Shown: positions 1-64,000 of the stretch, one piece after another
Numbering within the stretch: position 1 is the stretch's first letter
How the letters are laid out: every line of letters begins with the position of its first letter
Source of the DNA: Populus alba
Lineage: Eukaryota > Streptophyta > Magnoliopsida > Malpighiales > Salicaceae
NCBI RefSeq assembly: GCF_005239225.2
Contig: NC_133284.1
Coordinates: forward strand, 2,013,770 to 2,077,769
Reading direction: 5' to 3'
Length of the DNA: 64,000 bases
Program-made: the position numbers and the translations under genes
Notes under the pieces: model-generated
The model's input: only the letters and a program-made list of their open reading frames with translations
Databases searched by the model: none
What the model was told of the DNA's origin: nothing

Positions 1-3000
1 ATTTTAAGATATAATTTATATTATTTTTAGGATGATTTATCAACTTAAATTTTTATAAAATAAAATAAAATTATTTATATAATTTTCCAACATAAACTAC
101 ATTTAATTTTACATTTGTCAAGTAATGTTATTTTTTCTCAATGTGTTAACAGAATTGAAGTTATAAAATTTAATTTGTCTCATTACCCCGTCTAAATTTC
201 ATATCATAATTTAGATATTTCAGCTCAGATTAATCTAAAATAACATTATTTTAAGATTTTACTATGTTTTTAGATATATAGATATAGAAAGAAAGGGTTC
301 TATAGAGTTGCAAAATTGTTGTTTTTCCTTTTCTTTCCTCACCTTCCCTTAGTTTCTTGGCTCCATTAAGAACACTTTTCAGTTAATTTATCTCAAGAAA
401 ATACAATCTTTAATTGATTCTGTCAAATTTTTTTTTTTTAATCTGTATAAAGTTGATTTGCTTCTCAAAACAACGAAGGAAAAATTAGCAACAAAAAAAT
501 CAAAGCCAGCTATAAAATTTGTATCTCTATCCAAGACTTAGCCAATATATATATACGTCTGTACTCACACCATTTCCTTCCCTCATTTTATTTATTATTA
601 TGTGAATATTGCGTTAGATTTTTCCATCTCTCTCGATTTTCATGGTAATTAAGCATGCGTTCATCTTGGCACAAATACAATCGAGAGCTGTATTAACGGA
701 TCGCCACTAATAATATACTATATTTATTAGACCCGGCTGAAAGCTGAAACAAAAGTTTACCGAGTTAATCTGTAAATCTAAAATAATATTATTTTATTTT
801 TTAAAATAAAATAACATTATTTAAACAAGAAATTTTTTAAAAAAAATTAGTTGTTTTGAATTAATAAAATCATTAGAGTTGATTTGACTTGATCAACCAA
901 GTCAATTAAATCTAATTATATTAATCTTCAAACTAATTTAAAATTAAACTTAGCCTAGACATAATTTTTTTTATTAGTATGGATGTCCGGACTAACTTAT
1001 TCGTATTTCGATTAATTTCATGAGTCCTGAAATTACTAATTATGTAAGTTTTCAGTAACTTTAAAATTTATAATATTTAAACTGGTAATTTTTTAAAAAT
1101 AAATTAAAAAATTAACCAATTAAATTATACCTCGTAAAATTATCTAGACATGATTTTAGGTTGACTCTTCTAACCAAGTTGAGTTTAATATTAAACATTC
1201 TTCTCGGGTACTGTTTTTTTCTGCATTTGAACTAGGGTCCTATTATTCTAAAAATACGTACTGTGTTCAATAGTTTCATGTACTCAATTACATTTCCGTT
1301 GGTGGTCAATTTCTGTGTTAGGATATATCGCAACATATTTCTCCATTGGATCCTTATTTAACTGGAAATAATTGTGTACTCATAGAATGGTCCTATGATC
1401 TTGCATGTCTGGAGTTAAAAACAAGTAATTATGAGTCTGAAAGAAGATATTCAGCTGAAGTTGCCGGTTTCAAGATTCAACATCATAAATATGATGTATT
1501 CAACCTTAAATTAAGTCGCATAATCGGCCATTAGACCTACTTTCTACCTCTAAAAAAGGTAACTTATTTAACATAGTAGAAATCATTTTAACCTCTAAGA
1601 AGTTTGCAAAAAAGGTGTCAGCAAGTTTGGTCCGAAGACATGAACATAGTATTTTAGCTATCTTGACTCGTTTGATGATTTTCTAGAGGCTGTCAAGTGG
1701 TAATTTCAATTACTCTAATAATATCATCTCAAGTTTGAATTAATTGAATTTTTCTTTATCCATCAGAATTTAGTGCTGCAAGTAAAGTTTGATATATTCA
1801 AGAATACTTTAATCATCAAAATTTAAGGAAAAAACTAATTTAAAAGGTAGCTAGTGATAGAAACCAACAATATGAAAAGGCAACGTAATATGCTTGTTGT
1901 CACCGATTGTGATACTTGTTGGACATCATATAGGAAAACAAAAGGCCCAGTACAAACGAAAGATTTTTTTTTTTTTTTTTTTTTTTGTAGTATCAAAGTT
2001 CAAAAAATAAAACATAAATTGAGATTACAATATCATTGAGCACTACCCAAAATGGGATTCATTTCACTACATTTTGCACTTGCTCCAAGAATTATATATC
2101 TCTTCTTTGTTTTGTTCGCAAACAACAGGAAATCAATTCACCAACGTTCATGATAGTTGCATTGACTTATTCTGTGTTGGAAATAATAATAATGACTTAA
2201 TTTTCCAATATTGAAGTTAGTAATTTCAATATTTAATTGTTTTTATTAACTTTGTTTTATATATATATTGCTTCATTTATTTTGTTTTTAAGATTTGGGA
2301 GTTTAAACCATGAAGGGCTATATCATTATATAACTCAAGATTCATTTAAAAAAAAAAAAAACTCAAAGTGCCTCATATATATAAACTCTCAATCTAATAT
2401 AGTTTCTTTTTCTATTTTTGTCATTAAGAAAGTTGATTAAGATATCTTGAGACCATTAAAATAATATTATCAACTAATTGATTACTTAATGTCCACTTAA
2501 TAATCTAGTTTAGTTATAGATAGAATCAATTAATTGTTTTCATAATCATCTTAATACTCCTAACTTCTATGCCTAAACTAAAGCATATAAACCGAAGACT
2601 TTCACAAACAATTGCCTTAACTATATGTTTAATATTAGGTGTGCAAAGATATACTCGTCGAAGTGGTCCTGTCTGCACTTGTGGGATTTAAAGAAAAAAC
2701 CCATATGCATTAAAGAGTTTGGAAGAGAAATTAACATTTAACTCAAATTCCAGGCAGGACCCAGCATGCATGCACCAAATATCTATATTTATGCTCTGAC
2801 AACCGACCATAAAAGGTCGCGAGTCCTAACTTTGAAAAGGAAATCCCATTAATTACCTGACTTAGAAATCATTTTAAAGGGAAATTATAGAAGTTGAGAA
2901 TTTTCTTGAAGTAAATTGCATTCAAACAAACATATAATTATAATATCACAAAAGTGTCCTAGAGATCCCATTCACCGAAACAAAATGTTGGTTTTGACTC

Positions 3001-4183
3001 CCTTTATAGCACCTTAAAAAAATGTAAAGGGATCACAGCAATAAAGATCCTATTCTTCATCGGTAAACTTAGTTACTAAGTTGAACAACATCCAAGTAAA
3101 ATCAACCAAATGGCTAGCTGACATAGAAAAGAGGGTTCCCATTTAATGAAGGGGGAGATAGACAACCTCATTCTCAAAGTCTCCATGCTTCTTCTTTACA
3201 TGAGATGATCATGATATATACTTCTTGGATTAGATTAGATGAAGCTTGAGAACTTTGACATCATCTATACTTCCTTTCATGGCTTGTATCCATCAAGGTT
3301 TCGACACAATGGACTGAATATGGCTCAAAATTCAAAAGCATGTCGATATAGCCTTACAATATGATGCCAGGTTCCATGTACATTCATCCTCTCAGCACTG
3401 TACGTGCCCTATATGTTGACAAATTTTCTTGAAGTGGTAGAATGTGTTACAAGAGATGAGAACAGAATAACCCCACCCCAAATTTCCATAGGGCACAAAT
3501 ATTTATTGGGATGTATAGATAATGTTGTAACATAAACTTTTTATTTTTCTGTAAATGACAATTCAATTTTTCAAGAATTATATTCTAAATGACTATCTCT
3601 CATTAACGCACTCAATAAATAATAATAATAAAAAACTGAAGTGACCTTATGTTTATCAAGAAGGGGAATGCAAGGGCCGCCCGTCTCTGCAACTTCTCTC
3701 CGTATCCATCATGGCATGTATATCAAGTTGTGTTGATGCGTGCAGGGCCAATAATAATGCTGATTGAATTGCAAATTTGCAATATGCGAAGATCAACAAG
3801 CAGATGACAAATGGTCAATTTGGTTTAACTATAAGTGGGCCTAATTAAAGTAACATTTGCTAGAAAAAAATTGTCAAATTGAGCATTAAATCCGCCGACA
3901 AATGGAATAAATTGAGACCATTTTAGTGCCTACTGGGGAACCAATTCCAAATTTTAGTGATCTAAGCACCTGATGCCATGCATCTACTAGTGGTCTACCA
4001 AGTAAAAAAAAAGTTCTATCATATAGACCAAGTCATTGTTTCTACTGAGTTCTATATGATTCCAGGAGTACTGAAATTGAACATATGTTCTTGGTGTATG
4101 ATGATGATCAAAGACTTGTATTGTAGTTGTTTGGAGTTGAGGGTTTGTTTGCAGCCGGAAAATTAATAGTGGGTTATGGGGAT
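1..4183. other. AT-rich intergenic DNA, no gene recognised
   Basis: Only short reading frames (under 70 codons) without recognisable domains occur here. The DNA is AT-rich with many stop codons on both strands. A SINE-like fragment near 956-1100 is listed separately. A perfect 16-nt palindrome, ATTGCAAATTTGCAAT, lies at 3768-3783; it is probably chance in such AT-rich sequence. Stretches such as 170-250 and 770-860 resemble decayed retroelement sequence seen elsewhere in the window. Confidence 0.6.
956..1100 (-). mobile_element. Degraded tRNA-derived SINE-like fragment
   Basis: This segment shares its body with the copies at 6745-6915 and 20935-21113. The shared order is a 'ggatgtccg' start, 'cgattaat.tcatgagtcctgaa', then 'atgtaag.tttcagt'. 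The tRNA-like head expected on the right is not recognisable, so this copy is older or truncated. The family assignment is inferred from the better copy near 21 kb. Confidence 0.4.
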
Positions 4184-4382
4184 TATAATGTTAAAAAATT
4201 ATCTCAATTAAAAAAATTAGTTTATAGACTTCCATTTTATGCTTAATTTTTATTAAATAGAATGAGAATTATGAGATTCGAACTTATGACTACTTAGTTA
4301 ATAAAATTATAATATCATATTAAAAGATCATCTTAATTTAATAATTTAAGTTGTTAAGTAAAGTTTCATATATGTTACACAT
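4184..4382 (-). mobile_element. TRIM-like short LTR element, degraded copy
   Basis: The segment matches the element at 29186-29464: an LTR-like left arm, 'tttattaaatagaatgag', 'gagattcgaacttatgac', 'ataatatcatatt' (a decayed primer-binding site read on the minus strand), then a second arm 'aataatttaagttgttaag'. Several substitutions show that it is old. There is no coding capacity. Confidence 0.45.
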
Positions 4383-6404
4383 ATTTAAGATGATTTTATC
4401 TTTACAAAGACAAAGAAAATTGAGACAATTGATATTTTAATGTTTCCTTCCTTAATGTTCCTTTTTCTTTTTTAACGTTAATTAAAAGATCCTATATAAG
4501 GGAATATTCATATCAACATGAAGGAGAATGAATTCTTAAATCTTGTTTTTAGATAATCTTGAAAAATACACCCTCACATTGGAGAATAAATTATTAAGTC
4601 TCCTCAACAATGTAATTAGCAGATGATAAAAGTTCTTGTCTATTTGAGGACTTTTTTGCATAATTATTTATAGTTTTTTAGAATCAAAGTATACTTGGAT
4701 GTTTGTATATGAGAAAACTATGTTATAAGTACCTTATAGTTATATTTCACGAGGATATTACATGTTTTTTTTTTAGAAAAGAAAAAATTAATTTCATTAT
4801 TCAAAATATATAAAGTATAAATAAACCACTATTTTTATACTACATCCATCCAAATAAAGTATAACTTGTTGTTTGAAAAACAATAATTGGCAATACAAGT
4901 GGTGTATAATAATATTCTAAACAATAACTGATATATTTAATTATTTTGGACACAAAGAAATTAAATTTTTAAATCTAAATTATCTATTTAGAAGTTGAAT
5001 ACATCTTACATGCACATATATAAATAACAAATTAATCTTGTTTGTTCTTTATTCAAAAAACACCAATAAAATCTTTATTCAAAAAGAGAAAAATATTGAG
5101 GTCTTTGAACAACTTTGCCAAGAAAGGATGTCATACAGTAGTCTAAAGCTCGTTAACTTTTTTGTGTTTTTTCCTTTCACGGCTGACCCCTATATTATTC
5201 AAAAATTATGTTAATCCACCCTATTTGTTCTTTAAATTCCATCTTACCCCTCCCTTAGGGCTTTTCCATACTAAGAACACTGAAGAAGTGATTTATATAT
5301 TAAAATTCTTGCACACTTGGCATTTTTCTATAACTATAAGAGATATGTATTAGCTTCTTCTTTTTCAAGTCTAAGATTGAGGGGAGCCTGTAATCATTAC
5401 CATGGACGCCAAACCTTAGAAGTCAGGAATTGTGTGATAAAGTTAAAGGCAAATCAAGCAATGGCCCTCCAGCAAAACCCGTAATCTAAGAACATTTGTC
5501 TGGTAATCATATGATGCTTAGCTTTTTATATTGAAATTTGTAAACTATCTGGAAAATAATTAGCCTTTTTACAAAATGGTCATCTACCAACAAGCAATCT
5601 GTGGTTAAGAAAGTTCCTATAGGTATATATTAAGAAATACCAGATAGAGCTTACCAATTTTATTTTTTTTGGATTCAAAATCATAATTAACTAGTTAGGG
5701 TACACTTATATAAAGCTCGTTTATTTTTGTTGTGTATTGTGGTGCAATTTGTGTTTACTTTAATTATATATTTAATTAATCAAAATATATTATAGCATTT
5801 CCAATGATAAAAATAATTTAAAAGAGTCAAATTATTGATATGATTTTTTAAATAGTATAAATATGAATTTTTTATGTAAATTCTAATGAAAAAAAATCAT
5901 TTTAACAATACATTTATATGTTAATATATTTAATATTAGTACTTTTGGTTTTTTTTCTGAAAAAAAAGCTATTGAGAAAAGTTTAATTGATGAAAGAAAT
6001 AATATTTAAATAATTCATTTTAATATTTTGGTTTTTTTGAAAATATATAGGAATGTTTTTTCTTTGAAAGAAAAATTATTTTGGCTCTTGAGGTGTAAAA
6101 TTAAAAATAGTTTTTTTCCTCTCTTTCTCTCCCATTGAAGATGATCTCATGGTTTTGCATGCATTTACTGAAAATTATCTCTCAAAACACTAGTTAAGAA
6201 AAAGCTATAATCTATAAATTTTTTTAAATCTATTTTTTTAAACCGCAATTATAAAAATATCACAATATCAAACATACTAAAAACTCGTTTGTTTTCGTGT
6301 TTGTCCTCATTTCAAACTACAGTCCAAGTAAAAAGCATTGAAAATAATGTTTTTGATTTTGAACCATGGTTTGAAACTAAGTCTAAAATATTAAAAAAAA
6401 TCAA
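4383..6404. other. Intergenic DNA, nothing recognised
   Basis: AT-rich sequence with poly-A and poly-T runs and no frame with a recognisable product. The part around 5160-5350 is slightly less AT-rich but encodes only a 63-codon frame with no known motif. Confidence 0.55.
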
Positions 6405-6665
6405 TTCAACTCAAAAGTTTAAGTTGAAGGTAAGATCTCAACTCTCAAGATATAATTTATATTATTTTATATCATACCCCATCAAATAAAAGTTTTTTGA
6501 GCTTGAAACTTGTACAGATTCACATTATCTTATGTTTAATTTTTTTTATCAAATAAATAGAGATAATGAGATTCAAACTCATGACCGCTTGGTCATCAAA
6601 ACTCTGATACTATATTAAATAATCAATTCAATCTAAAAATTTAAACTATTAAATAATATCTACAC
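6405..6665 (-). mobile_element. TRIM-like short LTR element
   Basis: This is a second copy of the small LTR element seen at 29186-29464. The left arm contains 'tcaagatataatttatatt'. The interior carries 'gagattcaaactcatgacc' and 'cttggtcatcaaaactctg'. A decayed initiator-Met-like primer site ('ctctgatactat', read on the minus strand) is followed by the second arm, with 'aatttaaactattaaataa'. The element is non-autonomous and has no coding region. Confidence 0.55.
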
Positions 6666-6744
6666 AAAACATATATACAAAAAGATTGTAAATATATTTA
6701 TCACTTGTGAAAGAGTGAACATAGATTTCATACTTTTTTTTTTT

Positions 6745-6915
6745 ATTATTAACATGGATATCCAATTCAGTTTACGCACACCTCGACTAATCCCATGGAT
6801 CCTGAAGTTAACAACCATATAAGCTTTTAGTGGCCATCATATTAGCAACCACAATACTCGAACTTAAAACCATAAAAAAAAAAATTAATCCCAAATTCTT
6901 ATCATTTAATCAACT
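6745..6915 (-). mobile_element. tRNA-derived SINE-like element
   Basis: It contains the body 'cacctcgactaatcccatgg', 'cctgaagttaacaaccat', 'gtggccatcatattagcaac' and, to the right, 'actcgaacttaaaaccat' corresponding to a decayed B box read on the minus strand. The tRNA-like head has degraded to A-rich sequence followed by 'aatcccaaattcttatcatt'. The same body occurs at 956-1100 and 20935-21113. Confidence 0.5.
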
Positions 6916-8034
6916 ACTATATTGTTGACATAAATTCCATGGACAAACAATATCTGTGGATGAAACTTTGCTTGGGCTACCCGGTTGTCTTCGAGGCAAA
7001 TTTATCTTATGAGTGAGCCAAGCCTGCCTCCACTGACTTTTCAAACAAATCTTACAAATAATACTAGTTAGATGACCTGCGCGATGCCGCCAGTTAATTT
7101 TATTTTTTTTTGTATAAAAAATATCAAAAAAGCTAAGATCTAAAAGTATTAGGTCTTTTTGCAAAGGTATACCCAAGAGTCTTGGGTTTGGCTACAACGT
7201 CTGACCTAAGAATAATATTTATAATATTAATAATAATGTTAAACTTGCATGATTCAAGTTTAAGTGGGTTTGGCTACAATATCAAACCCAATAGCCTTGG
7301 ATGTGGGTCTGGCTGCAAGGTCGTATCATAAAAGTGTGATAATTAAATAAATTAAGTAAAAAGAAAAAAACATAGAAAAAAAAACCAACATGAATAAGAA
7401 AAAAATCTGAACTAACTGGGTTAATCCTTCAAATCAGGTTAACTTGTCAAACATTGGATTCACGTCGTGAAAGTTTGATAACAAAATAGAAAAAAAAAAT
7501 TGACGGGTTAACCCAGAATTAACTGGATTAACCTGTTAAACCTGGGATCCATGTCATGAAAGTTTGATAAATAAATAGAAAAAAATTTAACATTAACAAA
7601 CTAAAATAAACGAAAAAAATTAATTAAAAAGGAAAAAAAAACAAAAGACATTGGTTTTCACTATGGACTACACTCTGGAGTCCACAGTCAATGGCATAAA
7701 AAAGGCAACAAAGCAAAAAGAAAAAAACTAATTGGGTTAAAAGAAAAAAAAAAACTGTAGGAAGAAAAAAACTAATGAAGAAAAACAAAAAAAATCTAAA
7801 TTAACTGGGTAACCCATCAAATCTAAGATCCATGTCATGAAAGTCTGATAACTAAATAGAAAGAATTTTAATATCAACAAACTAACTTAAAAAGGGAAAA
7901 AGAAAAAAGAAAAAACCTATACGGAGAAAAAAACTAAAGAAAAAAATCTGAATTAACTAAGCTAACCTGTCAAACATGAGATCCATGTCATGGAAGTCTT
8001 ATAACTAAATAGAAAAAAATTTAACATAAACAAA

Positions 8035-8065
<31 letters not shown>

Positions 8066-8396
8066 CAAAACAAAACACATCAGCTTTTTTACTGTGAACC
8101 ACATTGTGCAATCCAGAGTCAAAGACATAAAAACAACAAAAAAAAAAAGAAAAAAAAACTAAAGGTATCAGTCGAGAACTAAATAGAAAAAAAATTAATA
8201 TTAATGAAGTGAATTAAACAAAAAAATATTAATTAAAAAGAAAAGGAAAAAAAAGCTATAAGAAGAAAAAACTAATGAAAAAAAAAGGAAAAAAAATCTA
8301 AATTAACTGGTTTAACCCTTCAAACCAGGTTAACCCATCAAATCTAGGATTCACGTCATGAAAGTTTGATAACTAAATAGAAAAAAAAAATGATGA

Positions 8397-9340
8397 GTTA
8401 GCCTAGAATTAACTCAGTTAACCTGTGAAATCAAGTTAACCCGTCAAACTTTGGATATGTGTCATAAAAGTTTAATAACTAAATAGAAAGAAATTTAACA
8501 TTAACAAACTAAACTAAACGAAAAAAATTAATTAAAAAGAAAAAAGACTTTGGGTTACCTTGTCAAACCAGGTTAACTCGTTAAACCCGAGATTCGTGTT
8601 ATGAAAGTCTGATAAATAAATAAAAAAAATTTAGTATTAACAAAAGAAAAAAAAAAGAAAAAAAATGGATGGGTTAACCCAGAATTAACTGGGTTAACCC
8701 GTAAAACCTGAGATATGTGTTATGAAAATCTGATAACTAAATAGAAAGAAATTTAACATTAACAAACTAAAGTAAACAAAAAAAAATTAATTAAAAAGAA
8801 AAAAAGCAAAAAAAACAAATCCGGGTTAATTCGTGAAACCAAGTTAACATGTTAAACCCGGACTAGTGTCATGAAAATTTGATAACTAAATAAAAAAAAA
8901 ATTAATATTAACAAACTAAATTTAAAAAAAAATTATTAAAAAAAAGAAGAAAAAACTGAAAGGCATAGAAAACAAACAAAAAAAAAAACAGTTTTTTAAG
9001 AAAATGCAACTCAAAAAACAGGAAAAAAAAAACAAAACGAAAAAAAAAAAAGCTCATTCTTTTACTGTGGATTGCCACAGTAAAAGGTTGAGTAGTTTTA
9101 ATATATTTTTAATTAATTACACCCATATCCTTGAGGTCGATCTTATCACGAAGATATTTCGATATTGATGTCTTTTTTAAATTTGTGCAAATTCATTATC
9201 TCTATAATCATGTGTTACCTCAAGTTAATTTTTATATGAATCAAATCTATTTTTCCAGTTCATCAAAAACAAGGTGTCCATATGAGCACATAAGGGTTCG
9301 TGTGTGTGTATAATCCAATGAAGATTTATACTTTGGTATG

Positions 9341-9389
<49 letters not shown>

Positions 9390-9450
9390 CTTTTTTTAGT
9401 GTTTTATTTTGCTTTACAACTTGTTTTTTTTTTTTTTTTAATTATACTTA
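8397..9450. repeat. Left copy of a tandem duplication of about 1.05 kb
   Basis: It starts at 'gttagcctagaattaact' and ends at 'aattatactta'. It aligns over its whole length with 9451-10507 at an offset of 1052-1054 bp. The segment 9131-9313 is nearly identical to 10183-10365. It contains the hairpin at 9059-9086 and AT/AC microsatellites near 9357-9390. Confidence 0.8.
9059..9086. repeat. Perfect 12-bp hairpin in left copy
   Basis: The arm CTTTTACTGTGG (9059-9070) pairs with CCACAGTAAAAG (9075-9086) around the loop ATTG. The hairpin is conserved, and longer, in the right copy at 10104-10145. Confidence 0.85.
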
Positions 9451-10507
9451 GTTAGCCTAGAATTAACTTAATTAACCTGTGAAACCAAGTTAACTGGTCA
9501 AACTTTGGATATGTGTCATAAAAGTCTGATAACTAAATAGAAAAAAATTTAACATTAACAAACTAAACTAAACGAAAAAAATTAATTAAAAAGAAAAAAA
9601 AAACTAAAAAAAAAAAAACTTGTCAAACCAGGTTAACTCGTTAAACCCGAGATTCGTGTTATGAAAGTCTGATAACTAAATAAAAAATTTTAGTAATAAA
9701 AAAAGAAAAAAAAAACAAAAAAAAAATGGATGGTTTAACCTAGAATTAACTGGGTTAACCCGTAAAACCTGAGATATGTGTTATGAAAATCTGATAACTA
9801 AATAGAAAGAAATTTAACATTAATAAACTAAAGTAAACAAAAAAAAATTAATTAAAAAGAAAAAAAGAAAAAAAACCAAATCCGGGTTAATTCGTGAAAC
9901 CAATTTAACATGTTAAACTCGGACTAGTGTCATAAAAATTTGATAACTAAATAAAAAAAATTAATATTAACAAACTAAATTAAAAAAATTATTAAAAAAA
10001 AAGAAAAAAAAACTGAAAGGCATAGAAAACAAAAAAAATTAAAAAAAAAAATCATTTTTTTTAAGAAAAAAGCAACTTAAAAAACAAGAAAAAAAAAAAG
10101 ACAGCTCAGTCTTTTACTGTGGATTGCCACAGTAAAAGGCTGAGCAGTTTTAATATATTCTTAATTAATTGCACCCATATAGTTGAGGTCGATCTTATCA
10201 AGAAGATATTTCGATATTGATGTCTTTTTTAAATTTGTGCAAACTCATTATCTCTATAATCATGTGTTACCTCAAGTTAATTTTTATATGAATCAAATCC
10301 ATTTTTCCAGTTCATCAAAAACAAGGTGTCCATATGAGCACATAAGGGTTCGTGTGTGTGTATAATCCAATGAAGATTTATACTTTGGTATGACAAAAAT
10401 AAATAAATAAATATATATATATACACACACACACACACATACATAGACACACACACTTTTTTTTTAGTGTTTTATTTTGCTTTACAATTTTTTTTTTAAT
10501 TATACTT
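9451..10507. repeat. Right copy of a tandem duplication of about 1.05 kb
   Basis: It starts again at 'gttagcctagaattaact' and ends in 'aattatactt'. The most conserved internal part is 10170-10400. Differences are mostly A-tract lengths and scattered substitutions, so the duplication is fairly recent compared with the surrounding units. Confidence 0.8.
10104..10145. repeat. 19-bp hairpin with one G-T pair
   Basis: The left arm 10104-10122 and right arm 10127-10145 pair over 19 positions with one G-T wobble, around the loop ATTG. The left copy (9059-9086) keeps only the inner 12 bp. The hairpin marks the right end of the A-rich part of each unit. Confidence 0.85.
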
Positions 10508-11445
10508 CACTTAAAAATATATCAAATTGATATTTTTTAGAGATTTTTTTAATGATTTTGATGTTTTAATGTTAGAAATAAAATAATTTTTTTAAAAAAA
10601 TATTTTAATGTATTTTTAATTGAAAAATATTTTTTTAAAAATCATATTAAAAAATAAAACACATGTTCGATATTTTCATACAATGAAATAAACATGATGA
10701 AGGCTAAATATCCTATATTTATCAAAGATGGTGTTTTAATTAAGAATCAAGTAGTGGAATAACTAGTGATTAAATATAAGATCTTAATTTGCACGTGAAC
10801 ATGAAAGAATATCTAAGCTTGAGCTTCTAACAATTTGTCATTGATCACTTCACACCACTCTTCACGGAACAAACAGTAGCGTTATTGTCATCTTTCGGTA
10901 AACAAAATGATTTCAATTTAGGAATTAATGACCCCACCGATCACCAATTAATCCTTCTCATTAATTACCACTGTAATTATAGAACTAAAGCCATCAAGAA
11001 CCACTAGCTAAAATGATCAAACTGATAAAAGGTGAGCATTGAGTATAATTTAGTTTCTAAATACTTCTTTTAATATTCATTAAAAAAATTGAAGTACTTT
11101 TGTTCAAAGTTATTAAAAGTCTCCATTTGAGACCGCAGTTTAAAAAGCACTCGGTTAAAATTTATGTTTTTTTTTTTAATTTTTGAATTATTTAAATGTT
11201 TTGATGTTAAAAATAATTTATTTTTAAAAAATATTATTTTGATATATTTCTAAACAAAAAGTATTTTGAAAAGCAAATACAACCACACTCTCAAATACTC
11301 TCTAAATCGGTTAAGTCAGGATCATGAATTAGACGGGTTAACTCCGTTAATCTAAAAATGTGTCATTTTCATTTTTTTAAGTTAAATCAACATTTGAGCT
11401 TTTTTTAAAAGACCAAATCAAGTTTTGATTAAATCGATTTAGACC
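10508..11445. other. Intergenic DNA with MITE-like fragments
   Basis: Sequences such as 'gttttgatgttaaaaataa' and 'gatatatttctaaacaaaaa' near 10550-10660 and 11160-11290 match the interior of the MITEs listed further right. No gene is visible. Confidence 0.5.
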
Positions 11446-12220
11446 CCGTTTGTTTACTGGAAAGTAGTTTTCTTTTGAAAAGTAAATTATTTTCCGATAT
11501 TTGATAGTGTAATGAAAAATAAGTTGGAAAACACTTGCCAGTATTTGGTTATGTCATGAAAAATAAGCTGGAAAATAATTTAGTAATGTTTTATTTTTTT
11601 TCGTTTATTAAAATAATGAGGAACAAATCTTACAAATTAAAAAGTTGAATGAGAATGAAATTGAAAAAAATATAATTTCATAAATTATCTCAAATAAAAT
11701 AAATAATAATAAAAATAATAGAGATCAAATCTAAAAAATTAAAAAATTAAAAGATGAAGAAATTAAAATAATAATAATTAATATTTCATAAATTATTTTA
11801 AATAAAATAAGTAACAATCAAAATAACGAGGATCAAATTTGATAAATAAAAAATTTCATTTAAAAAATGATAAGAGAAAAGCAAATAATAATTATAAAAA
11901 TGAGAACCAAAGTTAATATAAAAATTAAATTTCAAAGGATGAAACTGAAAAATATATAAATCAAAAATTTGAGAACTAAATTTAATATAATCAGCAAATA
12001 ATATAACATTTCTAAATTTTTTATAATTTTCAAAAAGTGTTTTTCGCTTAAAATAATAGAAAAATACTTTCCTGAAAATCAAGCCCAATTTTTATTTAAT
12101 TAGAAAGTGTTTTCTATTAACAGAAAAATATTTTCTGTTAATCAATATTTTTAATGATAAACAAATACAAAAAAAATTAGAAAGTGATTTTTCAAAAATT
12201 ATTTTCTAGAAAACAAACAC
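11446..12220. mobile_element. Terminal-inverted-repeat element, MITE-like, about 775 bp
   Basis: The left end GTTTGTTTACTGGAAAGTAG and the reverse complement of the right end (GTTTGTTTTCTAGAAAAT) are clearly related. The inside is AT-rich and repeats 'ggaaaat' and 'aatttcataaattat' motifs. A 96-codon minus-strand frame inside (11798-12088) is low complexity and is not considered a gene. Target-site duplications were not defined. Confidence 0.5.
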
Positions 12221-12921
12221 ATCCTTAATCATAAATTGACTAGATATAATCAAGTTAATTTTTACTTAAGTTAATTTTTACTTTATTTAATTTGAAATCA
12301 AAATGATGTTGAATTTAACAGCAATGATCTTTTCCTTTATTTCAGGAAATTATTATATTGCTACCATAAATTTCTTTGCAAGAAATGCAAGATTTTGTAT
12401 TCTTTTTCGAGAAGGGAAAAAACATGCATAATTTTGTCCAAAAGCAATCCCCACCCATGTCCCATTTTATTGCAACTTGCAGTGCCTCCAATATTAGGTG
12501 TAAATAGCCACCAAATTTCTTTTTTTTTTTTTTTTTAATTCTTGGATAGCAATCAAAGACCTTGAAATTATGTCTATCTTCCTCTATTTTATTTTTTAAT
12601 AAAATATTATATTGTTGGACTAAATTAATTCTCATTAATTCACATATTAATACTCAACTAAACAGATATATAACTTCATAATTAAAAACTATAAACAAGT
12701 GTATAAAAATATTGTTTCTCAAAATATTAACAAATAAACTAAAACAGATATCCTATAATTTTTCCACTCATAATCCTTAAAAATTTTATAATAATCTATA
12801 TATATATATATATTTATAGCTTGTAACAACTAATCTTCATCTTCACTACGACTAGTGTTTTTCATTTTCTAACCCATTTATTTTATGTACATAAAAAAGA
12901 AAACGAACTGGCTAAATCTTT

Positions 12922-12946
12922 CACGTGCCACCTGCCACACGTGTGG
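12922..12946. promoter_or_regulatory. Pair of G-box palindromes just past the UCN-like stop codon
   Basis: CACGTG occurs at 12922-12927 and again inside the perfect 12-bp palindrome CCACACGTGTGG at 12935-12946. The two cores are 16 bp apart and end only 2 bp from the kinase stop codon. G-boxes bind bHLH and bZIP factors when placed in promoters; a role in this 3' flank is unproven. Confidence 0.4.
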
Positions 12947-12947
12947 G

Positions 12948-14258
12948 TCAGAATTCTGACAATTTCATGTAATAATCCGAAGACGGTGACGGAGGCATTG
13001 ACGGAGGTGGCGCCCTTAAATCTTTAAAATACTCCCTTATATCCACCCCACCTGCCGTTACCCTCTCCGTTAACTCCCCGTCGTCTCTCGATGGAATAAA
13101 CGGCGGTCTTAAGACTTGCGTTAATAGGTCCCACCTTACACCCTTAAAAAACACATGCTCCTTAATCTCACAAGCTCCACGTTGATACCCCAACCTTTGT
13201 GTGGGGTCCTTCTCTAACAGTCGTTCAATCAAGTCTGTTAACTCGTTTCGTTTCCCGATAAACTCCGGCTTCTTGATCAATACGTTTCGAAACGTTTCCT
13301 TCCGGTTCTTCCCCACAAAAGGCGTCGTCCCATATAACATCTCGAAGCTCAAAATTCCAAGAGCCCACCAATCAACAGCGAACTCGTGTCCATCTCCTCT
13401 TACAACCTCCGGCGAGACATATTCCTCTGTGCCCACGAACGAGTTGGACCGTTCTCCATTGTTGAAGCTTAGTTTTCTCCGACTCACCGGGCTAACTCGT
13501 GCAGATTTTGCCTTCTTTAGCCCGTTCTTTTTGTGTTGAACATCATTAACAAACCACCACCTCGTCAAGTTCCTTATATGATGTTGTTGCTGCTTCTTTT
13601 GAGGTTTCTGTTCAATTTCGCTGACGGTGATTAAATTATTGCAGCTCGCGGCGGCGTTAGAGACAAGATTTCTTACCGTTTTTCTCGTTAACGTACGAGA
13701 AAGATCAAAGTCTGTAAGAGTAACGTGACCAGAATGTTGTATCAAAATGTTCTCAGGCTTTAGGTCTCTGTAAACAATGCCCATTTGGTGGAGGTGATCA
13801 AGAGCACAAACGATTTCAGCTAAGTAAAAGCGGATTACAGCAGGGGAGAAAACATGGTCGTTTTGGCGGTGGCGGAGGACGTTGAGGTCACCACCGGGAC
13901 AAAAGGGGACAGCCCAAGCGAGGAATTCTTGGGTTTCTGTGGAGGAAATGAGGTGGGGGAGAAATGGATGGGTTGTTTTTGGAGTGGATAATTGGTTCAA
14001 GACTTGGATCTCCCACCGTGCACGGCGTTCGGCGTCGAATTTGGTATGGAGGGTGGATTTCTCGACTACTTTGAGGGCAAATCGGTTCTTGGCTGTGGAG
14101 TCTGTGTCTTGGTGGTGTACGAGGAAGACTGTTCCCATGGCTCCTTTGCCGAGGACTTTGATGGCTCTAATGCTGTCAAAGTCTAAATCTTTTTGGTGTT
14201 GCTGGTCTTGTGGTGGTGGAGGAGGTGGTTGTCTTGGGAAGGGTGGTGGGAGCTCCAT
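12948..14258 (-). CDS. UCN-like: AGC-family Ser/Thr protein kinase, UNICORN (UCN/UCNL) type
   Basis: This 436-aa intronless frame encodes a complete plant AGC VIII kinase. The start is the ATG at 14258-14256. Visible parts are a proline-rich N terminus (residues 4-16), glycine loop GKGAMG (37-42), ATP-binding ALK lysine 63, catalytic YRDLKPEN (163-170, Asp165), and DFD at 183-185 where other kinases have DFG (a hallmark of plant AGC VIII kinases). A basic insertion of about 80 residues follows, then the activation segment SNSFVGTEEY (271-280), SPE (282-284) and a RPPFIPSRDDG tail. It ends in ...SEF and lacks a strict FxxF PDK1-docking motif. Compared from memory with Arabidopsis UCN/UCNL and OXI1, the C-lobe and tail fit UCN best. 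UCN restrains planar growth in ovules; the same role here is inference. The 5' leader is GA-rich in plus orientation. Confidence 0.93.
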   Translation of the reverse strand: MELPPPFPRQPPPPPPQDQQHQKDLDFDSIRAIKVLGKGAMGTVFLVHHQDTDSTAKNRFALKVVEKSTLHTKFDAERRARWEIQVLNQLSTPKTTHPFLPHLISSTETQEFLAWAVPFCPGGDLNVLRHRQNDHVFSPAVIRFYLAEIVCALDHLHQMGIVYRDLKPENILIQHSGHVTLTDFDLSRTLTRKTVRNLVSNAAASCNNLITVSEIEQKPQKKQQQHHIRNLTRWWFVNDVQHKKNGLKKAKSARVSPVSRRKLSFNNGERSNSFVGTEEYVSPEVVRGDGHEFAVDWWALGILSFEMLYGTTPFVGKNRKETFRNVLIKKPEFIGKRNELTDLIERLLEKDPTQRLGYQRGACEIKEHVFFKGVRWDLLTQVLRPPFIPSRDDGELTERVTAGGVDIREYFKDLRAPPPSMPPSPSSDYYMKLSEF

Positions 14259-14347
14259 ATTTAGAGAGAGAAGAAGAGAGGGAGAGAGGATTTTGAGGGT
14301 GGAAAGGAGAGCTGGATTTTGGGTTTTATAGTTAGTTTTTTTTTGTT

Positions 14348-14355
14348 TTTATATA
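14348..14355 (-). promoter_or_regulatory. Putative TATA box of the UCN-like kinase
   Basis: TATATAAA on the minus strand lies about 90 bp upstream of the kinase ATG. This would place transcription start near 14318-14324 and give a short CT-rich leader on the minus strand. It is the only good TATA match in the immediate upstream region. Confidence 0.45.
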
Positions 14356-14359
14356 TTTG

Positions 14360-17300
14360 GGTTTTGGTTTTTTTGGTTTTTTTTTTTTTTTTTTTTTTTG
14401 TCTTTGAAGTGATGGTGATTCATGTGGGTAAATTTACTGTTCTGTACACCCCGGCATGGGATTAACTCAAATTAATATGTTATATAATTCAATTAAAAAC
14501 TTAATCTCAATTAAATTTTAGATTATGAGTTCCGCGATCAGTGTAAAAACAATGGATTAACTACAGGCTAATTTAGGAAAGCAAAACAAGTATGGATTTA
14601 TTGGGTTTTGCAGCCTCTGTGCTATCTTTGTTGATTGTTTACTTTATAGCTGGCATTCTCTTTGCCATGTAAGGGTTTTGGACCAATAGAATTGGAGCTT
14701 ACTTGGATGGAAATTATTGCCTTAGTGGTAGAATTTCTTAATTCAATGAATTTGAAGAAATTAAGATTAATTGACCCTCAAACCAACATATATTCTTTTT
14801 ATATTCAATTTAGAAACTTGCAAGTTTGTGCATAAATCTCACAACTTAATTATAGCTTGTACACTTTGTATTTTATTTTTTATTTTATTTTTTTGGATAA
14901 AGAAGGATTGTTTAAGGAACAAGTTTGTGCATATATAATCACAAATGGACAAGTTATTATAGAAGCACATTGAGCAATTTATGAGATAAGTATTATAATG
15001 TTTCATTTTTAATTTAAAAAACTAGCATCCATTCAAGTTTTTTTATACTAATTCTAGTTTGTCGTAAACGATTGGGTTGAGAAATTCATCAAACATAAGT
15101 TTATTGATGAAAATAAAAAAATAGAATTTCAAATAATAAAATTATCAACTTGCTATGTAATTGTTTTTATTTGACATATATATTAAAGAGATTTGTGGGA
15201 TACATCCCATGAGGAACAATTATCAAAATCTTATTGCAATATATATTAATTACAACTTCTCTCAAATAGCTAGGCTAACTAGCTAGCTAGGAAGTAAACC
15301 GACCAAGTTAGGTTGTAACATTGTCCTAAAAGTGTCCTTGTTGCTTGTACCATCGTGAGAAAAATGTATCGATCATTTAAACAATAGGATTATTGGCATT
15401 AATGCTTCATGGGAGGCATGTGTTCTTAAGTGTAATGAGTTGTTGATTAAAGTTTGAGTCTTTATTTTCCTAAAAGCAAAAATATATATAGCAAGGGAAA
15501 CGAACGAGAGAGAGAGACAAGAAAAGGTTTTCTTTTCAAGGTTTTTCACATGGTGGCTTCCATAATCTAAGGGAAGAATGTGATCGTGCAACTTAGGTAT
15601 GAAGTTAATTAGGGTTGTTGATGGAATGTTGTCAGCTTGTCATTCCTTTATTCAAGCTAGCTAGATATAACTTCTTAATTTAATTAAGATTTTTAATTTT
15701 TTTTAAATATGATTGGTGTATAAGTTAATGCAAGCATGTGAGCTAGCTGCAGTATATTAAATTATTTATTGACTTTTGTACAAGCTAACAACAAATTATT
15801 CTCTTAATAGATTGCAGAAAATCAGGATAGTGTTGCACTATATTCAATCAAGATTAGGGTTTGTCTCGAGGATTGTTTGGGATCCCGTCATTAATTAATT
15901 AATTATGTATTATAGGAAATAATTGATAGCTCAAATATTGGAGGCATGACCAATATTACAGCTTCCAAACATGTTAAAATAATTCATTAATTTGAAGTTG
16001 CAATCAGCTTAGAATTAATTAAATCTTCGTTACTGAATTGAGTTTATTTTATTTTATCATTTATTTATTTGTATTTGGGAGTGGAAAGGATTTTAAATTT
16101 GGACATTAATTCCAACTTCTAAAATGATTTGGGATTAAGTTTATAACAATAAATCATAAGAATTAAGAAGGTAATTGATTCTAACCTGCTTATTGATCTT
16201 TCAACATGGTAACTTTTTTACCCCAATTTTTTTTAAAACAGACGGTGATGGACCTAACCCTAACAAAAAATGGTGATGATGGCTAGAAAAGTGATCATGC
16301 ATATATATAGGGCATATAGAGTACTAATTAACAAGTAATTATGGTTTAAAGAAATTAAATATAGTGGAGCCCCATATATTAAAAAACAATTAATTAAGAA
16401 CTACAAGGCTAGCTAGACTTTGCTATCATCACCTTTGTGGTAAAAAATTTATTCTTTGAACTTGAGCATAAAAGAAAAACAATCTGAATCTAAGACCTGG
16501 ATGTTGGCGGACATAATTATAACCACTTTTAGCAAATAAAATTAAAATATAAATGTTGATTTGCAAATCTACTACTTAATTGATCATAAATAATGGAATA
16601 TAAAGTGGGAAAAGGCTGTTACTTAGAAGTGAGTATTTAAAGTGGGGATTAGTTTCAAATTAAATCCCATTTAGCTACATCATTGAAGCCAAATTATCTT
16701 AATTGATGGCCTGGTTTCATGTTAGGTATTGCTGCTAGATCAAACCCTTAATGGCATTACCAATAAAAAAATATTAATTATATTTTATAGAGAATATATA
16801 TATTGATGAACCAAAGTTTTTATCAGTGTATTTTTGTCAAAAAACATCGGATCAAAAAAGATTTACAGGTATAAATTTTCTAGCTAAAATCTTAAGAAGA
16901 AGAAGAAGAAGATGATGATGATGATGATGAACAATCAACCTTAAAACGATGGTGTTTTGGCAAAGTTTATTTTAGTCCTTCGATTTCTTATTTCTCTTAA
17001 TTAGATCCTTGATTGGCTTTAAATTTTTAATTTTTGTTTAATTTTGCCCCTAACAAACTTTAATTTCAGCCTTGGATTTTAGCATTTTTATTTATTTTGG
17101 TCATTGGTTTCAGATTTTTTTCAATTTAACCTCTAATTGGTTCAAATCTCTTCAATTTCACCTTTGATTTCAGCCAATTGGATCCTCATAATTCGACGTC
17201 TTTTTCAAAATGATCTTTGGCTATGAATTTCTTCAATTTAGCCTTTAATTGATCCAAAAACTTTGATTTTCTTGCAATTTTATCCTTGATTTGAATTAAT

Positions 17301-20300
17301 TGACTTGGTAAAAATTAAATTTGGTCTTCTAAAATTTCAATTTTCTCAATTAAGCTCAAATTGAGCTCTTAAACTTAAGTTTTCAGCAATTAAGCCCCTA
17401 ATAAAATTAATTTGACTCATTTAAAGTATAATTAAGTTCTTATTCCTAATTAAATTCTTCAGTTGAAGCAAATTAATTCTTAAACATAATTAAAATTTAA
17501 TTTGACTCATGATTAAATTAAATTTGCCTATTGAAAACTAATTACATTCTTAGGCTTAATTTATATACAACTTCATCCAAAAAATATTTAATTTAACATT
17601 GAATTTGTATTTTATTTTTATTTTTAGGTAAAACAGGCTGATACAATTAGACTCCCGATTCTATCCAAAATTGTAATTTGATTTTTTTATACATGTAAAA
17701 TTCTTCCAATTTAACTTTTATTAAAATATCGATCTTCTTGCTATTTTTATTTTATTATTATTATTTATTTATCTTTATTATATATAAAAAATAGAAAATA
17801 ATTGAGTTATGAGAAGTAATATTATCTAGCAAGCAAAGTTCAATATCTTGCTCTTCTAGCTTGTAAGTATATAATATATTTGCATACAATGGAGCTAGCA
17901 TTTATTCATGATGGATCCAGCATTTCGTTTTCACGCTTGTTCATGCATGTGCTCTGTTTCATCACGCAGGAAAATTAAGCTTATGTATATAAATGAGTGA
18001 GTTGTTCGACAATATATAGAGATAAATTGAGATGTTTTGTTCATATCTAAGATCAGGCAAGATTTCTGAATCACATGTTATGCTTTCAGTGTTGATTGTT
18101 ACAATTCACAAGCATGCTTTCAAATGTTGTGGTCCTAAGATTGCATTGTCTTTGTCAAAGTGCCTAAGTATCAACAATCAATGGACTTGATGCATCAATG
18201 GGTCCATACTACGATATGTCAAATTATTTAAAAAAAAAAAATTGTTTGGATGACATATGATATCCATATTGTGATAAGTTGGAATATGAAAACTTACCTC
18301 TTTCAAAACCTATTATTAGAAGAGAGATCAACAATCCTTATTTGTAAGAAATTCTTCTTTTGTTGACAACAAGTGATTAATTGTGTGATGATATATGAGT
18401 AATGATGCTAAGAATAACTGATCTTTTTGTTGATATTTTCTTTTAGAATAACTTTTTGTTAACATTTTCCTACAAATGAAATGGTATTTACTATAAAAAA
18501 TAATTACGAAAGGAATGATTAATGAAACACCAAGCATAAGGTCCTCCATCATTTATTAGTAAATAGATTTTAGTTATATATCTAGCATTATTCCATGATA
18601 TTCTAGCACAAAAATAACCATATAATAATAATAACAATAATATTTCTTCATATATTAATTTCTAGGAACAATTTATTAATTCCATCCGGCAGTAAGATCT
18701 GCTCGAATCTCTAAAGGATCGAAAAAGTATGATATTGATGTATGGATATATATCGATCCAATATGATTAAATAATATAATTAATGTTCGCATGTGTGATG
18801 AATAGTGTTTAATAGAGATTAAGCATTGAGAAGATAAGCGAGATTATGATTAAAATTATTGTTTGTTGAAGAAGAGAATTTCTTGAAATCTTTGCAAATC
18901 AGCGAGACAAAAAGAAAAGGATGCACACGCACATAAAGTTCGAAAGAGAGGAGGAAAAAAGGAGGAGGGTGGAGATTAATGTTTGTCTTCTAGCTTTATT
19001 TCAAGCTAGCCTGCCTGTTCCTAGGATTTAGCCCTATCTATGGATATTTCTTGTCTATTTATAAACAGTTTGATACAAAATAGAAACTGAGAGGGAAATA
19101 TCATGGCTCTTTGTCCCTATATAGCTATTCCAATATGTTTCTAGCTAGATTGTAATCTTGGTAAATTAATTTAATATTCTTTATAAGACTTCTCGTGATG
19201 ATGATATATATGAATGCTTGAAAATAAATTTATTTAAGAAAATATATATCAATTATTAAAGAAAGAAATCTTGTGTAATTTTAAATTTCGAGATAATTAA
19301 CATTAATTATTCTTTAGTTTTAGAAGATTTATGTACCCTTTTATTGTTGTCTTAATTATAGCAAATTTGAGATACAAGTATTGCTTATATTAAAAAATAT
19401 ATATATATATGATCATGCAAATACCCATCTTTTCTGGTAAGATGGATCCTCATGTTTCGTAGCCTAAAAGGCCCTCTAGCAGTCAATTCACCCCTCTTCC
19501 TTGTTCAATAATTTTTGACAAAATATTTCCTCATATGTGTATAATATGTATAACTTGCCCATTTTAGATGGAGATGTAGTGTTCTATATAATTTTAGGAT
19601 TTGATAAAACATTGGACATGCAATATTTTACAATACATATAGTTTATAGGATCTGAAAGAACATTGAACAATATTTTACAAGCCGTCGTACCAACAAGAG
19701 GAAAGGACATACATATAACAAGGCTTGACTAAAATATATAGTAGTAGTATTCCAGGAATTAGGGGGGCTGGCCGGTGCAGGGCCTGCAAGAAAATTTTTC
19801 TAAATTTTGATTCAATTTTTTTTTTCCAGCCCCTGTATTTACCTTTTTTTTTTTATATAAACAAAATTAATAAAGCCTAAGAAAGGCACAAATCATAGCC
19901 CATAAGAGCACATGGAAACAATTATATCATAACTCAAAAAGACCAAGCAAAAAAAAAAAAAAACTTCATCAAATTCCCTCAAAATGCAAATATGAGCAGT
20001 TGGGTTGATTTCAATTCCATGAAGTGTACATTTAATCAGCTGGATTTATTTACATGATTAATTCTAGTTTAATCTTTCCTTGTTCATATTCCATTTTAGC
20101 TTTGAGGATATAAGTAGAGTTTAGGGAAACCTCATGTTGTCCCTTGCTTCCTATCCAATTCTCTGTTCATCCCTGTTATTTTATAAGTTGGGTTTCTGTC
20201 TTTATTTTATCAATACTTTATATATTTTTTATTTGGGTCATTCTGTCTTTATAAATTAGTATTTTATATGCTGTTTTAAAAAAAAATAGAAAAAAATAAC

Positions 20301-20934
20301 AAATATGGATTATTTACGGAAACGGGTAATTTATTTTGCTTGTTTACCAAAAGCCCACCACAGAATTGTCATGTGGTGTTGTTGGCCATGGCATGGACAA
20401 CATGGGGCTAGTCATGTCATTATCTGTGCATATATTTAAGGTTAAAAATGCAATTAGCTAGGTTGGTAACAATGACAGATCAAGCAGGCTGATGGCTCTT
20501 GACGACTTTCGCCATATAGAAGTAATTCTTTGGAAAAGGATCCACACATCTAAGACCCCATATATTCTAACTTTAGGCAGCACAATATCCTGTACACTAT
20601 TTCCTTTTCGACCATCTTTTTAGAGTATGTTGGAGACACAATAAGCCCACCATAAAAAATAAAAAAAATTAAACCCGTAGATGCTTTATTTGAAGTTTCA
20701 TAAATTGTGTTTCTGTTGCCATCATCATTTTGGTGGTTGAAAATATAAGCTTCCACCTAAGCTCAAAGCAAAAGGAAAGTGAAAAAAATATTCCTCCACC
20801 CATGTCAAAGTTAGGAACACAAGTACTTTAAAGATAAAAAAAAGTATATTTACTTTGATTATGCCATTGTCGGCCATGATTTCACCATGGCGAAGAATGC
20901 TTAGTTGGTTTTATGATTTGAAAATATTAATTTT
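14360..20934. other. Intergenic DNA between divergent kinase and PLT genes, left part
   Basis: No gene is recognised. A stretch around 16920-17640 has the monotonous pattern of decayed retroelement sequence, with repeated 'tttaattttg', 'tcaatttagcc' and 'aattaagc' phrases. A GAA/GAT microsatellite lies near 16897-16931. The rest is AT-rich with only short frames. Regulatory DNA of the PLT gene may lie here but cannot be picked out. Confidence 0.55.
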
Positions 20935-21113
20935 TTTTAATTAATATGAATGTTCGAGCCAACTTATATGTATCTCGACTAATATCATGAGCCCTGAGTT
21001 AACGATCATGTAAATCTTCAATGGTTATTATATTAACAATCATAAGGCTCGAACCTAAAACTATAAGAGGGACAAATTTCTTGGTTTCAAGTTTTTATTA
21101 ATAGGCTACCTAC
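20935..21113 (-). mobile_element. tRNA-derived SINE, best copy in the window
   Basis: Read on the minus strand, this has a decayed tRNA-like head (from about 21113 to 21067), a B-box-like GGTTCGAGCC (21047-21056 region), then the body with 'atgatcgttaactcagggct' and 'gatattagtcgagatacat', ending in A-rich sequence. It shares the body with 956-1100 and 6745-6915. The layout fits the plant SINE families described from Salicaceae; the exact family was not determined. Confidence 0.6.
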
Positions 21114-24100
21114 TAGATAGTTAAAAAACAAGTTCTTTCTTTTATGATGTAAAGTGAGTCGGGAGGAAACAATATATAAATCTTATGGTTTGAATCTTTT
21201 ATATGGTTCATCTTGAAATTCATATATTCATGCTGGTAAAGAAATGTACTGTGACCACGAAGAAATTAGATACTTGCACTGAACTCCAAGATTGATATTA
21301 AATGTTTTCTAGCTAGCTTCATATATATATTATTTCTAAATAGCTTTTGGAATTTAATTTTGAGGAATCGAACTACAAGAGTTATAATAACCATGCTAAA
21401 TCTTATATTAAACTTTATCTAACAGGAAAAAGCTTGATTTTAAATTAATGTTCTAATTGAATTTAGTAATAGCTTATTTTTTTCATATAATATTTTGTTG
21501 CTATTTTAAGACAGTAAAAATAGAAGGGATTTATAGTTTTTCTATATCTTTTGTTTTGAAATGATAGAAACTCATAAAAACTATTTTTTATACGAATTTA
21601 TTTTATATTTTTATTTCTAACCCTCCAACTAAGCATGCGTTTTATTTTTTTTTTGTTTAAAAATACTAACCAAAATAACTCTAAAATAAAAAAAATACTT
21701 TTAATTTTTTATATATATAATTATCGAGAATATATTGAAAAGACCATAAAATTAATAAATAATTCAATAAGAACTGCTATTAATTATGTTAAAATTATAT
21801 AGTTGTAATTAAACATACAGGAAACAATAAGAACCTTCTCTTAACCAATAATTTGTTTTTGTTGAATTTTAATTAACTTGATAATCTATAGAATAGCATA
21901 AATCAATCAGTCAATTTAAAGAGTGTAGTATAAAGAAAAACATTCTCATCCCAAAGAGCCACACGTTCGTGAATAGATCAATAATGCAACACACACACAC
22001 ACCATGATTTGAAGTACAAAAGGATCGATGAAGCAATTTGATTGAAGAATAATATTGATCAAATTTTTAAATATCAATTATATTGCTCACACTATGATAT
22101 ATATTATTATGATTAAGTGATTGAGCACTTAAAAAACAAGATAAGTGGTGGAATCCAACATATGCTAGCTAGCTAGCTAGCTGCTTTTGCACGCATGCAC
22201 TCAGGCAAGCCAAAGCTGCAACAAAGTGCACCTGTATATTGTATGATCAAAGTGAAGAAATTGTATAGTATATGTAACCCACCATAGAAAGACATAATTA
22301 TTGTACAATAACTTCTTTGGATTTTCTTCAATAATGGTTAAAGTGGGAAACAAGCTAATTAATAAGCATTTTACTTTACTTTTTTCTTGAGCTCAAAATG
22401 GATGCTCCATGTATACATATTGTAGTTGCTACAAGGACCGTCCAATAAATTGAATCCTGAAAAAATCCATTCATATATGTTCATATATAGTTCTAATTAA
22501 AATCTAAGAATAGTTTGATATATCAGCCCGCTGATCTATTAATACAAATCCTGAATTGTGTTGGGTTAATAAAAAAAAATCATAATTTAAAAAAATATAT
22601 TTTTTTCTTAAAATCTGGCTTCAACTAGGTTAATGGTGTCCATTTTGCTTTATTTCTTTCTTTCTTTTACCAATTAATTTCTTATTTCAAGTGTTTTATG
22701 ATTGATAGCAGTCTGATTAAACCCAGAATACATATGGTCTTGTTGTGGGTCGAGCTAGCTTGATTGATCATCACTCAAATTGATCTATCTTTACAGTTAT
22801 TTTTCCATAATTAATTGAGAACTTTTGCAGAGCCATAGCTAACATATGTGTTTTATGATGCTAGCATCCACTACCCTCTGCAACCTCACAGGTCATAATG
22901 GAGCGTATGGAAGATAACTTTTTGTACCTGTAGCTCATGCTGCAGTGAGAAAACAAGGAAGCACTGCGATTTTTGCTTCTTCTTTTTCCCCTTCTGTATA
23001 TGTATCCATCTTTCTAACATTTTTTTTTTTTCAAGTGTTTTAATTATTAAAATGATTGTTGTTGCCATTGATGACACAAACGATTTCAAGTATACTATCA
23101 TTGCTATCAATTACAAGGATTTCCAGTTCATTTTTTCTTAAAAGTTTAAAACTACCTTTCTACCTTAATTAATCTTAATCATTCCCATAAATGAATTGTA
23201 ATTATATCGTTCATCAATGAATACGTACCTTCTTCTATGAACAATAAACCTAGCTAGATGTATTTCAATCAATCATAATCATTAAATATAGCCTGTTAAT
23301 TTAGTACCTAGTTTACCTCATACGGATCATGTTTCAAAATAATTAATAGGTTAAAATTGATTTTTTAAAATAAAATTATATTTTAATCATTTTAGATTAA
23401 CTCGTACAATTAATATTTAATACTACATAATTTTACCCTAATTGATACGCTAATTAACTGAAAGCCTGCATCTTCATAAGCCCAGAAAGAGTGTTCGGAA
23501 CTTTAGCCTGGACTAGTAGCCCAGCAAATTCCTTTCAACTGAGACTATCTGCCAAAGAAACTAGAAATGACAAATCCAAATAAATTCTTTTGCTAATTAA
23601 AGTCTATACATACAAAATTAATCCCAAATGGATTTTCCGAAAACCCTAATCTACTAATTCAAAGGGCCCCACTATTAGAACCAAGTTGGGATTTCCATAT
23701 CGATTTCTCTTTTTCAATGACAGAATAGATTTGAATTTTGAATAAAAAAATGTATGATTCTTTATATTTATGATCTTGACATTTTTTATTTATCACGAGT
23801 GTAGATTATTTTTAATGAACATGGATATATACATATTATTTTATTTCTTATACCACTTATAATCAATTCTATGCATATATATTTTTATTTTTTGCACTGT
23901 ATTTTTTTATATTAAATACGAGAGTTTTGTAAATTATTTTAAAACAATAACCTTATTATTTTTTTATTCTAGCAAAACCATCCATCAAAATATTAGTCAT
24001 AAATTTATATTTTTTTTATGGCAGAAATGGTGTTTTTTTAAAAAATTGAAATTTTTTGTTAGAAATTATTTTTTTTAGGTATTTTTAAATTGTTTTGATG

Positions 24101-24895
24101 TGCTAATTGTCAAAAATATATTTTTAAAAATATATTATTGTGATATATTGTAAGATTGTTATAAGATCCAAACTATGAGGTTAACGTGAGCAAAATCCCA
24201 TTGAAACAATCAATGAAGAAAGTCAAAGTTGAACCTAAAAGATTTTTTCCCTCTCCCTGAACTCCTTCCAATCTATGATCCAGCTTAATTAAAGGTATAT
24301 TTTAAGATTGGAGGATTCTTACAACATCGTTGATTAATATTCTAACCCTTCATTACTTATTTTTATTATCAATCTTACATTGCATAAAACAAGACAATGC
24401 TGAGCACATGCCTTGTAGATTTCCCCTTTTGTTTCTTTAACCATAAGGTTATTGATCTTTTATTTTCTATACTTTATCGAAAGAGAAAAAATTCTCAGAT
24501 CATCTAGGGCTAGGCAAAGTGGCTTTAACTATTTATCGAAACAATATCTAACTTATTCTTACTAGTGAAAGAAAATCAAGACAAAATTATATTTTTCTTG
24601 CTTGCTTCAAGACTTATATTATGTTTCTTGCTCTAACAGTACGGATTATTTTAATTTGATGTTCATACTCCTCCACAAAATATCAACCAAGCCACATGCC
24701 CGTCAATCTTGTTGTTTGGATGATCGAGAAGGTGATTCTAATTGTTAATGTGGACATTGAAACTTGCACCAGTACTGGTCTATGTAAGCTGGTTTTATTC
24801 AACTGAAAATTTTGGAGTTATTTTTTTTTTCCCCAGCAAGCCACAATCAATGGATCAAACTCTACCACAATCAATGGATCAAACTATATCTTCCT

Positions 24896-24935
<40 letters not shown>

Positions 24936-26690
24936 CAAGTGTATTAATCAAAAGATAGTCATTTAGAAAATGACCCTTGCAAAGTTGAATGATAGTTTTT
25001 AGGAAAATAAAATAATTGCGTTACAAATGAGATAATAATAAAGAACAACCAAATTAGTGATGCTTATTTGTCCATATTTGAATACCGTCTGCACTGCAAA
25101 TAAGATTATTATCGATGTAGTTAAAATTAGATTCACTGCACTTTAGTCAAACGGTTGTCTATACAAGATTTAAGAAAAATTAAAATCGCAATCCGGTTGG
25201 ATCTTGTTAAAAATCAGATCATTTTTTTTATGATCCAAATACTTCATGCTATGCCGAAGGAAAAGAGTTTCCAAGCACGAGACTAAAATCCAAACATCAC
25301 TGATAAATCAATAAATCAAGAGTCTAAGAGATGTACCAGGATATTCTATATTATTATAAGAATTGTGCTCATAATTGCTAAGTACTAGAGCAATACAATA
25401 ACAAATAATATGAAGTCTTTCATTCTACTGTACAAAATAGATATTTGAGTTGCTTTACTGGTAATAGCCGGTGTCTAAAAAGAAAGTCATCTGCAGAAAG
25501 CTGAATTTGGACTACCCGCCACATAAATGTCTGTATTTATATTTTGGGTGGAGCCATTTTGAAAAAAAGTTTTGGTTAGTTCATGTTTTGTTTGTTTATA
25601 AAGCTTTTGATAGTATGTTTATTGTTTTTATCCTGTTTAGCTAATTTTTTAATGGCTATAACAAATAGTAATGAAATTCTCCTGTTTGATAAATAAATAA
25701 AAATCTAGTCAATGCTGGAGTAAATGATAATAAACGTGGAAGATATTTCTGCGCACAAATATCGTTCCTTAACTTGAGTAACTGTTGATCTCTTTTTGGA
25801 TCAAAATAAGAATGTCCAGAGAGTATATATATATATATATATACAAGTTATTGGGTACTGCTGCCTGCATTGGCCACTGAAATAGTTATAGCTTTTATGG
25901 AACGTAAATGATGCTGACATTACCAACTTATTAGGGCTTAGTTTAGATTGCATTTAAAAACAAGAGAAGCCTAGAAAATTGCAAAAAGGGAAACTATCCC
26001 CAAACATTAATATTCTTATTGCATATTTGCTTTAATTGCTCTGAGGTAGCTGTCTTGGAGTAACCTAGTAATTGATCTTGTTGCACTCGATGATACTAAT
26101 TCATGATCGTTAATTAGCTTGGTAATTCGGCAAACAAAAAGAGCTAGCTGGAAAATGGGAGAGAGATTCAAAATTGTAGTGATTATCAATTATTAAAATC
26201 AGCTCGAGTTATGATTTTATTAAAATAATATTATTTTAATTTTGTTTTTAAATCAAACTAGGTTTCAACAGGATTATGAGCTAATCTGTTGAAATATTAA
26301 ACGAGTTAAATCTTACTTATTTTATTTTTTAATTTGACTGGTGTTAATTCTAGATAAATTGATTTGCTAGAATATGTTTAATAATAATGACATTTAATCT
26401 TTGAAGTTGAGTTAGATTTTTTTTTTTTTTGAAATTAAAAACAAATCTTTGATGTAACCTTTGATGATAAACAATTAGAGTATTCCTTCTTAATAATATC
26501 CAGCTCCAAATTAATGATGAATATCCCTCAATATGTTCCCAAATGTTTCCCCTTATTAATTAGCATGCATCCACCATTCACAGTTCATTATTTCTTGTCA
26601 ACTACTATGTTCTAAAACTTATTTATGAATTTCATTTCTTCTTTTTTTGTCTTTTGCACTACTGTTATAATTAAGGTTGGCACTAGTGGT
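21114..26690. other. Intergenic DNA with microsatellites, no gene recognised
   Basis: There are only short, featureless frames. Simple repeats include a CTAG run at 22164-22182, a TA run at 24902-24932 and another TA run at 25823-25843. MITE-interior-like sequence occurs at 24050-24170. Confidence 0.55.
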
Positions 26691-26721
26691 GTCACAACAA
26701 CCCTAACACTAGTCTAACTCT

Positions 26722-26744
26722 AAACCCTAACCCTGTTAGGGTTT
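26722..26744. repeat. Inverted pair of telomere-like boxes
   Basis: AAACCCTAA (26722-26730) is followed by CCCTG and then its reverse complement TTAGGGTTT (26736-26744). The unit AAACCCTAA is the plant telo-box. The following 250 bp (to about 26990) is less AT-rich than its surroundings and contains an 81-codon frame without known motif. Confidence 0.6.
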
Positions 26745-27522
26745 GTACTTTGTCTGTAAGAAGAAAACAAGGGTTCCTAGAAATTCATTTGCCTTTTCGA
26801 GGCGACACGAGCACTTTCCCGGCGTTTCCTCCCACTTTTCTCTGGAAATTCTCAAAACTTTTCTCTGGATTCTCGTGAGCTTCTTTGCCCTAAATTGCCC
26901 TTATTCCACCATTACATTTACAAACACACACCCTTTTAGTGCTTACTTTCTTCTTCTTCTTCTTCTAGCACACGTTCTTGTAATGTAACATCATTTATGT
27001 TTACTGGAATCAAGGATGTGTAAGTCTTGCACACGGATTGAAGCATAGATTTTGTCACAACCATCAAACATTAGGAAGTAGATCTGCAAATTGGAACTTT
27101 AAAAGAAATGTTGAATCACTCTTAAGACTTTCGGTCGACAATTATATACATGATCTTGCATATAATTATTTAGAACCATAACATTACATTCCACGAAAAA
27201 ATCGTACATTGTAAAAGAAAAAAATATATGGTTGAAGAGTCATACAAGATTCCCTTTCCCCATTTTTTATTTTCTTTTACTACTACTTTATTTACCAAAA
27301 TCAACACGTATTCATGTTACATACAAACTTTCCAAAGTTTGTTTTCTATTTGCTTTCAATAACTCATTAATGGTCAAACATAACCCATCCATTGATCAAG
27401 TGAAATCATGGTTTCAATCTCACCTGTAAGAATATAATCCTCTTGATCCCTTCTTACTTGGGGACTACTGACTAGATATATGAATCTCATTTCAACTAAC
27501 AATCATACTAAAGTGATTATAT

Positions 27523-27713
27523 GTGTGTTTGGTATTGTAATTTAAAGTGTTTTTTAAAAACAATTTTTGCTTGAAAATTAAATGCATCAAAATGTTTTTA
27601 TTTTTTATTTTTGATATCAACACATCAAAATTATCAAAAAATACTTAAAAAATATTAATTTGATATTTTTTCAAGTAAAAAGTACTCAAAAGCATAAGCT
27701 ACCATACTCATAA
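27523..27713. mobile_element. MITE of about 190 bp
   Basis: The left end TGTTTGGTATTGTAATT and the reverse complement of the right end (GAGTATGGTAGCTTATGC) are related. The interior has 'gatatcaacacatcaaaat', shared with the elements at 42021, 44131 and 46567. There is no coding capacity. Confidence 0.5.
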
Positions 27714-28194
27714 TTTTGTGTCTATTTGAAGTGTGGTAGATATTATATTTCACCTAAAAAAATTAATTCGAAGCAAAAAAAAATCCAAAATAGCAAAATC
27801 TACACCCAAAAAATATGAGTCCAAGTCTCTTATGATAAAAATTAATGCATTGAATTGCCTTCTAAAATTTAAAGCAATTTGGGTTGAATTAAAACATCAT
27901 ATTAATGCATCCAATCAAAAAAAAATTAAATCAATCAAAATTAATTGTAAGAAACTCAGACAAGAGTTAATCAAATTGGAAACTTCAAATTATGAACTCT
28001 TTAGTTTCTAATTTGCAACATAGACAAGAGGACAATATAGTAAGAATGAGAAGTAGAAACTTATGTTATCTTGTCATAGAATGGTCAAAGTGATGCTTCT
28101 ATTTTGTGTTTTTTTGTGCAAAGCATGCAAACCGGATAATTGGCCCTCCCTCCTCCTGCCTCTGCCAACTTTCAAAAGTCTAAAAGGACAACAA

Positions 28195-28760
28195 CTGGCA
28201 CGTGTCAGTCACATTCCTCTGCATTTGGCCGCAATAACTGAAACGACCTGAGCCCTCTTTGATTAAATGGCCGGTGCCTTCTCTCTCTCTCTCTCTCTCT
28301 AGAGAGAGAGAGAGAGAGAGAGAGTTAAGAGATTCTTGTTTTGTTACACAGTCTTTGAATGTAAGTAAATGTTCTTTTTGTTTTTGTTTTTTATCGCTAT
28401 TTTCTGTTTATATAATGAAGATTTTTTTCTTTTATGTTTTTTTAAATGTGTTTGGAGAGAAGGCTAAAGGATTTTTTTGGGTGAATTATTAGGGTTCATG
28501 CAATCAGCTGGTTTATTTATTTTGTAGGGTTGTAGAGTTGAGAAACTAAAAGTGAAGAGAGAAGAAAGGAAGATAGAGAGAAAGCGAGAGACGTGGGTTC
28601 TGCTCCCTTATTGTGGTGCAATTCAGTCAACGTAGTCTTGTATATTTATGTTTAAGAACTTGAGGGGAACTGTGCCATCAACAATGGCAGGGGATTTTCT
28701 TTTCTTTCTTTTTTAATGATCTCTGATCTTTACAGCTTGGTGTTGTAGAACGTTGTCCTA
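28195..28760. promoter_or_regulatory. Promoter-like, GC-richer island upstream of PLT
   Basis: This segment stands out from the AT-rich surroundings. It contains an ABRE/G-box GGCACGTGTC (about 28198-28207), a CT/AG palindrome (28280-28321) like those common in plant 5' leaders, and purine-rich sequence around 28550-28595. No reading frame of meaningful length follows. It could be the start of an unannotated noncoding transcript or a conserved element about 2.5-3 kb upstream of the PLT gene. Confidence 0.3.
28280..28321. repeat. Perfect (CT)n/(AG)n palindrome
   Basis: (CT)10 runs directly into (AG)12 with the symmetry centre between 28300 and 28301. The arms are 21 bp and perfectly complementary, with no loop. 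Confidence 0.9.
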
Positions 28761-29185
28761 TTTATTATTACTAGGATGGTTTTAGACTTTAGATTCTGAG
28801 AATTAATTAGTTTAGTTCTTAGAAAAGTAGCGATACAATCTACTAGATTATGATCTGAACCCTGAAACTCTGAAAAGTGTAAATGATGAATAAACAGTTT
28901 TGATCACCCTTCCCTGGTCAGAGTGAGCCTAACTTCATGTGGATATATAGCTTAAACCTTCAAAAACAAAATAGAATTATTTCTTATCAATTCTCGAATT
29001 TGATATTTAACAATACACACGTGATACATAATAATATATATGTCTGTATCAATGTGGATTGATTTGTATAGATAAATGTATGGATGAAGAGTGTGTGTGT
29101 TTATACAGCCTCCTATCTTGCCATACATATTGGTCTCATGCATGTAGTGTTTCTAAAATCCAGCTTGAGCTTGGCATGGTGATTA

Positions 29186-29464
29186 ATAGAATTGATGATA
29201 ATTTAAGCTATTAACTGAATTTCAAGATATAATTTATATTATTTTCTAATACATCTCATCAAGTAAAAATCATTTGAGTTTGAAACTTGCGTAGAGCTGC
29301 ATTACTTTATGTTTGAATTTTATCAAATAAATGAAAGTGATGACATTCGAACTTATGACCACTTGGTCATCAAGACCCTAATACCATGTCAAAGAATCAT
29401 TTCAATTCAATGACTTAAGCTATTAGATAAGATCCCAGAATATTATTTATATTCTTCTCTAACA
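29186..29464 (-). mobile_element. TRIM: tiny non-autonomous LTR retrotransposon
   Basis: Two related LTR-like arms (about 29186-29253 and 29391-29464) flank about 135 bp of interior. Read on the minus strand the arms start TGTTAGAGAAGAATATAAAT and TGTATTAGAAAATAATATAA. Directly inside the first is CATGGTATTAGGGT (29388-29375), close to the initiator-Met tRNA primer site TGGTATCAGAGC. The interior also holds 'gaccaagtggtcataagttc'. There is no coding region. Related copies are at 4184, 6405, 62222 and 62705. Confidence 0.65.
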
Positions 29465-30378
29465 TTCTTGGTCTTGTTTGGGTCAATAGCTACCAAAACA
29501 ATATTATTTCATGTCTTATATATATATATATATATATATTTGAAAGTTGAATTGAATCGGATTAATTTTTAAATTAAAACCTGAGAATTAAATTGGGTTG
29601 CCTTTCCAGTCAAGGCTCAAAAATTATAAATGTACATACTAAGAAAAGAATGATAAAGAGTTTACTTTATAGAGAATTTTCATCTACATTACAGCTTACC
29701 CAACAGACCATTAAAATATTTTGATCAGTTTCATTAGTGATGTCTTAACGAAGCAATGCACTTAAACAACTACTGTTGATCACATACAATGCAGATTTTC
29801 TGATACATGTATAGGAACTTATTTTAATCTTTAAACTTAAACCTCTTGACGGGGCACAAAGATCAATTAGAGGTGGTCAACAGATTTCTACTCGGGGAAA
29901 CCAAACAAAATCCCTCAAGAAAAATCATAATTATCTTATTTGAACCAGATTAATTATTGAGTGGTCCAAATTTTGCACAAACGGTAACTATTCCCCCTTT
30001 CTCTAGTACTTTTAATATTTGATATGTCGGATTCTAACCCTAAATATTGCGTGGCCTTACACATGCAGGGACTCGGAGATCCACAGATTTGGTTTTTGGT
30101 GATGACCCATTTGCGAGAGAAAGATGAGAGATCTTCTATGGTTTATGGGTTCGATCATCCCATATGTATAAAACGACTAACACAATACCAAACACACACA
30201 TAGTATGCATTTGGTATCATGTTAATTTTTATAGTTACTGTTTAAAAAATAAATAAATAAATTATAAATTATAGTTTTTTTTTTAATCTATGATTTCAAT
30301 AGAGGGTTTTCAACAACATACATGTAAAACTGTAGAATGTTGATTAACCAAACATTTATAAATATATAATTAATTTAT

Positions 30379-30415
<37 letters not shown>

Positions 30416-30850
30416 AACTTTGCGTGGAGTGGTCGACATTTAGAGAGTGAGAGATGATTTGCATGGTGTGGGAATGCTGGGCTTTGGGGAGTCATATATT
30501 GCATTGAACGAGGTCGACGAGAGTTCCAATAAATTAACCAAGTGGGGGTGTGAAAGATTTTTATAAAGAGTCAAGGGAGGTATTGATTGGATTTTTCTAG
30601 TTGGATTTGTGGGTTTGTTTCAATACAAAGAGTACTGATCAGAGAAGCTCTAGCTAGATCAAATTTATATTTTAATATTTAGAACAATTTTTTTCAAAAA
30701 AAATAGTTGTAGTTGTAGTTTCATAGGATACACTCGTGTCCTATGTAGATTTTGTAATATTATAGTGTGACTTGGTTTTGAAGTGTTGGAAAATGGTGCT
30801 GAGAGTCTTACCGCTTAGAATGGCCATTACAAAAGGGGGGAGCAAGGAAC
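29465..30850. other. Upstream flank of PLT gene
   Basis: This AT-rich DNA has a TA microsatellite at 29517-29540 and a GA microsatellite at 30382-30413. A GC-richer part at 30420-30510 contains 'gtggtcgac' and 'gaggtcgacgag'. No gene is recognised; this is presumed proximal promoter of the PLT gene. Confidence 0.45.
30382..30413. repeat. (GA)16 microsatellite in PLT promoter
   Basis: This is an uninterrupted GA dinucleotide run about 0.9 kb upstream of the PLT start codon. GA tracts can recruit BPC/GAGA-binding factors in plants; that role here is inference. Confidence 0.8.
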
Positions 30851-31269
30851 AAATTGGTTGATTTGTGTGTCTTCTGTGTGTGTGAGAGAGAGGAAACAAA
30901 GAAAGACTCTTGCATTTTAATTACTTTGTATCTTTCTCAAAGTTCTTTCTTTTCAGCCTCTCCTCCTCCCTTCTCTTCTCTCATGGTCCCAAACACACAA
31001 TCTTCATTTAGGTCAAAAGTTTAAGAAAGAAAGAGTGTGTGAGAGAGACAGCAGTGTTGCAAACCCTAGATACTTATATATAGGTAAACATATAGCTGCA
31101 AAGATTTGATGGCTTCTCTCATGTGCTTTCTTTAATTTTTCTTGCTCAAAAGTTATGTTTTGAAGTTGTCTTTGTGTTATGTTCTGTTACATGCAGGAGG
31201 TTTTTGAGTTTTTGAAGTGCAAGCAAGTTTACCCTTGACATCATTAATTTTCAAAGAATTTTGGGATCC

Positions 31270-33809
31270 ATGAATTCTAACAACTGGCTTTCATTTCCTC
31301 TTTCTCCTACTCATCCTACCTTGCCTGCCCATCTACATGCATCTCACCCTCATCAATTCTCTCTAGGACTAGTCAATGATAATATGGAAAACCCATTTCA
31401 AACTCAAGGTACAACTCTTATAATGATTTCCTCTTCTTCTTTTTCTTAGAGAATTATTAGTTATTTATAATTTCCTATTCACTTTCTCTGTTTATATATA
31501 CATTTTTTTTTTTTTGTTTCCTTTAGAGTGGAGTCTTCTTAACACTCAAGGCAACAATGAAGCGCCAAAGGTTGCAGACTTTCTTGGTGTAAGTAAATCT
31601 GAGAATCAATCAGATCTCGTAGCCTTCAATGCAATTCAAGCCAATGATTCTGAGTATCTCTTTTCAAGCAATAGTCTGTTGCCAGTCCAAAATGCTGTGG
31701 TAGCCGCCAGTACTAACTATGAATTTCAAGAAAATTCTAGCAATTTGCAGTTGTCTATGGGCAGTGCTAGTGGTAAGGGTTCTAAATGTGAAACCAGTGG
31801 TGATAATAGTACTAATTCTGTCGAAGCTGCTGCTCCAAGAAGGACTTTGGATACATTTGGTCAAAGAACATCCATCTATCGTGGTGTAACAAGGTTGACA
31901 CGACTAGCAGTGCTGAATTGGTTTCATCTTTTATTGTTTCGCTTCTTTAAATCTTGATCAGTTACATTTTTGGGTTTTGAAATGGGTAGTTTTTGTGCAT
32001 ATGTAGGCATCGATGGACAGGAAGGTATGAAGCTCATTTATGGGATAATAGTTGCAGAAGAGAAGGTCAATCCAGGAAAGGAAGACAAGGTACACAATGT
32101 TCATTGATCTTCTAGCTAGGGTTTATAAATTTTAGTTGTGTCCTAATTTACATGGTACTAACTGTTTCTCTTTATTTTCATGCCTGCCTTTGGTTCCATC
32201 ATTCTTGCAGTCTATTTAGGTGGGTAAAGTTCACTTCTCATGATAGTTTTTGTTGAGAATTTGTTTACACGTGATAGCTAAGCCTATCCTCTGTTAACTT
32301 CTTAACGAGCTCAGGTGGCTATGACAAAGAAGACAAGGCTGCTAGAGCTTATGATCTTGCTGCACTTAAGTACTGGGGAACATCTACCACTACCAATTTT
32401 CCTGTAAGTTTTTTCAAGAAAAAAAACCACTGACAAGATGCATGGTTTTCATGAATGCATGCCAACTTTTTCCTTGATTTTCCTTTTGCAGATCAGCAAC
32501 TATGAGAAAGAACTAGAGGACATGAAGCACATGACCAGACAAGAATTTGTGGCCTCCATTAGAAGGTAAGTGATAGCTACTGCAAATTGGCACCAGAATG
32601 ATTACATTTTCGAGAGAAAAAAAAATCTTATGCATAGGATTACAAGTTTGAAGTAGCATTACCATCACAGCTAGCCCTAATTGTTCTCTTGTTGATAAAT
32701 CACAGGAAGAGTAGTGGCTTCTCTAGGGGTGCATCCATGTATCGTGGAGTCACAAGGTACCACATTTAACATCTCTCTCTCTCTTTCTCCCTTCTTCTTC
32801 CTTCACTCTCCCCATTTCTGATCTCTCTTGCGTGTGAATATCTTTGATTAGGCATCACCAACATGGAAGATGGCAAGCGAGAATTGGTAGAGTTGCAGGA
32901 AACAAAGATCTCTACTTGGGAACTTTTAGTAAGTCATTTTTGTCTCCATGCACACTGATTAGAAAACATTCTCTTGCTTTCTACATCTTATGGGAAGCTC
33001 AATTTTTTCCAAACAATTATTTTAATGAAATAAAGAAGTGAGACGAAGCATAATTTTAATTCTATGCAGGCACTGAGGAGGAGGCTGCAGAAGCTTATGA
33101 CATAGCAGCAATAAAGTTTAGAGGGCTTAATGCAGTGACTAACTTTGACATGAATCGATATGATGTGAAAAGCATTCTTGAGAGCAATAGTTTGCCAATT
33201 GGAGGAGGGGCAGCCAAAAGGCTAAAGGAGGCTCAAGCAATCGAATCGTCACAAAAACGAGAAGAAATTATTGCTCTTGGATCAAGTTATCCATATGGAT
33301 CAACTTCAAGCTCTAGTCGACAACAAGCTTACTCTCTAATGCAGAAACCATTTGAGCAACCTCAACCTTTACTTACTCTGCAAAATCAAGACATTTCTCA
33401 GTACACTCAAGATTCTTCATTTCAGCAAAATTACCTTCAAACACAGCTTCATTTGCACCAGCTATCTGCAGGGTCTAATTACCTGCATAATAACCAATCA
33501 AGCCAAAATCCCCAGTATTACAGCAGCTACATCCAAAACAATCCCGCTTTGCTTCATGGATTGTGGAACATGGGTTCTTCATCATCTCTAATGGAGAATA
33601 ATGGCGGTTCTAGTGGGAGTTATAGTACCGGAGGTTATCTGGGAAATGGGTTGGGAATGGCTACCAATTCAACAGGGTCTAATGCAGTAGCCGAGGAACT
33701 TCCACTTGTTAAGGTAGATTATGATATGCCTTCTGGTGGCTATGGAAGTTGGTCCGGGGAATCAGTTCAGGGATCCAACCCAGGTGTTTTTACAATGTGG
33801 AATGAGTGA
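31270..33809 (+). CDS. PLT1/PLT2-like: PLETHORA1/2-type AP2/ERF transcription factor (AINTEGUMENTA-like)
   Basis: Nine coding exons give 542 aa: 31270-31408, 31527-31893, 32007-32089, 32211-32219, 32315-32403, 32492-32565, 32706-32756, 32852-32928 and 33070-33809. Exon 4 is only 9 nt and completes VYLG in the first AP2 domain. Start ATG 31270 gives [12 protein letters not shown], matching PLT1. Conserved pieces are [12 protein letters not shown]2 repeat 1 (about 163-229), a linker with [14 protein letters not shown]2 repeat 2 (about 264-323), [14 protein letters not shown], and the C-terminal [14 protein letters not shown] typical of PLT1/2. These nuclear DNA-binding proteins specify the root stem-cell niche downstream of auxin; this role is inferred by orthology. 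A leader intron is likely (about 31084-31196), and a GAGACA auxin-response-type core lies at 31045-31050. The family usually has 568-574 aa, so this one is slightly short. Several in-frame stops in introns confirm splicing. Confidence 0.95.
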
Positions 33810-35200
33810 TCAGATATTGGAAATGGAAAAAAAAATGTCTTTGATAAAGAGATGGGAGAGTAATTAAAGAAGTATGCATGCATGCATGCATGATGGGGGC
33901 CAATATATTTGACTATGCTTTCTTTATGTTTGATTAAGCCATAGGAGTTGATTTTTAAAGCAAAACCCTCAAGAGGAAATGTAAAACCCTAGCTAGGGCT
34001 TTCTTTGATAAGTTGACAATCTTCTTTCAACTTAATTTGTTGGTATAACTGCTTATTTTTCTTGAAAGAGGAAATTAATGTACCTAAGGTTAATTTTAAC
34101 ACCCAAAATGTGATTTAATTACTGGGTTTATACTTTTCATGTCAATTGTTTTTGGGCCTAAGGAAATTAATGTACCTAAGGTTAATTCTGGTTGGCTGAG
34201 ATATAGTTTTTTTTTTTTTAATTGTGATAATAGTTGTTTTATAAAATATTTTTTTGTTTAGAAAAATTTTAAAATAGTATATTTTTTATTTTTAAAAAGT
34301 TATTTTTAATATTAACATATTAAAATAATCTACAAACACTAAAAAATTATTTTAAAAATATTTAAATTTTTAAACAAACAGCATTTTAACTGAAATATTA
34401 AACATTAAAAAACAAAATTAACATATTGACTTTTTATTTTTAAAAAAGATAAAATTCACTAAAATTTGAAAGTAAAAAACACTATTGGACACAAATTTCT
34501 TTCTTTTTTTATAGCAGTCCAGTATGATTTAATTTCTTTTTCCACTAATATTAGATTTTTAACTTGACAATTATTTCATGTATATCTTAGGTTAAACAGC
34601 TATGATATTTTCCCATCAACTCCTGTGTAACAAGACTTTATATTTTTTTATGAGTTTAAAGTAAATTGTTTATATATACAGTTAATGAGTAATTTAGCTA
34701 ATATTAGTTTTCTTTTCTTTTCTTGAATGATTTGGGGTTGACTCCAATTAAAACTTGAGTTATAGGTTAAGTGGATTAAAAAAAATAAAAATCAAAATAA
34801 TATTTTTATAAAAATATCAAAAATAAATTAATAATTTTTTTATCACAAGTTAACCTGTATTCTTTATAAGATCATTTCAAATAATTTTTATTTATTTATT
34901 CAACTCTCTAAGCTTGATCAGTTTGTTAACTAAGTTTTTTATAATAATAATAATAATAATAATAATAATTTTCTGTTTTTTAATAAATAAATAAAAGTTT
35001 TATTTTTTTGGCAGCCTCCTTCAAATTGTTTTTTAGGTTTAAAGAAAAAATCGAACTTCTTCTCCAATCCACTTCCTAATCTATCATTGGATTAAAAAAA
35101 AAATAGAAAGAGAATCTGTTTCTACTTTGTTAGCAAGGGCAAGATTGTCTTAAAGGTACAACCATCACATGATGCAAGGTACTCCACACACATTACACCG
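33810..35200. other. Intergenic DNA downstream of PLT
   Basis: The first 250 bp are probably the PLT 3' UTR; they include four tandem GCAT units near 33873-33890. MITE-like AT-rich sequence (34215-34500), repeats of retroelement style (34740-34870) and an AAT microsatellite (about 34941-34969) follow. No gene is visible. Confidence 0.5.
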
Positions 35201-36249
35201 CCATCACTTTACTATATTTTGTCAAATTCCACGACCTTTTCCAGCCTCCATCTCTCTTTGAGATCTTCACAGCTCTCCATCATCGTAGTTTTCTCTTCAA
35301 GGTGCGTGCTTTCACCTCAAAATCTCTTCTTTAGCATCTTCTCTGAAATGTTGTCTTTTAAATCTCCGAGTTTCATTGATTTTTCTGTTATAATTAGCGC
35401 TGACTTTAGATAGATCAAATCTACAAATTCCCATATATTGATGTACTTACATGTGTTTGTGTGAATTTTTTCTTGGAATGATCTTTAGGGCATGATTGTT
35501 AATTGGTTGTGACTTTCTTAGAGCTGTATTGATAATTGTTTTAGGAAAATAACAGCTTTGATTGGATTTGGTGCTTTAAATTTGTGTTTTAGAATGTAAT
35601 TGAAAGATAGGTTTTGAATTTCTGCTTGGCCCTTTTTTGGGTTTTTATTGCCTTGGCCATCTCATTAACTTGTGGTTTTGTTTTGTTTTGTTCTGTCCCG
35701 TAGTCATAGGAATGATGGGTTCTTGGATTTTCTTTGAGATGGATGCAGTTTCAAGAAAAAAGAAAAAGCTTATTTTCCCATATTCTTGATAAATTGGTAA
35801 TCAGTTACGAGTAATTGTGTGCATTAATTTTTGCTCTGGAAATAACCATGATCTTTTTGGTGGATTTCTTGTTTACATAAGCCAGGATGATTAACATTGT
35901 GAGCAATGGTGCGTGTAAACGATTCTTGTTGAATGGACATTCGTCATTCTAATGTTCTTACTTCATTGCATTTTGTAATGCTCTAGTTAATCATTAACCC
36001 GGAAAACAAGCTATAGATGATGCTTTATTCCTGGTGAGCAAAAGGAGATTAGAATGGAAGCTTTTAAACAGGGAAGCGATGTATTTTTTTTGCCTGGGCT
36101 TGACTTCGTGGTCATCTTTTTGTCCAGAATTTGTTATCTTATGAATGATGATCTGAATTAATCATGAAAAAAATAATGTTATCCTTCCCTTTGTGAAAAT
36201 GAGCTTACGAATTTTTTATTCTTTAATGAAGAGCACCAGTTGAAACAGC

Positions 36250-36807
36250 ATGGTGAAAGCATACGGACAGGAGCATGTTTACAAGCACCCATGGGAGAGG
36301 GTAACATCTGCATCTTGGCGCAAGTTTTCAGACCCCGAGAACAAGCGAACTCTATCCCATATCGTTGAGGTTGATACTTTAAACCATAAGCTGGATCCTG
36401 AATCTGGGAAGCTTTACACGACTCGTGCCATTACTGTCCATGCTCCCGGACCTTGGTTTGTCCGCAAAATCATTGGTCAGGATATCTGCCACTGTGTTGA
36501 ATCAACAGTTGTTGATGCCCGAACTAAGTCAATGCAACTTACCACTCGCAACATCAGTCTCCAGAAGTTCCTAGAAGTGGAGGAGAAGATCCGCTACGAT
36601 CCTCACCCTGATAATCCAAATGAGTGGACAGTGTGTCAACAGGAGACTAGCATACGGATTAAGCCACTGTCAGCACTGGCATCAATGGCAGAGAAGGTTG
36701 AGCAAAAATGTGCTGAGAAGTTCATGCAGAATAGTGCCAAGGGTCGAGAGGTTATGGAGAGAATGTGCAAGTATCTGGAAGCTGAATCTAGAGGCATTGC
36801 CATGTAA
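36250..36807 (+). CDS. PRELI/MSF1-domain protein (Ups/slowmo family)
   Basis: This is a single uninterrupted 185-aa coding exon. The PRELI/MSF1 domain fills nearly the whole protein: an N-terminal YKHPWERVTSASWRKFSDPE (11-30), a core with ITVHAPGPWFVRKIIG (61-76), a strand ending MQLTTRNISL (95-104), and a C-terminal helix with AEKFMQNSAKGREVMERM. Family members (yeast Ups1-3, animal PRELID/Slowmo) carry phosphatidic acid or phosphatidylserine across the mitochondrial intermembrane space; a mitochondrial role here is inferred. Arabidopsis At5g13070 is the closest relative I recall. A 5' UTR intron is likely: donor CAAG|GTGCGT near 35301-35302 and acceptor at 36239 or 36248, with a CT-rich first exon from about 35230. 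It is convergent with the A20/AN1 gene. No target-peptide is obvious. Confidence 0.9.
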   Translation: MVKAYGQEHVYKHPWERVTSASWRKFSDPENKRTLSHIVEVDTLNHKLDPESGKLYTTRAITVHAPGPWFVRKIIGQDICHCVESTVVDARTKSMQLTTRNISLQKFLEVEEKIRYDPHPDNPNEWTVCQQETSIRIKPLSALASMAEKVEQKCAEKFMQNSAKGREVMERMCKYLEAESRGIAM

Positions 36808-38942
36808 TCTGGCTTTCTCGTGATTGCGATTTCCCATTATTGGCTCGTCAGGCTATGAAGCCTTTTAGAATAGAAAATACCAAGGCCTTCTTAGAGTAGC
36901 AAATAACTGAAGTGCCTGTATAATACCAAGGGTTAATCTTGAATCCTTTATGGATGATGTGCAGATTTTGTAGTTAAATTAAGTTTGGAGACATGTGCTT
37001 GTGCATTTTTCTTTCATTTCAGTATGAAAACCTGTTGGTTGGCATCGCCATTTAGCTTGTTTATCTTTTGGTCACCCACAATAACCTCATATTGAAAGGA
37101 GGGGAAGGGTTGAATGTCATACTATTCCTGAGATGTCACATGATCCATCATACCAAAACTTCCCATGTTATATGCAGCGTTCCCTCCACTTTTCCTTGTA
37201 AATCATCAAAGAACTCGCTGAAAAAGGAGATTGTTGTTGAATGAGTACCAGGTGTACTTTTACATGCCGTTGTGCTATCAGTATTAAGCTCAATATCTGC
37301 ACTGGAGATTTGATCGTCAGAGTGAGAAGCTGAGAACAGATGAATAGATTCTCTCTTCCATGGTGTTTATAAGATTGGATTTGCCATTTGTGTGGTCTGC
37401 GTGTGTAGAGTTAATTCAGTTCAATTATGTCCAAAAGCTTAAATGCCTGTTTAGAATTATGATAGTGTGGTATACGTTTCTGCTTTTAAAAATAATTATT
37501 TTCAGATTTTTTTTTTATTTTTAATATCAAAATGTCAAAATAATTAAAAAAATATCTATTTAATATATTTCTGGAACAAATACATTTTAGAAACACACTC
37601 AAAGCAGTTGCAAAACTCAATGTAAAACAGGCAAGCTGTTGCTCACTCCTGGAATCTGAATGTCGCGTTCTATGATGGTGCTCTACACGCCTGCCTTAGC
37701 TTTTACATGGTGGGTTCCGCAGTCCTACTTTGGTGGAAAAACAACATAGAATTTGACAGATCCTTTCAGTGGTTCTGAAATAGGTTACTTTTCGTGGCAT
37801 GAATCAGACACGAGTTGTTGGTCTCTGCTAAAATGAAATCTACTTGTTCAATGTGTGTACCTTTTTCACAACAATTCCTCAATTTGTTGCTTGCTTTACA
37901 CTCGAAGGTTTCGTGTGTTTGGTAACACAGTACACTGTATTTTTTAAAAATATTTTTTTATTACAAATACATCAAAATATTCTTTTAATTTTTTACAACA
38001 CTTCAAAATAATCAAAAAAATATTTAAAAAATATCAATTTAATTTTATTTTTTTTTTGATAAAATACAATCAGAAAAACAAATCTAACCACAAAAATAAA
38101 TACCTTTTAAAGTGTTTATTATTGCAGCCAACCACGCAGTTTGCCACGATAACAAACGGAAATAACCTGAATGGTAAGCGAGCTTACACCCTTAACCTAA
38201 ATGGTAAGTTGGTTTGTAGGGTTTGAATTCAAAGGGAGACTTCTGTGAATATACTTTTTGGGTATGGAATTATGAATGACCCGAAAAAGACTGAATCTTA
38301 GCAAGCGGAGCTCGAAGAACCCTGTAAATTCGAAAAACCCATCAGTCCTTTCTTAGAGAAAACTGAGCCAGTAGGCGAGTAACAGCATTGGTGCAGGAAA
38401 AATCAATGGTGGGGTAAACACCATAAGCCAGTCTTTTATGGCTTGAAAAATTGATGGATGTGTAGTCTTCAAATACTGCCTTTGAAGGAGCCTAATTTCC
38501 ACAGCAGATTTAAATTTGAAATTGGATTAGCAGTAGCAACCACACCATAAAAGGGATTCAGGGACGCAAATAATGCCATCAAAGCCATAATTGAAATTTA
38601 CAGAGGTACACATGAGCGTCCGTAGACGGCCTCCACGACATCCAGAAATGGTTTTAGATAAATGGCATATGAAATAGGATGGCACACTACAAACTTAACC
38701 ATGACAGAGTTCTTCAAACCACCATAGATCAAGACTTAAAACATTGGGGCCAACATACAAACTCTCGGCAGTCACAAGATATGGAGTTCTTCATACTGCC
38801 GAGATGTCCTAAACTGTCCTGCTTCTCCCCAAAGATGACAATTAAAAGAGGGCACCTGATTCGATACTTGGCCAACTCAGAAGCCCCAAAGATGAAAATG
38901 TGCATCATATTTCAGAACATGAAATTTCATTCCGTCAGATAC
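36808..38942. other. Intergenic region between two convergent genes
   Basis: It holds the 3' UTR of the PRELI gene on the left (to about 37100) and that of the A20/AN1 gene on the right. A MITE is listed separately and a second, weaker MITE-like segment lies at 37914-38100. The part at 38280-38640 is less AT-rich; on the minus strand it offers short frames ending in a hydrophobic stretch, but there are stops between them and no family was recognised. Confidence 0.5.
37445..37632. mobile_element. MITE of about 188 bp
   Basis: The ends are an inverted pair: GCCTGTTTAGAATTATGATA on the left, and the reverse complement of the right end reads GCCTGTTTTACATTGAGTTT. The interior is AT-rich with 'aatatcaaaatgtcaaaata', as in the other MITEs of this window. 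Confidence 0.55.
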
Positions 38943-39461
38943 TTAGATTTTATCAAGCTTCTCTGCCTTGACAACAGGGTTGGCTTTTGCTATTGCTTCA
39001 CGGGCAGCAGAACGATAATCAAATGGGCAGACATGTTTATCTGAGTAGCGATGAGATGCACAAAAGAGGCTACCGCATCGACACTTGAACCCTGTTAAAC
39101 CAACTCTTTTCTTGCAAGAGGTGCACCGGTTTGGACCCTCCTTCGGCTTTGCCTCAACTCTCTCCCCCAAGCCAGAAGCACAGGATGGCTGCACAGTGAT
39201 GGTCTTAGGCTCCACTGCATTGTTCTGGACATCAATGATGTCAGCAATAACAGGTTCAAAAACATTGCTGCTTGATGATCCATTCACAATACTTCCAATA
39301 GATGACGCAGCGAGATTAGCCTGTTCCTGTTTTAACAGCATATCCTTGTGGCACTTTGAACACATGTTCATAGTAGCTGCACTTCCAAAGAAGCCACAAT
39401 TGTTTGTACACAAAATAGGACCTTCTGGAGGAGCTTGGCATCCTGTCTCGTCATGGTCCAT
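38943..39461 (-). CDS. SAP2-like: A20/AN1 zinc-finger stress-associated protein (SAP)
   Basis: A single coding exon gives 172 aa, the usual SAP size. The A20 finger has Cys18, Cys22, Cys34 and Cys37 ([20 protein letters not shown]). The AN1 finger has Cys113, Cys116, Cys127, Cys129, Cys134, His137, His143 and Cys145. All metal ligands are present. Between them is a low-complexity linker. The tail [25 protein letters not shown] is typical of plant SAPs. These proteins bind ubiquitin and can act as E3 ligases or regulators in salt, cold and drought stress (family knowledge). A minus-strand 5' UTR intron of 1.6 kb (39474-41080) separates a CT-rich leader exon from the ATG exon, a common SAP gene layout. 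Its position beside PLT matches Arabidopsis SAP2 (At1g51200) beside PLT2. Confidence 0.95.
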
Positions 39462-39473
39462 CCTTCACCTTTC

Positions 39474-41080
39474 CTGCACCACAACTAGATGATCAATATA
39501 AGCAGAAGATAAATGTAAAAAAAAATCACTTTAATATAATCAGAAGATAAATATGCATATTCAGGTACCGGAAACATGCAAAAGAAATGTTAGACATACA
39601 ACTATGTTCCCTGCCAAATGTATTATACCCTTCCCTACCAAAACATTATTTCTGATACCATGCTAGAAGGAGCATAAAATTCTAAAATGACCTTTCCTTT
39701 TCCAAAATGATCTACCCAAGATAAATCCTTCTCTGAAACTAGTTTTCAAACTGAAGCATGGTCACACAATGATTAAGACCAGTGGCCAAAGCCCATCTAA
39801 CAATAAAAGCCATCTATTACTCTCACACAAGACTATTTCTCCAACAAAAACAACAAAACTTCCAACATAAAGATATTTAACCAGAATACCAAAATGAAAC
39901 TAAACAATTCAAACTAGTTTACATATCTTTGTTGTTAGTCTAGTGAGCAAAGTGAAATTATTTACATATCTGATATTGATTATTTATCTCTGCTTTAAAC
40001 TTTTAAGCAATCTAATCCAGCCACGTTACCCAAATATGAGGGTTTCATAGCATAATGCCAAAATGTTTTAAGAAAAAAAAAAGAACAAAGAAAACACAAC
40101 TTTGAATTTATTATGAGCCCAAACGATTGATTCACAACACTTCCTTTTGAAAGAAGCAAAGATTGTGGCAAAATCAATGTTCCATAATTTGAATATTTAA
40201 TTCTCAGTCTGCCTTTAGCTTCCTTGACAACAGATACCAAATGCATACAAGAAATACAATATTCATAAACTAATGGCTGATAATATCTTCCTCGAGATAG
40301 ATTCTAACAATTCTTTCGTGTTTGAACCTACATCAAACATCATTCAATGAAAATTTCATATACCAGTATGCACATAAATGGGAAACCAGCTGAGATTGCA
40401 ACACAAGTCAATTCTCAAGCAACTGAAAATGATTTTCAAAAATACCATACCCTAATAAACAGCCATAAACCACATGCATACAAGTGACGAGAGGAAATAA
40501 AGACCCTACTTTCAAACTTTTCCTACAAATCTTCAACCACATCCAAAATATTAACCAAACTATAACAAAATATCCAAACGTCTCAGAAACCTCAACTTCA
40601 ATCATCCGAAACACAAAAACATATATATCCTCATTTAAACACACTCTCGAGAGAGAGAGAAAAGCTGACTCTTTTAGCCCTTTTGACCATTGAAATAACA
40701 GACTGTATCATCAATATCTAACAAAGATCTTAACTTTATCATGTTTTTCCTTCATCATACCAGAACCCATAAAATCACACATGCCCATAATCCCATAATT
40801 GTAAAACCAAAAAAGAAACAAAAAAGCTACCAGCAACAAATATATGCATGTACATGCTCATGGATACCCCATATGCATGTATCCATGCATGTTATGTATG
40901 AAGTCTAACCTGATTAAACAAGAAACGATTCCTTTGAGCCGATCTTAGCTCAAAACTCCATAAAAAAATTCTTCCTGCTTTTATCAAATGAAACGAAACA
41001 AATAAATAAATATGAACACAACAAATCCATTAAAACACAAAGCAAAATAAATCAAAACCCAGAAATCAAAAGGTGCTAAC
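39474..41080 (-). other. Predicted 5' UTR intron of the SAP gene
   Basis: On the minus strand the leader reads ...CTTGCAAG|GTTAGC at 41081/41080 and re-enters at TGGTGCAG|GAAAGGTGAAGGATG, 12 nt upstream of the start codon. The leader exon (from about 41150 to 41081) is CT-rich on the minus strand. Reading frames inside the intron (for example 39995-40246 and 40408-40644) have no recognisable product. Confidence 0.7.
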
Positions 41081-42020
41081 CTTGCAAGAAATGGACCAGA
41101 TCACCCAGAGAAGAGAGAGAGCCAGGCCAAAAAGAGAGGAGAGAGAGGGATGTGTTTTTTTTTTTTTTTTTGGCTTTCTCTCTCTATTTTTGTTTTATAT
41201 AATTTTGATTCTCAATAATTTTTCTTTGATTTTAAAAAAGGTAAACTACATTTCAGTCCCTAAAGAATCACTACTATCTTACTTTGATCTATATGGTTTG
41301 AAATTTCTTATTGTCAGCAAGTTACTATATTTAATGAAAGAAATCACACCAATTAAGAACATGCTGGAATTGGGATTAAAAAATGATGTAAAAAGGAAAC
41401 TAAGTCAAGAACTTTATTTGTTATTGTTTCTTTATAATTTTTTCAAAAACTTATAAACTAATTATACATCTCAGCACATATATATATAGATATATTATTA
41501 TGTTTATATTATAGTTTTCAAAAATTCACACTAATTATAGCAAATAAAATCTAACTATGAATGACTTTAAAACTTGATAAAATTTGTCTAAAATAATATT
41601 AAATATAGAAGACTTTCATTAATTAAAAAAAAATGCATATGTTATATAATTATTTTTTTATGGAATTCCTCCATGGATAGAGTAAGAAAAAATGAAAATA
41701 ACAATCATATAAGATGTGAAAAAAGTAAAAAAAAAAAAATTAAGAAAAAAATCATCAAGAAATAAAAATGCTTAGAGCTTGGTTTGAAATGAGCTCTACT
41801 TTGAACCAATTTTTTTCTACCAATATATAACATTGTTTTAGTTTTTTAAATTATAATTCTAGTTTACCAACTAATATATAAGTTGATCCATCAAACTCAT
41901 GGTTTGAGTTTTGAACTAGATCAATTCCCGAGTTAAATCTTATAGTTATGAAAAGAACTAACAAATAAAATATGAGAGGCAAAAAAAAAAGTAGAAAAGG
42001 TTGCAGATAAATAGACTTTG

Positions 42021-42236
42021 GGTGTATTTGAGATTGTGATAGCGATAACAGTTCAAAGTGTTTTTCATTTAGAAATACATCAAAATAAATATATATATAT
42101 ATATACACTAAGAATTATTTTTGACATCAACACATTAAAACGATCCAAAAACATAAAAAAAAAATAAAATTCATTTTATGCAAAAAAATAAAATAAATTT
42201 TTTAAAAAACTCAGTTTACACTATGTTCTCAATCAT
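42021..42236. mobile_element. MITE of about 215 bp
   Basis: The left end GGTGTATTTGAGATTGTGAT and the reverse complement of the right end (AGATGATTGAGAACATAGTG) form an imperfect terminal inverted repeat. The interior carries 'gacatcaacacattaaaacg', the family signature. Confidence 0.55.
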
Positions 42237-42598
42237 CTATCACATATTAATCATGAGAGAGGCTGATTGAAATCTTCTAAAAAACATAGGATTATATTCT
42301 AAAATTATAAAATATATGGGTCCAAATGAGATACTTCTAAATCTATAAGGGCTAAAATATAGTTTGCCATTTTTAGGAACAAAAATATATAATAATAATA
42401 ATATAATAATGATAATGATAATGATAATAAATAAAGGCTTCTCTCTGCCAGCCAACTGAACCATCTTTACTGACTAGGGGGTTACGTGTTAGCACTTTAC
42501 TGGATGCGCGTGTACCTTTCCAGGTTTCCTGTTTTTTCCTTTTGATTCTATCTAATTGACGGCCTTTGCCATTTCTGAAGGAGAGTTGTTAACTTCAC

Positions 42599-42634
42599 CT
42601 GCCAGTTGTTATGTAGCTGCCAGTTGTTATGTAG
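42599..42634. repeat. Perfect tandem duplication of an 18-bp unit
   Basis: CTGCCAGTTGTTATGTAG occurs at 42599-42616 and immediately again at 42617-42634 without a difference, in otherwise unique and less AT-rich DNA. Confidence 0.9.
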
Positions 42635-43433
42635 GGCTGGGAGGTGCCTGACGACGACATGACATACAAGAAAATGACATGTCGTTGCTGTTATGCCTGC
42701 TAATCCATCCAAAATGTGGTTTTTCAGATTCTTATGGTAATTAATTAAGGGTTTTGGACCTAATTATAAGACCTCACTCCATAGTTTTTAGACCCAGTTG
42801 GAATCAAGATCCAGGTTTAAAATTTTGACTGGATTACTCGGATCAGTTTATTTTAAAAAAAAAAAAAATCAAGAGGTTATAACTAAGTTTTTGATCGGGT
42901 TGCCAAGTCACGCCGGGTTTTTTTTTTTTCTATTTTTTCTTTAATTCAGTCTAATTTCAGCCCTGAATCGACTAGAACCCGGGTCGACTTGCCGACCTGA
43001 ATTTCAAAACTATACCCGACTCAATGCATCAAGGAAAGTCTATTTGATGGCTTGCCAGCATAGGATTTGTTCGGAGTGGAGAGCCAGTGTAAATTTTTAA
43101 TTTTTTTTATTGAAATGATGTTAATTTATATTTAAAAAAACTAAAATTTAGATTTATTAGAACCTGAGTTTTGGAATTGATCAACTTCCAAGTTAATAAT
43201 AATGGTTGTGATATTTTTTAAGGATGCTACTTATATGCTTATTTTGTTGGCTCTTTAATTAAATATATATTTACTTTTAAGTTAATTTATTTACTTTAAT
43301 TAAAAATATATTTTTTTAATTAAGTTTTAGATAGACTATCCATAATGTTATTTGGTAAATCTTAAACCCTAAACTTCCAAGACTGAGTTTTTTTATTTTT
43401 TTTAAGCTATCAATAGTAAGAGGTCAATGAATA

Positions 43434-43468
<35 letters not shown>

Positions 43469-44130
43469 GTGTATAAGTATAACAGTCACTTCATAGATTT
43501 AATTGACCTTGTGATTTATATAAAATTTTTTTTGCAAAGACTCTTGAATTTTGACTGAATTAGTTCTTTCATGTTCTTCAATGCTCATCTCACCATGTCA
43601 AGTTTGAATTTATAAATATGTGGATGGAGACCTTTTGGTCAAGAGGATCCTTTACTTTTAACCTTAAAAAATTGATTTGAAATCAATACTTTGAAGCTAT
43701 CACTAGAATAGAAAACTTTATCCAATGTTTTTATTTATGCTCCTTGCACCAATGATTAATTGCTTTTTTTATTTTTATTTTTATTTTTTTCAATTAACAA
43801 GGTCACCTATGAACAAGAGTTTTTTTTAACTTTAAGTATAGCTATAAAACTAGATTGAGCTCATAAATGTTGTCGCGTGTTAGATTCTTTGGCTTGGATT
43901 TATTGGCTTTTTAAAAAAAAAAAGTTCCATAACAATGTTATTTTTTAATAAAATTAAAAAATATATTATTTTAAATAAAAATAAAAAGAAATTATAAATT
44001 TTCACTTCATCAAAAACATTGTATTGATTTATCGAGTTACTAGACCAATTTTTTAAATGATTTAAAATCCCATATCAGATCTTGAAATTAACCTGTTGAA
44101 CAAGATAAGTTTAACAACGATGATATAAAG

Positions 44131-44330
44131 AGTTTATTTGAGATTGTAATAGTAGTGACAGTTTAAAGTGTTTTTTGTTTAGAAATATATTAAAATAATT
44201 TTTTTTTAATTTTTTAAAAATTATTTTTGATAACAGCACATCAAAACAATCTGAAAATATAATTTTATTTTATTTTAAACAAAAAAAAATTAAAACTTTT
44301 AAGAACATTACATCACGTTCTCATACACAA
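44131..44330. mobile_element. MITE of about 200 bp
   Basis: The left end GTTTATTTGAGATTGTAATA and the reverse complement of the right end (TTGTGTATGAGAACGTGATG) are related to the ends of the 42021 element. The interior contains 'cagcacatcaaaacaatc'. Confidence 0.5.
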
Positions 44331-46566
44331 TTCAAAAGGAAATACACAGAACAATTGTGTTTTCGTTTTCTTTTTTTGTTTTTCTTCGGGGGATAAAATC
44401 AAGGGGTTGTAATAAAAGCAGGAGGATAACACCCAAGCAAGGTGGGACCAGAAACAGTACTTTACCACACAAGTTGATTCTCCAAGGACCAAGGCAGGAG
44501 GAGATTTTCCCCATTTGCAAGATTACTTTTGAGTTTTGAGTGCTGTTTTTTGCTGGCTTCCAAAGGAGCAAGGCGCCAGCTCTTGTTTGAAAACGCATGT
44601 GGGCCTCTTGCGATGGCCAGGCTCTCCTTTTTTCACTCCTTGTCTCCCTCTTCTTTGCTGACGCAAGGTGAGTTAGGTAGGTGTTTGGCTGCTTTTGAAG
44701 GTTTTAAAGTTTATTTTAAAATTAAATTTTTATTTTATTTTATTTATTTTAAATTAATATTTTTTTTTATGTTTTCAGATGCTGATATTAAAAATAATTT
44801 TTTTAAAATAAAAAAATATTATTTTGATATATTTTCAAGTAAAAAACATTTAAAAAAAAATTATAATCACACTTCTAAACTTATAAGTTTGATATCGTGA
44901 TGAGATATAGTGAAAATCATGTTTTGTCTAAGTTAAAATTTTAAAAAATATTTTACTAGTCAATACATACTATAATTTTATACGATGTTAATTTAAAACT
45001 TTAGTTACAAAAAAAATATATATAATTTATAACTTTTCTTAGATCTACTTTTTTAAATCATAATCACAAAAAATTATTATAATACCAAACATGTTTTAAA
45101 ATATATTATGGATATATTATTTTAGAAATGAATGGCCAGTTCAAGATTGAATTATAAAAGAATTGAATTTCAATTTATGATAGTTGATCTGATACTAAAT
45201 TATCAGAATTTCATATGATTTTAGAATTAGATTTTATAAGAATAATCTTGCGTCTTGTTATTGAAATTTCTGGATGGTATTGCTATGTTATTGTCTAAAA
45301 CCTAGACTATCTTTCATAAAATCTTCTTGAATATGATGTTAGAAAACTGGACTTGGAAATTTCAACTTCAAAATTATAAGAAAAATAATCAATTTCAACA
45401 TGTGATGTTACCCCATGATTTGTGGAGTCACGAGCATATTGTTGCCAAATTCAATTGGTAGAACAGGGTATGGGTCACCACACAACGGGTTGATATGATA
45501 GGTTATTGGATCGATTGAGATCTATGATCTATCTTCAAAATAACATTATTTTAGGGTTTTTTTTTTTAAGAAACAAATCATTAATTTTAACTTGGCTAGT
45601 TTTGTTCAAGTCACGGGTAAACATGTAAAATTCACCTTAGTTTTGTCAAGTTAATCTCAAAATCGATTCAAATTAAAACTTGATTTATATTAAATTATAT
45701 GTCATGGATTTACTGGGTCAACCTATCAAGTATACAAAATTTAATAACTATGTTATATGTAAAACTACATAAAAGGTAAGAAATATTCTTTGTAATTGAA
45801 CTTTTAGTGAAAACTAGACTTAGTGCCCGCGCTGCAGAGCCATATTATTTTTTGTCCAAAAAAATGCATCATGCTTTGTTGTACGCGCTGTTCAAAATGT
45901 GCATATGCCTTCCACACACTTGTTTTTTTTTAGTCAAATACTAAAATTTTTATAAAAATAAAAAAATATTTTAAAAAATAACTATAACTAGTTTTAAAAT
46001 AAGTTGTAGTGATATCAACTACCAAGAAATTATTATATAAAAAAATATATTCAGAGTCCATCTTTATAATTAGATTTCAGTTGCTTGGTGGGTATAGACT
46101 GGCCATCCAGCTTTCACCTTCCTCATAATGATTAGCTATGGCCCTACCAAATGGACGAAGAAATAACCACCTTGAATTGATGTCTCAAGAATTTGTCAAA
46201 AAAAGAGATTTTTCGGTCCATAAAAGCCATTAAAACTGTGTAAATAATGCACCATCGGTGGAAAAGAAAATAGACAAAGACATCTTGTACTGTCCCAAGT
46301 CAAAAAAAAAAAAAAAAAACTGACTCTCTAATTATCGAGGTATATGGAAATTCAATTGAAATGGGAATTGTTTTTTAGTATTTTTTATTTAAAAATATAT
46401 TAATATAATATTTTAATTTTTTAAAATTTATTTTAAATTTTAATGTATTAAAACGATATAAAATCATAAAATATTAATTTAACATAAAAAATTTTAAAAA
46501 TATTTTTTAAACATATTTTTAATAACTTCATATTTTGATGTGAAATGATATTTATTATAATATTAA

Positions 46567-46780
46567 GAGCGTGTTTGACAGTGTGGTAGCGGTTGCTTTT
46601 CAAATAATTTTTCGTGCTAAAATGCATATCAATGATTTTTTTTATTTTATAAAAATTATTTTTGATGTTAGCGCATCAAAACGATCCAAAAAATACAAAC
46701 TGCATTAAATTTTAGTAAAAACAAAAAAAAATTCAAATCTGGTGGGAACGCGGTTTGCACCATATTCCGAAACGCATCTT
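46567..46780. mobile_element. MITE of about 214 bp
   Basis: The left end GCGTGTTTGACAGTGTGGTA and the reverse complement of the right end (AAGATGCGTTTCGGAATATG, continuing into GTGCAAACCGCG) form a terminal inverted repeat. The interior 'gcgcatcaaaacgatccaaa' matches the other MITEs. It is the best-preserved copy. Confidence 0.6.
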
Positions 46781-47594
46781 AAAAGTATAATTTGATGAAA
46801 TCTATCATCAAACATGTATTTGAAATTTAAAAAAGAAAATTGATATAAAAATCTATTTTTTAAAAAATAATATATAAATAATATTTTGTTACTATCCTGA
46901 AATTAAAAAAAAATAATGAAAATAATAAAAAAATATTTTTTTTACCTCCTATTTTATTTCGGTCATCATCACCCACCACATATGGCAGTGCCAGTAATGA
47001 TATGTAGGGAATCCCAAAATGCAAGTAATGCTAAACTGCAAAGCTTTCCTATCTATTTCAAAACTGTGGTTGGCACACCTGTCACAGTAGGAAACTAAAA
47101 CCTCTGCCTTTTTTCTTCTTCTTTCCTTTGCTTTTGCCTCAAATTTCCTCTTTCTTTTGAATTTAAAATTAACATTCAAAATGCTCAGTTTCTTTCCTTA
47201 AGCTTGTAATATCTTTTCATCCCTTCACATTTTTCTTGAGTTTGGATGACAAGTCAAAGAATTCTGCTTCTTTAGCTATATTTTTTATGGGGTGATTCTT
47301 GAATAGTTATATGTATGTGTAAATGAAGAATTTATCGCACTTTGTCTTCATGTTTGCTGCATGATTCCTGTTTGTGATCTCTGAACCACCCAACTTTTAC
47401 TGTGAAATTGTTCTCTGCAAACAGTTAATGTTTCTGTTGTGGTCTTGCATTCAATTTAATGGTTTATGTAGCCACATAATACAATGGCTTGCTTGACATG
47501 AACCAGTCAACGAGGAGCACCCCTTGGAGAGGCTAGTGAATAAGTGGATATATAGCTGAAAGGCCTGTTACTTCTCTGAGCTTTGAAGTTAGTC

Positions 47595-50500
47595 ATGGAG
47601 ACTAAGAGCAAAGAAATGGTATCTAAGATGGACGATTATGAAGTTATAGAGCAAATTGGAAGAGGAACTTTTGGTGCTGCATTTCTTGTTCTTCATAAAT
47701 TTGAGAATAAGAGGTAAAAAAAAATCTCTCCCAGCTCTTCTTCTCTTCCCAATTTCTTCAGGTTTTTGTATAGGATGTGTTTGCACTTCAGCTTAGATAC
47801 CACGTCTACTTGTACTCAGGAAAGGGTCAGTAGAAGAACTCTCCCTCGCAAGTTAGGGGAAGGGGTAGGACTCAATTTAAGTCCTGTCTTGCTGCACTAA
47901 GAACCAGCAGAGAGAGAGAGAGAGAGAGGGAGGGAGGGAGAGGAGGTAGTTGGGAAGGATAAAGGACTAAAATTGATTTTTTTGACCTAATATTACGCAA
48001 GCTTTTCTCTCTAAACTAGAGAGCTGAATGTTACTGAGGATTCTTTAGGAGGGTTAATAAATGCCAAATAAAGTTCTTAGCAGTGTCCTTTGAGTGATAA
48101 TTGAAAGGACCGGTTTCTTGTTTATGAAGTGTGATTAGGCCCACATATGCCATTTATTTCCTCCTGCTGTTATCGTTACAGAATCGATATGCTTTTGCCA
48201 TATACAGCTGTTTTCAGAAACCTGAGATGACATTGATCCAGCTTAGCCAAGTTATTTTGGAAGATTTAGGTAGTGTGTGGTTAATATTCTGGAACAAAAA
48301 CACGGGGATGGTTGGGACAGAAAAGACATGTCTTCTTTGTATTTTCCGTCACTTTATTGTTATATCTTCCTCTTTGTTGCTTCAACCAAGTACGTTTTTT
48401 TTTTTTGGTTGTAAAACACAAACCAAACTGTCAGAAAATTAATTTTGGTTTCAGTACATTTTTAAACGAAATCTATCTGTATTCTGTAGGTATGTATTGA
48501 AGAAGATTCGTTTGGCTAAACAAACAGAAAAGTTCAAGCAAACTGCTTATCAAGAGGTAATTAGCCTCCAGAAAACTGTTTAATTCATCAATTACTTAAC
48601 TCGGCTATGATGTTCATGTATTGCATTGAGGAGTATAACTTAGCTACTATTGGTATATGCTGCAGATGAATTTGATATCAAAGCTTAATAACCCATACAT
48701 TGTGCAGTACAAAGATTCATGGGTGGAGAAGGTAGCTTTTAGCAATCTGTTCTTGTTTGCTCATGTGGTTTTACCTCACAATTGAGGAAAAAAAGAAAAT
48801 TTATTGAGAAAATCATCTATCCCAATAACAAAAATAGTATCTTCACTCTCTGCATATATGTTACAGGAATCCTATGTATGCATTGTAACAAGTTATTGTG
48901 AGGGAGGAGACATGTAAGTCAATTCAGTATAAAATTTTGAGTTCAATCTTGAATTGGCTTGCAGGATACCAACTATTTCTATGTGCAGTTGAGACTGTGT
49001 GGATGCTCGGATCCCCACCATCCATGCACTGCACGCACGGTTGGCTCCCATGGCACGTGCATTGCATTGAAGGTGGGGATCTGCATGGTCAGGACTGCGC
49101 AAAGTATTCCCCTTTCCAATAACATCTCACCATTGCTGCTGGCTTAATTTTTCAAGGCAACCATGTTGATATTTTATCCATTTGTTTATCTGATATTTGA
49201 TTTTACAGGGCTCAAATGATTAAGAAAGCTAGAGGGACATATCTTCCTGAAGAGGTAATGGACATATGAAATTTCTGCAATAAACTAAAGTCCTTTAAGA
49301 CAATTTTTTTCCTCATGTTAGTTTTGCATCTATTGCAATTATTTTCCTACTCTACTACAGATGCTCTGCAGATGGCTGACGCAGCTGTTGCTTGCTGTGG
49401 ACTACCTCCATTCCAATCGTGTCTTGCACAGAGATTTGAAAGTATGCATCAGGAGCAATTCTCATTTGAAAAAAATTTGTTCATGATATCATTCTGATAT
49501 GACTATACTCTCTAATGCCAGTGCTCCAACATATTCCTTGCGAAAGATGGCAACATCCAGCTAGGTGAGGATGCAAATACACAGAACTCTTTTACATTTT
49601 ATTTGCTTCAATTGTAAAGAAACTGTATTATCTCACAGTACATGTCCAGGTGACTTTGGACTTGCAAAATTGTTGAACAAGGAGGATCTTGCATCCACGG
49701 TAATGATTCAATTGTCGATTCGGTCTGATTGTGATGTGTTCCTATATATTGTTAATTCTGGCATTGGTGACACAACAAGGAGGATCGTTAGTTTGACTGA
49801 ATTTTCCTGGAAAACGCTACTAATGCTGCTTGTTATTTCTGTAGATTGTAGGCACTCCGAACTATATGTGTCCAGAACTTCTTGCAGACATACCTTATGG
49901 CTACAAATCGGACATTTGGTCTCTAGGTAACAAAAACCCTGTTATATGTTTATGCATTATTTTCCAGCCTGCTAGCATGGAATCTCTTTAAACCACATTT
50001 TGCTATAATTTTACAGGTTGCTGCATGTTTGAGATTGCTGCACATCAACCTGCATTTAGAGCTTCTGTAAGTGTCACATCGGCATTGTTCAGACAACAAT
50101 TGAGCAAGTTTTTTCAGTCCCGATGAAGGTCAATAACTTTGACAATGTTTATGAACAGGATATGGCTGGACTGATTAACAAGATAAATCGCTCCTCCATT
50201 TCTCCACTCCCAACTGCCTATTCCTCCACATTGTACGTGATATTCTCTGCAACCTCCCAATGCATTTGCACTATATAGGGAAAATACAACTGAATAGGTT
50301 AGCTTTTTTATCTCCAGAAAACAGTTGATCAAAACCATGCTGCGGAAGAGCCCAGAGCATAGACCAACAGTGAGTCTGAGTTGCCCTTGCTCCTTCTCTT
50401 CTCTTGATCAGAAAATGATTTTTATTAATGCTTGCATTTCCACAACTAGGCTGCAGAGTTGTTGAGGCACCCCCATCTACAACCATATCTTGCTCGATGC

Positions 50501-51373
50501 CAAAATCTATCTCCTGTTTTTCTCCCCGTGACGTCTGAATACAGCTGCATGGATAAACCAAAAGGAACCCGATCACCTAACAAGTCTAGTGTTGACAAGA
50601 ATGCCATAGCGTTGAAAGCAAGTCCATCAAAGGAGTGCAAATGTTTGAACCAGGAAAAAGTTGGTGCTTTTGCACAAAGAGTAGCAGCAAATGATTCGCC
50701 AAAAAGTGCAGAACAAACTGAAAAGGTCAACTCAGGAACCAGTTCAGCAAGTATTGCAAGGACTCGCCATGATGAAGAGAAACAAGAAATTGCTTCTGAG
50801 AAGTCACAAATAGTTCAAGAGAAGCTGCGTGGAGTTGGCCAAGCTGGCATGGAATGTAAAAGTGCTAGTTCAGGGAATAGCAAAAGAATGGAAAAGCTGT
50901 CTGCGGATTCAACAGGCTATGTTGGTCTTTCTGGTTACAAAAAGGCATCAGCATTGGCGATGGATGACCAAACTAGACGTGATCTTGAATTCGAACCCGA
51001 ATTCTGCAAACCCCCAACAGTGACAGACATGAAATCAACACCAAGTAAATCGAAACCACCTCATGGAAACAGAGATAGACAAAAGGAATTGAATAGATCC
51101 CCTAGTGACATCTCATCAGTGAGTTCACTGACTTCTCTACATTGTGATGAAACAAAGATTAACTGGAACCCTCAGAGCCTGCAAAGAGCAGATGCTCTGG
51201 AATCACTACTAGAGATTTGTGCAACTTTGGTTAGACAGGAAAGGTATGAGGAGCTAGCAGGAGTACTAAGACCTTTCAGTGAAGAAGCTGTATCATCAAG
51301 AGAAACAGCAATTTGGTTGACAAAGAGCCTCATGAAACTTCACAAAAAAGGCAATGGAGCAGCTCAGCAATGA
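47595..51373 (+). CDS. NEK5-like: NIMA-related Ser/Thr kinase, NEK5-like
   Basis: Thirteen coding exons give 566 aa: 47595-47713, 48490-48556, 48666-48731, 48867-48913, 49209-49254, 49361-49441, 49522-49564, 49650-49699, 49845-49926, 50017-50066, 50159-50232, 50318-50369 and 50450-51373. The kinase domain occupies about residues 15-270: GRGTFG (22-27), Lys44, helix-C Glu62, HRDLKCSN (138-145), DFG (158-160), GTPNYMCPE (176-184) and [13 protein letters not shown] at the end. All catalytic residues are present. The C-terminal half is Ser/Lys-rich, then ends with a conserved block [13 protein letters not shown] and [13 protein letters not shown], which I recall from Arabidopsis NEK5 (At3g20860). 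Plant NEKs organise microtubules and directional cell growth; the role here is inferred. The protein is longer than the roughly 430 aa I recall for Arabidopsis NEK5, because of a longer middle region. Confidence 0.94.
49010..49081. repeat. GC-rich inverted repeat inside NEK intron 4
   Basis: The left arm 49010-49035 and right arm 49056-49081 pair at 23 of 26 positions around a 20-nt loop (49036-49055). The surrounding 150 bp are much more GC-rich than the other introns of this gene. The size resembles a short plant miRNA-type foldback or a miniature inverted-repeat insertion. It explains the unusual short frames predicted on both strands in this intron. Confidence 0.8.
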
Positions 51374-52084
51374 AATTTCTGATAATTCAACTAGCGAATT
51401 CGACTTGATGTGATATGGAGAGTGTATGAAACAGGCTGTCAAATTTCTGTGTTCTGGCTGCTGATAAGGCTCATTTAGGAGTTCTTCACGAACTCCTCTG
51501 AGAAGCAGAAACCATAATCCATGCACATTGTGCTTGTATTCCACACTAGCTAGTATATAACTTCCAACTTATCATGATTGGTTCTGGTCTCTTGTAAGAT
51601 AAGACCATTGAACTTAATTTCAATATTTGCTTGTTTCTTATAATCATGATTCAACTTTAAGCCTTAACTTCATCCAAGCTCAAAATTATGGAAGAACCCA
51701 GTTAAAAGGTATACTGTACAGGCAAGACATCAAGCGAAGTCCAACATCCAGATTCATGATCCGTTTCTGTTGCTTCAATTGTTAAGGTAGTCTGTGGCCA
51801 TATATGTGTGTGTGTTTCATGCCTTGTAATAACCATCAGTTGAAATTCATGGTTGTTGGACACAAATTTATCGGGCTCAAAATACCTCCTAAAAAGCTCA
51901 AAAAACTCATGAAAGCTCTCACCATCCGGGCGCACACCCAGCATGCTAGGCATGCACTGAACACCCTCGTGGGCTTGGGTTTCGGGTCCATATAATATGC
52001 TTGGATTTATTTTTCGTTATTAATAGACTCGCGCACTTTACTCAAGTCAGCTCATGACTCCTTTAGAAAATATTTTCAAAACTA
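51374..52084. other. NEK 3' flank and intergenic DNA
   Basis: The first 250 bp are presumably NEK 3' UTR. From about 51950 the sequence becomes the flank of the repeated block at 52085. No gene is recognised. Confidence 0.5.
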
Positions 52085-52580
52085 CACGCGAGTCCCTCGA
52101 TATTTTATATTAATCTAATATATATTATTTTGAATATAATACAATTCAAAATATCATAATGATGAAATTACATTTTACTCACTGCTCTTTATAAAATGAC
52201 AAAACTCATGAATTATAAATACACCTTGAATCCTTCAAACTCAAGGTTCACAATCTCTTTATTCTTAAAACTTTCAGCATATATATTTTCAGAGTCTATG
52301 TTTCTAAAATATCATTACACTCTCTCTACAAAGTTGCTAATTTAAGCATCAGAGAGTCCCTACATCCATCAAAGAAGATCTTTTGCAAGTACCAACCACC
52401 AGTTACCTAAACTTACCAGGCACTATCTGCTACCAGCTACCAACCATCTAGGTTTTTCATATCAAACCACCAAACATCTTGTCTAGGAAATATGAATCAG
52501 ATTACTTAAACTAAGAGATTAATCAATTATCCAACACATCAGCCTTATTCATAAACATCTTGAATTTTAGGACTCATCAT
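52085..52580. repeat. First of two related LTR-like blocks
   Basis: It aligns with 53229-53726 at an offset of about 1144 bp. Shared landmarks in order are 'gcgagtc', 'atctaatatatattattttg', 'aatacaa.tcaaaatatcat', 'aaaatgacaaaactc', 'ttataaatac/taccttgaatcc', 'caaagttg' and 'ccttattcataaacat'. A TATAAATA-type promoter sequence inside the block suits a long terminal repeat. Terminal TG/CA ends were not defined. Confidence 0.6.
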
Positions 52581-53228
52581 TTAGCTTTGTTCGGGGGAAA
52601 CTAATAAAAAACCCATCAATTTATAAAACTTGTTTTAACATTTCTAAGCCATTCCATGGTACACAAGCAAGACACACATGATTCAAGATGCAAGACAAAT
52701 CTACCCGTTACCACGCACAATTTTACCTAATATTCAACAACTCACTATTCAGGTGCAACTCCTCACATAGATAGTGTTGGCAATCCAAGAAATAAACCAA
52801 ATCTTGATACCCTCAAGAATACATAACGCCTTAGCGCTACAACCACTAACCGCACCAGGCATCCCTAAACAATTACATCACCCAAATGTGACTAAACAAA
52901 ATAACAATTTTAAGAGTCTCTCAAGGGGTCACAGGCACTATTGCGATACTCATGTACAAAGTCAGTACTCTGAACATCCTCCCTAGGTATCATGGGATGG
53001 ACACCAATTATTGTAATTATCTTTTCATGCCAAACTATATAGGCTCCTAAGAGCTTAACAAACAAATGATTAAGAAACGATATACACATGAGCATACCTA
53101 GAAGAATGACTACAACCCTAATTAGTGGAGGGGTTCTTCATTGTCCAAACGAGTGTTGAACACTCATCTCTAATGGGCTCAAGCACCTTGTCCGAGCCCA
53201 CCACTCCCTTCGAATTTTTTTTAGGACC
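52581..53228. other. Unique segment between the two repeated blocks
   Basis: About 650 bp of sequence contains frames of up to 70 codons with no retroelement domain. If the flanking blocks are LTRs, this would be the interior of a non-autonomous element. No clear primer-binding site or polypurine tract was found. Confidence 0.4.
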
Positions 53229-53726
53229 CCATGCGAGTCATTCGGTATTTCATATAAATCTAATATATATTATTTTGAATATAATACAACTCAAAATATC
53301 ATAAGGGTAAAATTATACTTCAACCCCTTCTCATCATAAAATGACAAAACTCGAGGTTATAAATATACCATGAATCCTTTAAATTCAAGATTCACAATTT
53401 CTTCGTTCATAACACTTTCAGTATTTATATTTTCAAAGTCTACCTTTTTAAAATATCATTATACTTCTTCTTTTTATAAAGTTGTTGACTTAAACATTAA
53501 AAAGTCTTCACATTCATTAAAAATAATTTTTTTATAGGTACAAGTTACTAGCTACACTGGTTTATCAATTATCATCTATCAACAACTACCAACTACCTCA
53601 ACTTTTCATATCAAGTCATTAGACAGTTATGAATAATAAATTAGATTGCTTGAAATAAAAATTTAACCATTAATCCAATATATTTATCTTATTCCTAAAC
53701 ATTTTGTATTCCGATACTCATCAACC
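53229..53726. repeat. Second of two related LTR-like blocks
   Basis: Same landmarks and orientation as 52085-52580. The two differ by many substitutions and small indels, so the duplication is old. See the first block for the shared motifs. Confidence 0.6.
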
Positions 53727-54831
53727 GTAACTTCACATTCCTTTTAGATCATTATACTTCTAAATTATTAACGTGTTTAGCAACTGAAAGCAAAATGCTA
53801 AATCATGGTTACAAGGCATTGATGAATCTTGCCTAGCCAATCATAAAAAAATATTCCTTGATCAATAAAATTTCCAATACACAGGACGTCAAGAAGTTCA
53901 AAGCAAACTGAAAAAAATGAAGTCTAAGTAAGGTATTGCTAAACAACATGAAAGAAGCAGCACCAACCAGAACCAGGTCAGTCCCTTCTGTGGGGCCTGC
54001 AAAATCCAGGGCTAAAATGCCGTGTTGCAATTCCTGCCATGCCACTTTTCTTGGTGGCATGAACCATTCCTCATAGCTCCATCCGCAGGTAATCATTTTT
54101 CTTCTTGCAGCAAATTGTTTGGATCATCGAGTTATTTCCTTATCACCAAGAGTTTTCTAGGGATTTGTTACACGCTTTTCCAAAACCTATTGTAGAGTAA
54201 TTAACCAGAATTTTGCTTTGTAGTTGAAGTAAAAAGAATATCAATTAACGTGAGATCATCCACATCTAACTTAATTCTATTTAATTCATATTTAATGCAA
54301 TAATTAAATTCATTTCTATATATTAGTAACTACTATTACAAGATAAGCCTTATTCGACTTGACTAGGATATGATCAATTAAAACATGATTTAAAAAAAAA
54401 ATTAGACTATCAACTTAACTCCATTCATCTAATTTTTAATCTAAATCCCTGTTTATCTATGTGATAATGGTGTGTTTAAACTCTGTTTAACTTGAAAAAA
54501 ATATATATTTTTATGTTTTTTCAAGCTAAATACAATTTAAATCGCATGAACAATTGTAACCTAAATCTCGAACCGGGTCATCCCAGTTCGGTTATTATAA
54601 ATATGTTAATAACAACGTAGTCGAGGGTAATGAGTTTGGTATCGACTGTAAGGAAAGTCTTCTTCCTTGAACTTTTCGTGTTACTCATTATCAAACAATC
54701 TCCTTCTTTCTCCTCTTTATATTGTTTCCCTCTAAACACAATCACTCCTTCAGTGGAGTGGTCATATATATATCAGCTCTAATCAGTTATTGGGTCGTTG
54801 TCATATAGCGAAAAGAAGCATCTTTTTTTCA
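53727..54831. other. Intergenic DNA and ZIP gene promoter
   Basis: No gene is recognised. A TATA-like run (TATATATAT, about 54764-54772) sits some 60 bp upstream of the ZIP start codon and may be its core promoter. A CT-rich stretch lies at 54690-54730. Confidence 0.45.
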
Positions 54832-57800
54832 ATGGATTCTCAAGTTATGGTAGCTTTGGCTCTCTCTCTTGTGGGTGGATTAAGCACTTCTATAGGTAAG
54901 TTATGCATAAAAGCTTGCAACTTTTTGTGTTTTTCTATGATGGGTTATTCAAAAAGAAACATTTTTTTGTGTTTTTACTTGTGCGAGTGATTTCTTGAAT
55001 CTGAATTATAAACAAGGAGAAATTTAAAAGTTTAGGGATGTTAATGTAGAAGTTGATTGAGAGTTTCTGGTTATGTATAATGAAGACTAGTGATTGAACT
55101 AGTAAGGAATACTTCAGAACTTGCGAATGGAGTTAGTTGACCATGATTTTTTGAATATCAAGTTAAAGAAACAAAACCAATTAGCCTTAATTTCTGTCGA
55201 AGCTTATAAACTTAGCTGGTTTACTAAGATTAGTGTAAGCAGCTCATATGGAGAGATGCAGTAGCTGATTGGTACGATTCAGGAAGAGATAAGCTAGGCA
55301 GCGGATTTTCTGTTTTTTGCACAATATAAGTGAGGGAACTATCAATTAAAGTCAGTGTGTTGCTCTATAGAATGATTAAAAGTTCTGTAGACGGTGGTAT
55401 AACAATTATCAACTCATTATCTCCATTTATCGAATCACCTTAAGAGACCATCTCTTTCTCTCTATATTTTGTTTCTCTTTGAAGGCTGCGTGTGTATATG
55501 TTTGGAGTCTATAATAGTCCAAAACCAAAAACTATATATATAGAGAAGTTAATTATTGAGGATGCTTTTGAACTGGTGAATGGAGGGATTCTTTTTTTCA
55601 GTAAGATGATCATCAAGGAATGGACAATGATTTTTTGATTGTAGTAAATAAATAAATTCATTAGCCTGATTCGTAATTTCCAGACAGGTTACAAAACAAA
55701 TACTCAAGATTCTATTGAAAGTGGTTATTACTTAATTTACTTAGTCTAGTCTAAGCAGCTCATACAGGGAGAGGTAGTAACTGACAAGTGTGGGACAGTA
55801 AGAGAGATGCTGAGGCAAATTTTCTATTTTCACCCAGTATAAGTGAGGGAATAATCTGTTCATCAAATGCTGCACAAGAGGACAATTGAAAGTTAGGTTG
55901 ACTGTATAGAATGCAGTGGTAGGAACGATCAACTTATTTTCTCCTTTTATTGAATCACTTTATGAAACCATCACATTCTTTTTATATTCCTTTCTTTCAG
56001 AAGGCTGGTGTACGCAGATGTATGTAATCCATAGTAGTAATACTCAGCATACATTACACCTCCCAAGTCCCAACACTCATATTTTTCTATATTATTAACA
56101 TTTTGGTCCAAGTGAGAGTATCTCCATGGACAGTTTCATGATGATCGTGCTTGGTGTTTCTGTTTTGGGTGGTTTGAGTACTTCATTGAGTTAGCTAATA
56201 ACACTTGTTTACATGATATGGCATGAAATTCAAATATTACTACTGACTATTGTTTTTACTCCTCAAGTTTTGATTATTTTTCATTGGTAGTAACTATAGT
56301 TGTTTTTGGCTACTTGCCGACTTTGCGTATGGACACTGGTTTCTCCTGTTTCCTATATGGTTTCACACATTTGAATGAAATGAAAAATAATACTACTATT
56401 GAAGGTTTTGGTAGTGTGTTTTTTGGTGTTGAGGTTTTGTTGGGATCAAGAATCTCTTCAGTTGAGTTGTAATGATCACTATGTGATATTAAATTTGTAA
56501 CAAACTCGATCAGAAACAAAAATGACCAGCATTTTTTTCTATATCGTCATTGCAAATCTGATTTAAGTTAAAAGGTGATTTAACTCTTTATTGGGATACT
56601 ATTTTTTCCTCCAACATGCCTGTTAATCAGATGAAGCTAGTTCAGGTTACATGTTCTATAATCTGATTATATCTCTTGGATTATGAAACAGGTGCACTCT
56701 TTGTAATTCTTTTTGAGGCTCCCAATTTGAAGATGCTTGGACTATTACAGGTACAAGTAGTTGCAAGGAAAAAAAAATCCCGCTTTAGTGTATTATCAAC
56801 CTATGAAAGGATAGTGGTTTCTTCACATGTTTATGAAAGGATGTTGTGGCATGGAGTTACCATGAATGATCCTAACGTGATTTTATATTCCAGGGGAAAT
56901 TTTTTGCATTAATACTTTCTAAACTTCTCTATGCAGGGTTTTGCTGCAGGCCTGATGCTGAGCATATCATTCCTTGATCTTGCTCATAATGCTATCAACT
57001 CAATTGGGTTCTTAAAAGGCAACCTCTGGGTTAGCTGTATCTTTCCTTTTTTTCATAAAATCCAATTGCATTTCTTACTAGACATTATTTATTCATTTAT
57101 ACCTGTCATTTTCTTCTATTAATTGGCTTTGCAGTTTTTTGGAGGTGTTGTATTCTTTGGCATCATTGCCAATTTTATCCCAGAGCCAACATTTGCCCCA
57201 AGTTCAGATGTTAAAAGTAAAAAGGTTCTGGGTGATACAGTTTTGTAATACTTAAATGTTTTGTGACTTTCACGACGTGGCTAGAATATTAGAATGTAGA
57301 GTGACAGTTTGGCAATTGTTTGGGAACAGAAAAATGGCGACCAAGGGGGAAAGGACATAATTAAAAAGCATCGTCGCCAAGTTTTGTTCAGTGGAATTAT
57401 CACTGCAATAGGTATAACTACCTTCTCTGATCCTGTTCTATCACTATCCAACTTCAATTTTATTTGCTTTCAGGCCTTGTTTTTTTTCTATTTTTTTCTT
57501 TGACTAAACCTCGAGATATCAGAATTCAGTCCCCCAATAGTTGGAAACTGTAAATTTGGCACCTTCCTATTTTTTGAAAAGGTTTGTAAACTTGTCTGAT
57601 TGGATTGAATCTTGTCTTTCATGGATCTCAGGAATAAGTTTGCATAACTTTCCAGAGGGAATGGCAGTGTTCCTTGGATCAATTAAGGTATCCTCGGCCT
57701 TATTTGAATCTCTCTGTAGTGTCAGTATTCAATTCAGCTGCAACATATCTACATAGATTTTAGTGCTTATGCCAGTCTTAAAATGCACCTGTCTTGAATG

Positions 57801-60436
57801 AAATGTACTCATCAAGCTTTATCCTGAAAAAAAGGAACACGAAGGGTCTTTCTCAAAATCTTAATGTATGACTTGAACAAATTTGAGCTTCAATTTAGCA
57901 CTAAGGTACTGCACAATTCCTTATACCTGCACGCTATTTTTACCTGAATAGTTTCTTTGGTTTCCTGGGTTGCATTTGCATGCCATTTTAACTGTGTTAA
58001 GTCATAAAATATTCCTGTGCTATGGAGATTGTTTATTCAACATTGATATTTTGAAGATGAGAAAACTGAAACATTCAGCTGCACTATTTATTCAATGGGC
58101 ACCCAATCAAGCAGTTATTCAGTTCCTTTTTTTTAGTGGTACAATTGCTCTGCATCTGAAAGAAACAAATTCATTGATTTTCAAAGCACTATCATGAATT
58201 GCCAAACTACAACAGCAAAGGATATTTGGTTATGATGTCAAAGATTTTTTTTTCCTATACTTTTGCCTGCAGTCACGTTACACTTCAATATTTGGCAGTC
58301 CTGGATGTAACCAAATTTGTACCACTTGGTTTTAGATATTAATCTTACTGTGCATGTTCTTTCAATTAAATGCAATTGGCAATTGTAAGTTATCTATGAT
58401 TGTTTTAATTTTGGGTCTTGAGTTTTGGAAGCCTTTTTCTTATCCTTGGGTAAGTCAATTTTGTCATCTTCTTTTTAATGATACTTTCGTAGGGCCTCCG
58501 TGTTGGTCTTAATTTGGCTCTGGCAATTGCTTTGCACAACATTCCAGAGGTATGTTTTCTTTGATTCTGTAGTATTGCCTTTTTGCATATGCTATTGGTT
58601 CTTCAAAGTGGTTGCTTCCTTCCAGAATGAAGTTGGTTCCTTTAAACTTCAAACATTTCCAGTGCCAAATATTTATGGATGGGAATTAAAAAAATTTGAT
58701 GAGTTCTGCTGTCAGCATTAATGCGTTTTAAGTTTGTTTTCTGGTTTTATAGACACGATGCACAATTTATCCTATGATAAGATTTGACTTAGAGCAGTGG
58801 ATATATTTGTTTTTTTTATTTTGAAAGTTCTATGATATTGTACTTAGGATCCACCCTAACACACAGGATATTTTTTTGTGGTTTGTCCCCACAAGGACTA
58901 TTGTGCCAGTTGATATACAAAACCTTGGTTACCAGATTTCCCTGTATTTAGACACGAAGCTACTTATTTATAACTTGCATGATCCTTTTTTCCCATCTAC
59001 AAATATATAAATAGGGGGGATTTTCCGTTTTGTCTGAACTTCTTTATGTTCATTTATACAGGGTGTTGCTGTTGCACTTCCTATATATTTTGCAACGCAG
59101 AGGTAAAAATCTCTCGAGGCACTGTACGTTTCAGCCCTCTAAAGCATCAGTAAAACCTGCTTTGGAAAGCATTGGTCCAAAGCATGTCTTATGTGGTAGT
59201 AGCTTAAAAAGGTTCTTTATTGGAAATAAGAATCAACAAAATAGGGACATGACCATTGTGGTGGTAGAGGTGGAGATAGTTCCCCTGTTTACTACTTAAC
59301 TCTAGAGCTAGCAGGGTATAGTGACCGAGTAATGAGCATAGAGGTCAGAAACTGCCCTGGAGTTTCATATAATTTTTTGAATATTACGACTGCTGAAGAT
59401 AGTCAAGGCAGCAACTGTATTGTTGTATGTTATGTCCATGTATTGTAGCTAAATTTGAAAATCAGAAGTGCTGCTGTTATTGGGGTAGCATTAGTGGCTA
59501 CCATGGCAGCTGAATCTATTCACTAACACTCTTTGTTTGGCCTTAATCTTCAAATCCTGAAGAAAGCAAGGATTTCAAACAAAAGAAAGCATGCTACGAT
59601 TTTAGTGCATATCATTTAATCATATGATTTAGTGCATACAACAACTTTTTGCTCCAGACTGCAGCCACCTTCCTAGGTGGTCGGAGTGATTAGATATGTA
59701 GTAGATGCCCTCATTTATTTGACTACAGTGTTCTGGTTTCTTTTCTATCTGATGTTTTTTGGCCACATGTTTTGTGCAGCTATTTCTACATATTAGAATT
59801 TATTGCATTGTACTCGTAATATAAATTAACTGGTTGATTTCTTTACACATTTCAGCAAGTGGCAGGCATTCAAATTGGCGACAGTTTCCGGTTTTGCTGA
59901 GCCGCTTGGCGTGGTGCTTGTTGGTATGACAACTTCTTTTTATTGCTTGTAATGCCAAAGCATGGGATATCATTTAATTTTGACCAACAAGAATGTCCTT
60001 TTCCTTAACTGCAGCATATCTATTCCCAAGCAGCTTAAGTCCTGAAATTCTTGAGGGTTTGCTCGCATCAGGTATGCAGTACCATTTATTTCTCAGTTAT
60101 CTCTGATGATTTAGGAAAATTAATTTGCTATTTCAATCTCAATAACTCTATGTTTCATTTGCAGTTGGTGGAGTGATGGCTTTCCTAACCTTGCATGAAA
60201 TGCTGCCACTGGCATTTGATTATGCGGGTCAGAAACAAGCTGTCAAGGCTGTATTCTTTGGTATGGCTTTCATGTCGGCAAGGTAATAGAACTCATACTG
60301 TACATGTTTATCCTAATTATCATTATCATTATTATTATTTGTCACAAAATCCGAATCATCTTTCTCACATGTATTGATACTGGTCTGCAGCCTATATTTT
60401 CTTGAAATCAGCCTCCCTGAGGAGATGAGCTTGTAG
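54832..60436 (+). CDS. ZTP29-like: ZIP-family zinc transporter, GufA type, ZTP29-like
   Basis: Twelve coding exons give 276 aa: 54832-54895, 56692-56750, 56937-57029, 57135-57224, 57330-57411, 57632-57687, 58493-58549, 59062-59102, 59856-59923, 60015-60071, 60165-60282 and 60391-60436. The product is a multi-pass membrane protein. The metal-site helices carry HNFPEG (134-139) and HNIPEG (163-168), both intact, and EPLG (196-199). A Lys/His-containing cytosolic loop (about 98-118, KKKNGDQGGKDIIKKHRR) lies between membrane segments 3 and 4. Length and sequence match Arabidopsis ZTP29 (At3g20870), described as an ER zinc transporter tied to salt response and the unfolded-protein response; transfer of that role is inference. 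Intron 1 is 1.8 kb and holds a second copy of exon 1 at 56126-56189. Intron 8 is poorly conserved and 753 bp long. Confidence 0.95.
55020..56045 (+). repeat. Old tandem duplication inside ZTP29 intron 1
   Basis: About 55020-55515 and 55545-56045 share an ordered series of matches at an offset of about 480-520 bp. Examples are 'gcagctcata' (55239 and 55755), 'ataagtgaggga', 'tctcc.tttat.gaatcac' (55420 and 55940) and 'aaggctg' (55482 and 56001). Divergence is substantial. The duplicated unit lies between exon 1 and the second exon-1 copy, which suggests one event copied exon and intron together. Confidence 0.65.
56126..56189 (+). other. Second, diverged copy of ZTP29 exon 1 (possible alternative first exon)
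   Basis: From ATG (56126) to the base before a GTTAGC donor (56190) the segment is exactly 64 nt, the same as exon 1 (54832-54895), with no indel. It encodes MDSFMM...GGLSTSL. In a codon-by-codon comparison 12 of 21 residues are identical, and the rest are mostly hydrophobic swaps. Six of the identical codons differ only synonymously (GAT/GAC, TCT/AGT, GGA/GGT, TTA/TTG, AGC/AGT, TCT/TCA). It ends in the same phase, so splicing to exon 2 would read ...Ser-Ala-Leu-Phe in frame. The start context is CTCCATGG. Whether it is transcribed is unknown. Confidence 0.75.
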
Positions 60437-62221
60437 CTGTGGATCAGCTTAATCAACCTCCGATTGTACATTCCCAAACCAGAGAGAACTAGGTCGTGCT
60501 GCAGGATGCCTGTGTGATGTCACATTGACATCCGAGAATTTGACCTCTCCAGAAGGCCAAACAGGCGGCACAATCCTTGAGAACACGGCGGTTTCCAGCT
60601 TTAAGCACCTCAAAATTGTACTGATCTTCTTACTCTGAATGGTGTGAAAATCTAAAATGGCAATAAGGGTTGACAAGGGGAACAATTATGGATTGCATAC
60701 TCTTCAATGAAGTTCGTTTCATTTATCATAGTTTTGCCGCTCAATGAGCTTCCAAGTATTCTGCTGCTTGCTTGAAGATAAATGGTTTCTGGGCTAGCAA
60801 GTTACAAGCTTTAGTTCTACAAAATAGATGAAAATGAGAGCTTTAGTTATCACAATTGATGCCAGCCCTTGTTTTTCCTAACATAACAGCAGAAACAATG
60901 GGATGGAAAATAGAAGAAAAGGCTGCAACCAGGGGGGTTGGTGGGTCTCTTCGTGTGTGTTTGTATTTGAGGTAGAGGTTGAGGTTTAGGTGGGGGATCC
61001 ATTAAAAAACAAGAAAAAATAGCTTTTTGTGGTTGAGGTTGGTGCATAAATAGGTTGTACCCAATCATAACCTCAACCACAAAAGCAAAAACAAACACAC
61101 TCGATCAACATGCAATCACGGTTGAAAAATGCAGTATTTTAAAAACCACAGTTGGGAACTGCGGTATTTAAACAAGCCACAGATGAAAACTACGTATTTG
61201 AAAGAAGACATCTTTATACTAAAAATTGGCTATGCTATTATTTTTATATAAAAAAAAATCGCAATTCTCACCTACAGTTTTATAAAGCGCAATTCTAACC
61301 TACGGTTTTTATATGGGTTTTTTTTATAAAAAAAAATTCACGTGAGAATTGCCGTCTCTTCAGATACGTTATTTTTCACACAAAAAAAAAATTCAGTACT
61401 AGTGTTAGTTTATTATTTTTTTAAAAAAAGAAAAATGTGCTATTTTAAAAAGGAAAAATCGACGAAGTGGGATAGGTCTTGTGTACATAGAACTGTGAAA
61501 GGCTCCAACATTAGTCCATGAAGATATAAAGGAACGGATTTGCAATTCCTTCTTTAGTAAATGAAGTTGATCTGCATAAATCAAATTCATGTTAAATCCA
61601 TCAAGTCAGCTCGAGGACTAATATGAAAAAGGGTCGAACTCACTAATTCACACTATATCCATACTTGACTCATCATGTCAAAATTAATTAATTAACATCC
61701 TTTAATTATTTTTTAAAATGTTATTTTTTAGATTTAACTTATTCAAGTTCAAAAAAATTACTAAAAACTTTATCGAGTTAACTTTTTTTTATCCAACTTA
61801 AAATGCAATCTAAATTAAGATATGAATCACATAATTTCTAGTTTGAGTCCGGATCATGTTTAATATTAAGCTTATTACACAATGAACCTCTTGCACCTAT
61901 GCATGGTTCAGACAATCAGATATCCTTACATCTCACACACGCACACACACACAGAGATGACTCAAAATGAAGTTGCAGAAACTTGGTCTCACATTTTTCA
62001 ATGAGGATTCTTCTAAACTAAACAGCTACTAAAGTGGGAAAGGGGGTGCCAGAAAACATAAATAAAAGAGCGAGTAACTCTAATCCTTGATAGGATTCTT
62101 CCTCTAAATATCCATGATTTTGTGTAAAACACAAGAGGTATCAACTAAAAATTAACAAGATTTCAAACATATAATAATTTCATTGAATGGATTCATTATC
62201 TTGATCAATTTTAGAGGCTGG
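60437..62221. other. ZTP29 3' UTR and intergenic DNA
   Basis: The first 400 bp are probably 3' UTR. Near 61261-61310 two direct repeats begin 'gcaattct.acctac.gtttt'. Decayed retroelement-like sequence covers about 61590-61880, and a short CA run is near 61937-61953. No gene is recognised. Confidence 0.5.
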
Positions 62222-62505
62222 TTCTATTAAAAAATTATTTTAATTCAATAACTTAAACTGTTATTTAACGTTTTAAAATATAATATATATTATTTTTTAA
62301 TATATCCCTTAAAGTGAAAGTTTTTTGAACTTAAAACTTATACAAATTCACATTATCTTGTGTTTAATTTTTATCAAATAAATAAAAATAATAAGATTCG
62401 AACTTGTGATCGCTTGATTATCAATACTTTGATATCATATTAAAAAATAATATAAATTATATTTTAAAATTTTACATAATAACTTAATCTATTTGATAGG
62501 AATTT
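62222..62505 (-). mobile_element. TRIM-like short LTR element
   Basis: Both arms and the interior of the 29186-29464 element are recognisable: 'aataacttaaactgttatt' and 'ataatatatattattttt' on the left, 'agattcgaacttgtgatcgc' in the middle, 'actttgatatcatatt' (decayed primer site, minus strand) and a second arm to the right. Confidence 0.55.
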
Positions 62506-62704
62506 GCCTTATGAAATCAAAAGGCTAAGCAAGTCAAGTGAGATTTTTATCTTTAGGGAGAGAATGTCATTGTGATCTGACGTGAAGTGCTTGGCAGTGC
62601 AGAATCTTTTTCAAGGACCATCATCTTACAGGGTGGGGAGTAAAAGCTGAAGGATATAAAAGATGGTTGAGAATTCGATTGATGAAGTTCAAGAGCGGTT
62701 GGAT

Positions 62705-62908
62705 TTGTTTGGATACAATAAGTTTAAAATTTATATAGGTATATATTATTTTAAATTTAATTTTTATTAAATAAATATAAATAGTAAAATTTAAACTCGT
62801 GAGAGTTTAGTCATTAAAATTATAATATCATATTAAAAAATTATCTCAATCCAATAACTTAAACTATTAAACAAGTTTTTTAAATATATTTTACATTATT
62901 TTCTAGTG
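62705..62908 (-). mobile_element. TRIM-like element abutting the WIP coding end
   Basis: On the minus strand the element begins with ACTAGAAAATAATGTAAAAT (from 62907), matching the LTR start TTAGAAAATAATATAAAT of the copy at 29 kb. It continues with 'atagtttaagttattggatt' and a decayed primer site and interior, to about 62705. Its first bases overlap the last codons and stop of the WIP gene. Confidence 0.5.
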
Positions 62909-63306
62909 TATTCATCACTTTCTTCAAAGAAATCAATGCCATTTGCCGAATGGCCATATCCAAATGACTTAATGTGATCATTGAGGGATCTTTTGTGCTT
63001 GAAATCGGATCCACAAGTACAATACCAAAGCTTGCCACAATTCTTCTCGTGGGTTCTCCAGTCACCTTTCACGGCAAATGCCTTGCCACATTTTCTGCAC
63101 ATGAAAGGCTTGATTCCATGCTTTCTCTTGTAATGAGTTTGAAGGGTTCTAAAATCTCTGAGAGGCTTCGCTCTTGGATGATCAATGTTGTTTATGCATC
63201 CTGTTGCACAGCAGTAGCAAGGGAGCCTAAGCATTGCTGTTGGCTGCGTACCTCTTAGAGAATCTGGCCCTTTCCTATACTGAGATCCATGCCCCCACAT
63301 ATGCAT
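62896..63306 (-). CDS. WIP4/WIP5-like: WIP-domain C2H2 zinc-finger transcription factor, last exon only
   Basis: This is the second, 3' exon of a two-exon WIP gene, 136 codons starting at [20 protein letters not shown]. An AG acceptor (GCGTAG on the minus strand) sits just before it at 63307-63309. It carries the His residues of finger 1, then finger 2 (CYCC...HYKRKH), finger 3 ([21 protein letters not shown]) and finger 4 ([24 protein letters not shown]). Exon 1, with the WIP motif and the Cys pair of finger 1, is not found in 63310-64000 and must lie beyond the right edge. WIP proteins are nuclear regulators; Arabidopsis WIP2/4/5 act in root initiation and transmitting tract. Its position after ZTP29 matches WIP4 (At3g20880). 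The end DEYTRK-stop is short for the family and may derive from a TRIM insertion. Confidence 0.93.
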
Positions 63307-64000
63307 CTACGCATTCAAGCCATGCTCTCAGATGAAAAACCACCAGAGAAGAAAAACCAATATATATTTTAACACATAGTTGCCAGCTTGACCATATCTT
63401 AAAGTAAAGACAGGTAGAAAGGAGAATCCAAATTTAAATAAACTAGGAAAGATGCTACAGGCTTGTTTTTAGATATATCTGCGCTTACTAAAAGTAAAAG
63501 TTATATGCTGGAGTTGCTCTTCGTTGGCGTTTCAGGATAGACCGACGATGCAAGAGAAAAATATATATAATTTTCGTTGGCGTTCTCATATCTCATATGT
63601 CCCAACTATCTTTATCTTTTCTATATATTTTAAGAGCTAATATTCATCGAAATAACACTTTATAATTATCATTATATATAAACATAGGTTTTCTGACCTG
63701 AAGTTTGATTATGATCATAACCTAACATGGGCTTATACTTTCAAAAGTCAAGATTAAAAAAAAAAAACCAGACCAATGCATTTTTTACTTGAACTGTAAT
63801 GCTAACAGACTAGGCAAGGTACACTGCTTAATTAGGCTTTTCATGTGCAAACACTAGTTTGCTGATCAGGGTTTGATGAAGAATATTCATATGACCCGTG
63901 TAATTTCAGGTTTTACATTCCTGACAATGTGTGAAACACAAATTCCAAGGAACAAAAAGCATAATGCCTTTGTAGTTCAATCACATAAAGAGAGCTACTG
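63307..64000 (-). other. Intron of the WIP gene, 5' part beyond window
   Basis: There is no frame encoding a WIP N terminus or the first finger's Cys pair in this stretch on the minus strand. It is AT-rich and is best read as the single intron of the WIP gene running past the window end, so the intron exceeds 690 bp. Confidence 0.65.

Follow-up and report, generated by a model that had tools for sequence, protein, structure and literature searches.

The window, meaning the whole stretch of 64,000 nucleotides of Populus alba DNA that was analysed (contig C1, 2013770-2077769), contains a ZTP29 gene of 12 exons (54832-60436). The gene model is uninterrupted from start to stop and encodes a protein of 276 amino acids (Table 1). 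Its product with the ordinary first exon, here called exon A (A form), differs by one residue from P0005, the ZTP29 of Populus alba x berolinensis, and by two residues from P0008 of P. trichocarpa (POPTR_001G018800). Arabidopsis ZTP29, reportedly the subject of Wang et al. 2010, belongs to the same gene family. Intron 1 holds a second version of exon 1, here called exon B. Joined to exon 2, exon B also gives an uninterrupted 276-amino acid protein (B form), with Ser at position 22. Both forms have the conserved domain PF02535 of the ZIP family (A form 86.7 bits, B form 85.7 bits; cut-off 35.1 bits). An initial annotation of this DNA had predicted such a ZIP transporter with Ser in place of Gly at the junction, and the joined reading frame agrees with this. 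The metal-binding HNxPEG motifs sit in exons common to both forms.

Table 1. Features of the ZTP29 locus, in coordinates of the window
Feature	Position	Strand	Remarks
Exon A, coding exon 1 of ZTP29	54832..54895	+	encodes MDSQVMVALALSLVGGLSTSI; donor GTAAGT
Two diverged tandem copies of a non-coding unit of about 450-500 bp, between A and B	55094..56058	+	copies at about 55094-55536 and 55568-56058
50 bases before B, candidate 5' leader/promoter or weak acceptor	56076..56125	+	45/50 identical to sister gene
Exon B, copy of exon 1 in intron 1	56126..56189	+	encodes MDSFMMIVLGVSVLGGLSTSL; phase 1; GTTAGC from 56190
60 bases after B, start of the downstream intron	56190..56249	+	54/60 identical to sister gene
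Exon 2, partner for joining to A or B	56692..56750	+	gene model
Exons 3-5	56937-57029, 57135-57224, 57330-57411	+	open 276-aa frame
Exons 6-8	57632-57687, 58493-58549, 59062-59102	+	open 276-aa frame
Exons 9-12	59856-59923, 60015-60071, 60165-60282, 60391-60436	+	open 276-aa frame

The limits proposed for exon B in the initial annotation are exact. B equals exon A in length and phase, has a start codon and aligns with no indel (38/64 nucleotides and 12/21 residues identical; BLOSUM62 score 63). The next best ungapped 21-residue match to exon A in six frames of the 64-kb window scores 25, and none of 300 dinucleotide-shuffled introns reached 63 (maximum 28, three forward frames). A chance resemblance to A would leave these scores unaccounted for, as it would the presence of the same segment in a sister gene and in willow proteins (see below), and its probability is negligible. 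The two exons are apparently the only copies at these loci: scans of the forward frames at the window gene (52001-61000) and at the sister locus revealed no third copy (next best scores 15-25). B has the marks of a duplicated exon, namely homology to the neighbouring exon, equal length and equal phase. It also has the structure of a type I alternative first exon, with its own ATG, an open frame and a donor GT in phase with exon 2, the base before this GT being A. The donor had been described as usable. The GT is indeed present, and the hexamer GTTAGC is the same as that following exon 3 of the window gene, but the preceding A is unlike the G found at 11/11 donors of the gene model. A and B have about the same hydropathy, which gives no ground to argue for a difference in targeting.

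The differences between the two exons are of a coding type. Synonymous changes occur at seven codons (2, 3, 9, 16, 17, 18 and 20), against six in the initial annotation. By codon position (first/second/third) the differences across the 21 codons number 9/4/12. When 25 random substitutions were placed on exon A, the probability that at least 12 of 21 residues were kept was 0.002-0.003; under each of two models, 40,000 trials yielded no score as high as 63. By the counting method of Nei and Gojobori, dN is 0.39; dS, for which just 15 synonymous sites were available, is about 2.0 (one-sided lower bound 0.84); the dN/dS ratio of the two copies, a check suggested with the initial annotation, is thus about 0.2. 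The 60-nucleotide flanks of A and B, on the other hand, show no likeness beyond chance (P=0.77 and 0.15), although the exons match. A wider duplication that took in both promoter and exon was also considered and rejected, as the regions before A and before B are not significantly alike (z 1.9 against 60 shuffles). Judged by the score against shuffles, the random-substitution trials, dN/dS and the likeness of the exons as opposed to their flanks, B is an old copy that diverged from A mostly under coding constraint.

The genome (416 Mb, 96 contigs) was searched with 200 bases of exon A, which identified one further place, on contig C3. A search with 200 bases around B found two places, the window and C3:21685501-21685701. 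The C3 gene has an open frame of 276 amino acids, with exons projected by alignment, and its exon A is identical to that of the window at 61/64 positions; all three differences are synonymous. Comparison of the window with 13.9 kb of C3 gave 16 blast blocks, of which nine along the gene and two upstream (51377-51727) are collinear and five are not. The intron distance between the two genes is 0.259, a value that plausibly fits a salicoid sister gene, and the two are presumably a pair from the salicoid genome duplication. This duplication has been dated to about 58-65 million years (PMC6450953). Intron 1 of the sister gene has B in the corresponding position, the distance from the start of A to the start of B being 864 bases on C3 and 1294 in the window. 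Because B occupies the same place in both genes, it is, by position, older than the duplication that split them, and the size of the A-B dS suggests that it is much older. In the C3 gene of poplar the start codon of B is ACG and the donor GT has become CT. With both lost, this copy is dead as a first exon; it differs further by M6I, I7F and L17S.

Between A and B, the window intron contains two tandem copies of a non-coding unit (72-80% identical in ungapped blocks). Since their matches in the sister intron overlap in one stretch, that intron may have a single unit.

Relatives were sought with residues 1-60 of the B form. The search matched 420 clusters (499 candidates), of which 120 were listed; 116 of the listed clusters begin with an A-type exon, three have a B-type start and one lacks the region. 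All three B-type starts among these 120 are from Salix: P0002 (S. suchowensis, a cluster of 24), P0003 (S. koriyanagi) and P0004 (S. brachista). These proteins are database predictions, and each carries MDTFMMIVLGISVLGGLSTSLG joined to exon 2. In a structure prediction for P0002, residues 3-29 form one helix (mean pLDDT 41). A tree of 19 rows built without exon 1 groups the three with P0084 of poplar and P0090 of S. viminalis (support 100/99), at the only starred fork of the 16 in the tree. P0084 and P0090 carry exon A, and P0084 differs from the product of the C3 gene at 1/180 residues. As B-type and A-type proteins fall into one clade, the C3-type gene is predicted to own both exons. The residues F4, V8 and V13 are common to the B copies of the window, C3 and willow, and occur in 0/24 A-type rows; by this measure B is its own version of exon 1. 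No poplar protein of B type is present among the 120 listed relatives. A search for fragments also found none of B type (42 hits, 10 of them over exon 1, all nearer A), a result limited by the 90% clustering of the database, in which full-length A and B forms would merge.

Two other relatives are unusual in themselves. P0129, a ZTP29-like fragment filed as Escherichia coli (a 313-base contig), is probably plant contamination. P0001, the ZTP29 of Morella rubra, repeats the stretch from GALFV to the HNFPEG region, a sign of either partial duplication of the gene or an error in the model.

The start, frame and GT of the window copy of B are all intact. It differs from willow B at 2/21 residues (3 and 11), and at 0.25 substitutions per site neutral evolution would leave at most two residue differences and no stop with a probability of 0.0025, a value that is somewhat flattering since the willow sequences were found through their likeness to B. 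Five residues (1, 3, 6, 7 and 17) differ between the window and C3 copies. When polarised by comparison with willow, residues 1, 6, 7 and 17 have changed in the C3 copy of poplar, and residue 11 has changed in willow. Both C3-type copies (poplar C3 and willow) share T3. With S3, the residue in exon A, as the ancestral state, none of the 21 codons in the window copy would have changed after the duplication; the probability of this is 0.003 at 0.13 substitutions per site, or 0.022 with one change allowed.

Other features of B argue against its present use. Gly occupies the site of residue 22 in 118/118 scored relatives (those containing ALFV; two of the 120 listed lack it and were excluded), where window B has Ser. 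Both poplar copies of B end in A, whereas willow has Gly, so this change cannot be polarised. Of positions 1-22, 11 are invariant in the 24 A-type rows; window B retains seven of these and departs at 7, 8, 11 and 22. Between the poplar sisters B is identical at 54/64 positions, which is not above its flanks (Table 1), and 23% of the gene's 64-nucleotide intron windows reach this similarity. That B has no indels is not informative: the P of this is 0.30 over the whole path and 0.55 over a single lineage. Given Gly22 to Ser and the A as last exon base, window B is probably weakly used or early in loss. The initial annotation held that B was under coding constraint and not simply decaying. This appears correct for the past, in view of the dN and dS values and the willow B-type models, and is questionable for the present, in view of the Ser for Gly, the A before GT and the dead sister copy.

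It is quite possible, if on balance doubtful, that B is a relic: a former alternative first exon, non-functional in poplar, of which the window copy has not yet been disabled and which willow annotation pipelines took up as an open-frame fossil. The loss of the C3 copy, the altered residue 22 and donor context, the conservation no better than that of the flanks and the lack of a poplar B-type protein among the 120 listed would all be expected of such a relic. It agrees poorly with the closeness of window and willow B and its low neutral probability. It also agrees poorly with the placing of four of the five poplar-copy differences on the C3 side, the fifth falling on the C3-type side as well if S3 is ancestral.

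The surroundings of B bear on two further explanations. The block 56076-56249 is identical at 153/174 positions between the sisters; only 0.07% of equal-length windows in the gene's other introns match this (maximum also 153), the limits of the block having been set after the alignment was inspected. The block might then be maintained for a regulatory role in intron 1, with the exon inside it incidental, and the flanks are at least as conserved as the exon. However, such an element would leave the coding-type divergence of A and B and the B-type starts of willow unexplained, and this explanation is improbable.

The sequence before B is also a candidate acceptor, ending GTGAGAG and followed by TATCTCC-ATG. 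In the predicted protein P0004, exon A in another frame is joined straight to B, between AG and TATCTCC. In the window, exon A is likewise open in the second frame into B (54772-54895 + 56119-56189); in A's own frame the same join meets a stop seven codons past residue 21. B could thus be an internal exon spliced after A, the early stop lowering output or handing the start to the ATG of B. The P0004 join, its open counterpart in the window and the similarity of the 50 bases before B in the sisters are consistent with this. The arrangement was found, however, in P0004 and in no other protein among the 17 candidates from a search with that part, and the candidate acceptor ends in GAG, whereas CAG or TAG closes 11/11 acceptors in the gene model. 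An internal exon is accordingly unlikely. Given this acceptor, and P0004 notwithstanding, B is most likely a first exon.

The preferred explanation, to which a probability of roughly 0.6 is assigned, is that B is an ancient alternative first exon, long constrained and unevenly kept among the sister genes of Salicaceae, whose current use in this poplar is doubtful. The proposed model for its use is as follows. Transcription would start in intron 1, from a promoter belonging to B, and translation would begin at the ATG of B. The transcript would be spliced from the GT of B to exon 2. The resulting ZIP transporter would be unchanged except for the N-terminal half of its first membrane helix. The promoter of B, the splicing of B to exon 2 in RNA and any difference in targeting or regulation are parts of the model that we infer from sequence. 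A more tentative extension concerns the sister genes. From a time well before the salicoid duplication, ZTP29 of Salicaceae may have possessed a pair of interchangeable first exons and, with them, two versions of the first membrane helix; after the duplication, lineages may have kept B on different sisters (in this poplar on the C1 gene, in willow on the C3-type gene), such that an alternative isoform came to be shared out between sister genes.

Exons 4A and 4B of ZIP14 are a mutually exclusive duplicated pair. Alternative splicing of these exons of SLC39A14 (ZIP14) is described in PMC5748785, and ZTP29 resembles this case in that a transporter of the ZIP family has two versions of one coding exon. 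Unlike the ZIP14 exons, which are internal and belong to an animal gene, B belongs to a plant gene, stands first and brings its own start codon. In plants, alternative first exons are an established type of variation (Chen et al. 2007, PMC2174465). Exons A and B resemble the type I alternative first exons of that study, with two first exons, shared downstream exons and a changed N-terminus. They differ in that A and B are homologous duplicates, the text of PMC2174465 having no mention of duplication or homology, and in that the use of B is predicted from sequence. A partial literature search, covering titles and the openings of abstracts, found no report of a second first exon in ZTP29.

What is noteworthy in B is how old it is and how unevenly it has fared among sister genes, alternative first exons themselves being already known. 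If B is a relic, it would be a dated example of a duplicated first exon in decay, and those willow annotations that have B as their start would call for confirmation or correction. If B is used, promoter choice would let a plant zinc transporter exchange the beginning of its first membrane helix, and the sister genes of poplar and willow would offer a ready comparison of how isoforms are divided or lost after genome duplication.
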